From Cladochytrium replicatum (taxonomy: Eukaryota; Chytridiomycota; Chytridiomycetes; Cladochytriales; Cladochytriaceae), in assembly GCA_025526935.1 (NCBI GenBank), contig JAHLKD010000051.1, positions 186,001-250,000 of the forward strand: a stretch of 64,000 bases of DNA, given 5' to 3'. Both the position numbers and the translations under genes were made by a program. This document shows, in pieces, positions 1 to 64,000 of this stretch. The notes under the pieces were generated by a model. It saw nothing but the letters and a program-made list of their open reading frames with translations, made no database searches and had not been told where the DNA came from. How positions within the stretch are numbered: the first letter of the stretch is position 1; every line of letters starts with the position of its first letter.

Positions 1-1690
1 TATAGCGGGGCATTCCACATGTCATGCGAGAAAATTTAGTGGAGAACATATCGAATGAACTGCCGACCAGATCCCCGTTCGACGGTGTGTCCTTTTCTGG
101 CAGTGTATCTCAAGCTCGTCCCAAACACATCGAGGAAAGCGTAGGGATTATTCAGAGCTTCGTTTCTCGATCGATAGCAAACATCTCACGGTACTCCCGC
201 TCCTTCTTGTCGCACTAATCGTGGAGACTGTTGACGTCCTGCACTTCCATTGTTTCAAGCACGTAAGGTGAAGTTAGATCATGCAAATCATGCAAGATCT
301 TGACGAAGCACTTTTGGATTGTTAGAGAGTGTATACCGGAATAAATTGCAGGATCTTCTTTGTCTCCGAGCAACGCAGTATCACTAAAGTTGGGCACGCG
401 TGCAACACAGCGGTTCATTGGGGTGTCTCCGAGTTGAGCAGATGTCTGTCCGATTTTTTCTTCATAATCTTCAATGTAGCATCTTTGAACCGGCTGGTCT
501 TAACTTGCCCCAATCGAAATTTAATACAATAATCATTGAAGTGGTAAAATGAAAGTCGTGAAACAAAAAATGGGACAAACAACACATTCCTCTTATGAGA
601 GTTAAACTCGGACATTGAAAGACGCTCACCGGGCAACATCACCGATAAACCAACTAATGAGCTCCTGATTATTTAGCACCGGACGACACTTTAAAGGAAG
701 GTTAGAACTACTGACGATCACCATAGTATCCAAAGTATTATACCTTACACGCTTTCCAAATGTCACGATTCCTCTCATTGTCCGCGTTCGCATGTCATTG
801 TTCATTCCTCGCCCTTTCATCACGACCATGATTCGAGCAGCCCACTTCCCTCGCATACACTCTCAAATACTCGGGCATCAAGGCGGGGTTTGGGTAATAT
901 TATCCCTCAGAATTCTTTTGAAATCAGGGTATCGATTGTTCTCATTCCTAACGCACAAGGCAACGACGCTCTGACTCTGACCCCCACGAGACCGCTATCT
1001 TGGAGAGCACTGCGCATCTTAACCCGATTTTCAAGATCTTGTTACAAGTACAACACCAAAGTTCTCTCGCTCTACGCTGGATTCAATAGCGGCTTGTTCT
1101 GACGGTTTCCCGGATAGTCGACGTCACGGACAAACCAAGCCTATGATCCGCGCGAACGACCATGGTACAAGTCTGCACAAGAGTCGCCTCAGTCGCTCTA
1201 CGTTATTACTGACCCCTATCTCGATTCGTTCGGCAAGGTGGGAAACTCCGAGGACCCGGTGCACAGATGATATGCTAAGGTTTCCCTGTTAGGGATGGAT
1301 GTTCACTGTTTCAACCCAGGTGATGAATCATTCCACTGGTAATTCACCGGGATTGACGTTACGATCAGCACTCTGATGCAACGGCTCGAAACTCAGGCGG
1401 GGCGCGGAGGCACTTCGTCATTGTTCCTCGTGAATCTGGGGTCGCTCTCTCTGCTCCGTCATGGGACTTGTCCAAGTGTACATCCGAGTCTCCCTTTACC
1501 TACTAAAATGCGGTAGCATGTCCATCAGCGCTGAATTGTGGGGCAGAAAGTCGACCGCCAAACTCGGCGTTTCAGCTTCAGAAATCTGCAGCGATCCCGC
1601 GACGTCAGAGGAGTACCTCGTTTTAAGTTGAAATCCTCAGAGTCACTGATTCATTTTGCTGATTTGAAATATTCGTGATTCAGCTGTAAA
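1..1690. other. Region without a supportable gene
   Basis: Only short open frames, none longer than about 76 codons, occur here on either strand and none resembles a family I know. A minus-strand stretch at about 110-420 reads like a coding remnant but is interrupted. I see no tRNA, repeat array or transposon signature. Composition is similar to the flanking genes, so this may be a decayed gene or regulatory DNA. Confidence 0.5.
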
Positions 1691-2245
1691 AGGCTTCGAA
1701 CATCACAAACGGAAAGACTGCACCCTCTTATGTATCGCTTTCAACACTCCCCCTCTCCCGGATCAACGTTCCCATTTGCACAGTGGTATCTCTGTGGGCA
1801 TCTTTGCCGCTTTCGTAGTTTTTGTCCTGGTAAGCCCGTGATCCGCATCACCTTTTGCCTCTACTAACTATCAATATTTTTTTGGGGGTAGACCTCGTTC
1901 ACAGCACTTGCGACATCGGCAACCCGCCCGCTCGTGCGGCTCAGCGAGGATCCACATCAGATCAGCCGAAACATTGGAGAGCAAAACCTGTTCAGCTGTT
2001 CAGCGGTGTTGGCGCAAATGGTGCGACCAATGGCGGCTCGGCGCTGTGGATGAGACCAAGGAGCTTTCGAAGCGGTTCTACGACATGGTGACGAGACCGA
2101 GGCCTTCCCGAAGGAGAAGAACCCTTTCTTCCAGAACGAGGAGGTGCCGGGGTGGAACAAGGAGACGCATCCGCAGCGGGTTGTTGATTCGGTGCCCGAC
2201 TTACCGCCGTCATACCATTCGGTTTGGTGGCACGTCGAATGGCGA
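1690..2245 (+). pseudogene. Spliced coding remnant with an in-frame TGA
   Basis: A convincing intron lies at about 1831-1892: donor GTAAGC, a perfect TACTAAC branch-point-like sequence at about 1862, and acceptor TAG. Joining the flanks gives one frame with a hydrophobic segment (SVGIFAAFVVFVL) just before the junction, then a run ending in RPMAARRCG. There a TGA interrupts. The same frame reopens at once and continues for about 66 codons through FPKEKNPFFQNEEVPGW and SYHSVWWHVEWRRH to a TGA near 2243. The second part has a natural amino-acid mix rich in Trp, Pro and charged residues, as in small mitochondrial inner-membrane proteins. I do not recognise the family. It is either a pseudogene with one nonsense mutation or a gene with an unseen second intron. 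Confidence 0.35.
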
Positions 2246-2469
2246 CGCCACTGAATCATCGAGCTCTGCACAATAAAGAACAAGTTCGGCATTGCTTTTT
2301 ATATTATGAGCGGCGGCTATCTATCTTTTGTATCTCATTCTTCATGTCATGTTCTTTCTTAATTCTTCAGTTTGAACTAAATATAGGTTTGGCATTTTAT
2401 ACTGCTGCTATCATTTGCCGGGCGGTCAAACTATTTCACAACTTGTAGTTTCTATGACGTTGATGTTAT

Positions 2470-3186
2470 TTAAGAAGATACTGCAACTGGTTTAAAAGAA
2501 GAAATAGCAAAGAATAGAAATGGAATGCTTCCCTTCAAGCTTGTTGATGTGATCAAGGATTCGTGTTGCGGTGACGGAAGAGGAGTGGTGACCGAAAATG
2601 GTTTGTTGGTAAGGGTGCTGACTTTGACTGTTTTAGTGGAGGTGAAGGTACATTCTTCGTCCTTTAGAGCTTCACTAGATGATGCCGGTCTTGATGTGCT
2701 TTTAGTCGCTCTTGCGACCTTGCCCGTAGCTTTCAACGACTTTGACGCCGGTCGACCTCCTGTTTTCTCCTTTTTGTTGGGAATCTTGCTCTTGGATACT
2801 TCATCTAGAGGTTCCAAAGGTCCTGCTCTCACAGTCTTGGTGTTAGTGTTGGTGTTAGTGTTGGTGCCAGTACCGTTCTGAAGAGGAATACAGTTATCTT
2901 TGAGTAGCAAAATTTTTGATACACAAACCTTTGCAACTTTCCCAAATGGCTTGTAAGACATAGAATCCGCCTTCTTAACCGTTTCGTCGCGGTTCCACGA
3001 GGGTGGTTGCATCTGCACAGACCGCTGATTCCCACGAGCCGGCTTTTACTTTACCGCTGGGTCGATCTTCGGGATGCTCAGGCTGACACGCAATCCTTTG
3101 CGGTACTCCTCCGCTCTTTCAACAACCCTCATCGGGAGAGTTACGCTTTGGTTGTGATTCAGATCGAGGGATGGTGGGGAAAACAT
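2470..3186 (-). CDS. Small basic Ser/Thr/Lys-rich protein, unknown function
   Basis: Three exons (3055-3186, 2929-3012, 2470-2877) join in phase 0 to a 207-residue protein starting MFSPPSLDLN. Both introns are short GT-AG introns; the second ends in CTTCAG and carries a GATAAC branch-like site. The first third (about residues 1-70) has a mixed, possibly structured composition (VVERAEEYRKGLRVSLSIPK). The rest is low-complexity: an Asn-Thr tandem run (about residues 72-84), then a Lys/Ser/Thr/Ala-rich tail reminiscent of disordered nuclear or cytoskeletal proteins. No signal peptide or membrane segment is visible. I do not recognise a family. The opposite strand shows a Val-Leu repeat frame that is only the shadow of the Asn-Thr run. 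Confidence 0.5.
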
Positions 3187-4736
3187 GGTGGGCGACACTC
3201 ACGTGGGGAGAGAGTTTCAAAAATCAGAATGAATTCCAAGAAATTGATCAAGAAAATCCAGAGAATTAAACGATCATAAGCTGTCGGAACTATAGAGAGG
3301 TTGTGTGGACACCAGTCACCGACAACTTGGCGACTTACACTGAGGAAAGAGAACTTAAAGAAAATGTTAGACATTTAGGCAACAAGCGAAAGAAATTGAA
3401 AACAGAGCGGGATAAATTGAAGACCTCCCCACAGCAATGATTCAAAGTGTTCATCGTGAGGGACGTTCTGTACGCTTTGGTCTAGCGATCTATCACTCCG
3501 ACTGACAACATGGTGACCCAGAATAAGATCACGGAAAATAGAGCGGCAAATCTTCCCCTGGCCTCTCCTTCGTGAGTTCGAGATCCGCACGATCCGCTGA
3601 GCGATCGATGCGAGTTTCATTTCAGTCCGTTTAGCTTCCGGATGCGGGCGCGGCAGTTGATCAAGACCTACAGCATATAGAAAGGCTGATCAGTCGATCA
3701 ATAGCCGTACAAAACCGATGATAGTGACGGGGTTCAACTGTTTGAAATCGTAACATCATTTGTTCCTGGAAGACGCTGGAACTTACTGCCCATCCTATTG
3801 TGCATCGATGTGCAACTGTTCGCTGATATGTCCGCTGGATACAGCAGGACAGGCGGGGTTGATCAAGGGGATGAGGCATCTTTACCCAAGAATGAAGCGG
3901 AACGAGGTAGTCTCTCACACATTGATGATATTTGACCGTGTAGTCCCGCAGTAGCAGTGCTGAGTGCAGTGTTTCTTTCATGAATGGCCCCATCGCTTGA
4001 GATATCAGCTCTCGAGTCAGACCCATAGCCCATAGTCGCGTTTGTTTTGTCGTGCGGAAGTTAAACACGACCATTTTGGGAGCGTGAGACAGGGGATTTG
4101 ATGGCTGTAATGAAATAACTAGACTGGAAATGCTTAATGAAACGGAAGGATTTTGCATCATCACTGGCGTGGATGTAGTTGATCATGCCGAGCAAAGACT
4201 CAAACTTACACATTTGAGTCTTGATCAAATTCTCGAAACTACAATTTTTACATTATTATTATATCAATGCGTGGTTCCCATGACTTTTGAAGAATTATAT
4301 TTAGTGCGCACTACAACGACGACAGCGACTTTTACAAAGCACTTGCTCCACATGTTTCACATCTAGTTTGTTTGCAGGTGAGAAGAATGAGAGATCATGC
4401 TCGCTTGCGGAATAAATCTACATTCCCACCGCCTTTCAACGTTTTGATGTTTGTCTGTTTTCGATCGATTTGGTGTCATTTATTTGTTTGTTTGCTTGGA
4501 TCATCAAAAGTGATAAATTTGTTCCTCCCAGCCACAATATCGAACCACCAATCCCAACGCTTCTTTAAAAACCAGAAAAATGTCTTCTGAAGCGGTAGCG
4601 CTATGACGAAAGTTTGTTTCTTTCATTCTTTCTCGCAAAACAATAAACAGCATGGTTTATATTGATTGCGCCTATTTAAAGATTTTGCGCAGCACTACCT
4701 TGCCTCCGCAGTTAACATACAACTTTTCACACCGCA
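3187..4736. other. Intergenic or unassigned; one weak minus-strand frame
   Basis: A 167-codon open frame on the minus strand (3661-4164) is the longest here and is followed downstream by another open stretch at 3375-3620. Plausible splice signals lie between them, but several frames on both strands look equally protein-like, so I do not call a gene. The last 400 bases before 4737 should hold the promoter of the SRPBCC-VOC gene. Confidence 0.4.
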
Positions 4737-5754
4737 ATGACAAAGAGGAAGGCTGCCGATGTCGATGCCACCAGCGTGACCGAAGAAGCTGCCCACAAGA
4801 AAGAGAAGCTGTCCTTCATCGACGGCTTCGACACCCTCGAGTTCGATGGTCCCGCCTCAAAGGTAAGCACATCCCCAGATACTATTCCATGATCTCTCCA
4901 CTTAACTTTTTAATAACAGGCATACGCGCTCATGACCGACTCGGAAGAGTTTTCTGCATGGTCCAACTCGACTGTCACCGTCCCCGACGAAGACAACTTC
5001 GAGTTCTCCACCCACGGCGGCCACAACGTCTTCAAGTTCCTCACGCGGGTCCAGGACAAGATGATCGTAGCACACTACCGCGAGGCACACTGGAAGTGGA
5101 GTGGGTTCGCAACAGCTGTGTTTGTGTACTCGGAAACCGAACCTGGCAAGACCACACTGAAATTTTCATTGTACGGTATCCCAGGTGGAGAGAACGGTAC
5201 GGAACACATTCAATCTATAAGCACCACCTACCTACTTATTCTGTTTTTAAAGAACGAGAGAAACAGATCATGGGCTGGCAAGAGTACTTTTTCAAGCCCA
5301 TGGGTGCGCACTTGCTTAAATCAAAGCCCATGCCGTTCTGCTGGGTCGATCTCCCAGTCAAAGACACGGGACGCGCACAGTCATTCTACGAGGCGCTTTT
5401 CAACTGGAACTTTTTTCCCGGCATCCTTGACAATGAGCCGTTCTTCTCCACTGGGTACAGTCGCGATGGTGAGCCACTAAAATTGCTACCTCGTTCCGAA
5501 AAACTAAATAAATTCTTTGGGTCGCAGCATTCGGAGGGTGTTTGACTCACAAGATGAAATCCCCTCGGATGTACATTGGAGTGCGCAACCTTGAGGAAAC
5601 ACTCGAGCTGGCAAAGGCGAACGGCGGTGAAGTGATGGGCAAGATTCAACCCGCTGGAGACTATGGTCGTCACTGCTCCATCAAGGACACCGAAGGCAAT
5701 ATCATGGGCTTGTATTGCATGGGAAAGATGGAGGAAGACGATCTGGAGGATTAG
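4737..5754 (+). CDS. SRPBCC (AHSA1-like) - VOC/glyoxalase fusion protein
   Basis: Four exons (4737-4862, 4920-5196, 5253-5468, 5528-5754) give 281 residues. After a charged, nuclear-signal-like N-terminus (MTKRKAADVD), residues about 30-160 form an SRPBCC fold of the Aha1 C-terminal-like family: the opening FDGPASKAYALMTD, the central KFLTRVQDKMIVAHYRE and the closing GWQEYFFKP helix are typical. The VOC half begins at MPFCWVDLPVKD, a classic first betaalphabeta strand (exchange of VDLPVKD/FYEALFNW), and ends with GNIMGLYCM near the C-terminus. VOC proteins are metal-dependent lyases, dioxygenases or antibiotic-binding proteins; SRPBCC domains bind hydrophobic ligands. The pairing suggests a small-molecule binding or detoxifying enzyme, but substrate is unknown. 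Intron phases all agree, and the gene looks intact. Confidence 0.85.
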
Positions 5755-5935
5755 TCGAACTTTGATCTTTGTCGCTTTAAAATGAAGAAGAGGCAGCCAA
5801 ATCATTCATGATTAGGCCACCTAACCACAATAAAATCGAGGAGTAAGTATCTCCGCAACACTTCGCAAAATCGTCACCGCAAAAATTATATCGTGCATAC
5901 CACTGTCGAGTTTGCTAATGTACATATCATAAGCT

Positions 5936-6232
5936 TCAACCATAATTAGCATTGGCGTCCATAGTATTCTTAATTTGGTCAACCAAAAGCAGACCGTTGC
6001 TGGGATACAATCGCGTGTGCAGATCGTCGGCCGAGAACACCATATTTGATCGCACCAGGACTACTACCAATGGTGTCGTTAAGCAAGTACGCTGTTCCTG
6101 AGAGAGTTCAGAAAAATATCGTGAAGTGTTGGTTGGCTGTTGCGTTTCAATCACAAACACATTGAGGATCGGGTTGTGGTGATATGCCTCGGTCATGGCA
6201 GAGATTTCTGGAGATTGACAAAGTGGGGGCAA
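5936..6232 (-). CDS. Hypothetical protein (98 codons), possibly a terminal exon
   Basis: An open frame of 98 codons with natural composition (for example NMVFSADDLHTRLYP and NGLLLVDQIKNTM). It may be the last exon of a gene whose earlier exons were not found; no family is recognised. The upstream ATG at 6232 is followed by a good hydrophilic and hydrophobic alternation but no signal peptide. Confidence 0.3.
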   Translation of the reverse strand: MPPLCQSPEISAMTEAYHHNPILNVFVIETQQPTNTSRYFSELSQEQRTCLTTPLVVVLVRSNMVFSADDLHTRLYPSNGLLLVDQIKNTMDANANYG

Positions 6233-6438
6233 TAAACGTTTTGTGTTGATTGTACTGCCTAGTGATTCATCAATTAAGGCACATACCCAGAAAGAGATTT
6301 ATCGCGTTCGTTCAAAACCACAACCCCTGAGAATCGAACCCTCAATGTTACGGCGTTACATTATATTTACTATTCGAAATTGTCTCTCTTAACAGACATC
6401 CTGCACTGCCTCCCTCTCCCACCCAGCAGAGACATCCC

Positions 6439-6446
6439 CGTGCCCT
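6439..6446 (+). promoter_or_regulatory. TATA-like box upstream of the cysteine/Tyr-Asp repeat gene
   Basis: CTTATAAC lies about 57 bases before the ATG at 6496, in a C-rich pyrimidine leader (repeated CCTCCC and CCCAC), an arrangement common for strongly expressed fungal genes. Position is approximate and the assignment is by sequence only. Confidence 0.35.
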
Positions 6447-6495
6447 TATAACACGCCCGTCCCTCCACGACACCCTCAGCACCCCCACAGAAAAC

Positions 6496-7623
6496 ATGCG
6501 CTCCTCAGTCTCTTTCGCCGCTGCTGCCCTCGCCTGCTTGGCTGCTGTTGTTTCTGCAACTGACTACTCAAGGTATTTGGTCTGCAATTATTGGTTTTGC
6601 AATTGCTAAGATCTATGACATCCGCTCAGCAACTCGTACGGCATTTCCGACTGGCAAACTTGCCACCCCGGAAAGGACTCATGCGCCAACTCCAACTCAA
6701 AGTGCTGCATTGCTAAGGCTGACAAGCACTCCGGAAAGTACACCTGCCGTCCAGCTGGAAAGGACTGCGATTCTTCTGACTACTACGACAACACGTACTC
6801 CGGTGACTACTACGACGACTCGTACTCCGGTGACTACTACGACGACTCTTACTCTGGCGACTACTACGATGACTCCTACTCCGGAGACTACTACGACGAT
6901 TCTTACTCGGGCGACTCGTACGGCGATACGTCCAGCACCTACTACGAACCTGATTCATCTGGCTACTACGGCGCTCGTGCAAAGGGTCGTCACGTTGCCC
7001 ACGCAAAGGGCGCTAGCCCTCGTCACCCTGCAAGGGCAAGGTTTGCGAAAGGAACTCGCCCGCACGCTGGTCGCTCTCCAGCTCGCCACGGTTTGACTCA
7101 CTCGAACACTTATGATGATTACTACGGAGTTGCTGACTGGAAGACTTGCCACCCCTCGTCTGAAACTTGCTCGAACCCCAGCGCCAAGTGCTGCATTGCC
7201 AAGGCTGACAAGTCTAGCGGAAAGTACACCTGCCGTCCCCACGGCCAGGACTGCGACAGCTCCTACGACTCTTATGGATCCACCTACGATGACTCGTACT
7301 CCTCTGACTACTACGATGACTCGTACTCCTCTGACTACTACGATGATTCGTACTCCTCTGACTACTACGATGATTCGTACTCCGGCGACTACTACGATGA
7401 TTCTTACTCTGGCGACTACTACGATGACTCATACGGCTCTACCTCCAGCACGTACGAGGAGCCTTCGAACTCCGGCTACTACGGTGCCCGTGCCAAAGGT
7501 AACCGTAACCACGCGCGCCCGGCTGGCCGCGGCATTCCCAACGCTCGCCATGCTGGTAACCGTGCAAACCCTGCCGGTGCTGCCCCGGCACAGAACCCCG
7601 CGGGTGCTGCTCCCAAGAACTAA
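6496..7623 (+). CDS. Secreted two-module cysteine-rich protein with Tyr/Asp/Ser tandem repeats
   Basis: Two exons (6496-6572, 6630-7623) give 356 residues. The N-terminus is a clear signal peptide (hydrophobic Ala/Leu/Val core, about residues 5-21). The mature protein is an internal duplication. Each half has a six-cysteine module with identical spacing C-x6-C-x6-CC-x12-C-x6-C, opened by DW-x-TCHP and containing AKADK-x-SGKYTCRP. Each module is followed by 5-6 copies of a nine-residue repeat (YYDDSYSGD and variants), then a Ser/Thr/Glu linker (about SSTYEEP), GYYGARAKG, and a basic Arg/His/Ala-rich tail. The spacing matches the C-C-CC-C-C framework of cystine-knot miniproteins. The acidic Tyr-rich tracts next to basic tails suggest a self-associating wall, adhesive or matrix protein; this is inference. 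Bases of the repeats are a tandem 27-mer DNA repeat. Confidence 0.85.
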
Positions 7624-8203
7624 GCGTTTCACATTTTTGGGAACCAATGAAAAGTTGAGTTCCATGAAGTTTGGGCGGGTAGTAGGTTTGTACAATGCGG
7701 CTTATTATTTGTTGTTGCTGGGTCGAAGGTGGGGTGCTGTGCTTTGTTGTTTGTGCATATGCCTGTGCGTTACAATCGAATTGTATTGGGACATGCATAT
7801 TCTTTGGTATTTTTAATATTCAATCACATCCAAAATCCAAATACAATCTCAGAATTTGTATAAACAGTGCTTTTAAAGTGGTCGTTGCCCGACCAGTTGC
7901 TTGTCGAGACTTGCGATCGAATTCTTCTGTCCACATCACCCATCTATCTTGCTGTTTATTCTTCATCCGCATGGTCATGAACTTGGCCAAGCTCTTTGGC
8001 ACGTGCTTCGGAACTAGGCTGCTGATCGCGATGTTGCTAGGGCTCACGTTAGCAATTTATCGCAGCACAACTCATCCAGCTCGTGCCAATCATCTAATCA
8101 GTGCTGCAATGCTTGCCTACTCTTTCATCCTCCCTCTTGCGCTTGCAGTTCGCTTCCTAGAACAACCCGAACATCAAACCCGATCTCAACACCCCACCAC
8201 CAC
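7624..8203. other. Intergenic, no supportable gene
   Basis: The first 200 bases are the 3' flank of the repeat protein gene. Open frames up to 170 codons overlap here but are rich in Cys/Leu/Ile in a way typical of out-of-frame AT/GT-rich DNA and have no family resemblance. Confidence 0.4.
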
Positions 8204-9300
8204 CTAAGTGAAGGAAGGAAAGGAAACCCGCATCAATGAGCTCAATGAGAAACACGCGACAGAGCAAACAGTGCTGTGCTTGAAGATTTCAGAACTCGAA
8301 AAGGAAATGCGGAGATTGTCCAGAGATTCGAGACCAGGGAAGCAGAATGTGAGGGAAGATATCTGGTGGAGTGCACTCGGCGCACAGAGATGATCCAATT
8401 GGAGCTTCTCGAACACGCCAAGCGCGTGTTGTCGCTGTTTGGCGGTAAAGAATTTGAAGCTATTGTATCCGAGGTCTCAATCTATTGAGGCCTAGAATCA
8501 ACACCATTTTATAGGTTCTCGCTGTCCATTAAACTAACCCCTCTAGAAACGTCCATCAAACAAGATTCGATGCTCCCCGATCCCACCCGATCCTCCACAA
8601 TGACTCCAAGTCAACCCAAGCCAACGTCCCGCAAAAATCTCCTCACATACCAAACAACGAAAGCGCCAAGCGGAAAGGAATGAATCAAGGATCCCGAAGC
8701 AAACAGAGAAGTCCCAAATTCCCACGCAGAACTTTAGGAGGAAAACATGTAAAAAACAACAGGGGGGACCCCGGAGGCAGCCAAAATAGACAATGGATCA
8801 CAAACTGAGCAATTTATGGGCTTTGAGGGAATTTGGTTCCGAAATTCGATTGCTGCTGACAGACAGAACTATGCAGCCGGTTCGCGGACTGAGATGAACG
8901 ACAGCATGGAGGTTGAGTCAATCAAAGTCGAAATTGACATCCAGACAGAAGACCGGAGGGTCGTCAACGTCGACAGTTGCTCGCAAACAGAGCGCTCCAG
9001 CAATAATGAAGGTACCCAAACCGAGATGATGACCTACGAGGATGTGGGGGATGCTAATGTCGACAGTGACTCGCAAACAGACCATTTTACGGGGAAACGA
9101 GGACATGACAGCTAATAAATTCGAGTCCTCGCAGACAGAGCCATGCTGCATTGTTGACGTAGTCTCACGGACCGAGCAGTAAACTACAGCCGCCAAACTT
9201 AACATTTTCTCGCAGACAGAGCCATGCTGTAATGTTGCCGCATCCCAAGGCGAGGTGAGTCTCTCCGAGGTGGCCATCAAAGCCGGGAGTTGCTCTCAGG
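8204..9300 (+). pseudogene. Decayed coiled-coil / QT-motif repeat gene
   Basis: Coding-like pieces occur in different frames. At 8208-8330 a charged, coiled-coil-like stretch (KETRINELNEKHATEQ, then KISELEKEMRRL) shifts frame to another helix-like stretch ending at 8488 (ECTRRTEMIQLELLEHAKR). At 8816-9115 an open frame contains repeated acidic segments with IQTE, SQTE, TQTE and SQTD; after the stop the same pattern continues (SQTEPCC twice, at about 9130 and 9215) through in-frame stops. Taken together this looks like one gene for a rod-like protein with serial (S/T)QT motifs, now broken by frameshifts and stops. The QT motifs resemble the core of dynein light chain LC8 binding sites, but that is only a motif match. 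Confidence 0.35.
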
Positions 9301-9610
9301 CTATTGCTTCGATATCATCTTCCGAGCTGTACGTCTCATTCAACTTCGTCCGCCTTTCGCTCTGTGCACCGGGACAGCAAATCGAGACAGATTGGGTTTC
9401 CTCCAAAGCTACCAGATAACAGGCAGTTCCCGGTAGCTCATTAGCGTTGCTAGGAAGCCACTTAGGAAATATTGCTGGCGAATCTCTTCCACAACGTGGA
9501 CAGACAGTAAATTTTGGATAACTTGGTGCGACAGATGCCAAAAGATCGACTGTCCCTTCCAGAAACCTTGTTGCGAAATCCATGCACGCACCAAAAGACT
9601 CTCTCTCCAA
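9296..9610 (-). CDS. Hypothetical protein with CxxC motifs
   Basis: A 104-codon open frame on the minus strand reads well as protein: YPKFTVCPRCGRDSPAIF followed by CYLVALEETQSVSICCPG. The two cysteine pairs could bind zinc. It overlaps the tail of the decayed plus-strand gene, and the two calls compete. No family recognised; it may be a fragment of a larger gene. Confidence 0.3.
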   Translation of the reverse strand: MERESFGACMDFATRFLEGTVDLLASVAPSYPKFTVCPRCGRDSPAIFPKWLPSNANELPGTACYLVALEETQSVSICCPGAQSERRTKLNETYSSEDDIEAIA

Positions 9611-9662
9611 CCAATGTGATTGACCCGGATATCATGTTGGCAACGACATCAACCCGCAAGGA

Positions 9663-10096
9663 AAACTCAGGATGCGCATTGCTTTATTAGAAAACGAAAG
9701 GCGGAACAGAGTGAAAGAACCGTTCACATTAGAGTGAAAATGTCTACATTAGTGAGTGAGTGAGGTCAAGAAAGGGGTTGTTGAATGAAGGTCAATTGGG
9801 TGGTGGGCATAGCTGAATGGGAACGAACATTACAAAATGCAAACAAAGGGAATCCAGAGAATTGGTACGCTAACAATTTACATCCGTGTGCTCTCTCCAC
9901 ACCGCCTTTCCCCCAAACTCCAAAAGGTATGCGCTCTAAAACATCCAGAAACTGCAAGTCCAAAATTTGTCAAGGAAGAATGCCAGCCAAACCCCAAAAA
10001 ACACATCCATCGACAATACCGTCCTCAATCACACACACTCTCTTTTCTCTCTCCCCCATTTTTTGGGTCAAACTCCAAGGTACTGAAACAAAATGT
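9663..10096. other. 3' flank of calmodulin-like gene
   Basis: No gene seen. Long plus-strand frames that run from here into 10.1-10.5 kb are antisense shadows of the calmodulin-like gene. Confidence 0.5.
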
Positions 10097-10618
10097 TTAC
10101 TTTCCGAGGAGGTAGCGCGAGAAAGCTTCAAACTTGATCTGACCGGTTCCGTCGACGTCGATTTCACGAATGAGCTCGTTCACCTCGTCGTTGGAGAGCT
10201 TCTCGCCGAGGGAGGTGAGAACGTGACGGAGTTCGGAGGCGAGGATGAAGCCCTTGTTGCCCTTGTCGAATACCTGGAACGCCTGCTTGACCTCGGCGTT
10301 GGCATCGGTCTTTGTGGCGTTGGCGCGGGCCATGATCTCAATGAACTCGGCAAAGTCGATGTTGTTCGACTTGTCGGTGTCGACGGCCTTGGCGAGAGCG
10401 GCAAGCTCCGCATTGGTGATATTGGCACCGAGCGAACGAACGACGGTGTTCAACTCTATCATCCGGAACGGTGACGCACACAGTTAGGGATCTCACGGAT
10501 GACAAAACGGTTCATATTAAATACCAGCGTAGCTAATGAAGCCGTCGGTGTCGCTGTCGAACAGCGAGAACGCCTCCTTGAACTCTGAGACCTGCTCGTC
10601 CTTGAACTTGGTTGCCAT
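10097..10618 (-). CDS. Calmodulin-like EF-hand protein with degenerate C-lobe
   Basis: Two exons (10525-10618, 10097-10455) give 150 residues, the length of calmodulin, starting [20 protein letters not shown] and alignable end to end. EF-hand 1 ([12 protein letters not shown]) and EF-hand 2 ([12 protein letters not shown]) keep acidic ligands at positions 1 and 3 and Glu at 12. EF-hand 3 ([12 protein letters not shown]) has Gly and Lys at loop positions 3 and 5, and EF-hand 4 ([12 protein letters not shown]) has Ala in place of the bidentate Glu 12. The C-lobe therefore probably binds calcium poorly. The helix flanking site 3 ([13 protein letters not shown]) is nearly identical to calmodulin. 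It could be a calmodulin-like or myosin-light-chain-like paralogue rather than the housekeeping calmodulin. Confidence 0.9.
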
Positions 10619-11069
10619 TGCGTTTTGAAGCTAACGTGTTGTGGGTAGGGGGAAGGCTGTTTTAGGGCTGAGAAGGAGCACTTTAAGTAGCACGTGCCTC
10701 TTAGCGACCCAAGGAGAAATTGGAAGAAAAGAAAAGAAATTGAATGTACAGGATGATAGCATTATTGAATTTTATCAGTGCTATTGTTTATCAAGATGCA
10801 TTATGATTATGTCGGAGCGTATGTAACAAGTGGATGATTGCATTACTGCATTTTATCATCGCAATTGTTTATCAGAAATCACTGAACCTGATGTTTTGGA
10901 CCATAGTCGTTTTGTCATCAAGCTGACCGGTCTGGAGCTATGATTATAATTCTGTACCCACATTTTATGTTAAGAAACATAGGGCCAGAAACACTTTCCA
11001 TCCAACTTCCTCTTTTGGAAGCCCAACTTTTTCTTCTCTTTTCTTTCCTTTTCTGTCTCATGCGCCACT

Positions 11070-11810
11070 ACCCGTCTTATAAAGAGCGCGTCTCAGCTAC
11101 TTTCCTCCATTATAATACCTGGTGAGTGAAATCGCCCTTCGTCTTTGGATTAAGGGAGGTCGGGAACGATGACACTATTCTTTCCCCGGCGTATCGACCA
11201 TGCCGAAAACCTGCGCTTACTCTTCGGAGTGAGTTATTCCAAGCCAGGAAACCTGACCCGCCTATTCCCTCTACTTTCTTTCTATCATTTTGACTTATTC
11301 GCAGATCTGTTGCTAACCTACTTTTTGTCCTTGCGTAGGTCCCTGTCTTTGCCCTGGTCTTAGCGAATTTTCGTCAGGTGAGTTTCGATTTATCACTCCT
11401 TTCTTTTCTCCTGTCTGGGGCGACGATGAAGTTTTTCGTTTCCACTTCGCAGTTTCCACCGTAGGGCTAGTTATGGGATCCTTGACGCAATATGGCGGCT
11501 GGTGTCCACGGGCTCACTGTATCTCAACGCACGCTTTGATTCCTGACCCACCTTGAGGAAACTCAAGGATGGAATCTTGTGCACCGAGGTGTGTTTGCTT
11601 TTCGTGTCGGCTGGTTTCGTCGCCGATAGGTGTCTCTCCTAATGACGGATCATAAACGTACCTTCCTTGGATGTCTGAGCTCCTTTTCCATTTCTGTTCT
11701 CTTTCCCATTTATGTTGATTAGCATTATTGATTACTTATTTCTCTTACAGGAGGAGTGTGTTTCTTGTTATGTTTTCTCAAAAGGGCTTCAATAAACAGT
11801 GTCAAATTTC
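11070..11810 (+). ncRNA. Possible spliced non-coding transcript
   Basis: A TATA-like box (CTTATAAAG at about 11076) is followed by several good donor/acceptor signals with no long open frame: donors GTGAGTG near 11121, GTGAGTT near 11230 and 11379, acceptors TTCGCAG near 11305 and 11452, GCGTAG near 11339, and CTCTTACAG near 11750. An AATAAA signal lies at about 11790. The exons implied are tens of bases long and do not code. Such units often host intronic snoRNAs, but I could not find convincing C/D or H/ACA boxes. Alternatively these could be upstream exons of an unrecognised gene. Confidence 0.3.
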
Positions 11811-11856
11811 ACAACCAACCAGGTTTCCATGTTAAGAAAGTTAAAAGAGTTTGATC

Positions 11857-14800
11857 TTAAGATCGCCCGCTTCTTTTCCCACTCAGTGCAGCAGCCATTT
11901 CGATCGTGTCTCTAACCGACTTCGGTTCCCACTTGCCTTTCGAAATCTGAACGAAGACAACGCTCTGATCAATGTACACCTGCAGTCCTCCTCCTGTCGC
12001 TCCTCCAACTAACCCGCCCGTCCCACCGATCTTGAACAGCGGCTTCCCGCTCACCGGGTGCGTGCGATGTGTTGGTAGGAACGACAAATTGTTTTCGGCA
12101 GCCGACGACTCAAGAAGCTCTTTCACCGTTACAGACGGCCCTGTTGACACAGCTGCAGAGTGCACCGTCGGCACTGGCGTTGAAGCAGGGATCGACGCGA
12201 TGGGCGGCGGTAAGCTTGGCATCGGCGGTGGAGGCAGTTCTTTCCAAGGTCCACCGACTCTTTGCGCCGCAGCCAAGACTACCTCGTTCTGTTCCCGCCA
12301 GTCCATTGCCGTCTGCATCATATCCATAGCCGCAATAAACTGCCTCTGTATCCCTTCCTCGTTCATCAGCGTCTCAGGGAACTGGCTCTTCCACACCATG
12401 TACCACTGCATCACCTCCTCCTGCGTTGCGCCCCACCGTTCCCGCCGCTCATCCAAAGACCCTTCCCCAATTGGACCAGTCAGCCACGTCCACAGCGTCT
12501 GGTTCCATTTCGGGAAGAACTCGGTCTCAAAGAGGTGCACAAAAAGCCCCCGGCGAGTCGAATCGAAAAGGTCGAGCCACTCGAGAACGGAATGGAAGGG
12601 CACAATGTCCTGTTTCGCAGGGTTGATCTCGAGCTCCAAACGGAGCACTTCGACGAGTTTGGGGAGGACGTGCTTGATGATGAGGGAGTCCAAGTCGTCG
12701 AGATTGAACACGTCTTTCCAAGCCAAGAGCGATTTCCGCATGAAGCCGCCGTCTTTGGATAGACGGTATGAAGAGCTGCTGAGCGCGATGCCGAGTTTTT
12801 GTCGGACGGGGGTGTTGATGTAGTGTTCCATCCGGTCTTCCTCGAGGATCGTGAGCCATGGATGCAGCCAGGTGTGCACCATCTCCTGACTGCGTCGCGG
12901 GTCCCAATCGTCCAGCGTCCGTGAAATCTTTGGCAAGACCAACTGGTCGATGATGTTGTCCACTAACCAGAGAGGGAGTAACCCATCGGATGAAGGTATC
13001 GACTCGACTTGTCCATTGCTCCTCTCCGATTTGCGATTCTCGGCGACTAAGTCCATGAGGACCTGCTGCGGACGCCGTTCATTGCCGATAAAGAATCCTC
13101 CGTCGTTTTCGCCTGTTCGCTCGATCGCTCGCTCGATGGGTTTTGGAGGACACCACGCCTCAAGAAGGACAATCACTGCATCCGGATGCCGTACGTCCCA
13201 GTCGTTACTAAAGTACAAAATTTCGATTAGTCAAACATGTTTCTATGAGACATGTACTATGCCATGGCCTTACTTTATGGCTTGTCGGATCTTAACCATC
13301 CAAATGGTGTACATCATGCTTTCAAACGCAGTCATGACCTCCTCTGCAGCGCGAGCTTTGCTCAACTGTGTCTCGACAATCAGAAGCTTCTTTATGCTTT
13401 TCAAGCCGGCTAGCGTAAACGTTGGGTTTAGCAGTGGATACCACTGAGATAGCAATCGCTTCATGATGGGAGATAAAGCTGCGACTGTCAGCTCGTCCAG
13501 ATGATGTTCTACGTACAGATCATAATACTCTCCTTGAAGCTTTTCAAATACGGTTCGGAATGGCCCGATAAAGTCGATGGTCGAATCTTCTGAGTCGACC
13601 ACCATTGATGCGCTTCCATTCTCAGCGCGTCTGGATTTCGCAAGAACCGCGGGAGATATCGAACGCAATACATCCACTGCAATGTCTCCGCACTCCCTTG
13701 CAAGCTCCAGCACAGCTTCGAGTCTAGTCACGACCTCCTTGCTCGCCTCGTACCTCCCACGCATCAATTTCTCATCCTGCTCCGTCTGATTAACCGACCG
13801 CTCCTTCTCTTTCACTTTCTTGTACGTCGACGTAAGGTCCTCTTGTGCCATTTCAGCGAGGAGTCCGATGTTGTGCCGGAACTCCGGGATCCGTTGCGAA
13901 TGGTCGACTAGGCCGATCTGGTTCTGCTTTTGGATGTCTTTGGCGTCGGAGAGAACTCGGGTTTGTTTCCCTGTCATGTCGATAATCTTGCTGGATTGCG
14001 ATGGTGCCGCACTGACGGTGTCAGTGGGTAGCAAGCCGGTTACGATGGCGGTGGAGACCATGTCTTCCTCGGCATCTTTGAGAATTTGCACTGCGGTTCT
14101 GTATTTGTCCTTTGACTTCTTATTCTTCTTCCATCCGTCAGTTCTGGGCGCTTTCTTCTCAGCCTTAGATGCTTCTTCCATGACCACGTCACCTGACCCT
14201 TTCGCCCTCCGTCGTTGGTCGTCTTTCACTGTTTCTGTGCGTTCGTCAAATCCACCGTGACCCAATCCCATTTTTGTCGGGCGGAGTTTGACGTCAATCG
14301 GCTTCACGATTCCTTCGCGCTCCCGACCCAATCCTTGGCCAGGTTTGTAGCCAAACTTTGCGAGATACTTGCTTCCGAATCCTTTTGTCGTCTTTTCGAA
14401 TTTGCCAAAATCTTTGTCTGGAACGGCTCGCGGGGTTGATTTGGCGGGAGTGGGAGCCTTTGTTTGTTCAAACTTCCGTTTGCCAAATGTTGTAGGTAGT
14501 TGTTGGGTATTTTGAGTTGATGTTGAAGAGGATCCACTGAACAGAGTCTTTTTCGGCGCACTGGGGCCGGTGGAGCCGCCTTGACTACTTCCAGCTGCTG
14601 GTTTACTTCCGATTCCTGCTCGCGCCCCGCCGGAAATGGTCCCCAGCGCTGGGCGTAAATCATCTTCGTCAACTTCCATTGCGTCCACATCAACCGATCC
14701 TAGACCGGGCCTCGAGTCCCCCACAGCATCGTCGAATTCCCGCATTCCCAAACCACGATGCTCTTCTTCCTCTTCGTCATCAAGCTCCATCTCTCGGGAC

Positions 14801-15252
14801 TGTAAATCCCTGTCAGAATCACCATCTTCCTCCGCAGGTGCATCCATATCACCACCATTATCATCAGAAGAGTCATCGACATTATGGTCTTCCTTAGCTT
14901 GCGATGCGCTGGTAGTTCCTTTCACGAAACGGGGGCCGGCCAGTAGATTCGCAGTATTGTGTCGGCCACTTTGTCGGGTATCGTCTTCGTCGTCGCTACC
15001 ACGTTCCGCCCAGATACCATATATTGCATCTTCCTTTGTAAACTTTCTCCCTCGTCGTCGGTCCGGCTCTGTCAGCTGTGAAATAAGTAACACTCCAAAG
15101 ACTTAAATTACAAGTTGATGTGTACCGTTAAACAGCCCGGATTCTTCGATAAGATCCTGATCGGTGATGCCGAATGGCTCCATTCTCACGCCATGATTTC
15201 CCTCCTCGTCCGACGAGTCATCACCGTGCGAGACTTTCTTCCTCCGTCCCAT
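11857..15252 (-). CDS. TFIP11: TFIP11 / Spp382 (Ntr1)-type G-patch splicing factor
   Basis: Three exons (15126-15252, 13274-15068, 11857-13207) give 1090 residues. The N-terminus (FGITDQDLIEESGL, then KFTKEDAIYGIWAERGSDDED) is the tuftelin-interacting-protein N domain. After an acidic Ser/Asp-rich linker comes a G-patch at about residues 270-320 (TKGFGSKYLAKFGYKPGQGL, then MGLGHGGFDE). The remaining ~650 residues are the GCFC domain, ending in the exon-3 part with NDWDVRHPDAVIVLLEAW. This protein activates the helicase DHX15/Prp43 to take apart the lariat spliceosome in the nucleus. The acceptor of intron 1 was chosen as the second AG (CTGACAG) because only it keeps frame. The start codon is only 45 bp from the divergent DYNLT2B start. 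It is longer than animal TFIP11 (~840 aa), mostly from the acidic linker and C-terminal Pro/Ser/Ala-rich loops. Confidence 0.93.
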
Positions 15253-15297
15253 TTAATTGTAAATTATTAAAATTGAAATCCTGTGGCTTACTAAGGA
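15253..15297. promoter_or_regulatory. Divergent promoter, TFIP11 / DYNLT2B
   Basis: Only 45 bp separate the two start codons on opposite strands. The interval is AT-rich (AATTGTAAATTATTAAAATTG), so both transcripts must start within it or inside the partner's coding region. Confidence 0.7.
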
Positions 15298-15978
15298 ATG
15301 GCTTCCGCCGCTCAACAACTCGACGGTTTCTCCATTAGACCCCCGGCCAAACAAAAGTACGGTTCATGCAAAATCACTATTGGAAATGTGTGTGCTGGGT
15401 ATACGTAAATACTTGAAATCTTTGTTCAACAGATTCCGTCCGGCCATTGTCAGCACAATCATTCACCAAGTGCTCGAAAATCGGCTCAGGGGTCAAACGT
15501 ACACAGGGGAAGCATCGTCGGCATGGTCAAAAGAAATCGCTGATGAAATCAGGAACAGGCTGAAAGGTGGGGGGGCCCTTGATAAGAGGTGATTAATTGA
15601 ACAATCGCTGAAAATGCCATTTCATTACGTTGTAGAGCTTGACTTAGTTCGGTACAAATATGTCGTTCACGTTCTGATAGGAGAGATGCGTGGAGAGGGC
15701 GTACAGTACGTTTGCGTTTTGGCCGAATGGGATGAAATTTGATCCAAGCGACTTTTAGTATGGGTTGTAGATGTTTCTGGGACTCTGATACGGACAACAT
15801 GGCAAAGGAGAAGTTCGAGAATGTAAGTTTACCCATCTCTGGAAGATTTTTTTCTTAACTGATTCCACTCAATGGCAGGAATCGTTGTTTTGCGTCGCAA
15901 CAGGTATTGTTTACAGCCGTCACCATTCAATCTTGGGCTCACTTCTATCATTAAGTGTTTGGTGTTTATCATTATTAA
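15298..15978 (+). CDS. DYNLT2B: Tctex1-type dynein-2 light chain (TCTEX1D2/DYNLT2B)
   Basis: Six exons (15298-15356, 15433-15566, 15636-15705, 15759-15822, 15879-15903, 15956-15978) give 124 residues. The Tctex1 domain fills the protein: FRPAIVSTIIHQVLENRL, YKYVVHVLIGEMRGEGV, CRCFWDSDTDNMA and the terminal SLFCVATVFGVYHY strand, the last supplied by two tiny exons of 25 and 23 nt. The IGE-x-RGEGV and CFWD-x-DTDN signatures are closest to the TCTEX1D2 (DYNLT2B) subfamily, which belongs to cytoplasmic dynein 2, the retrograde motor of intraflagellar transport. With IFT122 at the other end of the window this supports a flagellated zoospore stage. All intron phases agree. The gene is shorter than the human protein (142 aa) by the N-terminal extension. 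Confidence 0.9.
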
Positions 15979-16129
15979 ATTCCTTTTATGTTCGTCTGTT
16001 CCGTAAACAACTCTCCATCTTTGAAAGTCAACATTTTCACCCATTTCACCACCAATTTCCTTTGATACAATACAAAAATGTGAATGCTTTCGGCCAAACT
16101 GTGCATATCATCTTGATCACTTGCTTATT

Positions 16130-16759
16130 TCACCACGATTTCGTGAAGCACTTCCAGTAACGACAGTCCCGGCATGGGTTTGACGCTTTGCATTCAGGCG
16201 TGCACCGTTTGTCGACGAGCCGAGCAACTTTGCCAACCGTGCAAAGTATGTTGTTGGGCGGCGCACTGTCAGCCGGACACGCCCTTGGGCACAACCACTG
16301 ATCAGGAATCTTGACGCAAACTTGCGGCGAGGTGCAGCTCTTGCAGCTATCGTTGAATCCGCATGTGTAGCCTAGCACCAGCAAACCATGATTAATAGAG
16401 ATTAAGAAAAGCCTTGGGGGATACATACCGTAGGGGCATTTGAGATCACAAGTGGGCGGAGCAAAGCAAGAAGGGCAAGGGGATGACACGCTCGGCGCAC
16501 AAAAGGAGACCGGATCTCTGAAGCATTCGGTACAATACTGTCGGTCGTTTGTAGGAGTGGTAGTGCACACTTTCCCGCGGGTACACATGATGTTGCAGAA
16601 GGGAAACCCGTCGATCAGAGGTGGTTTCCTTCCGCTAGTACAAGATCTGCCTCCCTCGGACCGATCGCACAGTAATCCACTTGAATCGTTGGATGGGCCC
16701 ACAGGAGATCCGAGTACGCTGGCCGCGAGAAGTGACAAGATCAAGAATGGGTAGATCAT
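16130..16759 (-). CDS. Cysteine-rich secreted protein (paralogue A)
   Basis: Two exons (16429-16759, 16130-16371) give 190 residues. The start at 16759 gives a good signal peptide (MIYPFLILSLLAASVLG); an in-frame upstream ATG at 16828 would add 23 residues. The mature protein has about 25 cysteines arranged in loops, many as C-x2-C or C-x3-C (for example CPSCFAPPTCDLKCPYG, CKSCTSPQVC, CRDCRYWKCF). No Ca-binding or enzymatic motif is visible. The intron falls exactly after CPYG in a Cys loop. A paralogue at 19.1-19.7 kb has its intron at the equivalent place (after CPEG), so the two derive from a local duplication. Likely an extracellular or cell-wall protein; function unknown. Confidence 0.75.
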   Translation of the reverse strand: MIYPFLILSLLAASVLGSPVGPSNDSSGLLCDRSEGGRSCTSGRKPPLIDGFPFCNIMCTRGKVCTTTPTNDRQYCTECFRDPVSFCAPSVSSPCPSCFAPPTCDLKCPYGMYPPRLFLISINHGLLVLGYTCGFNDSCKSCTSPQVCVKIPDQWLCPRACPADSAPPNNILCTVGKVARLVDKRCTPECKASNPCRDCRYWKCFTKSW

Positions 16760-17149
16760 GCTGGGAGAACAAACCATGCACGTGGCACGCGATTTGTTCC
16801 AAATTTTATGGGCAGCTCTATGAAACATTGTATGAGCAGATGTTTTGAATCGCTAATCGCCATGATGATAGCTGATCTGTTTTCTTTCAGTATGCTGGGT
16901 ACATTGATTTATTCACCCTATCCCCTTGATCGTTCAAAGAATACATTGGAAACGGCAATGCACTCTGACCGTCCATGAAGATATCGACATGTTGAGGAAG
17001 TTTTATAAGTACAGCGCAGATTTTGGAAGTGAGGTAGGCGCGATAATTTACTAGCGGGTCTTTAGCTGAGAGTTAATTGCTTCAGTTGTGCACGAGGGAA
17101 TTACTTCTCGGCGTATTCCTCGTTGTGCTTTTGACAAAGTCTTCTCAAT

Positions 17150-18600
17150 TTCGCCGTCTGTTCAGGTCGCACGAAGATCGTCAAGTTTCTGCTTGATGAG
17201 GTCAAGGTGGATGCAAACTCGTGGAACCACAATGGCAACACAGCACTGCACATGATGGCCTGGTGGGGATTGTACAACGACAGCGGTGAACCCCATGAGA
17301 CTCCCGACCAATCATCCAACAACGAACAAGACATCGATTCCGCTCAAAATGAGATGATCAGAAATGCGTTGAAGAGAGAGTCGGATAACGTCCCCACCGA
17401 ATAAAGCGGGCAGAATCTTACTAAAGCAGAATGCAGTGCAAAGACGTTCATGAGAAATTATGATGATCATACGCCGTTCCTTGTTGCGGTCAAACGAAGG
17501 AATGTGGCATGGTCAGGGCTTTACAGAAAGTACAAGACAAAAAAGTCTTTGATTATGACCTTGTTGCGGGATATAGATATCCTCTCACAGCAAGTCTGCG
17601 CATTCAGCAAATATCAACTTTTCTCACCTTTCGATGATAGGACATACCAAAACCGAAATTGAGAGCAGACAAGCTCTTCTCAGACTTGGATACGCGGAAA
17701 ATTATGAACAAGGATCGATTTTCGAAGAAAGAAAAGCGATTCGACACCGGTCTAGAATTGCCATTAACAACCGTGATAGCGCAATGGTAACATCCCGTTA
17801 TTCCGAATCGTCCTGGAAGCAAAGTAGACAATCTATGGACAGAACATGTTAGTTAGTTTATGTTTAGGTACGTTGTTTGAAACATAACGGGCCAAAGTCT
17901 AAGAAGCTGTTTTGTTGTCAGCTCTTTTTTTATCAGATCTTGATCCTTGTCGCTCAGTCCTTGACCCCTATTGGGCCAGCAGATGCGCTATTGGCCGAAA
18001 AGAGACTCACTTAACTTGGAAGCCCTGTCGGGATTTTTCGACCAACTGTCGGACTTTTCCCTGTTCTTACATCCTAACTGTTTGGTGTGAGGTTCGCGAG
18101 CTTGCCCTTCTCGATTACAGATTATTTAGGCATGTACACCAACAGTATGGATTCTCAACGGCTTGCCAATTTTGCAATCCGTGCTCAGTTACATCGATCT
18201 TCCTGCAGATGTTGCGCACAATATTTTCCAGTTTGCAAATGTGGTCCTATTCGTTGGCGTTGTCGTCAGTCGTGTTTGCCGATTCCCGGAAACGGAAATA
18301 AATCTCTTTACGGCTCTCAACTCGATTAGCTGGCTTCCGCTGTTCAGCTTCTTCCAAGGATTCAGAAATCTTTGGCCGCTCATTGCAGCAATCTAGAGAA
18401 TGGGGTGACAATGAGATGCTTGTGCTCCTGTTTGCTTCGAAGAATTGTAATTCTTTGTTTCATGGCCATTTTCTTTGTTTTCTACATGGGTTTTGCGATG
18501 GCGTTCTGGCTTCAGGTAACGGCTTATCCCCCCTTAATCTCTATCACACAATTATCTTCGTTAATAGATGTCGCCATCAGTTCGTAACAACGCGAACAGT
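17150..18600 (+). pseudogene. Broken ankyrin-repeat / TRP-like channel gene
   Basis: Two parts of one architecture can be read. At 17165-17400 an ankyrin-like unit occurs (KIVKFLLDEVKVDAN, then WNHNGNTALHMMAWWG), and at 17440-17520 another (YDDHTPFLVAVKRRNVA). At 18190-18520 there are hydrophobic stretches resembling the S4-S5 region of TRP channels: LNSISWLPLFSFFQGFRN and, in another frame, RRIVILCFMAIFFVFYMGF followed by a GT donor (CAG/GTAACG at 18512). Frames shift and stop between them, and I could not join them with normal introns. I therefore call a decayed ankyrin-TRP channel gene; a real gene with many tiny exons cannot be excluded. Confidence 0.4.
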
Positions 18601-18674
18601 ACAACCCGAACGGCGCGTCCACGAATCACGATGTAATCCGCCCATTGACCGTTAGCTTCAACATCTGTTTACAA

Positions 18675-18929
18675 CTATTTGGTCATCTGAGAGCAAGTGG
18701 AGGAAAGATATCTCACTGGTCTGTCAGCCCACAATTCCAATGGATCCGTGGGGGATATCTCATCAGTATATATAATCTCGTCCCACATCATATTAGTTTG
18801 GACTAGCACGCATACAACAATTTTCCTAATACCTTCATGCTCGGTGGTGATAGTTGTTCGAGATTGCTGATGATCCTTTACTATTCTTACAACTGTGCGG
18901 ATAAGGAGCTGTTGGATTTGAGATACCAT
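18675..18929 (-). other. Unassigned 84-codon open frame
   Basis: An open frame with ordinary composition but no recognisable family, between the channel relic and paralogue B. It may be chance. Confidence 0.15.
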
Positions 18930-19140
18930 GTTACTCTCAATGCACTAGCAACAGATGCAGCACATTGATCCTATTCATATAGCCAAAGTTCTACCCTCGC
19001 GCTCAGGCATCCGATCAAACCCCTACTCAATGCATTCCCATTTGCGACAGTCAGTGCAAGGTCATCCGACACACATCTAGCGGAACAGCTGGCGTAAACA
19101 AGTGTGCCTAGAGCCCCTCCATACAAAAAAGTCCGTCCAA

Positions 19141-19651
19141 CTACGCATTCCGTGGCGGACACGATGGGCATATCAGGCTCTCTGGTACCGATAAACATGC
19201 CATGGGCGAAATACAGCTCGCGCACGGAGTTTCGTCAAACACACACTTGTATCCTTTAACTTTGTTTCAGAACTTTCTTTGCATATATAAATGATTTTGG
19301 GCTTTTACCTTCAGGACATGTTGCGTTGCACTGTGGCGAGAACGTGCAGTCTACGCAGATGTTGTGGTACTTTGCACAGAAGTAAAGCGGTGCTTTGCAG
19401 TTGATACAGAAGGCTGGGTTGCACCTCCGATCGGGGGTGCAGGAGTCATCGCATGTGGATGTAGAAAAGCCCTGCAGTAGTAGCTGAACCGTGGTGTTTT
19501 GAGGTGTGGGGGTTGCAGATGCGGTGGAGTTTGTGAGCGTGGAATTTTGAGCGAAAGGGTCGTTCTGTGACTGAGTTTCGGCGAACATTGGACAGATGAT
19601 CAGTGAGAGGGCAGCAAGATACAACCACAACATCGTGTTTGATTGTGGCAC
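19141..19651 (-). CDS. Cysteine-rich secreted protein (paralogue B), C-terminus probably damaged
   Basis: Two exons (19309-19651, 19141-19253) give a 151-residue product. It has a signal peptide (LWLYLAALSLIICPMFA), a Ser/Thr/Asn-rich linker with possible N-glycosylation sites, then cysteine loops (CDDSCTPDRRC, CVDCTFSPQCNATCPEG, then after the intron YKCVFDETPCASC). The layout and the intron position match paralogue A. The frame ends at a TAG just after CPSCPPRNA, but about 80 bp downstream (about 19024-19062) a different frame encodes CTDCRKWECIE, the counterpart of the C-terminal CRDCRYWKCF of paralogue A. The gene has thus lost its end by frameshift, or uses a further intron I could not place. 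Confidence 0.55.
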
Positions 19652-19724
19652 AGTTCGCGTTTGTCTCCAGTGAATATATTATTTGAACGAAAGGAAAGGA
19701 AAAAAATGGGGAAGACTTCGACGC

Positions 19725-20682
19725 CTAATCGTCATCTTCTTCTGACGAGGAGGGCTCATCCCTAAACAACCAGAATTCAGTAAAAACGACGAGCTGCAAA
19801 GATATTGATACATACCACATTGCGAGCTTGTTCTCTTTGGACGAAGAAGAAGATGATGACGAAGATGATGCTTTTGCCTCTGAGGAATCATCTGATTCGC
19901 CTGGTGGCAGAGGTGACTTCTTCAGCTTATCGTTTGCGATAACCTTCTTTGTCACTGGATTGAAACTGTGAACAATTCAAAGGAAACGATAAGAAAAGGT
20001 ATCATACCTTTGCCGACAGCTGCCTTCACATCTTGAAGAGCTTTTTCATGGTCATTCAGGTAGTCATTGTCGTCAAAGCGAATCTTTTTTGTTTCACGCT
20101 CCTTGAGACCCTCTTCAATTTTTTTCTGACGTTCTTCCCCTTGCTTTCGTTTCCTCTCAGGCTCGTTTTCCAAAAACTCCGCCAACCTATAAAACGGCAA
20201 AGAATTTCAGTAAACAAACCATAATATGTTCTAACAACACCATACTTTTTAGCTTCATTCACAGTTTTCAACCGCCGGCCAGAAAGGTCTCTGCATGAAT
20301 CGTGATTTGTTGTTTTGCGCGAGGCCATCTTGCCTCCTTGAGCACGCAGCATGCTTCCGAAGCCTCCCTTCCCTCCAACAACCCGTAAGAGCACCGAAAA
20401 AGTTGGCGGGAACGCACAGTCCTCTCCATCCGCCCAAGTGCACATTTTGTCGGAGTCGTTTGTGGAGAATGGGGAGCCTCCGTGAGCGACATCTCCGCGC
20501 ACTATCCGCTGTTCAAAGGCAGGAATGCCGAAGGTGTCCTCAACCAAGCTCTTGAGGTGCTCGATGGTGCCGGTCCCCTCCTGCTCGTCGATGCCCACAC
20601 ACAGTAAACCGGTCGCTGTCCTCAGGAAGGCTTGATGGCACATCTGAGAGTCACGTGTACGGGAATTGGGGGGACGGACCAC
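19725..20682 (-). CDS. SDE2: SDE2 (silencing-defective 2) splicing / genome-stability factor
   Basis: Four exons (20246-20682, 20008-20186, 19816-19954, 19725-19761) give up to 263 residues; an internal ATG at 20643 is an equally likely start. The N-terminal third is the divergent ubiquitin-like fold ending in the hallmark GGKGGFGSMLRAQGGKM at about residues 103-119, the site where SDE2 precursors are cut after the first GG so that the C-terminal part starts with Lys. It continues with the conserved SRKTTNHDSCRDLSGRRL and VNEAKKLAEFLE, a charged coiled coil, then a Ser-rich acidic tail (EEDDD end). SDE2 enters spliceosomes to promote excision of particular introns and, in animals, supports replication-fork stability. 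It lies head to head with the clathrin gene. Confidence 0.92.
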
Positions 20683-20854
20683 GACACGACACAGGGTATG
20701 TATGTACGGGGGGAAGGGGGATGGGGGAAGGGGGGTGGGATGCGAAGCTGTCTAACGGGCGTGGCTCGATGGTGGCTATCCGACTATCGCTGACGAACCC
20801 TTTCTTGCACCTTGAAGATCATCACCAACCCTGCTGAACACACAATAACCAGCC
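20683..20854. promoter_or_regulatory. Divergent promoter of SDE2 and clathrin with a G-quadruplex-type tract
   Basis: The 172 bp between the outer start codons contain five G-runs (20708-20739: six, five, five, six and three G) separated by 1-2 base loops, a textbook potential G-quadruplex on the plus strand. A pyrimidine-rich leader and CAC-rich sequence precede the clathrin ATG. Confidence 0.55.
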
Positions 20855-23800
20855 ATGGGGGATATACTTCCTATTCGCTTTCAAGAGCATGTGCAGGTTT
20901 GTAATTTTATACACTTATGCGCTGAAAATTATGGGATGTTCATCAATTCGAATCGTTACCAACAAATGGGCCATTACGTGCGCTTCTGCTCTCTCTTGCG
21001 TTCGCTCTTATCGGCTTTGCTTATGCCGGTCAATGTCGCGCACCCTCGCTCTGGTTTTCTCGGAATATAACCACTCCGTTTGTGGTGCTCACGGCAGCTC
21101 ACTGCGTTGGGCATCAATGCTGCAAACATTGGATTCAACACGTTGACAATGGAGTCGGACAAATTCATTTGTGTCCGCGAGAAGGTTGGGGAGCAAAATC
21201 AGGTCGTCATCGTCGACATGAGCGACCCTAACAACTTGACGAGGCGTCCCATTACTGCTGACTCTGCTATCATGAATCCCAATGCAAAGATTATCGCTCT
21301 TAAAGGTATAAAGTTTGCTATTCATAACTTCTTATTAGTCTTAATTTTGCTCTTCTTTTATAAAAGCTGGACGACAGTTGCAAATATTCAACCTTGAGTT
21401 GAAAGCAAAAATCAAGGCACACATGATGCACGAAGACGTTGTGTTTTGGAAATGGGTCACTCCAACGCTGCTTGGTATCGTGACTGACCACGCAGTGTTC
21501 CATTGGACCCTTGAAGGAGAGTCGGCTCCCTTGAAAATGTTCGAACGTCACGAGAAGCTCAATGGCTCACAAATCATTAACTATCGCGTGAACGGCGATG
21601 AAAAATGGCTTCTACTCATTGGAATTTCAGCTCAGGTTGGTTGAACTGCGTTTTTCGCGAATTCCATCGTCTAACTTGTTTCCAGTCCGGCCGCGTTGTT
21701 GGTAACATGCAACTGTACTCCCGAGACCGAGGTGTTAGTCAGCCGCTCGAAGGACACGCCGCTGCCTTTGCTGAATTGAAGCTGGATGGAGCTACGACGC
21801 CTTCCAAACTCTTCACTTTCTCTGTTCGCAGCGAGACTTCCAGCAAGGTAAACGCTCTTTTAGAGATTATTTGTAATGGAATTGCAGAGCGCTGATCTTG
21901 ATTTATTTAGCTTCACATTGTGGAGATTGATCATAAAGAGGGAAACCCAGTCTTCCAAAAGCGGGCAGTTGACGTGTTCTTCCCGCCTGAAGCTGTTGGT
22001 GACTTCCCGGTCTCTCAGCAAGTCAGCAAAAAGTATGGCATTATCTTCGTGGTGACAAAGTATGGGTTTATCCATTTGTACGATCTCGAGACCGGCGCAT
22101 GCATTTTCATGAACCGAATCAGCGGTGACACCATCTTCACCACCACTGAGCTCGAGGCCACCAGTGGAATTATTGGAGTCAACCGCAAGGGACAGGTTGG
22201 TTTCGCTTTACACGGTGAACATAGTTAAATTCTAATTCCTATTAGGTTCTGTCCGTGAGCGTTGATGAAAATACCATTGTTACGTACATTTTGAATTCGC
22301 TCAACAACCAAGACCTTGCGTTCAAGATCGCGTCGCGGGGAAACCTTCCCGGTGCTGATCACCTCATTCTTGAACGTTTCAACCAATGCCTTGCGACCGG
22401 CAACTATTCCGAGGCCGCCAAGGTCGCTGCAACTTCACCAAGGGTATGCAGCAACAATTTCGCGTGTGACTGAGACGCTGAAAGCTATCACAGGGCATTC
22501 TTCGAACACCAGCAACGATTGAGCGATTCAAACAGGTTGCCGTCCCTGCCGGACAAATTTCGCCTATCTTGCAGTACTTCGGTCTTCTTCTTGAGAAAGG
22601 TGAATTGAACCGTGCCGAATCGTTGGAGCTAGCTAGGCCCGTCCTTCAGCAGGGAAGGAAACAACTTCTCGAGAGGTGGCTTAAGGAGGACAAGGTGGAG
22701 CACTCATTCGTAATGATAGAAGTTTTGCCTCATAGATTTTATTTTTCATAGCTGGAATGCAGTGAGGAGCTTGGTGACATTGTGAAGGCCCACGACCTTA
22801 CTTTGGCGCTCTCTGTATACCTGCGGGCGAACGTGCCATCCAAGGTAACAACCCGCTTTCATGTGGTTGAGCAGGATTAACGGAGTTGTACAGGTTATTT
22901 CTTGCTTTGCAGAGACCGGACAGTACAACAAAATCATTCTGTACGCCAAAAAGGTCGGGTACCAACCTGACTACCAGTACCTGCTCCAATACATCCTTCG
23001 ATTGGACCCTGACAAGGGTGCCGAATTCGCTTCCTTGCTCGTGAACGATGAGGGTGGACCAGCTCTCTCTGTCGAGCAGATTACGGATGTGTTCACAGCG
23101 ATGGGAATGGTTCAGCAGGCTACCTCTTTCCTGTTGGATGCGCTCAAGGATAACAAGCCCGAGCAAGGAGCGCTGCAGACGAAGCTGCTTGAAATGAACT
23201 TGCTGAACTACCCGCAAGTCGCTGAAGCCATCCTAGGAAATGAGATGTTCACGCATTATGATCGTGCATATATTGCGACTCTCTGTGAAAAGGCAGGGTT
23301 GTACCAAAGGGTAAGGCAACGCAGATCTCCGCCTATTGCTCTTATGGTTAAGTTCTACAGGCGTTGGAGCATTACACCGATATTTACGACATCACTCGTA
23401 CGATCGTTCATACCAACTTGTTGAACCCTGAGGTACATCCTGTTCGAAATACTCAGTATGATTACTTACTCGTGACAATGTTTTTATAGTGGGTTGTGAA
23501 CTACTTTGGACGTCTCACTGTCGAGCAGTCGATGGCTTGTCTTCGTGAAATGCTCGCAAACAACATGCGGCAGAACCTGCAAGTGGTTGTGCAGGTGGCA
23601 ACCAAATACTCGGATCACCTTGGTGCCCAGCAGCTCATTGAGCTATTTGAGAATGCCAAGACATCTGAGGGTGAGAATGTAAAGCTCCTTTCAAAAGGTT
23701 GGTTTTCTAACAGACATTGTTTGGCAGGCTTGTACTACTACCTCGGGTCCGTTGTCAACCTCAGCGCTGATCCTGAAGTTCACTTCAAGTACATCCAAGC

Positions 23801-26800
23801 GGCCTGCCGTACCGGCCAGCTGAAGGAAGTCGAACGCATTTGCCGTGAGAGCAACGTGTACGACCCCGAGCGCGTGAAGAACTTCCTGAAGGAAGCAAAG
23901 TTGAGCGACCAGCTCCCGCTGATCATCGTCTGCGATCGCCACAACTTTGTCCACGACCTCGTTCTCTTCCTGTACCAAAACAACCTGTACAAGTACATTG
24001 AGATCTACGTGCAGAAGGTGAACCCGGCTCGCACTCCGCAGGTCATCGGAGCGCTTCTCGACGTGGACTGTGACGAGAGCGTGATCAAAAGCCTATTGTC
24101 ATCGGTCCGCGCGCAGAGCGTGCCGGTCGGCGAGCTTGTGGAGGAAGTCGAGAAGCGTAACAGGTTGAAGATGCTTGCGCAGTGGTTGGAGGCCCGCGTT
24201 CTGGAAGGTGTAACTGACTCGCACGTGTACAATGCGATCGCCAAGATTTACATTGACACGAATAACAACCCTGAGCGATTCCTCCGCGAGAACCAGGTTG
24301 GCGTTTCGGAAATAGTGGTTAAACCTTTCTAATGATTTATGTCTGAAGTTCTACGATGCGCTTGTGGTTGGCAAGTACTGTGAGAAGCGAGACCCTTACC
24401 TTGCTTTCATTGCCTACGAACGTGGACAGTGCGACATGGAGTTGATCAACATCACCAACGAGAACTCCATGTTCAAGCACCAGGCACGCTACCTTGTGAA
24501 GAGGCGGGCGCAGGACCTGTGGGCGTACGCTCTGCGTCCTGACAACCACCACCGACGTCAGCTCGTCGATCAGGTAATCGTTTCGTGGCACTATTTGAGT
24601 CTTTAGAGGGACTACACTAAATTTTATTGATTAGGTCGTTGCCACTGCTCTCCCGGAGACACAAGACCCTGAAGATGTCTCTGTGACGGTCAAGGCGTTC
24701 ATGAGTGCCGAGCTTCCGAACGAGCTCATCGAACTTCTCGAGAAGCTTGTTTTGGAGGGCTCTGCTTTCAGCGACAACCGCAACTTGCAGAACTTGCTCA
24801 TTCTCACCGCAATTAAGGTAACTTCTCATCGTTTCAATGTCAAATAATTGCTCAAGGGCCGTTTGTGCAGTCTGATAAAACCCGCGTGATGGATTACATC
24901 ACCCGACTCGATAACTTTGATGCGCCCGACATTGCAAACATTGCAGTCGGAAGTGAGCTTTTCGAGGAAGCGTTCACCATCTACAAGAAGTACGACCAGC
25001 ACGTCAACGCTGTTGTGGTGCTGTTGAGCAACATTGGCAACTTGGACCGTGCATACGAGTACGCCGAGCGCGTCGACAAGCCTGACGTGTGGAGCAAATT
25101 GGGCAAGGCGCAACTCGAACGCTTCTTGCTTAAGGAGGCAATCGGTATGCATAGGAGATTTACGCAGTTATTTGTTAAAGTATGCCAATTACTTTGCAGA
25201 CTCTTACCTCAAGGCGGATGACCCAACCAACCATGTGGAGGTCATTGCCATCGCCAACCAATCGGGCAAGTACGATGAGCTTGTTCGGTACCTCCAGATG
25301 GCACGCAAGAAGGTCCGCGAGCCGCTTGTTGAAAGCGAGCTTGGGTACGCATTCGCAAAGACCAACCGCTTGATTGAGCTTGAGGAGTTCATTTCGAGCC
25401 CGAACATTGCACAGGTACTTTTTTCTCACCAATCTTGAATGGGGATAGATACTTACCTGCTCAAATAGATCCAGAACATTGGCGAGCGCTGCTACGAGAA
25501 CAAGATGTACGAAGCTGCCAGGATTCTGTTCACAAACGTGTCCAACTGGGCCCGCTTGGCGACCACCCTTGTCCACCTCAACGAGTTCCAAGCTGCGGTG
25601 GACTGTGCTCGAAAGGCTAACTCGACAAAGTGAAAAAATTTGGAACGCTTATCTCACAATCACATTTAACTGATTTGTTAATAGGGTATGGAAGGAAGTC
25701 AGCGCAGCGTGTGTGGAGAACCAGGAGTTCCGTCTCGCACAAATCTGTGGCCTGAACTTGATCATCCACGCCGAAGAGCTCGAGAACTTGATCCGCCAAT
25801 ACGAACGTCGTGGATACTTCGAGGAGCTCATGTCACTCATTGAAGCCGGACTTGGTCTCGAACGCGCACACATGGGGATGTTCACTGAACTTGGCATCTT
25901 GTACTCCAAGTACCGCTCAGACAGGCTGATGGAGCATCTCCGACTCTTCTGGCAGCGCATCAACATCCCCAAAGTGATTCGGGCGTGTGAGAACGGACAC
26001 CTGTGGAGCGAGCTTGTTTTCCTTTACACGCACTACGACGAGTACGACAACGCCTCGTTGACGATCATGTCGCACTCGGCTGATGCTTGGGAGCACGCCA
26101 CTTTCAAGGACATTGTTGTCAAGGTCGCAAACATTGAGATTTATTACAAGGTATGTGCAAAATGCGGCTTGTAATGAGTATGTCGGGTGTTTAAAGTGTT
26201 ACGGATTAGGCTTTGCGCTTCTACCTTGAGGAGCAGCCTCTTCTTTTGAACGACCTCTTGGTGGTATTGACACCACGTATTGACCACACTCGTGTTGTGT
26301 CTATGTTTACGAAAACGAACAACTTGCCATTGATCAAGCAATACCTGATCTCTGTGCAGCAGGTCAGTATTTGTACGCTTTGAAGCTCTGCGTATCTGAA
26401 GTTCAATCCCATTCAATTCAGGCGAACAACCAAGCTGTGAACTGTGCCTACCATGATCTGTTGATTGAGGAAGAGGACTACAAATCTCTTCGGGATGCAA
26501 TCGATAACTTTGACAACTTTGACAATATTTCTCTTGCCCAACGTCTTGAAAAGCATGAGCTTATCGAGTTCAGGCGTATCGCTGCTCACCTCTACAAGGT
26601 ATTTGGAAGGTACTCTTATTTATTGGTGCTGTTTAACTAACTGAGAGCATTTTCAGCGCAACAAGCGGTGGAAGCAATCCATCGCGCTCTCGAAGACAGA
26701 CAAGCTGTTCAAGGACGCAATGGACACCGCAGCGGAGTCGAAAGACAGCGAGATCGCCGAAGAGCTTTTGAGCTACTTTGTGTCGATCGAGCGCAAAGAC

Positions 26801-27228
26801 TGCTTCACCTCTTGTCTGTATGCTTGCTACGACCTTCTTCGTCCAGACGTTGTTTTGGAGGTCGCATGGAGACACGGCTGGCAAGACTTTGCTATGCCGT
26901 TCATGATTCAGGTCATGCGCGAGTACTTCACAAAGGTACGTTTCCTCCGGCACTCTTTAGTTTTTCTTGACATATGTGTGCAGGTTGACACGCTGGAGAA
27001 GGTTAACCAAGAGCTTCTAACGAAAAACGAGGAGAAAGAAAAGGGTATGGGAAATACTGGGGCTTTTTAAAGTCGGCCCACTGATTTTTGCGTCCAGAGT
27101 CGACTCTTATCACTCCTGGTGGAGTAGGCAACCCACTGATGTTGACCTACGGGTCACCAGCACCGTATGGAGGAGCAGCACCTCCGGGAGGCATTGGCTT
27201 CCCGGCCAACGGCTACGGCGGATTCTGA
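20855..27228 (+). CDS. CHC1: Clathrin heavy chain
   Basis: Twenty-three exons give 1673 residues (human CHC17 is 1675). Intron 1 is 201 nt (20897-21097); the other 21 introns are 48-63 nt, for example 21306-21366, 23671-23727 and 27045-27097. The N-terminal seven-bladed propeller runs to about residue 330 (starts [19 protein letters not shown]). The linker and the seven CHC repeats follow (about 400-1600), with hallmark segments such as [24 protein letters not shown] and [16 protein letters not shown]. The trimerisation end and a Gly/Pro-rich tail contain PLMLT, close to the QLMLT Hsc70/auxilin uncoating motif, and end GGF. The triskelion coats vesicles at the plasma membrane, endosomes and trans-Golgi. 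No frame damage was seen; all 22 junctions keep phase. Confidence 0.98.
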
Positions 27229-27737
27229 TGAAGGGTTCCCGGGGGAGGAAGCTATATCGACTTCATATTATCTTTTTTAAACCACACCACGTACTTTTCA
27301 GTGTTTCAAAGAAAAAAAGAAATGCCTGTCAGCGACATACCCTCTCTCAATCGCACGTCTGAAGAACACGTTGCTGTTGTGTGCACTCGAAGCTCCTGGT
27401 TACCTTTTTCATGTTATTGTTACAGGCCTATTTTAGGTCCCCGCCTTTTTTGAGATAGTTGGTATGCAGTGTTAACTGTTGGGCATGACGAGTTCGTGGT
27501 TTTTGTTTCTTTTTTCCTATTCTTCTCAGATCTGTTTTGGTTTCCAACCTGGAACACCGCAGGCCACTTCATAATTTTTTAACTTCCAGATTCGCAGATA
27601 ATTGAACCCGATTCTTTCCTTCTTCACATCACACTGCGGGCGGTATAAATGAGTGAACCAGGGACCAGAACTAATTTCTTGTTCGCGGAAAAATAGGTAG
27701 TTGAGAATATAATGTGGTAGACTTCCGCCTTGTGTGT
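27229..27737. other. Clathrin 3' flank
   Basis: T-rich and GC-poor sequence with no gene. Typical 3'-UTR and terminator composition, without a canonical AATAAA near the stop. Confidence 0.5.
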
Positions 27738-27831
27738 GCTCCTGTAGCTCAGTTGGTTTAGAGCGTGGTGCTTATAGGGGCGTTCCTCCTATGCTACGCC
27801 AAGGTCGGGTGTTCGATCCTCCCCTGGAGCA
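27738..27831 (+). tRNA. tRNA-Ile(UAU) with a 19-nt intron
   Basis: The cloverleaf is clear: acceptor 5' half GCTCCTG (27738-27744), D arm with GTAGCTCAGTTGGTTTAGAGC, anticodon stem TGGTG/CGCCA, loop C-T-TAT-A-A, T arm GGGTG-TTCGATC-CTCCC and discriminator A at 27831. The anticodon TAT decodes AUA isoleucine. A 19-nt intron (27777-27795) lies at the canonical site one base 3' of the anticodon. Two mismatches (T-T in the acceptor stem, T-T in the T stem) are present, so it may be a weak or recently mutated copy. Confidence 0.85.
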
Positions 27832-27997
27832 CATCGAATGATATTTTGTCAATTCTAGTTTGCAAAATTTTAGTAGTATTTGTTCCTGTGTCCATCAGGA
27901 GGGCGTTTTGTATTGCTCTCGTTACAAATTGTTGTATCATGACTTCGAAAATCTTCACAATCTACTTCTTTCCAAAAAAAATTACTTGTTATAAGCG

Positions 27998-28603
27998 TCA
28001 CTTGGAGTTTTTGATTGTGTTAAGCGAAGCAGCCGAAGCGCGTCCAGCGTTCTTCAAAACTTTTCCACGCTGGTGTTCGACCTCTCCGGCAGTCTGGGTA
28101 CCTAATGCGTTGTCGACACGAGCAAGAACGAATTGCAGGTAAAATTTCACACCCTGTTCAGCTTGATGAGATGCGTGTCAAATCAATATTCAAAACCAAC
28201 AAACCTTGATACGTTGAAGGGTCCCAGTAACCTTCTTGCTATCCGACTCCCTCACTGCGACTTCGTTGGCGAGGTAAACATTGAGGGCGTTGCGGAGGCG
28301 AGCAATCTGGGTGCTCGACAGACTGGTCTTGGTTAGTTTTGCAGTGGGAACGGGGAACACTCGCAGAGCAAAGTCGAGCTGGTTCTCATTTGGGGAAGCG
28401 TTCACGTCGACAGAGGAGAAGCGGAGGTTCCCAGCGATGAAGTCGGGAAGGCCAGTAACAACTAGTCTTTTGGCGTTGTCGGACTTTACAACACCTGCAA
28501 GCTGCTGCTTTACTTTCGCTACCTCAGGTGGCAGCACGGCAGCGGAAGCGAGTGCGAACAAAAGGCCGAAAATAACGAACAGAATTGGAAGACGCGAGTG
28601 CAT
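27998..28603 (-). CDS. Small secreted protein, unknown function
   Basis: Two exons (28205-28603, 27998-28153) give 184 residues. A signal peptide covers about residues 1-21 (hydrophobic core LPILFVIFGLLFALASA). The rest is a single soluble domain with Val/Leu/Lys/Asn-rich beta-like segments (RLVVTGLPDFIAGNLRF, LDFALRVFPVPTAKL) and no cysteine except one in the intron read-through, so the fold is not disulfide based. No family is recognised; similar size to cystatin- or phosphatidylethanolamine-binding-like secreted domains, but no motif supports this. A near-perfect inverted repeat (TGTGGCG/CGCCACA) sits about 70 bp upstream. Confidence 0.6.
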
Positions 28604-31600
28604 GTTGATGTAATGACCGAGTGAGGACCGAATATTGAGGCTGGACCCTGAAAGTTATACACCTACCGCTGTGGCGGTGTACGCCACACCGCACAAAAAT
28701 TTATCTGGTCGCAATGGCCATGTGGAATGACCTTAGTTTTTTGACCTAGACGAGAAGCTGTAAGTCTGCTTTTTCCTCCTTTTCCAGAGTTGCTTGATGC
28801 AGCAAAATTGTCGTTCGAACGTCCACTACACAAGTTTTGAATGAACAGCTTGCTTTGACTGATTGTTTCTTCTTCGCACTCGCTCATCTGGAAATTGAAG
28901 GGTTCTACTATTCAGATATTTTTTGTGAAAACTCTTTACTTCCCACAACAGTTATCTCATGTTTCGCCAAACTCCATGATGACATGTATTTTGAAACCTA
29001 CAATGATAAAGTTGAGCTATGCTATCGTTTCGTTGCGACCTTAATCGAATGGCAAGTTATTGCCGAAAGAGAGCGAAAGCCCGCATTGCCCTTCCACGTT
29101 TTTTTTGGGAAAACGAAGTTGACAACTTTAAGCCATCGATTCGTCGCAACTTTATCGCATCGCATATTATTGCCGGAGCAAAGCCTTCCGCGGATCTTCG
29201 GCATTTGTTTGGTGCAGAACAAGCCGGGTTTTCTCCTCTTATCATGAAATGGTAGCAAAGTACATATGCTGAAAGGAATAATCTTGCACCCGCTTTCATC
29301 GAAATTGCGACCTTGTAATTTGCTAGGACAAGCATTCAAAGGACTATTTTGGAGGGAGATTCTGAGCAGGAAGATCGAGCAGTGCGCCAAATCGTTCGTC
29401 GCCGTGCATGATCTTAATCGAGGAACAGCAAGCTGCATCATGCACGTTGGCTGCCCTATTCCTGTTCTGCCAACGCCATCCATCGTCGCCATCGTCGTAT
29501 TAGCGATTCTCTTCGATCCTGCAAAAACCAAAACGGTACTGTGCTCTTGTCGAAAAGTTTAACCTTCCACCAACCGTTGTACCGTCGTCCTTCATTCTAC
29601 CCCGGATCGGAAACGTTCGTATATCTTGCTTGAAATGCAAAAGCGCTGCGGAGACCTAGCTTCGGGTCCATGTATGCCACCCCGATTCTGTTAGCAAGAA
29701 TCATCACCTATATTTGCTATGGTGCGTTCACGGATCCATTACGCCTGCCCTCGGAAATGAATCGTCCCGATGGTTCCATAACGGCCCGATCAAGGAACTT
29801 TACGAGCTTGAAGAATGGATGCCAAAGTTTCCGGAGCAGGTCCATACACCGAATCGCGCAAACTGACACTTCGATTGTTCACAGCTCAGTTTTATGAAAA
29901 CATTGTGGTATTTTGCAACATATCTTGAGGGAGCGTATTGCTGGATGGGCAAGGGCTTCCAAAAAAAGATGCTCGTTCGACGCTTTCGACGATGGCTGCA
30001 AAATAGTGGTTGATGTCAACGCAGAGGTACTGCATCACGATGCGAAATTGTGTTCATTGCTTTAAGAACGTATTTAAGTACCACAGGTGATGTTAGGAGA
30101 TGATTGGGATCCAGAGGATCTTGCTCGATTCAAAGAGGTAAATAAGATTAGAAAAGATTTTGTAGACCCCTCTAATCTGCGAGTCCAATAGTTGGGTCAC
30201 AAGCTCGATTTATACGGCCTTCCCATTCCTGGGTTACAAGAAACGCAAACAAGCGACAAAGGTCCTCGTTGAAACCACTCTCCGCCAAGCTCAGAAGTAC
30301 TTGAATCAAGACCTTTCAATCTTGACTTCTTTCTCAACGAAAGGACAGGAATCCGCTTGGCAGGTATGGGCTCTTCTCATGGGAAGCTTCATCACTACAT
30401 CCTACATATTCCCTGGCTCATCTGTCACCTCGCCGCGGATCCCGATCTCCAGCAGTGCGTGCCTGAGGGGACGGAGTCCGTCACACCTAGACGCACAGGC
30501 TTAAACAACGAAGACCTCTTGAGAATGCATTTTACCGACTTGCTGGCGCGGGAGATCATCCGCATGCACCATTGGCCGTGCTGCCCAGGCTGATGTGAAG
30601 GTTGGCGAGTATGATATTCCCAAGGTTCGATTGTTGGCATGCTGTTTGCAGCAATCCACTTTCATGAGGACAATTTGAAGACGCTACTGTGTTCAAGGCT
30701 GATAGATTTCTAAATGATAATGGAATTTCGAGTCTTGAGGCATGGTGCACTCTTGCAAATTGCTCGTGTTCAGTGCTTGTCGCCACGTAGGTTTTGCGCA
30801 GGATGATTGAAACAACTACTTACAAAGTCAATTGTTCAGTCGTGCGCTGGAATGCGCTTGGCAACGTCAGAACCAAAGGTCTTTGCAATTCAATTACTCT
30901 GCAGCTATTACTCAGTCCTGGCGAAAAAACCACCAAAACTAGTAGTGATGGGTTCGGGCTTTGAGAATCCTAAGGTGACAATATCATGCACTGACGTGCT
31001 GATGATACACTTATAATGTATTCTAGATTCGCTATCAAGTAGGGCCTGGAAAGCAAAAGTGATTTTGGATGTTCTGGGGGAGCAATTAAGAAAGCGACGT
31101 TTATCTGATACATATACCTTGTGTAAAACTTAATAATAGATCCTAAAGTTTGCAGTATGAGCAAAATACAATGTGATGCGTCTTCGCCTTTGAATAAGCT
31201 TATTAATCCTCCCGACCATACCAAAAATTCCTAGTAGCAGCAAAATGCAATGAATGTTTCGGTGTGACTTGTCAATGTGAAATAAGCAGAAAGGTAATTC
31301 CTCTTGGGCTGCCATTGCTACTGGCCCTGACAAAAATGACCTGAGATGACCTGGCTAGGAGACAATTTATGTTTGGTTGTGATCGAAGATTGTTACTCAG
31401 CTCCAGAATGAATATTTTTTATATATAGTGCTCCAGTGGCCTTGAGTTTGTGTTCTACTAACATAATGAAAACAAGATAGCCGTCAATGACACAGATCTC
31501 ATACCCAACCATGGTTAGCCTTGAACAATCCCCCTTCCACATATGTCCCACTGTGTGAAACCCCCAAGGTAGCCTGCCACCAACTATAAGAGGGAAGTTC

Positions 31601-32728
31601 CAACACATCGGCCACTCCTGCAGTCTTCCACTTTAACCCCAGTATGCAATGTTCTGCCAGCAGGAGTAACTCCACAACTACCTTTATGGACTCCAATAGC
31701 TGCCTGACCCCCTCCACCAACTGTTTGGCGTTCGCTCCTCCCAGCCACCAACTTCTGCCTCTTGATTCCCAAATATACCTGCAAACCACACCATCTTTGC
31801 ATCAAACCATTCTTTTGCTTCAACAGGACATTCAACTCCATTGTCGATTGCAATGAAAACATTGATACTGTTTGGTTCTGCGTCGTCTTTGCACCAGGCC
31901 ATTTTTCTGCCGCCTTCCTAGGCTTTGTTCGCTTTAGCAGAGGTGTGCTGCAATTCTCATCACTTGTCATATCACTGATTCCAGATTATCACTCGGGCAA
32001 GCTCAGGGGTGCTCGACACAATCCGCCAGCAGGCCATGCATAGCTTATTCTGGGGCTGACAGTGGTGATGTTGTTGCTGGTCTGCGTTGACGAAGGGTTC
32101 TGCAATCTCTCGTTGCTTGATCTGTGCTGTGACTGACAGGCCCAACTGGCTGGAACAACTCCCCCTACATTATGCCTATGAAGTAGTCTCCATCCCACCA
32201 CTGTAGTCCAGCACATTTTTAACCACTACATGGACTCCAGATTGAGGAATTGCATCAATTCCAGCCTTTGCTAGCTCTCTGAGGGCATAGTTTTGTGCAT
32301 CTCTCCTAACCCCACTCTAATAAGACTTTGCCCATGTGCAGCAGAAAGCCCCAGAATGAACATAGTTGTGTTAATGAACAATTACAGAACTAGAGCTCAT
32401 ATGTTCTTCTGTCAAATGCAACATTCTTGTTACAGTAGTAATTCAATCTATATCAGCCCTTTCACATAATATATTAACTATCTGCAGAGAGTGTCAGAAT
32501 GTACTTGAATAGCTCAGCCTGAGTGATGGATTAATCCTACATGGAAAAGTTTTTTTCAAGATTTAGCAGCAGCAAAAGCCTGCTGAATGCAACAATGACA
32601 GGGAATTCAGCAGTCCAAATAGCTGTACGGAGAGAGAGTTCTTGTCATATAAAATCTTACAATTGAACCTGTGGACAGCCAATCGATATATTAATTGGCA
32701 TTCAAATTACATGGAATGTGAGAGATTA
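28604..32728. other. Long stretch without an intact gene; decayed coding DNA
   Basis: At 28.8-29.9 kb a plus-strand reading has protein-like blocks (RNFIASHIIAGAKPSADLR, AEQAGFSPLIMKW) broken by several stops; at 30.07-30.6 kb another block (DDWDPEDLARFKEVNKIRK, then HYILHIPWLICHLAADPDLQ) is broken the same way. From about 31 kb DNA becomes AT-rich. On the minus strand at 31.4-32.3 kb broken blocks (AQNYALRELAKAGIDAIPQ, ECPVEAKEWFDAKMVWF, QLVEGVRQLLESIKVVVEL) may come from a DNA-transposon or other repeated gene, but I cannot name it. No terminal repeats were found. Confidence 0.45.
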
Positions 32729-35700
32729 TCAAAGGCTTGTTAAACCATGTGTAAGAAGCCAAAAGGATATTGCTTGAACAACATTCTCAATATGATCTTT
32801 CTGGAGCTTGTTCTCTTGTGTATCTCTTGAGACTGCATAAAGATTGAGTGTTTGACTATTTAAAAGTTCACTGTAGAATTGTTTGTCAACCTGAAGCGCA
32901 TTGTTTGACTTTTGCAAGCCTAATTGCTCCCTGTTATTTTGTGGGTCAAACAAGCTTATCCTAGGTGACTGATCTGAGAGCCAGTCTCCTACAGAATGCT
33001 TTGCAATTAATGATAACAAGCCAAAACCTGCAAGTGATTGCTCATTTTCTATTGCCAAAATGGTGTCATTTTCATGAGGGATCTTGCTGCTGGCAGTTAC
33101 ATGAACCATGAAATTGGTATCTTGTGGAGAAAATATGAATAAGTGCCTTCTATGTTTGCTCTTGGCAGAGATACTCTCCAAAGTTGATTTGTGTTCTTCG
33201 TTAACTTCTCTCGCAAGAGTACCAAAGTATGATCTCAGAAAATCAAATATCTTGATTGCAGGTAAGCGAGGATGTTTGAGAATAGTCCTAATTTTGGTGT
33301 CCATTATTGTTATCTGCTGAGATATTGGCTCAATTTTCTCAAGAAACAATTCAACCCAATCCGCTGATCCTGTCTCTGCACCATAGATACGGCTTGCTGC
33401 TAGAAAGTCAGGGTCACTATAGTTTCCACTTAATAAGACTCCAGCTGCAGGCTCTTGGGTTTTGTTATTGTGTCCATCCCACAGAAATAATTGATTCCAC
33501 ATACTGTCTCGACTATAGTAACCAACAGCCTGAAAGGAATCAATACAATATACTATACTATTTAGATTCCTCTCACCTTGTTAATGAGAAGTTGAATCAT
33601 CTTCTCAGCATATGGCACAAGGAGGTCTTTCTCTGATTCTATTCTGAAGCTCTTTGGCTGACTATGGATAGGAGAGACAAGAACAGTGTAGCAGATAGTC
33701 ATGTCTTTGTTAGCATAACTAACATCTGCTGGGCTGGAAGAAGATAAACCTGAAGCGAATACTTTCTGATAATTACTTCTTGAAATATGATCAGAGTAAA
33801 CAACAAGTGTTCTCCTTAATTCGATATACTCATTTGCATCTGAAGAGAAGATAGGATATGTTGAGTTTAAGTAACAGCCAATAGTGTCTTCCCCTAAAGG
33901 CAGTGGCTCAAATCCATATAATCGGGGATTTTTGATAATGTATTGAAATACTGGTTGAGAAATGCTCTGTGAAAGTGAGCCACATTGACCAGACTGTGCT
34001 GCTGATTTTGTTTTGAAGGGTTGATGATGTTGAGGACAAAGACTGGTGAAAGCCTTTATACAATTTAAAACGCTGAATCCATTCATTGGTGTCACTGAAT
34101 TATTCAAAATAGATTGATACTGGCGGACATGAAAGTCATATACAACTAATTAACTTCAGTATTGTATCGTACATAAATCAAAACTACTTACAAGTATCAA
34201 GATCCACCAAGTCAACGAAAACATCAATTTCTGCCCGAGTTGGTTCACTCCTGTGTTTGATACTCTCACCTGCAATCTGAGATGGAGCTAAAAACAAATT
34301 TGCACTGATACAATTGTGGCTGATTCCTATCTGGAGTACCAGAATATATTTGTCAAGCTGTTTTCTAAAGTACAAGGTTTCTGTTGCAATGTTGAAATTA
34401 CGATTAACAATATATGCTGGCCTGTAATTCTGGTCATTCAATTTGCCTTCAAGTTTGTCTCTTGACAATAATATGAAACCATTTGCTTGTAACTCATGCA
34501 CATATTGGTTATAAAAGATCTGAAATAGCTGCAAATACCATTTCTCACCATGGAGAGAATTAATTAGACCTTTACTCTCCTCAACAACATTTCCTGCTGA
34601 AGATGTGCTATTCTCAATTATTACTTTATCTAATTTTTCAAGTAGTTCAGAACTTTGATATAATTTTTCAAGCAGTTCAGAGCTTTGATCTACTCCATTT
34701 TCAAAATTAAAGACAAACGGATATTGCCTTGACATAATAAGCTGAACTGATGTTAAATACTTTAGAGCTATGTCTCTGGAGTCAAGAGAAGCCTTCAATG
34801 TCAAAGAAAGAAGATCAGCATGTTGCTGTACAGCATTTTGAACGGTCATACCTGAAAAGAAAGTTTACTTCGATATGCATCCACATTCAAAGAAAGATAA
34901 TGGTGAATAAATTCGACAGCACTCACAAACATCTTGTCAAAAGTTGGAGAGTACATTATTTGCCTTGCCCTCTTGCTATTTCTTTCCCCAGTGATAAATT
35001 TATTGAAAAGGTTTTCCCATAGGAGCTCAATAGGATTACTGTTCAATAAGATAGTTCTGCTAGTTCCATATTGCAAGAACTTATGTTCAATGAAATGTTT
35101 TCTGGTGTTATGCCAATTGATAAGATTGATAAACTTCTTGGCTAACACATTCTTTAATGTAGATTCAACATTATACACCATCAAGCAGACATTTGAATTT
35201 ACAATTGAGAAAGATACAAAACAGTTTTTCTGATGGTCTTTTAATTCTGTATCTGGTTGGCGAGTCTGTGCTTGACTAAGTGCATGGGGTTGACTGCTTT
35301 CTTTCATTGAATCAGAACTAACATACTTCTCTAAGTTTTGAAAACCAATCCACATTACATAGCTTTCTTGTGAAGAATTTTCAACATGAAAATTATATGC
35401 TGGTGATTGGGTATTTGACATATTTAGACTAGTTCTTTCACCAATATTATTTTGCATTATCTGGATGATTATTGGGGAGTTTGGAGACAAAATGTGGGTT
35501 GTGAAAAGCTCAGATATGCACAGTAGCATGAAATCCCTTGATATCCATTCAGGAATAGAAATTGGTATTAATGCAGAATATGTAGAAGAATTATTAGTGT
35601 TCACTTTGTGAGCAAGAATTTCAGAGCATTCATGGTGGAAATTGGTCAACGCATTGTTGATTTTATCATTTTTGAAGGAATAGAATGGAACTCTATTCTG

Positions 35701-38700
35701 TATATAATCTGATGAATCTGCCCTATGTATATCAATTTCTTTATCTATGTGGACTTGATTGCTAAAGAATTTGTCCAAGTTTTGCATAGCAGCCTCGAGA
35801 AAGTAATTTGAAATACTTTGACAAAAATTTCTGTTAAATTGCTGAATCAAATTGTCAACAACTATATTTCCATGAATCCAGACCTAAATTTTAATTTTAT
35901 ATCTGACGAACATGTTATCATTTGAATATTCAGATACCTGGAGAATAATAAAGCATTTTGAGTGTAATTGATTCTCTTTGTCCTGGAAGATGTTGTAACT
36001 TTCATTCTCCATACATTTAAAAGCTGAAATTGACAGACATTCCTCCAGATGTTGTCCTGATGGGATCTCAGGGCACAATTGATTATCTTCTGATTCAGAT
36101 TCAATAACATTGCCATGAATATCATGAGCTGAAAGAGTTACAACACACATTCCACTGCCAAGAAATGCTTCCAAAGGGCTTGGTGTTGTTGTTGTATTGC
36201 AGCAGTAAAAGAAGCAATATTCACTATGATTTAATCTATTCTCATTATTTCTATATCAGTTTACAAAATAAGCATTGTACAAATGTTTTTTTCAACTGAG
36301 TACCTTATGTTGGAGAAATTTACACTCTCAACTCCAATAGATTTAAAATTTTCCTGCAGATTGTCATTGATGTCACCACATGGTAATGGCTGAACAAACC
36401 CAGAACTTTCTGCTAAGAAAGTACACTTACATCGGCAATCAAATAATCATCATAGCTACATACCTGACATGTTTGAAGAAAATTTGGTGATTTGTTGCAT
36501 CATATTTTGACGCAAAAGTGACAAAAAGCAGATTGGTGACTTGATAGATATAGGCAGAGCAAACTTGATTGTAACTTTTGAGCTTTTCCTGGGCCTCCAA
36601 AATGAGAATGCAGCTTGATCAAATTGTGGGGGGATCTTTGAAATTGGTAGCACAAAATCAATGTCCTGACTCAAAAGTCGGCCTGAGGCATTCCTGATCA
36701 AAATTGTACTGACTATGTGAAGAGTTAACTCAAAAAGGGTGCTCTCAATAAGCTCAACTAGGCTTTTAGTTGATTGTAAATCTGGTTTATCTACACCATA
36801 AACCTTTAACATTAACACGTTATCTATACTGTTAGTATTCTTAAAAGTTAATTGTGGAGCTGCCTGAGTAGACTGATTCCGAGGCGTTAAACTATTTAAT
36901 ACAGCACTTGGCCTGAGATTTGGCGTTTCAAAAGGTTTCTTGTAGTTTGAAGCATTCTCAACTGAAGGAGAGTTTAAGGGAGACATTGCTGATACTGAGA
37001 AATCAGGAGTATAGCCACCACTATTGAAAGGTTGTGGTTCATTGGTTCCAATACCACCAGTCATGTTATTTACAGAATCTATAGTATTGGATGGGAAGAG
37101 ACCAAAGTAATATATAGATGATTGAGTTGCTGTAACAAACATGTTCTCCCTATTGATAATTGATAAAGACTGAAGTTCTCTAGAAATTGAAATCAGAGCT
37201 TGTGAATAGTTTATTCTTGGATGGAGAAGAAATTGATGATGGTAAACAGCAGGACAAGAAAACTCGCCACTTCCAAAAGGGATTCCTGATATGTCTTCTG
37301 TTTGGGTTTCCAGACTATCTTTATGTGATGGAATCAAATATATACTAGCCACAATCAGAAAAGAGGTAGGAAAAAGCAACTTCATATTTACCTTGCTTCG
37401 CGAGACTCACATAAGTCTTTGAGTAGAATCACTTGATTGACACGCTCCAAACAAAGAACAATAGATTTGACAACTTCTGATATCAGCGAAGATCTTCTTG
37501 ACTTGTCAAAATACTGAGAAAATAACGAAATACTGGCACAACCCTCATTTATTCGGATCACTAACCAAAATTCCTGAACATCTTCACTGAGAAAATAGTT
37601 ACTGGTATGAAGTTCACTTTGGCGAACAGTATTTTGATCAACTATTAAACCAAGTCCAATATCAGGTATCAGACTGCTGCTACTAGTTTGACCAACCGAT
37701 TTCAGGCTAAAATCTATCCCAAGACCCTCGAAATTCTCATTCGGGGTAAGATTTTGAGCATGTTCAATTTGCTGTCTCTCAGAAGAGTCAAATAAAAGTG
37801 GAGGGTGTGTCACACAATAATATGAATTATTTATCTCCTTAAAATTCAGCAGAGGCAAAACTGCATTGTTGGTTGAATAAGTAGGTTGCAAATCCGACTT
37901 CACACCATCTACATTTATAAATTTCTTAAATTCACACAAAAATATATTTGGTCCTTCTTCATTGTCTTCCACAAATTTCAATTCAACTTTTTGATACTCA
38001 CTATATTTCTCAGTTTCTTCCACTCTATTTACAATGTCAACACCATGTCTGTTCGAAAGAGTACTGTCAACAAAATCTAATATTCCACCTGCATTCTCAT
38101 ACGGAGCAAGTAGTGACAGACCCTTCAAAATGGCATTCTCCAATCTAAGTTGAAGAGACTTTTTCAGAGACTTGATATTTGGATTTCCCATTGTTACTGC
38201 CTCAGGAGCTAAATCTTCTGAATTTGGTCCATTGCTCAAATATAAATATTGCACATTCAATTTTGTTTGGATCCCAAAAGTATTCCCAATTGGGTTGAAT
38301 TGTTTCAATCTATCATCATTTTCATTCAACGAATCTAAAATATCTTCACTGATAACTTCAAATGTATTCAGAATTCCTGAACCACCAGCCATTTTCTGTT
38401 CCTTTTTGCTCTCAGACCTGAAAAAACAATCAGTCTGTATGAAACATGGAGTATCTGCAAAATCAAAAATAGCAGCTATTTTGTCTGATTCTACACCATT
38501 CACAATAGATTTATTCATATCAGACTGATATGACGGCAAAGTTGGGAAGTAGATATTATCAATATCATTGGAATGATCAAATTTTCCGACTAAATAAGGT
38601 GAAACTGAAGTAAATGCAACTGCTAAGACATCATTAAGAATATTTTCTGCAATGAAATCCTCCAATACTGAATTTTTGCTTGTCCGAAGCTTCAAAGTTA

Positions 38701-41700
38701 GCAGTGTTCTCACACTGATATATGTAGTGATGTCTATATCAAACAAATGTTTGCTTTTCAAAAAGGACATGGTCTGCTTAAATTCAGTGACATCAACTGC
38801 ATTTTGACTAAGTAAAGCTGCATAAATTGTTTTGCTAAATACCACATTAAAAAGGTTGCTGATTTCTGACAAAATCTGCTTAGAAAACTTTGAAACATGA
38901 AGCAGACTCTCAACATCAGTCGTGCTCTCATGAAGCTTGATCTTAATAGACAACCTCTGGTTATTGGCATGTCCACTACTTGTGTGAAATGTAGAATATG
39001 ATACATCTACTTCTGCTGCACTTAAAGTTTCTAAACCAGGGCCCTCAGCCAAAACAAATTCTGTGTTTTGAATTTTGTAATTTTGATACATATCAATTAA
39101 TAGTGGACAGAATAGCATATTCTCTCTTCTATTATTCTGATTGTCATTTCTCTCATGATATATATGAATCTGGTCAAGTAACTTATAATTTACTCTGGAG
39201 CATTCAAACAGAGTCAATGTGACATAATTGCGCTTTTCTTGAAGTGTAGATGGATTCTCCTTTTGTACTCCCAGGCCAGCAATTTGGCTGAGGTTATAAT
39301 TTGAGAGAATTATAAGAATAAAATTTTCAGCATTGATGTGTTTAATATAGCAATGAGGATGATTGATTAAGTCCAGCTCATTGATTTCACCATAAAACTT
39401 GGAATTGTGGAATCCTGCAGCCAAAATTTCACTAATTGCTAGCATTAAATCTGTTTGTTCAGCTTCACCATCTGTCACAATACAATTATCTGAAAACTTT
39501 TGCAATTCTTGTCGGAAAAACTTGTGTGCAACTATAGAACAAAGCACATCAGATTCCATTAAATTCTGATTAGCAAGATTCTCTTTAGATACATCTGGAA
39601 GTGCATTTAGCGAGTCTGCAGATTCCAAGTGAGTTTCCAGAGCTATCTCATCTGACATCACTATATTCAAAACTGATTTCACTTTATCCTGCTGAGAATC
39701 ATTAGCTCTCGCGTCATCTTTAGTTATTGACATTTTTTTAAGCTGAATTTGTTCAGATGCGTCTGAAATAAATTTTATCAGAAAAAGTGAATTTTCTCAG
39801 AATTCTAACTGTACCTCTGCCACCTCCTCTCTCTACAAAAGAGACTGTGTTAAATGATGATGGCAACCTGTAAGCTGTTACAGCAAATGGAGAAGTGAAC
39901 AAAACTGCCTGGAGGTCAAATTGTGGATTTACTAGTGCACAGTTAATCTTCAGATGTGCATTGGCAGGCAATTCAACTTTATCATGACAAGGATTTGTTA
40001 TGTTTGACACCAAATAATCAAAAGTTTGCAGCATTTTGGAAATATGAATATCTTTTGAAAATATCGATTTAACTAATTGATTTTCTCCTTGCAAAGCATG
40101 CATTTGCTCCTCAAAACTGTCTCCAGTAATATCGTTGTTGTTGGCTTGTCTTTTGAGCTCAATATTAGTGCTACTCTCATCTGCAAGATCTATTCCCAAG
40201 AAAGGTTCTGTCCACAGCTCTGTCACTAGACTTTTCGTCAAATTGTGTTTGTACAAAACATATTGAACAATGGATGATTTCCTATGTTTAAGCTCCTGCC
40301 CTTTGATAGTCATATCTGAATTGAACTGAAAATCCTTAGCCATGGTGACACAATGGTCATCTTCAGAAATAGGATAATATCCTTCAAGTATTCGTTGGTA
40401 ATAGATCAGGTCATACATTGTATGATAAGTATCAATTGAATTTTTAGTTATGACTAATATGGAACAATTAGAAATGTGACTGAATCAAAACATAGCATGT
40501 ACCTTTAGTGACATTCTCCTCTTGCCCAAAATGAAAAAGACTGGCAGTATCAGTCAACCAAACCCATCTGAAATTTTTCATATATGATCTTAACACAGCA
40601 CTTGAAACATAATGCTGATCTATATCTCGTAATAGCTTTGCAATCGTCCTTTGGGTTTCTGGCAATCTATCAGAATTATCTTTCTTTATTTCTGGAGTGA
40701 ATGGAATATTGGGGAAAGGAAGTATATCAGCTGTTGTAAGTCCAATTTTAGGTACTGGCAGTAATAAACGGCGCAGATTCATTTGATTCCTCAAATTCTC
40801 TGTTCTGTACTTAACAACAAATCTACGAAGAGCTTTAATGTACACACCAACAGTCGATTGACTTTGACCTATTCTTTCTTTAATCATTATTCTTCACCTA
40901 CATATATATGTACTTACTTGGAGATTTGTTATTGGCTGCACCAGTCAATAATGCCAAATCCTTTCTCAAATTGTTCACAGTAACTCTTCTTGCATCCAGT
41001 GACACATTGTAGAAAGCTAACTGCAGTGTATATAAAAAGTCTGTTTCAGGAATTACACTGAGGATACAAAATCCATTATATACAGCAAATTCAGGCAGCT
41101 CTGTCCCTCTTTTTAAATCTGTCTTATTTTCAGAAGAGCTCGCATTTTGTATTGGCTGAGTTGAAAAGAAGCGTTGAAGCAGCAGTGGGTTCTGGTCTGA
41201 AATAAAGCGGATATAAATGAACTCATCAAGTGCAAAGCTACACCATGAATCCCAAATGAACAGTTGAACCTGAGTTAATGCAGAGTGTGGTAATTTGAGT
41301 TTGATGGAATAATTCAGATTGTAGATCTGAGCATTTTCTTGACCATTGTTTCGCTGATTTGCATTATAACATCTGAGTACTATATCAGTATTTGATGTGA
41401 AAACTTTGGTGATAGGGGAGTAGAGCATGTTGTGAAGCAAGAAATGCCAGTAATTGTTCTCTGACACACGTGTCAGTTCTGCATGAAGTTTCTCCCAGAC
41501 AGACATTGAAGGATTTTCTCCTTTTGCTCGAAGTCTGAACAATGCTGAAACCATCTTCTGTGTGCTTCTGGGAATGTCATTTACTGCATCTTTGGAATTA
41601 AACAAAGAAAAGTCACGAAGTTGCTTTTCAACAAGTGCTATGCTTTTCAAGTATTGATGAAGCTTCTTGAGTTTATTGTCCATCATTTGTACTGTGATGC

Positions 41701-43762
41701 CTTTCATGTCAACATTTTGTGCATCTGTGAACTTCATTGCAAAATTCAAGTGGGCCAGAACATTAATTTCTATTAACGCTGGTTTCAGAATAACTTGTGA
41801 TATTGGTGTCCCTGAATAGAGTTTGATAGCAGACTGTGTTGACAACAGAGGTCGAGTAGATTCAATTGGCCTTTCAATGTGGAATGTGTACTCAATCGTG
41901 ACATTGTGAAGCCATTCTAGGGAGAAGACAATCTCAATTCTATCAGGTGCTCCTGGAATTCGATCAACAAATATGCTGCTTAATGTAAATCCATCTAAAA
42001 GCCTTGCAGTGGCTAAAGAGTTCAGACTGGTAACAGGCAGATTGGGTTCACGTGCTTGACATAATACTTTATCTAGAATTGGTGGTTTGCTGGTTGGTAG
42101 CCATGGAAAGTTGTCTTCTTCAATACAACCAAAGACATTAGCAGGGTTTGCTACAACCAGCCTTGCGCGAGGCAGGTCCACATGCCGCTCATGTGAACCA
42201 GAATGAACCAACTGCATTTGCTGAATTAAATTCTTGGATATCAATTTTTCTCGAAAGAGAAAATGAATATGGTAGAAGTTTGGTGGATTGTTTGCTTTTA
42301 AATTTGATTCCTCAGATTCATCTTCAAGATACTTGCAGTCATCTGCATACAAAAATGTCCCAAATGTTGCAACTGCAATAAAACGAAGAAACTCATTGTC
42401 AGGGACATGTCCGTAGTTGGCATAAGGCACAAATCCATCACTTGATCCAATCTGAACAACTGTGAGTGTCACATTCATGGTGGCAATTTTCATACAGAGA
42501 CCACGATACTTTGTTTCACCAGACCCAGTTCCAGCTGATACTCCATCTGTTACTAACACCAACGCAGGCATTGTATCCTTTGGTAGCAGATCTAATGCGA
42601 GCAACGCGTATTCAAGCGAATCATACGTGCTCCCTGCACTGTTATGAGATTTAATCAATTGCACTGGTTCATCAGTCAATAAATCAGAAGGATTTCCAAT
42701 AGATGAATGGATAATTGGTTCAGATTGTGATGGGGAGATTGAGACTGATTTGTCATGCCTTCGAGTTGCAACAAGCTCATTCTCATACTTTGTCAAACCA
42801 TCATATAGCTTCTCAATAACAAAGGCAAAGTTATCCTGATTCACTACCACATCTTGGAAAATGACACGCATTGGAAACTTCTGAGTGAATTTGGATGCCT
42901 CAATGTTTGATCCTCTGAAAAATGATGTGCTTCCGCACTCAGCAATGACGGTTACATGGAGTTCTGGGTCAACCTATACACAAGTCGTGAGGTTCTCAAT
43001 AACATATGGCGTGATCTCCTTACTGTAGTTGGTTTTGATGAATTTGGAAGGGTAAACTTGCGAGAAATGCCGTCCAATATTTTACAAACGCTGCGTGTCA
43101 AATATTCAGTGAAATAAGTAAAAGATTGGAGGTTCGGAAGTCTCACGTTTCAAAAGCGGCCGAAAACAATACTTTAGCCCTCCCAGTACTGTCGACAGTT
43201 GACATGGACGTGCTAAGATCGATAATAAAAACCATGCGATACTTCTCGGCGACGGAGAGAATTCTAGTTTGCGGGGATATGACCACGTTGTTCACCTCTC
43301 CGATAGGGGGATGATCTGCCATGATGTTAAAACATTGACGACAGAAGCTTGGGAGATAAGCTCCACCTTTGATGAATTCGCTTTCGGAAACCCTCCAGTG
43401 CGGGCGATCCAGCTCCCACGGGAGGAACTCGTGAATAGGTGATGCATCCGCAATGTACACGTCGGGATCCTGCACGCATGTGATATTGGTGACAACCGAG
43501 TGGGTCAAAGAGACTTTCCACGTACGTTATGATTCTTCAAAGAAAGAGGACACATGATGTGTTTCAACAACCACTTGTCGTATTCGCACCGGTTGAACCA
43601 GAATGCATTCTTGATTATCAAGACAAGCGACCGCAACTCCTGCACATCCATTCAGCACTCGTTTTCCCGATACTCTCCAAAATTATGAACCTGTGCTGGC
43701 TCAGACATCGACGCGCGGCTTCGTCGCTTCACTTTGACTGGCGGCTGAGGACGGTCGGACAT
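32729..43762 (-). CDS. SZT2: SZT2 homologue, KICSTOR complex scaffold
   Basis: Fifteen exons on the minus strand, joined in phase, give about 3426 residues (human SZT2 is 3433). Exons: 43691-43762, 43526-43639, 43147-43469, 43024-43090, 40918-42973, 40503-40877, 39815-40453, 37392-39762, 36464-37344, 36304-36412, 35938-36250, 34927-35883 (donor uncertain), 34192-34825 (acceptor uncertain), 33577-34145, 32729-33529. The N-terminal vWA-like region matches SZT2: YRMVFIIDLSTSMSTVD, ALLALDLLPKDTMPALVLVT, GHVPDNEFLRFIAVATFG. The C-terminal half contains VYDFHVRQY. SZT2 scaffolds KICSTOR, which tethers GATOR1 to lysosomes and restrains TORC1 when amino acids are scarce. The gene is AT-rich from exon 5 onward and exons are unusually long for this window. 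No frame damage was seen. Confidence 0.9.
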
Positions 43763-43938
43763 ATTGGCCTTAGTGGCTAACAGTGTGGCTTGCAGAAGAA
43801 TTAGGGACAATGTATCCACTTCATGATTTGAAAAAAAGCAATATTCTCGTGATTGTGACGTTGAAATCAAATAAGACTATGGGAAGAGTCCAAAATACAT
43901 CTCTCCAGCTGCAGCATATCGGAAATGATTGATCATTC
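43763..43938. other. Short intergenic gap between SZT2 and SRP14
   Basis: The SZT2 start and SRP14 stop lie on the same strand about 176 bp apart. An in-frame upstream ATG at 43870 could extend SZT2 by 36 residues but lacks conservation I can recognise. Confidence 0.4.
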
Positions 43939-44567
43939 CTAGTTTGCGGTCAGTATAGCAGTGCTCGGTGCGGCAGTGCTCGATGCAGCAGCATCGAGTT
44001 TTGCCTTCTTTGCTTTCTTCGTTTTCTCCTTCTTCTTCAGCGAATCCATGTGCACTCTGGTGATAATCGCATACTTTTCCAAAAACTTATCGGTGTTTTC
44101 TGGACGAACCTTGAATAATTGCATGCATTACAGTGAGTCGCTGGATCAATGATAGTGTTTGCATCTCACCTTTGTGCTCAGTTTCTCGTTCCCGCACACG
44201 GCACGGATTAGACATGGGTAGTCGAAATCGGGATTGCTCAATTCATCTTCCGTAGGTTGGTTCCCAAGCTCTTTCTTGAGCTGCTGCTTCTTTTCGAATG
44301 CAACTGTTGTCCCACAATGTAATTCAGTTAAGATTAAGGGTGGAAGGAGAGAATAAAAATATCATCATTGAAGTGCTTTTAAGTGCGCCTCACATCGCTT
44401 CATCGTGAGATAAACGGTCCCTTTCGACTTGGTCTTCTCAAATTGTTTGCCCAGAGCCACGAGAAACTGTACAGTCGATTGGAGAGAAGCAATAAAATAT
44501 CAGTAGCTGCCCAACGCCAACATTGATCGTGCCTCCTCCCCACCGCATCGTTGTCCAGCTCCTTCAT
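43939..44567 (-). CDS. SRP14: Signal recognition particle 14 kDa protein
   Basis: Four exons (44544-44567, 44394-44466, 44170-44303, 43939-44109) give 133 residues. The Alu-binding fold is complete: FLVALGKQFEKTKSKGTVYL, a long charged insertion (KKQQLKKELGNQPTEDEL), CLIRAVCGNEKLSTKV, the FLEKYAIITRVHMDSLKKK helix and a Lys/Ala-rich tail typical of SRP14. With SRP9 (or Srp21) it forms the elongation-arrest domain of SRP in the cytosol. The first exon codes for only eight residues. It shares a 52-bp divergent promoter with PRPF4. Confidence 0.93.
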
Positions 44568-44619
44568 CGTGTTCAAGAAAACCGGCGGGGGCTTGGGCGA
44601 GCAGAGCTCACAAACAAGA
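44568..44619. promoter_or_regulatory. Divergent promoter, SRP14 / PRPF4
   Basis: 52 bp between the two start codons, GC-rich (contains CCGGCGGGGGC), with no TATA box. Both genes must be driven from here or from start sites reaching into each other's first exons. Confidence 0.65.
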
Positions 44620-46691
44620 ATGTCCGGAAAAGAGGTTTGAGCACAATGATTTGCTGGGAATTCGTGCCAATAATTATATTATATCGTTTAGAAAGGCATC
44701 GCGCTGGAAGATCTCGACGAAATCGATGACAACTTTGACATTGGGGAAGGGGGTCGCCATGCGCGAGCGGAGCAACAGGCCATCCTCGCAGAACTCGAGC
44801 GCAAGAAACTCGCCCGATCGATCGCGGTTCCTACCGATGACAAACGCGTTCGTGAAAGGCTGCGAGAACTTGGGGAGCCGCAGACGTGTTTTGGCGAAGG
44901 GGTAACTGTCGCACTGGCAAGCGAACTGTTGCCAACAGTACTCAAAATTACGTCTCTTTTTAGCCTGCAGAGAGACGTGATCGATTGAGATTTATTTTGT
45001 CGCTGAAAGCGCGAGAGGCTGGAGAGGATGTTAGTGATTCCGATTCAGAAGACGAGTCTTCTTCAGATGAGGAGGAAGATGAGGAGTTCTACACTGTTGG
45101 AGAGGAAGATCTGAAAGATGCGAGAAGAACTATCGCAGTTGATTCTCTGAAAAGGTATCCAACGTTCAAACATTACAAAAATGGCTCACTAAACCTCGTC
45201 ATAACCAGAGCAAAACAGAGGACAGCACTACATATGTCCGAACAGTCGATACCACTTCCAAAGAGAAAGAAGGCGATTCACGAATGGTACTCTCATTTGA
45301 AGGTAAGCCGATGATTCTGTGCCGTGGTAAGGTTGACTCAATTTGCGATACGTATTAGACGTACAACATGTTTAGCTCTCAATTTGGAGATGAGCGGCCA
45401 CTAACATACTGTGCCTTCGCTCCAAACTCTCAACTTCTAGTCACCGGCAGTTTTGGTGGACAGCTCAAGTTGTGGAGTGTGCCAAAGTGCGACCCAGTAG
45501 CATCCAGGACAGGTTTGTGGATAATTCATTACCTGATTTTAGTTCTCACGTCTTTAATGTCAGGTCATCGTGATCGAGTAAGCGGTATCGCTTTCCATCC
45601 AAAAGCAACTCTCAGCCAGACCAAATCGGAACTGAACTTGGTATCGGGTGCATCTGATGGATCTGTCAACCTTTGGTCGCTTTCAAGGTTTGAACTTTAC
45701 GTTCGCTTTTCCGACATGTTCACTGATTTTCTCGTATTAGCAATACTCCAATTGGAAAACTAGAAGGGCACGAACAGCGCGTTGCGCGAGTTGATTTCCA
45801 TCCCTCTGGAAAATATGTTGCAACAGCGAGGTAAATTTTACAAAAGTTCTATATCGTGAAATTGCTAACTTGCAATTCAGTTTTGATCAAACATGGAGAC
45901 TGTGGGACGCAGAGCGGCAGACTGAACTTCTCACACAAGAGGGGCATTCGCGCGAAGTATTTGCAATTGGTTTCCAGCGTGACGGTGCACTTGTAGCATC
46001 TGGGTATTACTTCTTACCGACTTTGTTAGATCTAAACCTCACCCAAAATCTTTCTTTCCTGTTCCTTTAAGAGGTAAAGATGCCATCGGTAGAGTGTGGG
46101 ACATTAGATCTGGACGAAGCATCATGTTGCTTCAAGGACACATCAAACCAGTCATCACGCTCGACTGGTCTCCGAACGGATACCAACTGACGACGGGCGG
46201 AGAGGACAACACGATGAGGGTTTGGGATCTTCGGCAGGTGAAGTGCACGAATGTCGTTCCTGCGCACAAGAGCGTGGTGTCGCAGTTGCGGTACTGGGAC
46301 GCTTCGCAAGCGTTCTTGGGATGGTGGGGCAAGGGAGGATCGTCAGCGAATGGTGGGGCGATAGAAGACGCGATGGAAGTAGATGCCGAGGAAGACATTT
46401 CGCAGGTTAGGCTGTCGTTTATGTCGGGGACGGTTGTGGTGTCGAGCAGTTTCGATGGGACGACGAAACTGTGGAGTGTGGGCGATTGGAAGCAGTTGAA
46501 GGTTATGGGAACCACCGAGTCGAGAATAAGCTGTTGTGATATATCCGCAGGTATTTTGATCGTCCCCTTACACTAGACAATCTTTCCAACTCACCAAAAT
46601 GTTTTTCCCAGACGGCAAATGGGTTGCCAATACGGATATGGATCGAACATTCAAGCTTTTCACGACTGAAAATATGAAGATTGAAGTGTGA
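44620..46691 (+). CDS. PRPF4: U4/U6 small nuclear ribonucleoprotein Prp4
   Basis: Nine exons (44620-44634, 44692-44901, 44964-45302, 45359-45512, 45564-45687, 45741-45830, 45881-46003, 46072-46550, 46612-46691) give 537 residues. The N-terminal Prp4-like SFM domain is at about residues 48-85 ([18 protein letters not shown], then [10 protein letters not shown]). An acidic Ser/Glu-rich stretch follows, then a seven-bladed WD40 propeller from about residue 190 ([71 protein letters not shown]). Prp4 binds Prp3 and the U4/U6 duplex in the tri-snRNP. Blade 5-6 carries an insertion rich in Gly/Ser/Asp (about residues 400-440). All intron phases agree. Confidence 0.95.
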
Positions 46692-46813
46692 GTTTTTCAA
46701 AATGTATCCCTGTTTGCACCGAAGAAGTTTGTGCGGTATCTGCATATTTATTGGCTCTATGCAATAGCATCTGAAAAATGTATTTCATTCGACTTTGAGC
46801 TCGCAGCTCAAAA

Positions 46814-47517
46814 CTACTTAAACAAGGGCTTCTCCTTGAGATGAATTGGAGTCTGTCCCGCTGGTGTTTCCGGGATGACCTTCGTGATACCCTGGCCGCA
46901 ATAACACAGTTAGTGAGCAATCTGTGTTTTTGAACAGGAAACTACTCACCAAACTTTTAAATACGCAATCGTTGAAAACGGTTTCCTCCTTCCGGCATTC
47001 CCAGTAGTGGTGGTTCTTCTTGTCCAAGCATTGCCAGTGCTTTTCCCACTCCTTGTCGCAGTTGTCCTTCAGCCGACGAATCCTGGTAATTCAAAAACGA
47101 ACGGAAATTGAGTCTCGGACACTTCTAGCAAGGTCATGCTCTCCAGCGTTCCAGCCAAACAATGCTCTTTCTGTTCCCAACGATGGATTGTCCCGACAAA
47201 CCTTCACGAAACACCAGAACCCTCTTCCGAAAAAGCATTCAACACCAAATGCAAAGCTCCCTCCCTTACAAGTCCATTGCGCAACGTGTGACCTTCCGTC
47301 CTTCCGCAAGACAGTGTCTCGGATCCCGGCTCTCGTCCTTGCAGCGCATGAAGTCGTCGCTGTACGGAGCGCAATAGGACGCAAAGTGGAATGCCATGGA
47401 CTCCATCGGCGCGGATGAAATTCCGACCTCGGCGACTGGAGGGGCGATCTCGGATGGAAGTGGGTCTTTCTCGACCCAGAGACCCTTCACGAAAATTCCT
47501 TCGCGATGGGTGGTCAT
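46814..47517 (-). CDS. NDUFA8: Complex I subunit NDUFA8 (twin CX9C family)
   Basis: Three exons (47270-47517, 46950-47082, 46814-46891) give 152 residues. Two CHCH units carry twin CX9C motifs: CAPYSDDFMRC with CLAEGRKVTRC, then CDKEWEKHWQC with CRKEETVFNDC. The segment KDPRHCLAEG (compare human DPRRCLEEG) and ITKVIPETP fix the family. The protein is imported into the mitochondrial intermembrane space via the Mia40 route and sits on the membrane arm of complex I. It is tail-to-tail with PRPF4 (123 bp between stops). The long plus-strand frames in this interval are antisense shadows. Confidence 0.93.
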
Positions 47518-47794
47518 TGCTGGTTTTTGTTAGGGCTGTGTTGGTTAGAGCTGGAATGCGACGGATGCGGAGGGAACTGCGGCAGACCACGAATGGACAG
47601 GCAGAGAGTCCCGGTGAACGTCGATTTGTCAGGGAGGCTGATGGACGAGAGAAGTTGAACCTGCTGAAAATAAAAATAAAAATGAAGAAGGAAACCTGAT
47701 CTGAAGACTGAAACGATTATTATGCACTTCTATGCTAGAAAGAGCTTTCAATTTTACGCATGTGCTGATCAGAGACAAGTGTGAGCGACATTTT

Positions 47795-49771
47795 TCAAAG
47801 CTCGACTATCAACGGTTGCTTTTCCCCATTCCGATCTGAAAACAACTTCGGTCTTCCAGAGCTCAGCTGGCGTGAAAACACCTCCCTTAACCCAACGTCT
47901 TCTTCTTTGATTTCAGCCCTGGACTCACTCAGCAATCCACTTCCTCCATCCATTCCCACCTGATCGATGCTTAAGATAGAAGACGGAAATACCACTGGTT
48001 TCTGCTTAATGCCCTCCGCAAGCGCCGCAGCATCTCCTCTCAGTTTTAAAACAGACGCTTCCACGCCAACCTTCAGCCATCCCAGCACACTTCGACCTCT
48101 CCGCTCATCAGATAGATGGGGCTCGATCCCACGAAGGCGATCTACGAGCCTCTCCGCCGTTGCGGCCGCCACACCTTCTTCCGAAGTCGGGTTCCTTCGT
48201 CCTTCCTCGATGCAGTCGTGTACCAAGCACAGGTAAAAGTACATCTTCCGTTCCTTTGCAAACCACCGGCGCTTTGTGGATTGCGGGGCAGGTCGGAGCT
48301 CGGTCACTGTGGTTTCGGTGGCACGAGGGCGTTCTGTGCGGGAGAACGCCGTGGCGTGTTTGAACCACCTTCGGAGGTGTGAGAGTGCGGAAAGAGTGTA
48401 GTGAGGGGACTGGACGATTAGTACGACGTCATCAAGAAGCGCACAGAATGATTCTGCTTTTGCGGAATCACGGAATCGATGCTTCAAGAAAGCAACAGTA
48501 AGTGTGCATCGGGTAGAACTTTCAAGCACAGCAAACCTGCAGCATCTTATCTCGAAGTGCAATGACCACATGATGTGGGTCTTCGTACGCAAATGCACTT
48601 GGAGGATCACCTAAAACTAATGATGCCTCTGAAACACATTCGCACGCCTCGTTGATCTGCTCTATCTGTTCCTGGCCAGAAGGTATCCCAGAAGAATACG
48701 GTCCAATTTCGCCGTTCAGGTGACGACAGGTTAACACATACGAAAACCTTGAGTAATCCGATTAAACTAGTGGTTTTAGGAGATGAATGACCATATCTGC
48801 TTACAGTAAATCGATGACTGCGAAAACCACATTGTCCGCTGGCTGCACTCTCGTGACCTGCTCAAACTGAACAATGTCTTGCTCCACGTCGGGGACTTGC
48901 GGTGTGCTCGCTTCCCCTTTCGCCACACGTCCCAACACTTCAATTAAGGGCTGGTCGTTTGGAGGATTGGTCCACCAAGGGCTCCATATTACATCTTCCA
49001 GATTCTCGATGAGGTCAACTGTATTCGACTGGCTCAATGTCAATCTTGATGCAAACGCGCCGTTGCCAGAAAGCTTTTTCTCAAGCACTTCAAACTCCTC
49101 GCGTTCCTTTTGTGTTAGTCGTGACAGCAAATCGTCCGGCGATATTGAATCTGCAGCTTATTGTTAACTTTTGCTCGTTCCGAAAAGTGATCTGAAAGTG
49201 TACCAAGATCGATGTCCGCCAAGCGCTCTGCTAAGCTGGGGTAATCTGCATTGTACTACAATCGTGAGCGCAGCATATCAATGTTAGCTCAATGCTACTT
49301 GCCGTCATCGTCATCTCCTTGAACATTCTCATCCATCTCTCCGTCTGATTGCAGTTTCTCAAATCTGTGGAGCAGCTTCAGTGTTTCCTTCCTCTCTTCA
49401 TCCGTAACCTCATCCGCGCGAAGTTGTTCCATCACGCTGTCTTTGAAAAACGACTCAGTGCAGACGGAGTGACCCTAAAAGGCGAATAAGTTAACATTGA
49501 TACGGCATAGCAAATGACAGTCATACGGTTGACTTGTAGCATTGCAGCGAGCAGTATCTCGAGTTGCATCGTGGACAGGTGTACGACGCCCCTGTGTTCA
49601 GGCAACTGCAGGATCGATGAGCAACAGGATTGAAGAAAATACATTGCAAACAACATACAATGCACACTTGTGCGTGGATGCCACACCATTATTCCTTTCA
49701 GCAGATGTTCTCTCGCTGTCCTTCCCCACAAACGACAAAACGGACGGATGCAGTGGCTTGATGCGGCGCAT
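47795..49771 (-). CDS. ZNHIT2: Zinc finger HIT-domain protein 2
   Basis: Seven exons (49659-49771, 49527-49605, 49303-49474, 49204-49245, 48805-49156, 48537-48747, 47795-48481) give 551 residues. The zf-HIT module is split over exons 1-2: C-A-F-C, YTCPRCNSRYCSLQCY, then GHSVCTESFFKDSV. The middle contains SPDDLLSRLTQKEREEFEVL, WSPWW (the ZNHIT2 hallmark) and LLFSYVLTCRHLNGE, matching the human order. ZNHIT2 works with R2TP/RUVBL in U5 snRNP (Prp8) assembly. Exon 3 to exon 4 best fits a GC-AG intron (GGCAAGT donor at 49302); a GT donor three bases on would break the protein sequence DDDDDYPSLAERLADIDL. An E-box-like CACGTGAC lies just upstream of the start. Confidence 0.9.
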
Positions 49772-49857
49772 GGCGTGGCGAGTCACGTGCGCAAAGATTC
49801 GCTTTTTTAAATCGCTATGCACCGCCAGTGACACTAGGCACTTGAGTGAAAAAAAAC

Positions 49858-49930
49858 TGGAGAACCGGGGTATCGATCCCCGTGCCTCGCGCATGCTAAG
49901 CGCGCGCTCTACCATCTGAGCTAGTTCCCT
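49858..49930 (-). tRNA. tRNA-Ala(AGC)
   Basis: A full cloverleaf with no intron: acceptor GGGAAC/GTTCTCC, D arm GCTCAGATGGTAGAGC, anticodon arm GCGCG-CTTAGCATG, T arm CGGGG-ATCGATA-CCCCG, discriminator A. The G3-U70 wobble pair that identifies alanine tRNAs is present. Position 1 is A, giving an A1-C72 mismatch where most copies have G1-C72. The 5' end abuts the left target-site duplication of the LINE copy at 49935; the first ~20 nt of the tRNA are duplicated again at 51515-51538. Confidence 0.93.
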
Positions 49931-49934
49931 TGAA
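49911..49934. repeat. Left target-site duplication of LINE copy A
   Basis: A 24-bp sequence (starts ACCATCTGAG, ends CCCTTGAA) repeated exactly at 51515-51538 after a poly(A) run. The left copy forms the 5' end of the tRNA-Ala gene. Confidence 0.9.
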
Positions 49935-51515
49935 CTAGCATGACGATCCCCGCCTACCTGTTCACATTGCACTTACCTGAATCGTGCTTAACGTTTGGAA
50001 AAAATTTTGTTCGAATTCTGGTCCGCCCAGTCAAGTCGATGTCCTCGGCTGCAACCGCAATGTCTCGATCTCTCCCTCGTCAGACTTGAATGATCGAGGC
50101 AGAGGCCGATCTGCATTCTTCGCCGCGGTTGTGATTGTTTTCCCTTGTTTATCTTTCAAAGAAACGTCTTGAGTATTAGCGGTGATTTTGCTGAGTGCGG
50201 GGACTGCGTGAATACGACCTTTCGCTTGGTACTCGAATGGAGCATTCGATTCGAAACTGCATTTGGTCGATGGTTTGGTGGAAATTGGCCCGAGCCAAAG
50301 GTTCGGGATCCGACGAGCATAAACAACCACCCGGCACCTAGGTTTTGGATTTGTTGACGTCATCGGAGGTTTCTGGGTTAGAATTCTCGATGGTGTGAAT
50401 AACTGTGGCAAAAGTGACTCGGATTCGATCTTGAGGATCCTGGAGCAGGCGGATGGGGATGGTTTGGGTTGGTGGATTTGGGTGGTGTTGGGGGACTCGA
50501 GATCAAGATTTTTTTAGAAATTAGCAAGAGGATTGACGATCAATGTACAAGGCTTCCGGGTTTACCAAGTTCGTTTCAGATTTGATGAGCTGGGTGAAAC
50601 GTGTTTCCCTGTCCACATCTCGGAGATCGTGATCCTCGCAATGGTCATCAACGCTCTCGTTGAAGAGATCCAGAAAATGGGATCCCATATCAGCATCCCT
50701 TTCCTGTGGGATGATACGGTGCAGTAAGTGTAGACTCCGATCACCTTTGTTTCCTCCTGTTCGCATAGCAATCTCTGGTTGTTGTTTCAGTGGCCTTTTG
50801 ATCCCGGAAACTTTTCGTTTTTCAATGTCGTCATCAAGATCATTGTGCTTGTTATTGCAAGTACCCAATGTACAGTATAGAGTGGCTCAGTTCTGTTGAT
50901 CCTGCGCTCCAAGTTATCCTACTTTCCTGTGGGATGATACAGGTGCAGTGAGTGTAGACCCCAATCACGTGTATGCTCTCCTGTTCGCGCTGCAATCTCT
51001 GGTCGTTTGTTTCAGTGGCCTTTTGATGGGCAGAGTGGCTCCGTCTAGTTGATCTGGTGTCTGTTCAAGAACCGGTGCAATGTCTCGCCCCACAGTTATT
51101 GGTTCCTCTGAGACAGCTACCGGATCATTAGTGCACTTGTGGAGAACGCTCATGATCACGCTGTTCTGTTCGCACTAGACAATTGATATGCTTTCACCAC
51201 GGCCTTTTTATCCTTCCCCTGCTTTTTCCCAGTGGGTTCTTGTTCTTCCTGCACTTAACCGCATTTGGTCAAACTGTCTTGGTTATGAGTTAGTTTTGTC
51301 TCCAGCTCCTGATTGTATCTTGTCTGCTTTTGTTGATTTGGATATGCCTTAGTGTTTTGAAACATTTTACTTTTCCTACGGCTCGCACGGCTCCCCATGT
51401 GCTGCCAATTTACGTGTATTTTTACACTTGTATTTGGATTTTGCACCAGCGGGTGATATGTATTGGTTGGACAATAAATACATATTATGAAGTTCAAAAA
51501 AAAAAAAAAAAAAAA
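49935..51515 (+). mobile_element. LINE copy A, 5'-truncated, with internal foreign segment
   Basis: The element ends in a ~20-base poly(A) (51496-51515) and is bracketed by the 24-bp duplication, the signature of target-primed reverse transcription. Its 3' end (51180-51443) is nearly identical to 55956-56210 of LINE copy B; the last ~50 bases before the poly(A) (TTGGACAATAAATACATATT) are missing from B. Its 5' 31 bases (49941-49971, GACGATCCCCGCCTACCT) also match B at 55925. The 1.2 kb between 49972 and 51179 has no counterpart in B; see the separate entry. The 3' UTR-like end carries AATAAA. Confidence 0.85.
49972..51179. other. Foreign ~1.2 kb segment inside LINE copy A
   Basis: This DNA interrupts the LINE sequence between positions that are adjacent in copy B. 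It contains a 126-codon minus-strand frame (50031-50411, with PISTKPSTKCSFESNAPFE) that looks protein-like but unrecognised, and a tandem duplication (50701-50911 and 50924-51066) that includes splice-like signals. No terminal inverted repeats are seen; the junctions share only CA. It may be a later nested insertion or a captured host transcript joined by template switching. Confidence 0.5.
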
Positions 51516-51538
51516 CCATCTGAGCTAGTTCCCTTGAA
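51515..51538. repeat. Right target-site duplication (tRNA-Ala 5' stub)
   Basis: The second copy of the 24-bp target site, reading on the minus strand as the first part of tRNA-Ala (through the D arm start). It is followed by host-like sequence. Confidence 0.9.
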
Positions 51539-51541
51539 TTT

Positions 51542-51546
<5 letters not shown>

Positions 51547-51584
<38 letters not shown>
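51547..51584. repeat. (TC)n microsatellite
   Basis: About 19 uninterrupted TC units just downstream of the right duplication and upstream of LINE copy B. Confidence 0.95.
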
Positions 51585-51587
<3 letters not shown>

Positions 51588-54500
51588 CAAAAATCAATGC
51601 CGCGCCGCCCGCCGCACCCCCCGCTGTGCCCCCTGATGGACTTTCTGGTGTCACAGTGATTTTTTGAGGCCCGTTCTTGCCCCCGTGCCTCCTCTGTTGA
51701 AAATTCCGCTCCACACCATCCATTCTCCGCTCCTGCCTCTCCAATTCACTGGGCTGATGATGTGAATATGGGGGAGGATGAAAATGCGAATCACGTGACT
51801 TCAGATCACATGACCGATGCGCCAAAAGACCTGCTGAACATGAATTGCCCCGTGGTCGCTCCCATTCTCGTTCTCGGTCACATCTGCCCGGTGTCCGGGT
51901 TCTTGCTGCTGTGGCTGCTCCTTCGAGTGTTGCATCTCTGGCCGATCTCCGTGTCGTTCTCACTCAGATGCAATCTGTTTGTGCAACCTTTGATCCGTTG
52001 GCGATGCTGGATCCTATGCTTGCACATTTGCCGAGGGACACTCCTGCTGAATTTTTTAGTGTTTGTCGTGATATGGCCGAGGATCTGGTGGGTCGCTTTG
52101 GGAGGCCGCTGCCTTCACCTTCACCTCCGGTTGCCCCTGTCTCCCGCCATGATGATGTGGCTGCGCCTGTGTGCCTTCCCCCTAGACAACTGCATGGTAA
52201 TCCTCCAATTCAGGACGATCTTGGGAACTCTGGTGCTCCTGGCCCTCGCCCCCCGTCTAGTCGACCTGCCCCATGTGGACCTCGTGGTCCACGCACTTAT
52301 GCCGCTGCTGCTGCCAATGCCCGTGCCCGTGTGCTTGAGAGTCTCCCCACACTGAGTGCTGAATCTCGTACAGAAGCTGTCAGGACTGCCCTTGCTGGTC
52401 GTGACCCCACTTCGAATGTCAGCCTTTGTGGCCCTTGGCCTGTCGTATTCTATCCTCCAACCTCTCCGCTGCTGGACTCCCCACCTGCTGATCGTCAGGC
52501 CCGTGTGGATGATTTGACCACTGTGTACATCAAGGACATCATGAGACAGCAGCTCGGCTTTGTGCGGACCATGCTGAGGGCTCTCTTGGGCGATGAGGTG
52601 GTGCGTGGTATCCGCTACATCAGTTTTGTTGGTCGCAACATTGCTTCCTTTATCTGTATTCGCTCAACCGCAATTGCTCTCCGTGCGCACTTCTCCACCC
52701 AGGAAGCTTCCACTGACGAATCAAACCCTGACTTTCTTCGCTGAGCCTCTACTCTGATTAGTGTTCGAGTTGGTACCTTCAATTGTCGAAATTTGAGCTT
52801 TGGAGTTCTTGATTCACTGTTTCGTTTTATGCGCGCAAATCACATTGTTTTTCTGCCCCTGACTGAAACACACCTTTTTCCTTTAGACCCGCTGCCTTCC
52901 CCAGATTTGATTTTTGACACTCGTTTTTCTCCTGGGTTATCGGGTACACGACGGGGCTGGTGTGGGAGTCTTGATCAATCGCAGTCTTTGTAGAGCTTCT
53001 GATTTCTGTCTCGTTTCTAGTTATGGTGGCACCTCTCTATGGTTTACATTTCGTGGGCTTTTGGTTGGAGGGTATTATTTGCCTCCGTCTGGTATTGCTC
53101 AGGACCCCTTCCTTGAAGAGTTTATTGCTTCACTTCCTCAACATGTCCCGTCGTCTCCGTGCCCTGTTCTTTTGTTGGGCGATTTCAATGCCCGTTTTTT
53201 AGCTACTGGTGATCATTCTTCAAATCGTAGGGGTAGGTTGTTTGAGCAATTTATTTCTTCCGCTAGTTCTCTCTATTAAGCACCCTTCCTGTCATAACCC
53301 CGCATTTTCTTCTCGCAATGGTGACTCCATTATCGATTTGTTGTTTGTCAATCCTCTGCTTCAATGTGATCCTATTTCTTACATAGTTCATAGTCGTCTA
53401 GCCGACGGCGAGTTTATGCCTTGGGCTTCTGACCATTTTCCAGGTTACAGCTGTTTTTTCTTTTGCTCCTCCCAATGCCAGCAGCTCCCTCTGCTGCACC
53501 CCCCCACAAGCGCTGGGCTGCTCATCTGTTGCGTGAACCTGCTGTCTTTCAAGCAATGGAGGAAGTGGGACATTTGTTTTTTGATCCCACCCTTGCTGAT
53601 GTCAATGCTGCGCTCAGTCCAATTTTAGAAGCTCCCGCCTTTGCCCAAATGTCTGTGGATGTTGCACAGGGATGTATTGACTCTGCATTGGATATTATTT
53701 TGTCCTTTGTTACTTCGTGTGCTGCTTGTGTCATTGGTACCCCAGTTTAGTTCGCTGTCGCCCTGCCCTGCCATTGTTGCCGCCGCATTTAGTGGCCTTG
53801 CGACGGAGCTACTTACTTGCTCATAAGCACTATTTAGCTGTTTCTTCCTGTGATGATCCTGATCCTGTTTTAGTTGAGTATTGCCGCTTGGAGCGTGACC
53901 GGCTATTGCGTGAGCGTGTCAAAGCTTTTCGTACTTGGTCCTCTCTCAGCGAGCTCGAGAGGCTTCTGGCGACAATATGTTTAGTTCTTCTCCTAGTTCT
54001 TTAACCGAGGTTAGCAAAGTTCTTTCCACCGCGCGTAGGTGTCATCAACGGCGCTCAGCTGCAAGTGGTTTATTGTCTGATCCTGCCTCTTTATCTCATT
54101 ATCGCAATCACTTTGCCTCTGTTTATCAGACTCAGTTTGCACAATCCTCTGCCAGTGCAGAACACGTTCGTCTACATGCGCTGAATGATTCTGTGTCAGT
54201 TAGTGTTAGTGACTTTGTTTGTGCTATTCGTTCTTCCCCAAACAACTCTGCTCCTGGCCCAAACCATATTCCAGCTGAGTTATTTAAGCCGTTAGCTTCT
54301 GATGTTGCTATCCTTTTTGTTCAACTTTCAAACGCTATTTTCCGTTCAGGTTTGTCGCCCTCTGCATGGAATGCTGGCTTGTTGTTACCTGTTTGGAAGA
54401 ATAAGGGCTCCATTGGTGATATTAGTCAGTACCGCCCCATTACTTTAACCAATGTTGATAGAAAAATCTTTGAGCGTACCCTGCTTCCTATGCTTGTAGC

Positions 54501-56210
54501 TCATGTTGGTAAACTTGATCCCGCCCAAGCTGGTTTCCAGGCCAATCGTTCAGGTGTTGAGTGTGTTTTTGCATTAGATGGTACCCTTCGACGGGCTTCC
54601 TGCACTGCTCTGCCTTATTGTGTTACTTTCTTAGATATTAAAGCAGCGTATGATACTGTGCATAGGCCTCTTTTGTGGGAACGTCTTCGTCAATTTCCCA
54701 GAATTCCAAACCGTTTGATCTCTGTTTTGATGAGTATGTTTGATCGTTGTTCTTCTCAGGTTGTTATAGAGAATCGTTCTTCTGATTTGTTTTCGCTTCC
54801 ACGAGGTCTTTTTCAAGGTTCTGTTTTGTCTCCGTTCTTGTACTCAGTTTTCATCAATCCTTTAGCACAGCTCCTTCGTCGTGAATCCTCTCATCTTGCT
54901 AGGTTTTCTTATAACACTCCTGTTTTCAATTCGTTGTTTTTTGCTGATGACATAGCTTTGTTTTCCGCCACCCCTGAGCAAGCCCAGCGTGCATTATTTG
55001 TGAAGATTTTGCTTTAGCTTCTCATTTTGTGTTTTCACCTTCAAAGTGTGCTGTGTTATCTTCTCAACGGTTACCCACCCCCTTGAAGCTTCATGGCTCT
55101 GCCCTCCCTGTAGTGGTTTCATTTAGATACCTTGGTCAGTATTTTACTATTGAAGGGTTTGATCTTGCTGCAACTATTGATCATCGCTTAAGAAAGCTCG
55201 TGCCTCATTGTATCTTTTTGCACCTTATGTCTCGTACTTTGGTGGGTCTGCTCCTCGTGTTGCCAGGTTGTTGTTTTTGTCTTTTATTAGACCTTCACTT
55301 GAGTTTGGTTTAGCACTTATTCGGCCTTCCACTGCTCAGCTTCAGGTACTCGAGCGTTTTTGTTATCATGCACTGTGTCATCTGTTTTCGCTAGCCCATA
55401 CCACTTCGCGTGTTGGTTTGTTGCTGTTAGTGCAAATTCCTACTTTGAGTTCAGGCTGAAGTACCTTCAGGCACGTATGTTTGCTCGCTGGTCTAGTGAT
55501 TCCAGCCCTCTGTTACCAGCTGCTGTGTTGCAATTCTATTGGTCATCTCCAGTCGGTTATGGTTCATCTCCTTATTTTTCCGCTTGTCACAATGATCTCA
55601 TTGTTCCTATGCCTGTTGTGCCCCCACTTCATCCGTTGATGTTGCATTTTCAGTCTTTAGCTGTTGCGCATTATGGACCAATTGCAGTTTCGTTTGCCCC
55701 TGTCCGCAATTTGAAACTTCGCCACCCTTTGTTGCTACCCCCACACCAACATCTCCCAACAGTATGTCTTCGTTTGTTCCTGCTATATCGGCTTGGCCGC
55801 CTGTTTCCAAACCCCCGACCTTATTGTAGGAACTGTCATGATGCTCCTGAAGTGTCGCGTGCCCATGTCTCTGTGTGTCTACATTTGCGTGCTAGTTTGT
55901 CTGCTAGGTTTGATTTGGGGCCGCCTGACGATCCCCGCCTACCTCTTGACATTGCAATTGATATGCTTTCACCACCGCCCTTTTATCCTTTGCCTGCTTT
56001 TTCCCAGTGGGTTCTTGTTCTTCGTGCACTTAACCGCATTTGGTCAAACTGTCTTGTTAGTTTTGTCTCCAGCTCCTGATTCTATATTGTCTGCTTTTGT
56101 TGATTTGGATATGCCTTAGTGTTTTGAAACATTTTACTTTTCCTACGGCTCGCACGGCTCCCCATGTGCTGCCAATTTACGTGTATTTTTACACTTGTAT
56201 TTGGATTTTG
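51585..56210 (+). mobile_element. LINE copy B, near full length, mutated
   Basis: ORF1 occupies 51845-52744 (299 residues, Arg/Ser-rich start then a Pro-rich nucleic-acid-binding-like protein). The ORF2 region starts about 52755 with an APE-type endonuclease: VGTFNCRNLS, LTETHL, LLLGDFNARF, SIIDLLFVN and ASDHFP, in different frames because of indels. The reverse transcriptase follows in one long frame from 53935 (VWKNKGSIGDISQYRPITLT, FLDIKAAYDTVHRPLL, LPRGLFQGSVLSPFLYSVF, FFADDIALF). A C-terminal CRNCHDAPEVSRAHVSVC zinc-knuckle-like motif lies near 55835-55890. All RT Asp residues are intact, but ORF2 needs several frameshifts, so the copy is likely dead. The 3' end stops at 56210 without the poly(A) seen in copy A. 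Confidence 0.85.
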
Positions 56211-58130
56211 CCCATAAAATTTTTGAGCAAGCTTGGTTGCCACATCGTTATTCTGCTATCACTTATCGACACTCACTTGATGCTGCCCAAGCTGGATTTC
56301 AGTCACGCCGTTCGGGAATGGAATGTGTTTTTGGTCTTCAGGCATGTATCTCCTGTGCGTCTAATGCCAAGGTTCCTTGGTTTGCTGGTTTTTTAGATAT
56401 CCAACCTGCATATGACACCACCAATTGTGAAATTCTTTGGGGTGAGCTTGTTTCTAGGTTGTTATGAAGTCTCTTTGATTTTTGCTCTTCCAGTGTGGTT
56501 GTTGCAAATTGTTTTTCAGATGCTATTGAGTTGATTAGAGGTTTGCTTCAACGTTCTGTTCTCATTCCACTTCTCTATATCACTTTTCTTGATCCTCTGC
56601 CATTGGCTCCTCCGACTGTTTGCCCCTCCCCCTAACACTCTTTCATCCTGCCAAACCACGATACAATTCATTTTTATTTGCAGATGATTTGGCTTTGTTT
56701 GCACTTACTTTGGATGCTATGCAGGTTCTTCTCTCTGTTTGTGAACAGTTTGCCCAAGCTTGTGGTTTTTCTTTTGCTCCTTTGAAGTCTGTAATTCTCA
56801 CAAGAATTCCCATTGTTGCTAATTTGCCTTTGCTTCTTCATGGTCAAACCCTGGCTGTCAAGCCTTCATTTCGTTATTTGGGTTGCTTTTCCGGAGATAC
56901 CAGATTTGATGTTTCACTGACTGTTTCCCATCGACTTGCCAAAGCAAGTGCAGCTTCTTTTTGCTTTGCTTCACTTTTTTCAAGGATGTTTTGTTCTCAT
57001 TCTCTGGTTGTGGCTCGTCATTTGTTTTTGTCTTTTATTCGACCTACGCTTGAATTTGGTTTATATGTTGTTCTTCCCTATGTTTCTGTTTGCAGACCAG
57101 TTCAGACTTGTATTCACCAAAGTTTGTGCTGATTTCTTCGCCTTTCATTTTCCACTTCAATAGGTGCTGTTTTTTAAGTTTCCTGACCTTCAGTTTCAGA
57201 TGCTGTTTTCAAGTTTCCTGACCTTCAGTTTCAGCTTCAATATCTGCAGTTTCAGATGTTTCAGCGTTAGTTGGATAATGATGCCCGTGGTATGCTTCAC
57301 TCTATGTTGTCATACTTTCTTCACCAGGGAAAGTATTTTCGTTGTTCTCCTGTTACTTTCAACAATCCCTTCCTCTTCCCGGCTGCAAATGTTGTAGTTC
57401 CCAAACCTTCTGATATTATTGCAAATCCCTTTCACCAATCAAACCTCATCTGCCTATGGTGCTATAGCTGCTAGCTTTGCTCCCCTTGCATCTGCCCACC
57501 CTCATGCACTAGCAATTGCTCCTCCATGCTTCCCTATTTCGTTAATTTTTGAGGCTTCTGCAGTATTGTCTTGGACGTTTGTTTTATCACCCCCGCATGC
57601 AGTGTTGTCGCTGCCACACTGCAACTCTCTCTAGATCTCATGTTTCAGAATGTTTGTGTCTTGATCTACTGTTGCCTCCTGTTCCTGTTCCTGTTTTACA
57701 GCTTCCGCTTGATGTTTCAATTGATAGCCTTTGTCCACTTCGCATTGTCAACCCAGTGAATCTTGCACTGCGGTATCTGGTTATCTCATTTTTCGTTTTC
57801 TTCATAAGATTTGGCTCCACTAAATGGGCCTGCCATTAGAAGTTTCTCCTCCAAGACTCCCTCTTTGGTCCTGCATTTGTGGATCTTAAACGCTTTCTTT
57901 TTTCATTATTTATTACTCACCTGTTTTTTGGCACCTTAGCAGTATCTGAAGGGTAGCCACAGGTTTGAGTTTACTTCCTCTGTTTTCTTTGTTGCTTATC
58001 CCTTATGCTGCGTGCGCTTTCCTATGTGCTGGTCCTTGACCATCTTGTAGGGCACTTTGGGTGTTTCTTATTGTTATGCATTGTATGTTCAATTTAAATA
58101 AATAATATTGTTAAAAAATTAAAAAAAGAT
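56211..58130 (+). mobile_element. LINE copy C, degenerate relative of B
   Basis: Starts inside the RT domain (KIFEQAWLP, then AAQAGFQSRRSGMECVF, which aligns with AQAGFQANRSGVECVFALDG of B), continues through LFADDLALF and the thumb region (PSFRYLGC, LFLSFIRPTLEFGL) to the zinc-knuckle-like RCHTATLSRSHVSECL. Several stops and frameshifts make it a fossil. A short imprecise tandem repeat (CCTGACCTTCAGTTTCAG) occurs at about 57180-57240. The end is A-rich (AATAAATAATATTG then TTAAAAAAAG near 58125). It belongs to a subfamily clearly distinct from A/B. Confidence 0.75.
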
Positions 58131-58483
58131 CAATTAGTAAGTAGCCATTATATATGTATTACTCTAATGATTGTAAACTGTCGAACATCCGTCTTCTTAT
58201 TGTTTTTGCCAAAGAAAAATGTATGAGTTCAGACTCTCAAATCTTTCCCGGCACATAAAACCTCATCACCGTACAACTCATCACCGCTTCTCCCATGCGA
58301 CCCAGGCCAAACCAACTGGATAATCTGGAGATATTCAAGTAATTTTCCTGTGTATTTGTGCAAGATTCAACCGCGAACAAACAGTGACCAGATATCTGTC
58401 AACAAGAAACATTTCGATGTGCAACAATCGCCCACTTTCATGTACGTGTCCAAAAATGGCCCAAAAAGTCAAATGTCTTTATA

Positions 58484-60009
58484 TCAAACTGTTGTTGCTT
58501 TGACACGGGTGGTTCGCCGACTTCGGTTTCGGCGTCGTGTGCTTTTTGCTGTTGTCTTGTTGCTACCAATTGGGCTACTGCCAATTGGATTGCTGCTAGC
58601 AACCCCAAATCCAGCTTCGCCATTGTTGAAAACAATCCTTCAAAAGTATAACATTGTGAGATACGAGATTGCTAATCACAACATTGCTTGGAACTTACAA
58701 ATTGGTGGTCTGTGACTTGTTTTGAATAACTTTGTTCGGGATCGCCAACGATAGGAGCTTCTGAATAACACCATTTGCGTCACCGACAGGGCTCTCAGCG
58801 TAGATCAATGCGGCGACACCAGCGACATGCGGACTTGCCATCGACGTTCCTGAAATAATGTTCGTGGTGCCATCATCGCCGGGTGTGTTCGACGTTCCAA
58901 TCCAAGTGCTCTGAATGTTCACACCTGGAGCACTGAGATCGACGCACGGTCCAAAGTTTGAGAATGATGCCATGACGTCGTTGCGGGGGTCGATCGCACC
59001 GACCGTCACAGCCGATTTGACGTTCGCCGGGCTAGTGTTGCAAGCATCTTGGTCCTCGTTTCCGGCCGCCACGACGACAACAACCCCGTTATTTCGTGCT
59101 GTGTCAAGCGCCTGTGTTGTGATCGGATCGTTGCCCTGCCCACCTAGCGACATGTTGATCACGGACCGACGACCCGAGCGTGCAGCTGCGCTGATCGCAA
59201 ACTCGATCCCTTGGAGAACACCGTCGGATCTCCCGGAACCGTTCTCATCGAGCACGCGCACGGCGATCAGGCTGACTTTCTTTGCGATGCCAAAAGTGTT
59301 AGATCCGATTGTTCCGGCAACGTGGGTTCCGTGTCCGTTTCCGTCGCCACCCTGACCGTTGTTGACAAAAGATGCGCCAAGACGCGCACGACCTCCGAAA
59401 TCAGGGTGTGTAGTTTTGATTCCAGTATCAATTCTGTATTTAAGAACATATCAGAGTCGCACATACGGACCCCTTCGGGACTAGCCACTTACATATAGGC
59501 ATCTACTCCTTCGCCGGCACTTGAGGGGAAAAAGTACGACCTACTTGTCCCGACCGGGTCGGCAGATGATACCCTCTAAACGTCAGAGGTTGAGAATTAT
59601 CGCGCTATACAGCGGCAGGTTTCAAGCTTACTGCAAGACCGACAGGTGAAACTTGCTGAACATCCGCTACGTTGTACGAAATGGCTTCCATCACCATCTT
59701 GATGCTCTTTTGCTTCTCAATTTTTTGCGCAAGCTTCTCTGGCACGAGCGTAGAGTATGCCCACCAGGTCTTGAAGTCGTAAGAATGCTGAACCACCGTT
59801 TCTGCCGTCTCGAATTCTGGGGAAGTGAACTGCTTGTCCAGCCAGGCCCGATGGGCAGTCTTGTCTGCGCCGTCTGCGTACACCACGATGTACGTGACTG
59901 ATTCGTCATCCCGACGGGCAAGTCTTCTGTCAGGGTTGGGGATGAAAATGGCATCGACGAAGGTGATGATGCACAACAGGTTGAGGATAGCGATGGAGGG
60001 TCCGAGCAT
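58484..60009 (-). CDS. Secreted subtilisin-like (S8/proteinase K) protease
   Basis: Four exons (59632-60009, 59493-59575, 58699-59433, 58484-58637) give 449 residues. A signal peptide (residues 1-20) is followed by an I9-type inhibitory prodomain ([16 protein letters not shown] to about residue 110). The peptidase has the complete triad: Asp in [16 protein letters not shown], His in [10 protein letters not shown] and Ser in [11 protein letters not shown], plus the oxyanion Asn in [11 protein letters not shown]. The last exon replaces the usual end with a 50-residue Ser/Asn then very Arg/Lys-rich tail ([14 protein letters not shown]), absent from typical fungal homologues. A broad-specificity extracellular protease for nutrition or host/substrate invasion is the family role. 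The upstream DNA (60.15-60.27 kb) has GGTGCCA/TGGCACC inverted repeats. Confidence 0.93.
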
Positions 60010-60439
60010 TGTTGGTTGTCGGGGAAGATCAGACGATGTCGATGTGATCTTTGTTGATGGTGCTGGGAGAAGCTCGGGTGCCTTTTAGCTTCCTCCATTG
60101 ATGATAAATTTGTGACTATTTCGTAGTGATGCGGCATGGCGGTCGGAGTGGTGCCACACAACGGATGGCACCTGCACGTTGTTCTGTTGTTGGTATCATC
60201 AGCATCATCACCACCAGCATTGTGTAAATTTGTGTTATACGTTGTGGTGCCACTGCCGCTGGGTGGCACAAAAAATTGTTAGATTCAACTGACTGCAGAT
60301 CTGTTGATCTGAGAACAGTGGATCCCTGTCATTATAACACTGTTCAGTTGAATGTCTTGGCATGATAAGTGGGGCATTTTTCAAAGCGTGCCAATGATAT
60401 TTGGAGTCTTCCTGTCAGTCAACAAGCGGTAAAATTTCT
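60010..60439. promoter_or_regulatory. Protease promoter region with GCCA/TGGC inverted repeats
   Basis: Two palindromic groups are visible: GGTGCCA...TGGCACC at about 60151-60172 and GTGCCAC...GTGGCAC at about 60246-60268, both within 260 bp of the protease start. They could be transcription-factor sites. The rest of the interval contains no gene and includes the 3' flank of IFT122. Confidence 0.35.
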
Positions 60440-63400
60440 CTATTGAATTTTCTGGGGGCTCCTACAAAATGGACACTGCTGTTTCTGGAGTATGTAAAAG
60501 CACCACTCATCCATCAGAAAGAAGTGCTGGCAGCTTGGGCACATCACCACGTCTGCACCCGGCACCACCAGCCTGAAATATCTGTTTGGCACACACTTCT
60601 TTCCAGACTTGCGGACGAAGCAATCGTGCTTGCTCATCTTCACCAACGCCTTTCGTCCCAAGCGCACCGGATCCATGCTCTCGGAGTCTGCTTTGCGCTG
60701 CAACTCCATCACAAAGGTTTGCTTTTCGTCAGTGCTATCGCTCACGGGCGGTTCGGTGTTGATCAGTTGCAGTGCTTCTTCCTCCGCGATGCTGGGGTCT
60801 GGCGCGAACTCGACGAGCGGAAGGTTTGTGAACGAATAATAAGAGTACACGAACGGCTCGCCGCAGTGTGTGCAGCGGTCGCCCATGGGGTTAAAGAGCG
60901 GGCAGAGCGCTCGACAAGCGTAGCAAACACACTGGAGATCCTCGCGATCCGTGACGGGTTTGCTCCTGATGGTCAGGGACTCCACTTCTATCGAATCTCG
61001 CCACGCGGGTACAACGGGTCGAAAATTTTGAAGCCGTTCGTAGACGTATCTTGCTAGCTTGAAAGCCTGGAGAGACCTCGAAAGTTTTGCGGTGGCGTAT
61101 AGAATGCTGGCCCTTGAGACTCCACGAGGTGCTATCAGCGAGCCTGATCTCCTTTCCGAAGGTCGGGCAATTCTTGGGTCGGGTGCTGCGATGAGTTTTT
61201 GAAGCAAGAATCTCGAGATGTTGAGAAGCGACTCGGGGAGGTGCGAAGTGAACGGCGTATCGAGATATCGCTGAATTGAGTGGTATGTATAGTAAAGCTC
61301 TGCGGTTCGCAAGCAACTGTGGTATTCACGCAACACTTTTCGTTGAGGGGCGTTTAGCTGCTCAAATGGAATGTCGGGCAGCCACTCGAGATACTCCATT
61401 GCCTTCATCCAGTTATAGTGCCCGGCGTCGTCAAATCTTCGCTCAGTGATTGAGTTCCGCAGAAGCTGATCCAGTACTTTGAATGCTTCATCAGCCCGTC
61501 CAGCCTTTCGGTAATACAATTGTGCCTCAGCGTACCGATCCTGAGACGACAGCCACTGCGCATAGGGGAAAAACAAGTTTGCTTGAAGATCCGGGTGCAT
61601 TTCGGTGAGCCTGAACGCTTCGTCCCAGTGCTGGAGCTCCACATGCAACGCGATCAACTGTGCAAAATCTCCCATCTTCACCAAAATCTCCACAACTTCC
61701 TCATTCATATTTCCTTGGCGCAAAAAGTGAACGCAGCGATTGAGAGCCTTGGTCTCCGACTTGTTTAGTCGACGAGACACTTCCATCAGCTTGTCGTACC
61801 ATCCATTAGGCCCTAAAATATTGATTGCTTGGGTGTAATCTCCCATCTCTATGTACGTCATCGCTGCCGCAAGGAGATCGTTCCGGTCTTTGTGCATCTG
61901 CGCTTTTCTCTTGAGGATCTCTCCCATGTTTGTGTTTGTCTCCTCCGCAACGACAGTGGCATACTCCCACATGTTCAATTCTGTGTACATATCAATGGCC
62001 TTTTGAGGTTGCTTAGCCTTCTTATACATCTTTGCCGCCTATTGTCACGCATATCAGAGGGAATGTTTGAAAATAAAGTTGGAATCACTCGTTTACCTCG
62101 TGGTAGCGGCCAGCGCTGGCGTGGATGTCAGCCAAAAGAAGCTCCGTCTCCGCATGATCTGCTTTCATTTTTTCTAGCTGTCGAATCATGTCAATGTAGT
62201 GAATATCCCGAACTCGCATGAAGGCTTTCCGGGCTACATCAAGATTTAGGGCTTCGAGAGCAGAATGAGCCAACCGTCTCCAGTCGCTATCTGTTACTCC
62301 CAGGCACGCGACTCTGTAAGCTTCCTCGTGGTTCTTTTTCTCCAGGAAGCACTCGAGTGCAGCCGTCTGCGGTATGTCGACCGTGGACATTGTGTAAATG
62401 TGGAGACAGAACACTTTGGATCCTCGAAATCCAACCACAAACCCGGGCATTTTCTGTTGGTGGGCCGGGAAGTTCCCGACTTTGATGTTGAGGACTCCGT
62501 TTCCAGAGTAGCAAAGCATGTCCTCGTATTCGGCGTTCCACGAAACGCTGGTTGCATTCGGTTCTTGGTAAAGCAGGTCCTTTGTTTTCAGGTCATAGAC
62601 GAGGCATGTGCTATGCTCATCAACTACAGCCAGCTTTTTCCTGTTCATGGAGAGATCGAGGCAACGTACTGAGGTATTCTGTCGGATCAAAGGGATAGGA
62701 AATGGATTGTCGAGAAATATCTGAAGGACTTGCCCATCCTTGAGACCAACCAAAAGACCCTCTTTCCCGCGTGGACCACCGATCACTTTGATGTAGCGGA
62801 TCAGAGACTCCAGACCCCATTCTCTCTCCTTCTCTCCGCTGAAATCGTACATCTGTAGCTTCTTCTCCAGGCACAAAATAATGTGCTGTGAGGTTACCAC
62901 GAGAAGGTTGCAGTCGAGCTTCTTTGCAATTTTGTCTTTGATCCGATAATGCATGTCTGACGAATCGTCGTGAAACAACTCGTATAGAATCACGCGGTCT
63001 GAAAGCTGGACGGCGAGACGATCCTTGTACACTGCGATTTTCTTCACATAATCTCTGCATTTGATTCGCGCACGCTGGTCGGTGGATAGATGCTGTATGA
63101 CCAAGTCGGTCATGTTTTCGCGGTATGCATACCTATCTTGGTAAAGGCCGTGGACGGTGTTGAAGACGATCTGATATACGGATATGCTCCCGTCGTGGCA
63201 GCCGACGGCGACATAATTCTGCCGGGGCTTTACCTTGCAACACCAGACCCAGGAATCTCGTTCGCAAATTGGACCAATTTTGATTCCTTCTGCCGTCCAG
63301 AGAGTGACCTTCTTGTCTGACCCGCCGATCGCAACGTATTCGCCATTGGAGAAATAATTGATGTCGCAGGGGTCGAATCCGAGAACTCTATCCTTCCCGA

Positions 63401-64000
63401 CCTGTCTGCCATTCAGCTGGAAGAAGGACAATCGCTGGCCCCAGTCTGCGACAGCAAGAACATCATACTCTTTGTCGGCCGCTGGGCACCACTGGACGGA
63501 CCATATTGGTGCATTTCCGCGCTCTATGCGAACTTTCTCCTCACCGGTCTTGACTCGAATGGAAATTGTGCCGCTGAACATCCCTATCGCGAAATACTGC
63601 CCATCATTCGTCCAAGAGCAGCTCAGGATCCGTGAAGGGACCTACATATTTTTATTAAGTATAAATACCTCAAGTTAACAAATTCAATTTAGAACCTTAT
63701 GCTTTGTAACAGTCTTCTGTTCCCCAGACCACAAGCCAAAATCTGACATGCTGCAAGACAAGACCTGTCCGGTCACGGGATTATGTGAGACCGACTGTAT
63801 AGATTCATTATGCGAGTATTTCAAGATCCCTTCGAGCTTCGCGTTCCAGATGATGACCTGCTTATCCGCTCCTCCTGTCGCGAACCTCTTTCCGTCGATT
63901 GCATAGTCGACAGAATACACGGTATCTTTGTGTGCCTTGAGAGATTGGATCAACTCTCCTTCGTTTACATCGTACACGAGGATCTCTGATCCCGCTGCTG
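60440..64000 (-). CDS. IFT122: Intraflagellar transport protein 122 (IFT-A), 5' end outside window
   Basis: Three exons in view (63696-64000 partial, 62097-63641, 60440-62038); about 1150 residues, lacking only the extreme N-terminus (first visible residues [16 protein letters not shown]). Two WD40 propellers come first ([46 protein letters not shown]-like [34 protein letters not shown]). TPR-like alpha-solenoid repeats follow ([39 protein letters not shown]), then two C-terminal zinc-binding CxxC pairs ([20 protein letters not shown] and [16 protein letters not shown]). IFT122 is a core subunit of IFT-A, which works with dynein-2 in retrograde transport along the flagellum. Compared with human it lacks the acidic insertion between blades of the first propeller. 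No frame damage was seen. Confidence 0.97.

Follow-up and report, generated by a model that had tools for sequence, protein, structure and literature searches.

An undescribed cysteine-rich module shared by tyrosine/aspartate-repeat proteins and predicted GH5-like enzymes in an apparently flagellated fungus

INTRODUCTION

The sticking of zoospores and cysts and the hardening of walls in early-diverging fungi are, to our knowledge, poorly understood at the protein level. The locus studied here raises the question of what is done at the cell surface by a protein for which an earlier note had described two cystine-knot-like modules, each followed by Tyr/Asp-rich nonapeptide repeats and a basic tail. 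The gene lies in a stretch of 64,000 nucleotides (the window), which corresponds to C51:186001-250000 of a 50.5-Mb, 198-contig assembly, and the same assembly was searched for paralogs. The window holds IFT122, a ciliary protein, and 22 stretches of the genome match Chitin_synth_1. The organism is apparently a flagellated fungus, as judged from these two features, which also fit the earlier guess of a zoosporic source.

RESULTS

The window gene and its product

The gene has two exons on the + strand (window 6496 to 7623; Table 1), and the spliced product has 356 amino acids. These coordinates had been given before and are correct once the intron is taken out: the unspliced frame contains two stops, and the reading is open only after removal of the 57 bases GTATTT...GCTCAG. 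The N-terminus resembles a signal peptide, with a hydrophobic core followed by V-S-A, and, judged from the sequence, the protein may well be secreted as proposed. Behind the putative signal peptide, a set of module, acidic block, and basic tract occurs twice, the second basic tract forming the tail. The two modules, here called DW modules, are 67% identical and have the same cysteine gaps of 6-6-0-12-6 (C-x6-C-x6-CC-x12-C-x6-C), in agreement with the earlier description.

Five nonamers of the DYYDDSYSG type follow module 1 (aa 76 to 120) and five follow module 2 (aa 252 to 296), the second run being preceded by a partial sixth. Tandem Repeats Finder gave scores of 196 and 218 with a period of 27. 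Tyr makes up 28 to 29% of the acidic blocks and stands on average at every third to fourth position; Ile, Leu, Val, and Met are absent from these blocks. The two repeat blocks hold 18 and 20 acidic residues and 0 and 1 Lys/Arg. The alternation of acidic Tyr-rich and basic tracts was confirmed, with net charges of −18 and +11 in the first half and −19 and +7 in the second. No dibasic site is present anywhere in the protein. The paralog on contig C1 also has a TATAA near the place matching that in Table 1, although the rest of that flank has diverged.

Table 1. Features of the window gene (positions are those of the window)
Feature	Position	Strand	Basis or measure
TATAA-like element	6447..6451	+	about 45 bases before ATG; consensus match only
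Exon 1: start codon, putative signal peptide (6496-6558), first mature residues	6496..6572	+	translation; matching exon in C1 paralog
Intron, 57 bases, GT-AG, CTAAG near 3' end	6573..6629	+	intron at this place in models of 6/8 close genes
Exon 2, including stop codon	6630..7623	+	
DW module 1 (ISDWQTC...KDCD), six cysteines	6643..6771	+	dN/dS 0.016 vs C1 paralog
Acidic Tyr/Asp repeat block 1, five nonapeptides	6772..6966	+	19 Tyr in 65, net −18
Basic tract 1 (GARAKGRH...)	6967..7095	+	net +11, five His
DW module 2 (VADWKTC...QDCD), six cysteines	7129..7257	+	dN/dS 0.027 vs C1 paralog
Acidic Tyr/Asp repeat block 2, five nonapeptides plus one partial	7258..7491	+	22 Tyr in 78, net −19
Basic Ala/Pro/Arg-rich C-terminal tract	7492..7620	+	net +7

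Close paralogs and selection

The assembly contains at least eight close genes, counting the window gene. The C1 paralog is 89% identical to it and keeps the whole layout, with the intron at the same position and its sequence diverged. Because intron position and layout have been kept despite a dS of 0.91, the layout of the window gene is not due to chance. The same pair gave a dN of 0.066 and an overall dN/dS of 0.072; by region, the ratio was lowest in modules 1 and 2 (Table 1), 0.04 to 0.05 in the repeat blocks, a value which depends on the repeat alignment, about 0.15 in the basic tracts (maximum, 0.155), and 0.21 in the signal peptide. The pair is under purifying selection, with the strongest constraint in the modules.

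The six further close genes are located at C36:135.6k, C36:14.9k, C24:79k, C51:341k, C45:146k, and C51:155k. According to the first-exon models, six of the eight genes have an intron directly before module 1, and in the remaining two this intron is missing and another seems to precede module 2. A module pair is present in the window gene, the C1 paralog, C36:135.6k, and C51:155k and a single module in the four others, and the gaps 6-6-0-12-6 are found in 13 of 13 close modules. Matches to the regular nonapeptide were confined to the window gene and the C1 paralog (5/5 stretches, E <= 0.001), the other six genes having looser Tyr/Asp blocks. In these six, a KR site lies after the signal peptide and ahead of the module; it is absent from the window gene and C1.

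In the module tree, which is based on a short alignment with long branches and includes four enzyme rows with wrong junction residues, the M1-type copies of all eight genes and of C26 form a supported group (95/99); the M2 copies fall outside it and are left without a resolved group of their own against M1. Since the M1 copies of all genes are grouped apart from M2, the internal duplication, which had been read from the layout of a single gene, most likely predates the split into gene copies. It is older than the window gene, as is also indicated by the module pair in four genes.

Outside the repeats, C/G-ending codons of six residues account for 66 of 73 in the window gene versus 168 of 277 in IFT122 (p = 3e-7), and the same measure gave 57 of 72 for clathrin. 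This bias is suggestive of an abundant protein. Cys-rich secreted proteins restricted to one lineage are frequent in fungi; the genes described here form a genuine, conserved family of several copies, apparently secreted, and carry a module not described before.

DW modules on enzymes and other carriers

What is new here is that the DW module also occurs outside the Tyr/Asp proteins, on predicted GH5-like enzymes and on one other secreted-looking protein. The genome contains at least 15 DW loci, namely, the eight close genes, C26, a broken copy on C10, four enzyme loci, and C12:369k. For the weak matches at C12, C34, and C47, spliced models were built with GT-AG junctions picked to give the cysteine pattern, so the junction spacing of the distant modules is partly imposed by this requirement. 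DWxTC and CC-x12-C are kept in all eight distant spliced modules. Three of them have the full 6-6-0-12-6 spacing and four have 5-9-0-12, in which a further intron precedes the last cysteine, six residues away, the extra junction being one choice among several possible for three of these four; the last cysteine was not found in the eighth. A hidden Markov model built from the 13 close modules scored the eight at 26.4 to 55.8 bits, and the best cysteine-fixed shuffle of each module, at 8.0 to 22.1 bits, was under its own true score in all eight cases (250 shuffles made per module, 232 to 248 scored). An intron follows the first cysteine or stands near GK in seven of the eight, and both introns are present in five.

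The modules precede GH5-like enzymes, with two at C12:325k, one at C34:111k, one at C47:271k, and two at C47:216k. The domain at C47:216k passes PF00150 (GH5) with 24.8 bits against a cut-off of 23.5, and its best PDB sequence match is a GH5 mannanase (E = 0.0049). A C34 fragment passes Glyco_hydro_cc (22.0 against 21; the query had one mistyped residue) and C12:325k stays under both cut-offs, which makes two of three scanned enzyme loci over a Pfam glycoside hydrolase cut-off; the enzyme part of C47:271k was called GH5-like by eye. WSC segments of 34.4 and 51.9 bits (cut-off, 27.8) lie 3' of the C34 enzyme, a position which does not imply the same transcript. The enzyme-linked DW copies adjoin a signal-like N-terminus or stand in tandem, some with T-, P-, or G/S-rich linkers, and such placement is a common layout of carbohydrate-binding modules.

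At C12:369k, a secreted-looking domain with no Pfam match is followed by a Gly/Ser-rich linker and two DW modules, and at C26:10k, a divergent DW module adjoins a divergent copy of the four-cysteine hairpin described below. The C26-type module gene has another copy at C10:690155-690307 (L017), which is interrupted by a stop in frame and is probably a pseudogene. The eukaryotic search for the module covered the window's own genome; against viral contigs and prokaryote genome contigs, the DW alignment gave 14 and 12 pattern matches, respectively, none of which was confirmed by tblastn.

Fold and family searches

AlphaFold2 modeled the DW module with one beta hairpin at a mean pLDDT of 63. Foldseek gave no significant match to this model (E of 5.8 or worse); three of the six insignificant matches are small disulfide-rich venom peptides, and VIA-align likewise gave no significant match among the six. 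By sequence, the best E value for module 1 in the PDB was 0.69, and the DW profile had no match there. NCBIfam returned one irrelevant row (E = 0.83), and Pfam gave no significant match for 15 DW modules (E up to 10). The earlier opinion that the module belongs to no described family therefore agrees with Pfam, NCBIfam, and PDB sequences, and titles and abstract openings in the open-access PMC literature yielded no description of the DW/Tyr-Asp family.

Single members matched inhibitor-knot (ICK) families insignificantly (Toxin_35, E = 0.02; Agouti, E = 0.2), and these matches were discounted because the irrelevant baculovirus LEF-10 scores E = 0.012 in the same scan. Matches to Diedel and DUF5637 were likewise insignificant. 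The match to disintegrin (PF00200; 17.1 bits, E = 0.01), far under the 35.1-bit cut-off, was read as convergence.

Of the suggested knottin-like fold, the cysteine order C-C-CC-C-C is there, but no significant fold or sequence match accompanies it and the model has a low pLDDT. A knottin fold, in which disulfides I-IV, II-V, and III-VI would thread a ring, is plausible for the module. The module contains one nearly invariant Trp and lacks an established sugar-binding face, which, with the poor model, speaks against polysaccharide binding.

A four-cysteine helical hairpin

Five of the eight close genes end with a second unnamed module (C-x10-C...C-x10-C), which was not matched at the window gene, C1, or C51:155k. 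AlphaFold2 predicted a helical hairpin (mean pLDDT, 89). Against the PDB, it had no significant match, the hairpin profile giving two chance-level rows, and the single copy tested had no Pfam match. The hairpin forms tandem arrays, with basic spacers, in proteins rich in Tyr and Glu (C9:209k, C32:295k, C116:75k, and C19:538k; L026-L029). Hairpin pairs also end pepsin-like aspartic proteases at C9:500k and C24:109k (L038, L039), the former with 84.9 bits to PF00026 and the latter assigned without that scan; the C9:500k protease also carries Tyr/Asp/Ser repeats ahead of the protease domain. Because the hairpin arrays couple Tyr with Glu rather than Asp, they hint that Tyr matters as well as charge.

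Tyrosinases and other features of the genome and window

Tyrosinase (PF00264) was found over the cut-off in 22 stretches of the genome, at about 14 places. Two of the three tyrosinase genes read have a signal-like N-terminus (L090, L091), the third being cut off. None of the three bears a DW module or Tyr/Asp repeat, as judged by visual inspection of frames at least 60 residues long, and the link between the family and tyrosinases is therefore one at the genome level only. On contig C53 (67000-101100), five tyrosinase-family places stand within about 34 kb.

Elsewhere in the window, an AT-rich island with long open frames lies on the − strand at 32729 to 42973. GC is 0.34 to 0.40 over 32 to 42 kb versus mostly 0.45 to 0.53 elsewhere in the window, and GC3 is 0.35 and 0.29 in the two frames measured. 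The only frame scanned there (40901 to 42973) had no Pfam match; one frame of the island may resemble SZT2. A reverse transcriptase frame (PF00078), probably from a retroelement, lies on the + strand at 53914 to 55014, within a strong negative AT skew at about 50 to 58 kb.

DISCUSSION

We tentatively suggest, giving the proposal somewhat less than an even chance, that the window gene encodes a secreted structural protein of the wall, sheath, or holdfast of a zoosporic fungus, in which the DW modules are anchors and the tracts between them condense and are cured through tyrosine. A module found both on carbohydrate-active enzymes and on surface proteins without enzymatic function usually serves in binding, and since the DW module is shared by both kinds of protein, it is read as an anchor analogous to CBM18. 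As is characteristic of carbohydrate-binding modules, it stands as a separate module on carbohydrate-active enzymes (four GH5-like loci), and its presence there suggests that it may bind polysaccharide and would hold the protein on the wall or on a polysaccharide surface. Condensation of neighbouring chains by complex coacervation, which would be driven by the −18/−19 and +11/+7 tracts, is favoured because neighbouring tracts carry opposite net charge. Secreted tyrosinases or peroxidases would then oxidize Tyr to DOPA or dityrosine, forming cross-links with the Lys/His-bearing basic tracts and so setting the layer. Such quinone or dityrosine curing is possible because Tyr is frequent, Lys and His are present in the basic tracts, and the genome has about 14 tyrosinase places; by analogy with cured proteins, the repeats may be cross-linked through Tyr. 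The self-assembly or surface adhesion considered earlier has only indirect support, from the DW modules on GH5-like enzymes and from the many tyrosinase matches.

A more far-reaching proposal, which we consider rather unlikely as a whole, is that DW represents an unrecorded carbohydrate-binding or docking family of zoosporic fungi that serves as a common address tag. It would bring hydrolases to the wall and anchor a two-charge, tyrosinase-set Tyr/Asp cement, the chytrid counterpart of mussel glue; together with the four-cysteine hairpin of Tyr-rich proteins and aspartic proteases, it would make up an extracellular assembly kit.

The presence of the module on enzymes could also mean that DW is a dockerin-like protein-protein docking module, by which enzymes and repeat proteins are held on a shared scaffold, and not a sugar-binding one. 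Small Cys-rich modules, single or in tandem, at enzyme ends with low-complexity linkers are the layout of the fungal dockerins of anaerobic chytrids. However, there was no CBM_10 match among 15 modules (Pfam, E up to 10, HMMER filters on), and glycan binding is suggested by the WSC segments that lie 3' of the C34 enzyme; docking is in our view unlikely.

We regard it as improbable that the protein acts after secretion as a knottin-type effector or inhibitor, or as an antimicrobial precursor, with the module as its active part and the repeats as spacers removed by proteolysis. The C-C-CC-C-C cysteine order, the insignificant resemblance to ICK families, and the KR site, which is of the Kex2 type, in six of the eight close genes would suit such a precursor, but the window gene lacks any dibasic site and the module is fused to GH5-like enzymes. 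The modules also change very slowly (dN/dS of 0.016 to 0.027), unlike in an arms race, and the repeats and basic tracts are constrained too (0.04 to 0.155).

The acidic residues of the repeat blocks, nearly free of Lys/Arg, could instead mark a metal- or mineral-binding matrix protein, with Asp and Tyr binding calcium or iron and the modules merely forming stable ends. Such a protein requires neither the regular Tyr content nor the paired basic tracts, and the pairing of Tyr with Glu in the hairpin arrays, which does not imply kinship of the repeats, hints at a role of Tyr besides charge; this explanation is no better than improbable. It is very improbable that the protein is a precursor from which the repeats are excised at dibasic sites as the cores of ribosomal cyclic peptides, since, although secreted-looking and built of repeated Tyr-containing units, it has no dibasic site, and we know of no place for six-cysteine modules in such precursors.

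The reading as an anchored, tyrosine-cured structural protein matters because a small module on both GH5-like enzymes and tyrosine-rich repeat proteins gives a concrete and cheap way into binding and cross-linking. If the module does bind polysaccharide and the repeats do cross-link, the family would add a binding domain not yet catalogued, together with a biological adhesive that works under water and has a defined sequence.

Comparison with known systems

According to one report, CBM18 is expanded in Batrachochytrium dendrobatidis, where it occurs on tyrosinase-like, deacetylase-like, and enzyme-free lectin-like proteins and follows the pattern X3CGX7CX4CCSX4CX6CX3C (PMC3569864). DW resembles the CBM18/hevein module in being short and Cys-rich, with a CC pair, and in its presence on both enzymes and enzyme-free proteins. 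It differs in its gaps of 6-6-0-12-6 (13/13 close modules), without CG or CCS. Because the spacing differs, none of the 15 DW modules scanned matches PF00187, and the genome's own CBM18 stand at other places than the DW modules, DW is not CBM18.

With knottins and other ICK proteins, DW shares the cysteine order, seen in both window modules, and the predicted beta hairpin, but it has twelve residues between Cys IV and Cys V and lacks a significant sequence or fold match. Its likeness to disintegrin (PF00200) is a local CRPxG..CD resemblance. In anaerobic gut fungi, hydrolases carry dockerins, which are small and rich in Cys and stand singly or in tandem. DW is likewise a small Cys-rich module, single or in tandem, on hydrolases; unlike the dockerins (CBM_10), it has no PF02013 match and is also found on Tyr-rich non-enzymatic proteins.

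Mussel and sandcastle-worm glues were compared as DOPA/dityrosine-cured structural proteins. The window protein differs from these in that its Cys-rich modules are shared with enzymes, and no sequence kinship is claimed. Trematode eggshells are typically DOPA-cross-linked, yet one species showed no DOPA, and the reaction of DOPA with Lys/His is one of two proposed routes (PMC11727788). What the window protein has in common with such cured proteins is its Tyr-rich repeats, its separate acidic and basic tracts, and the tyrosinase matches in its genome.
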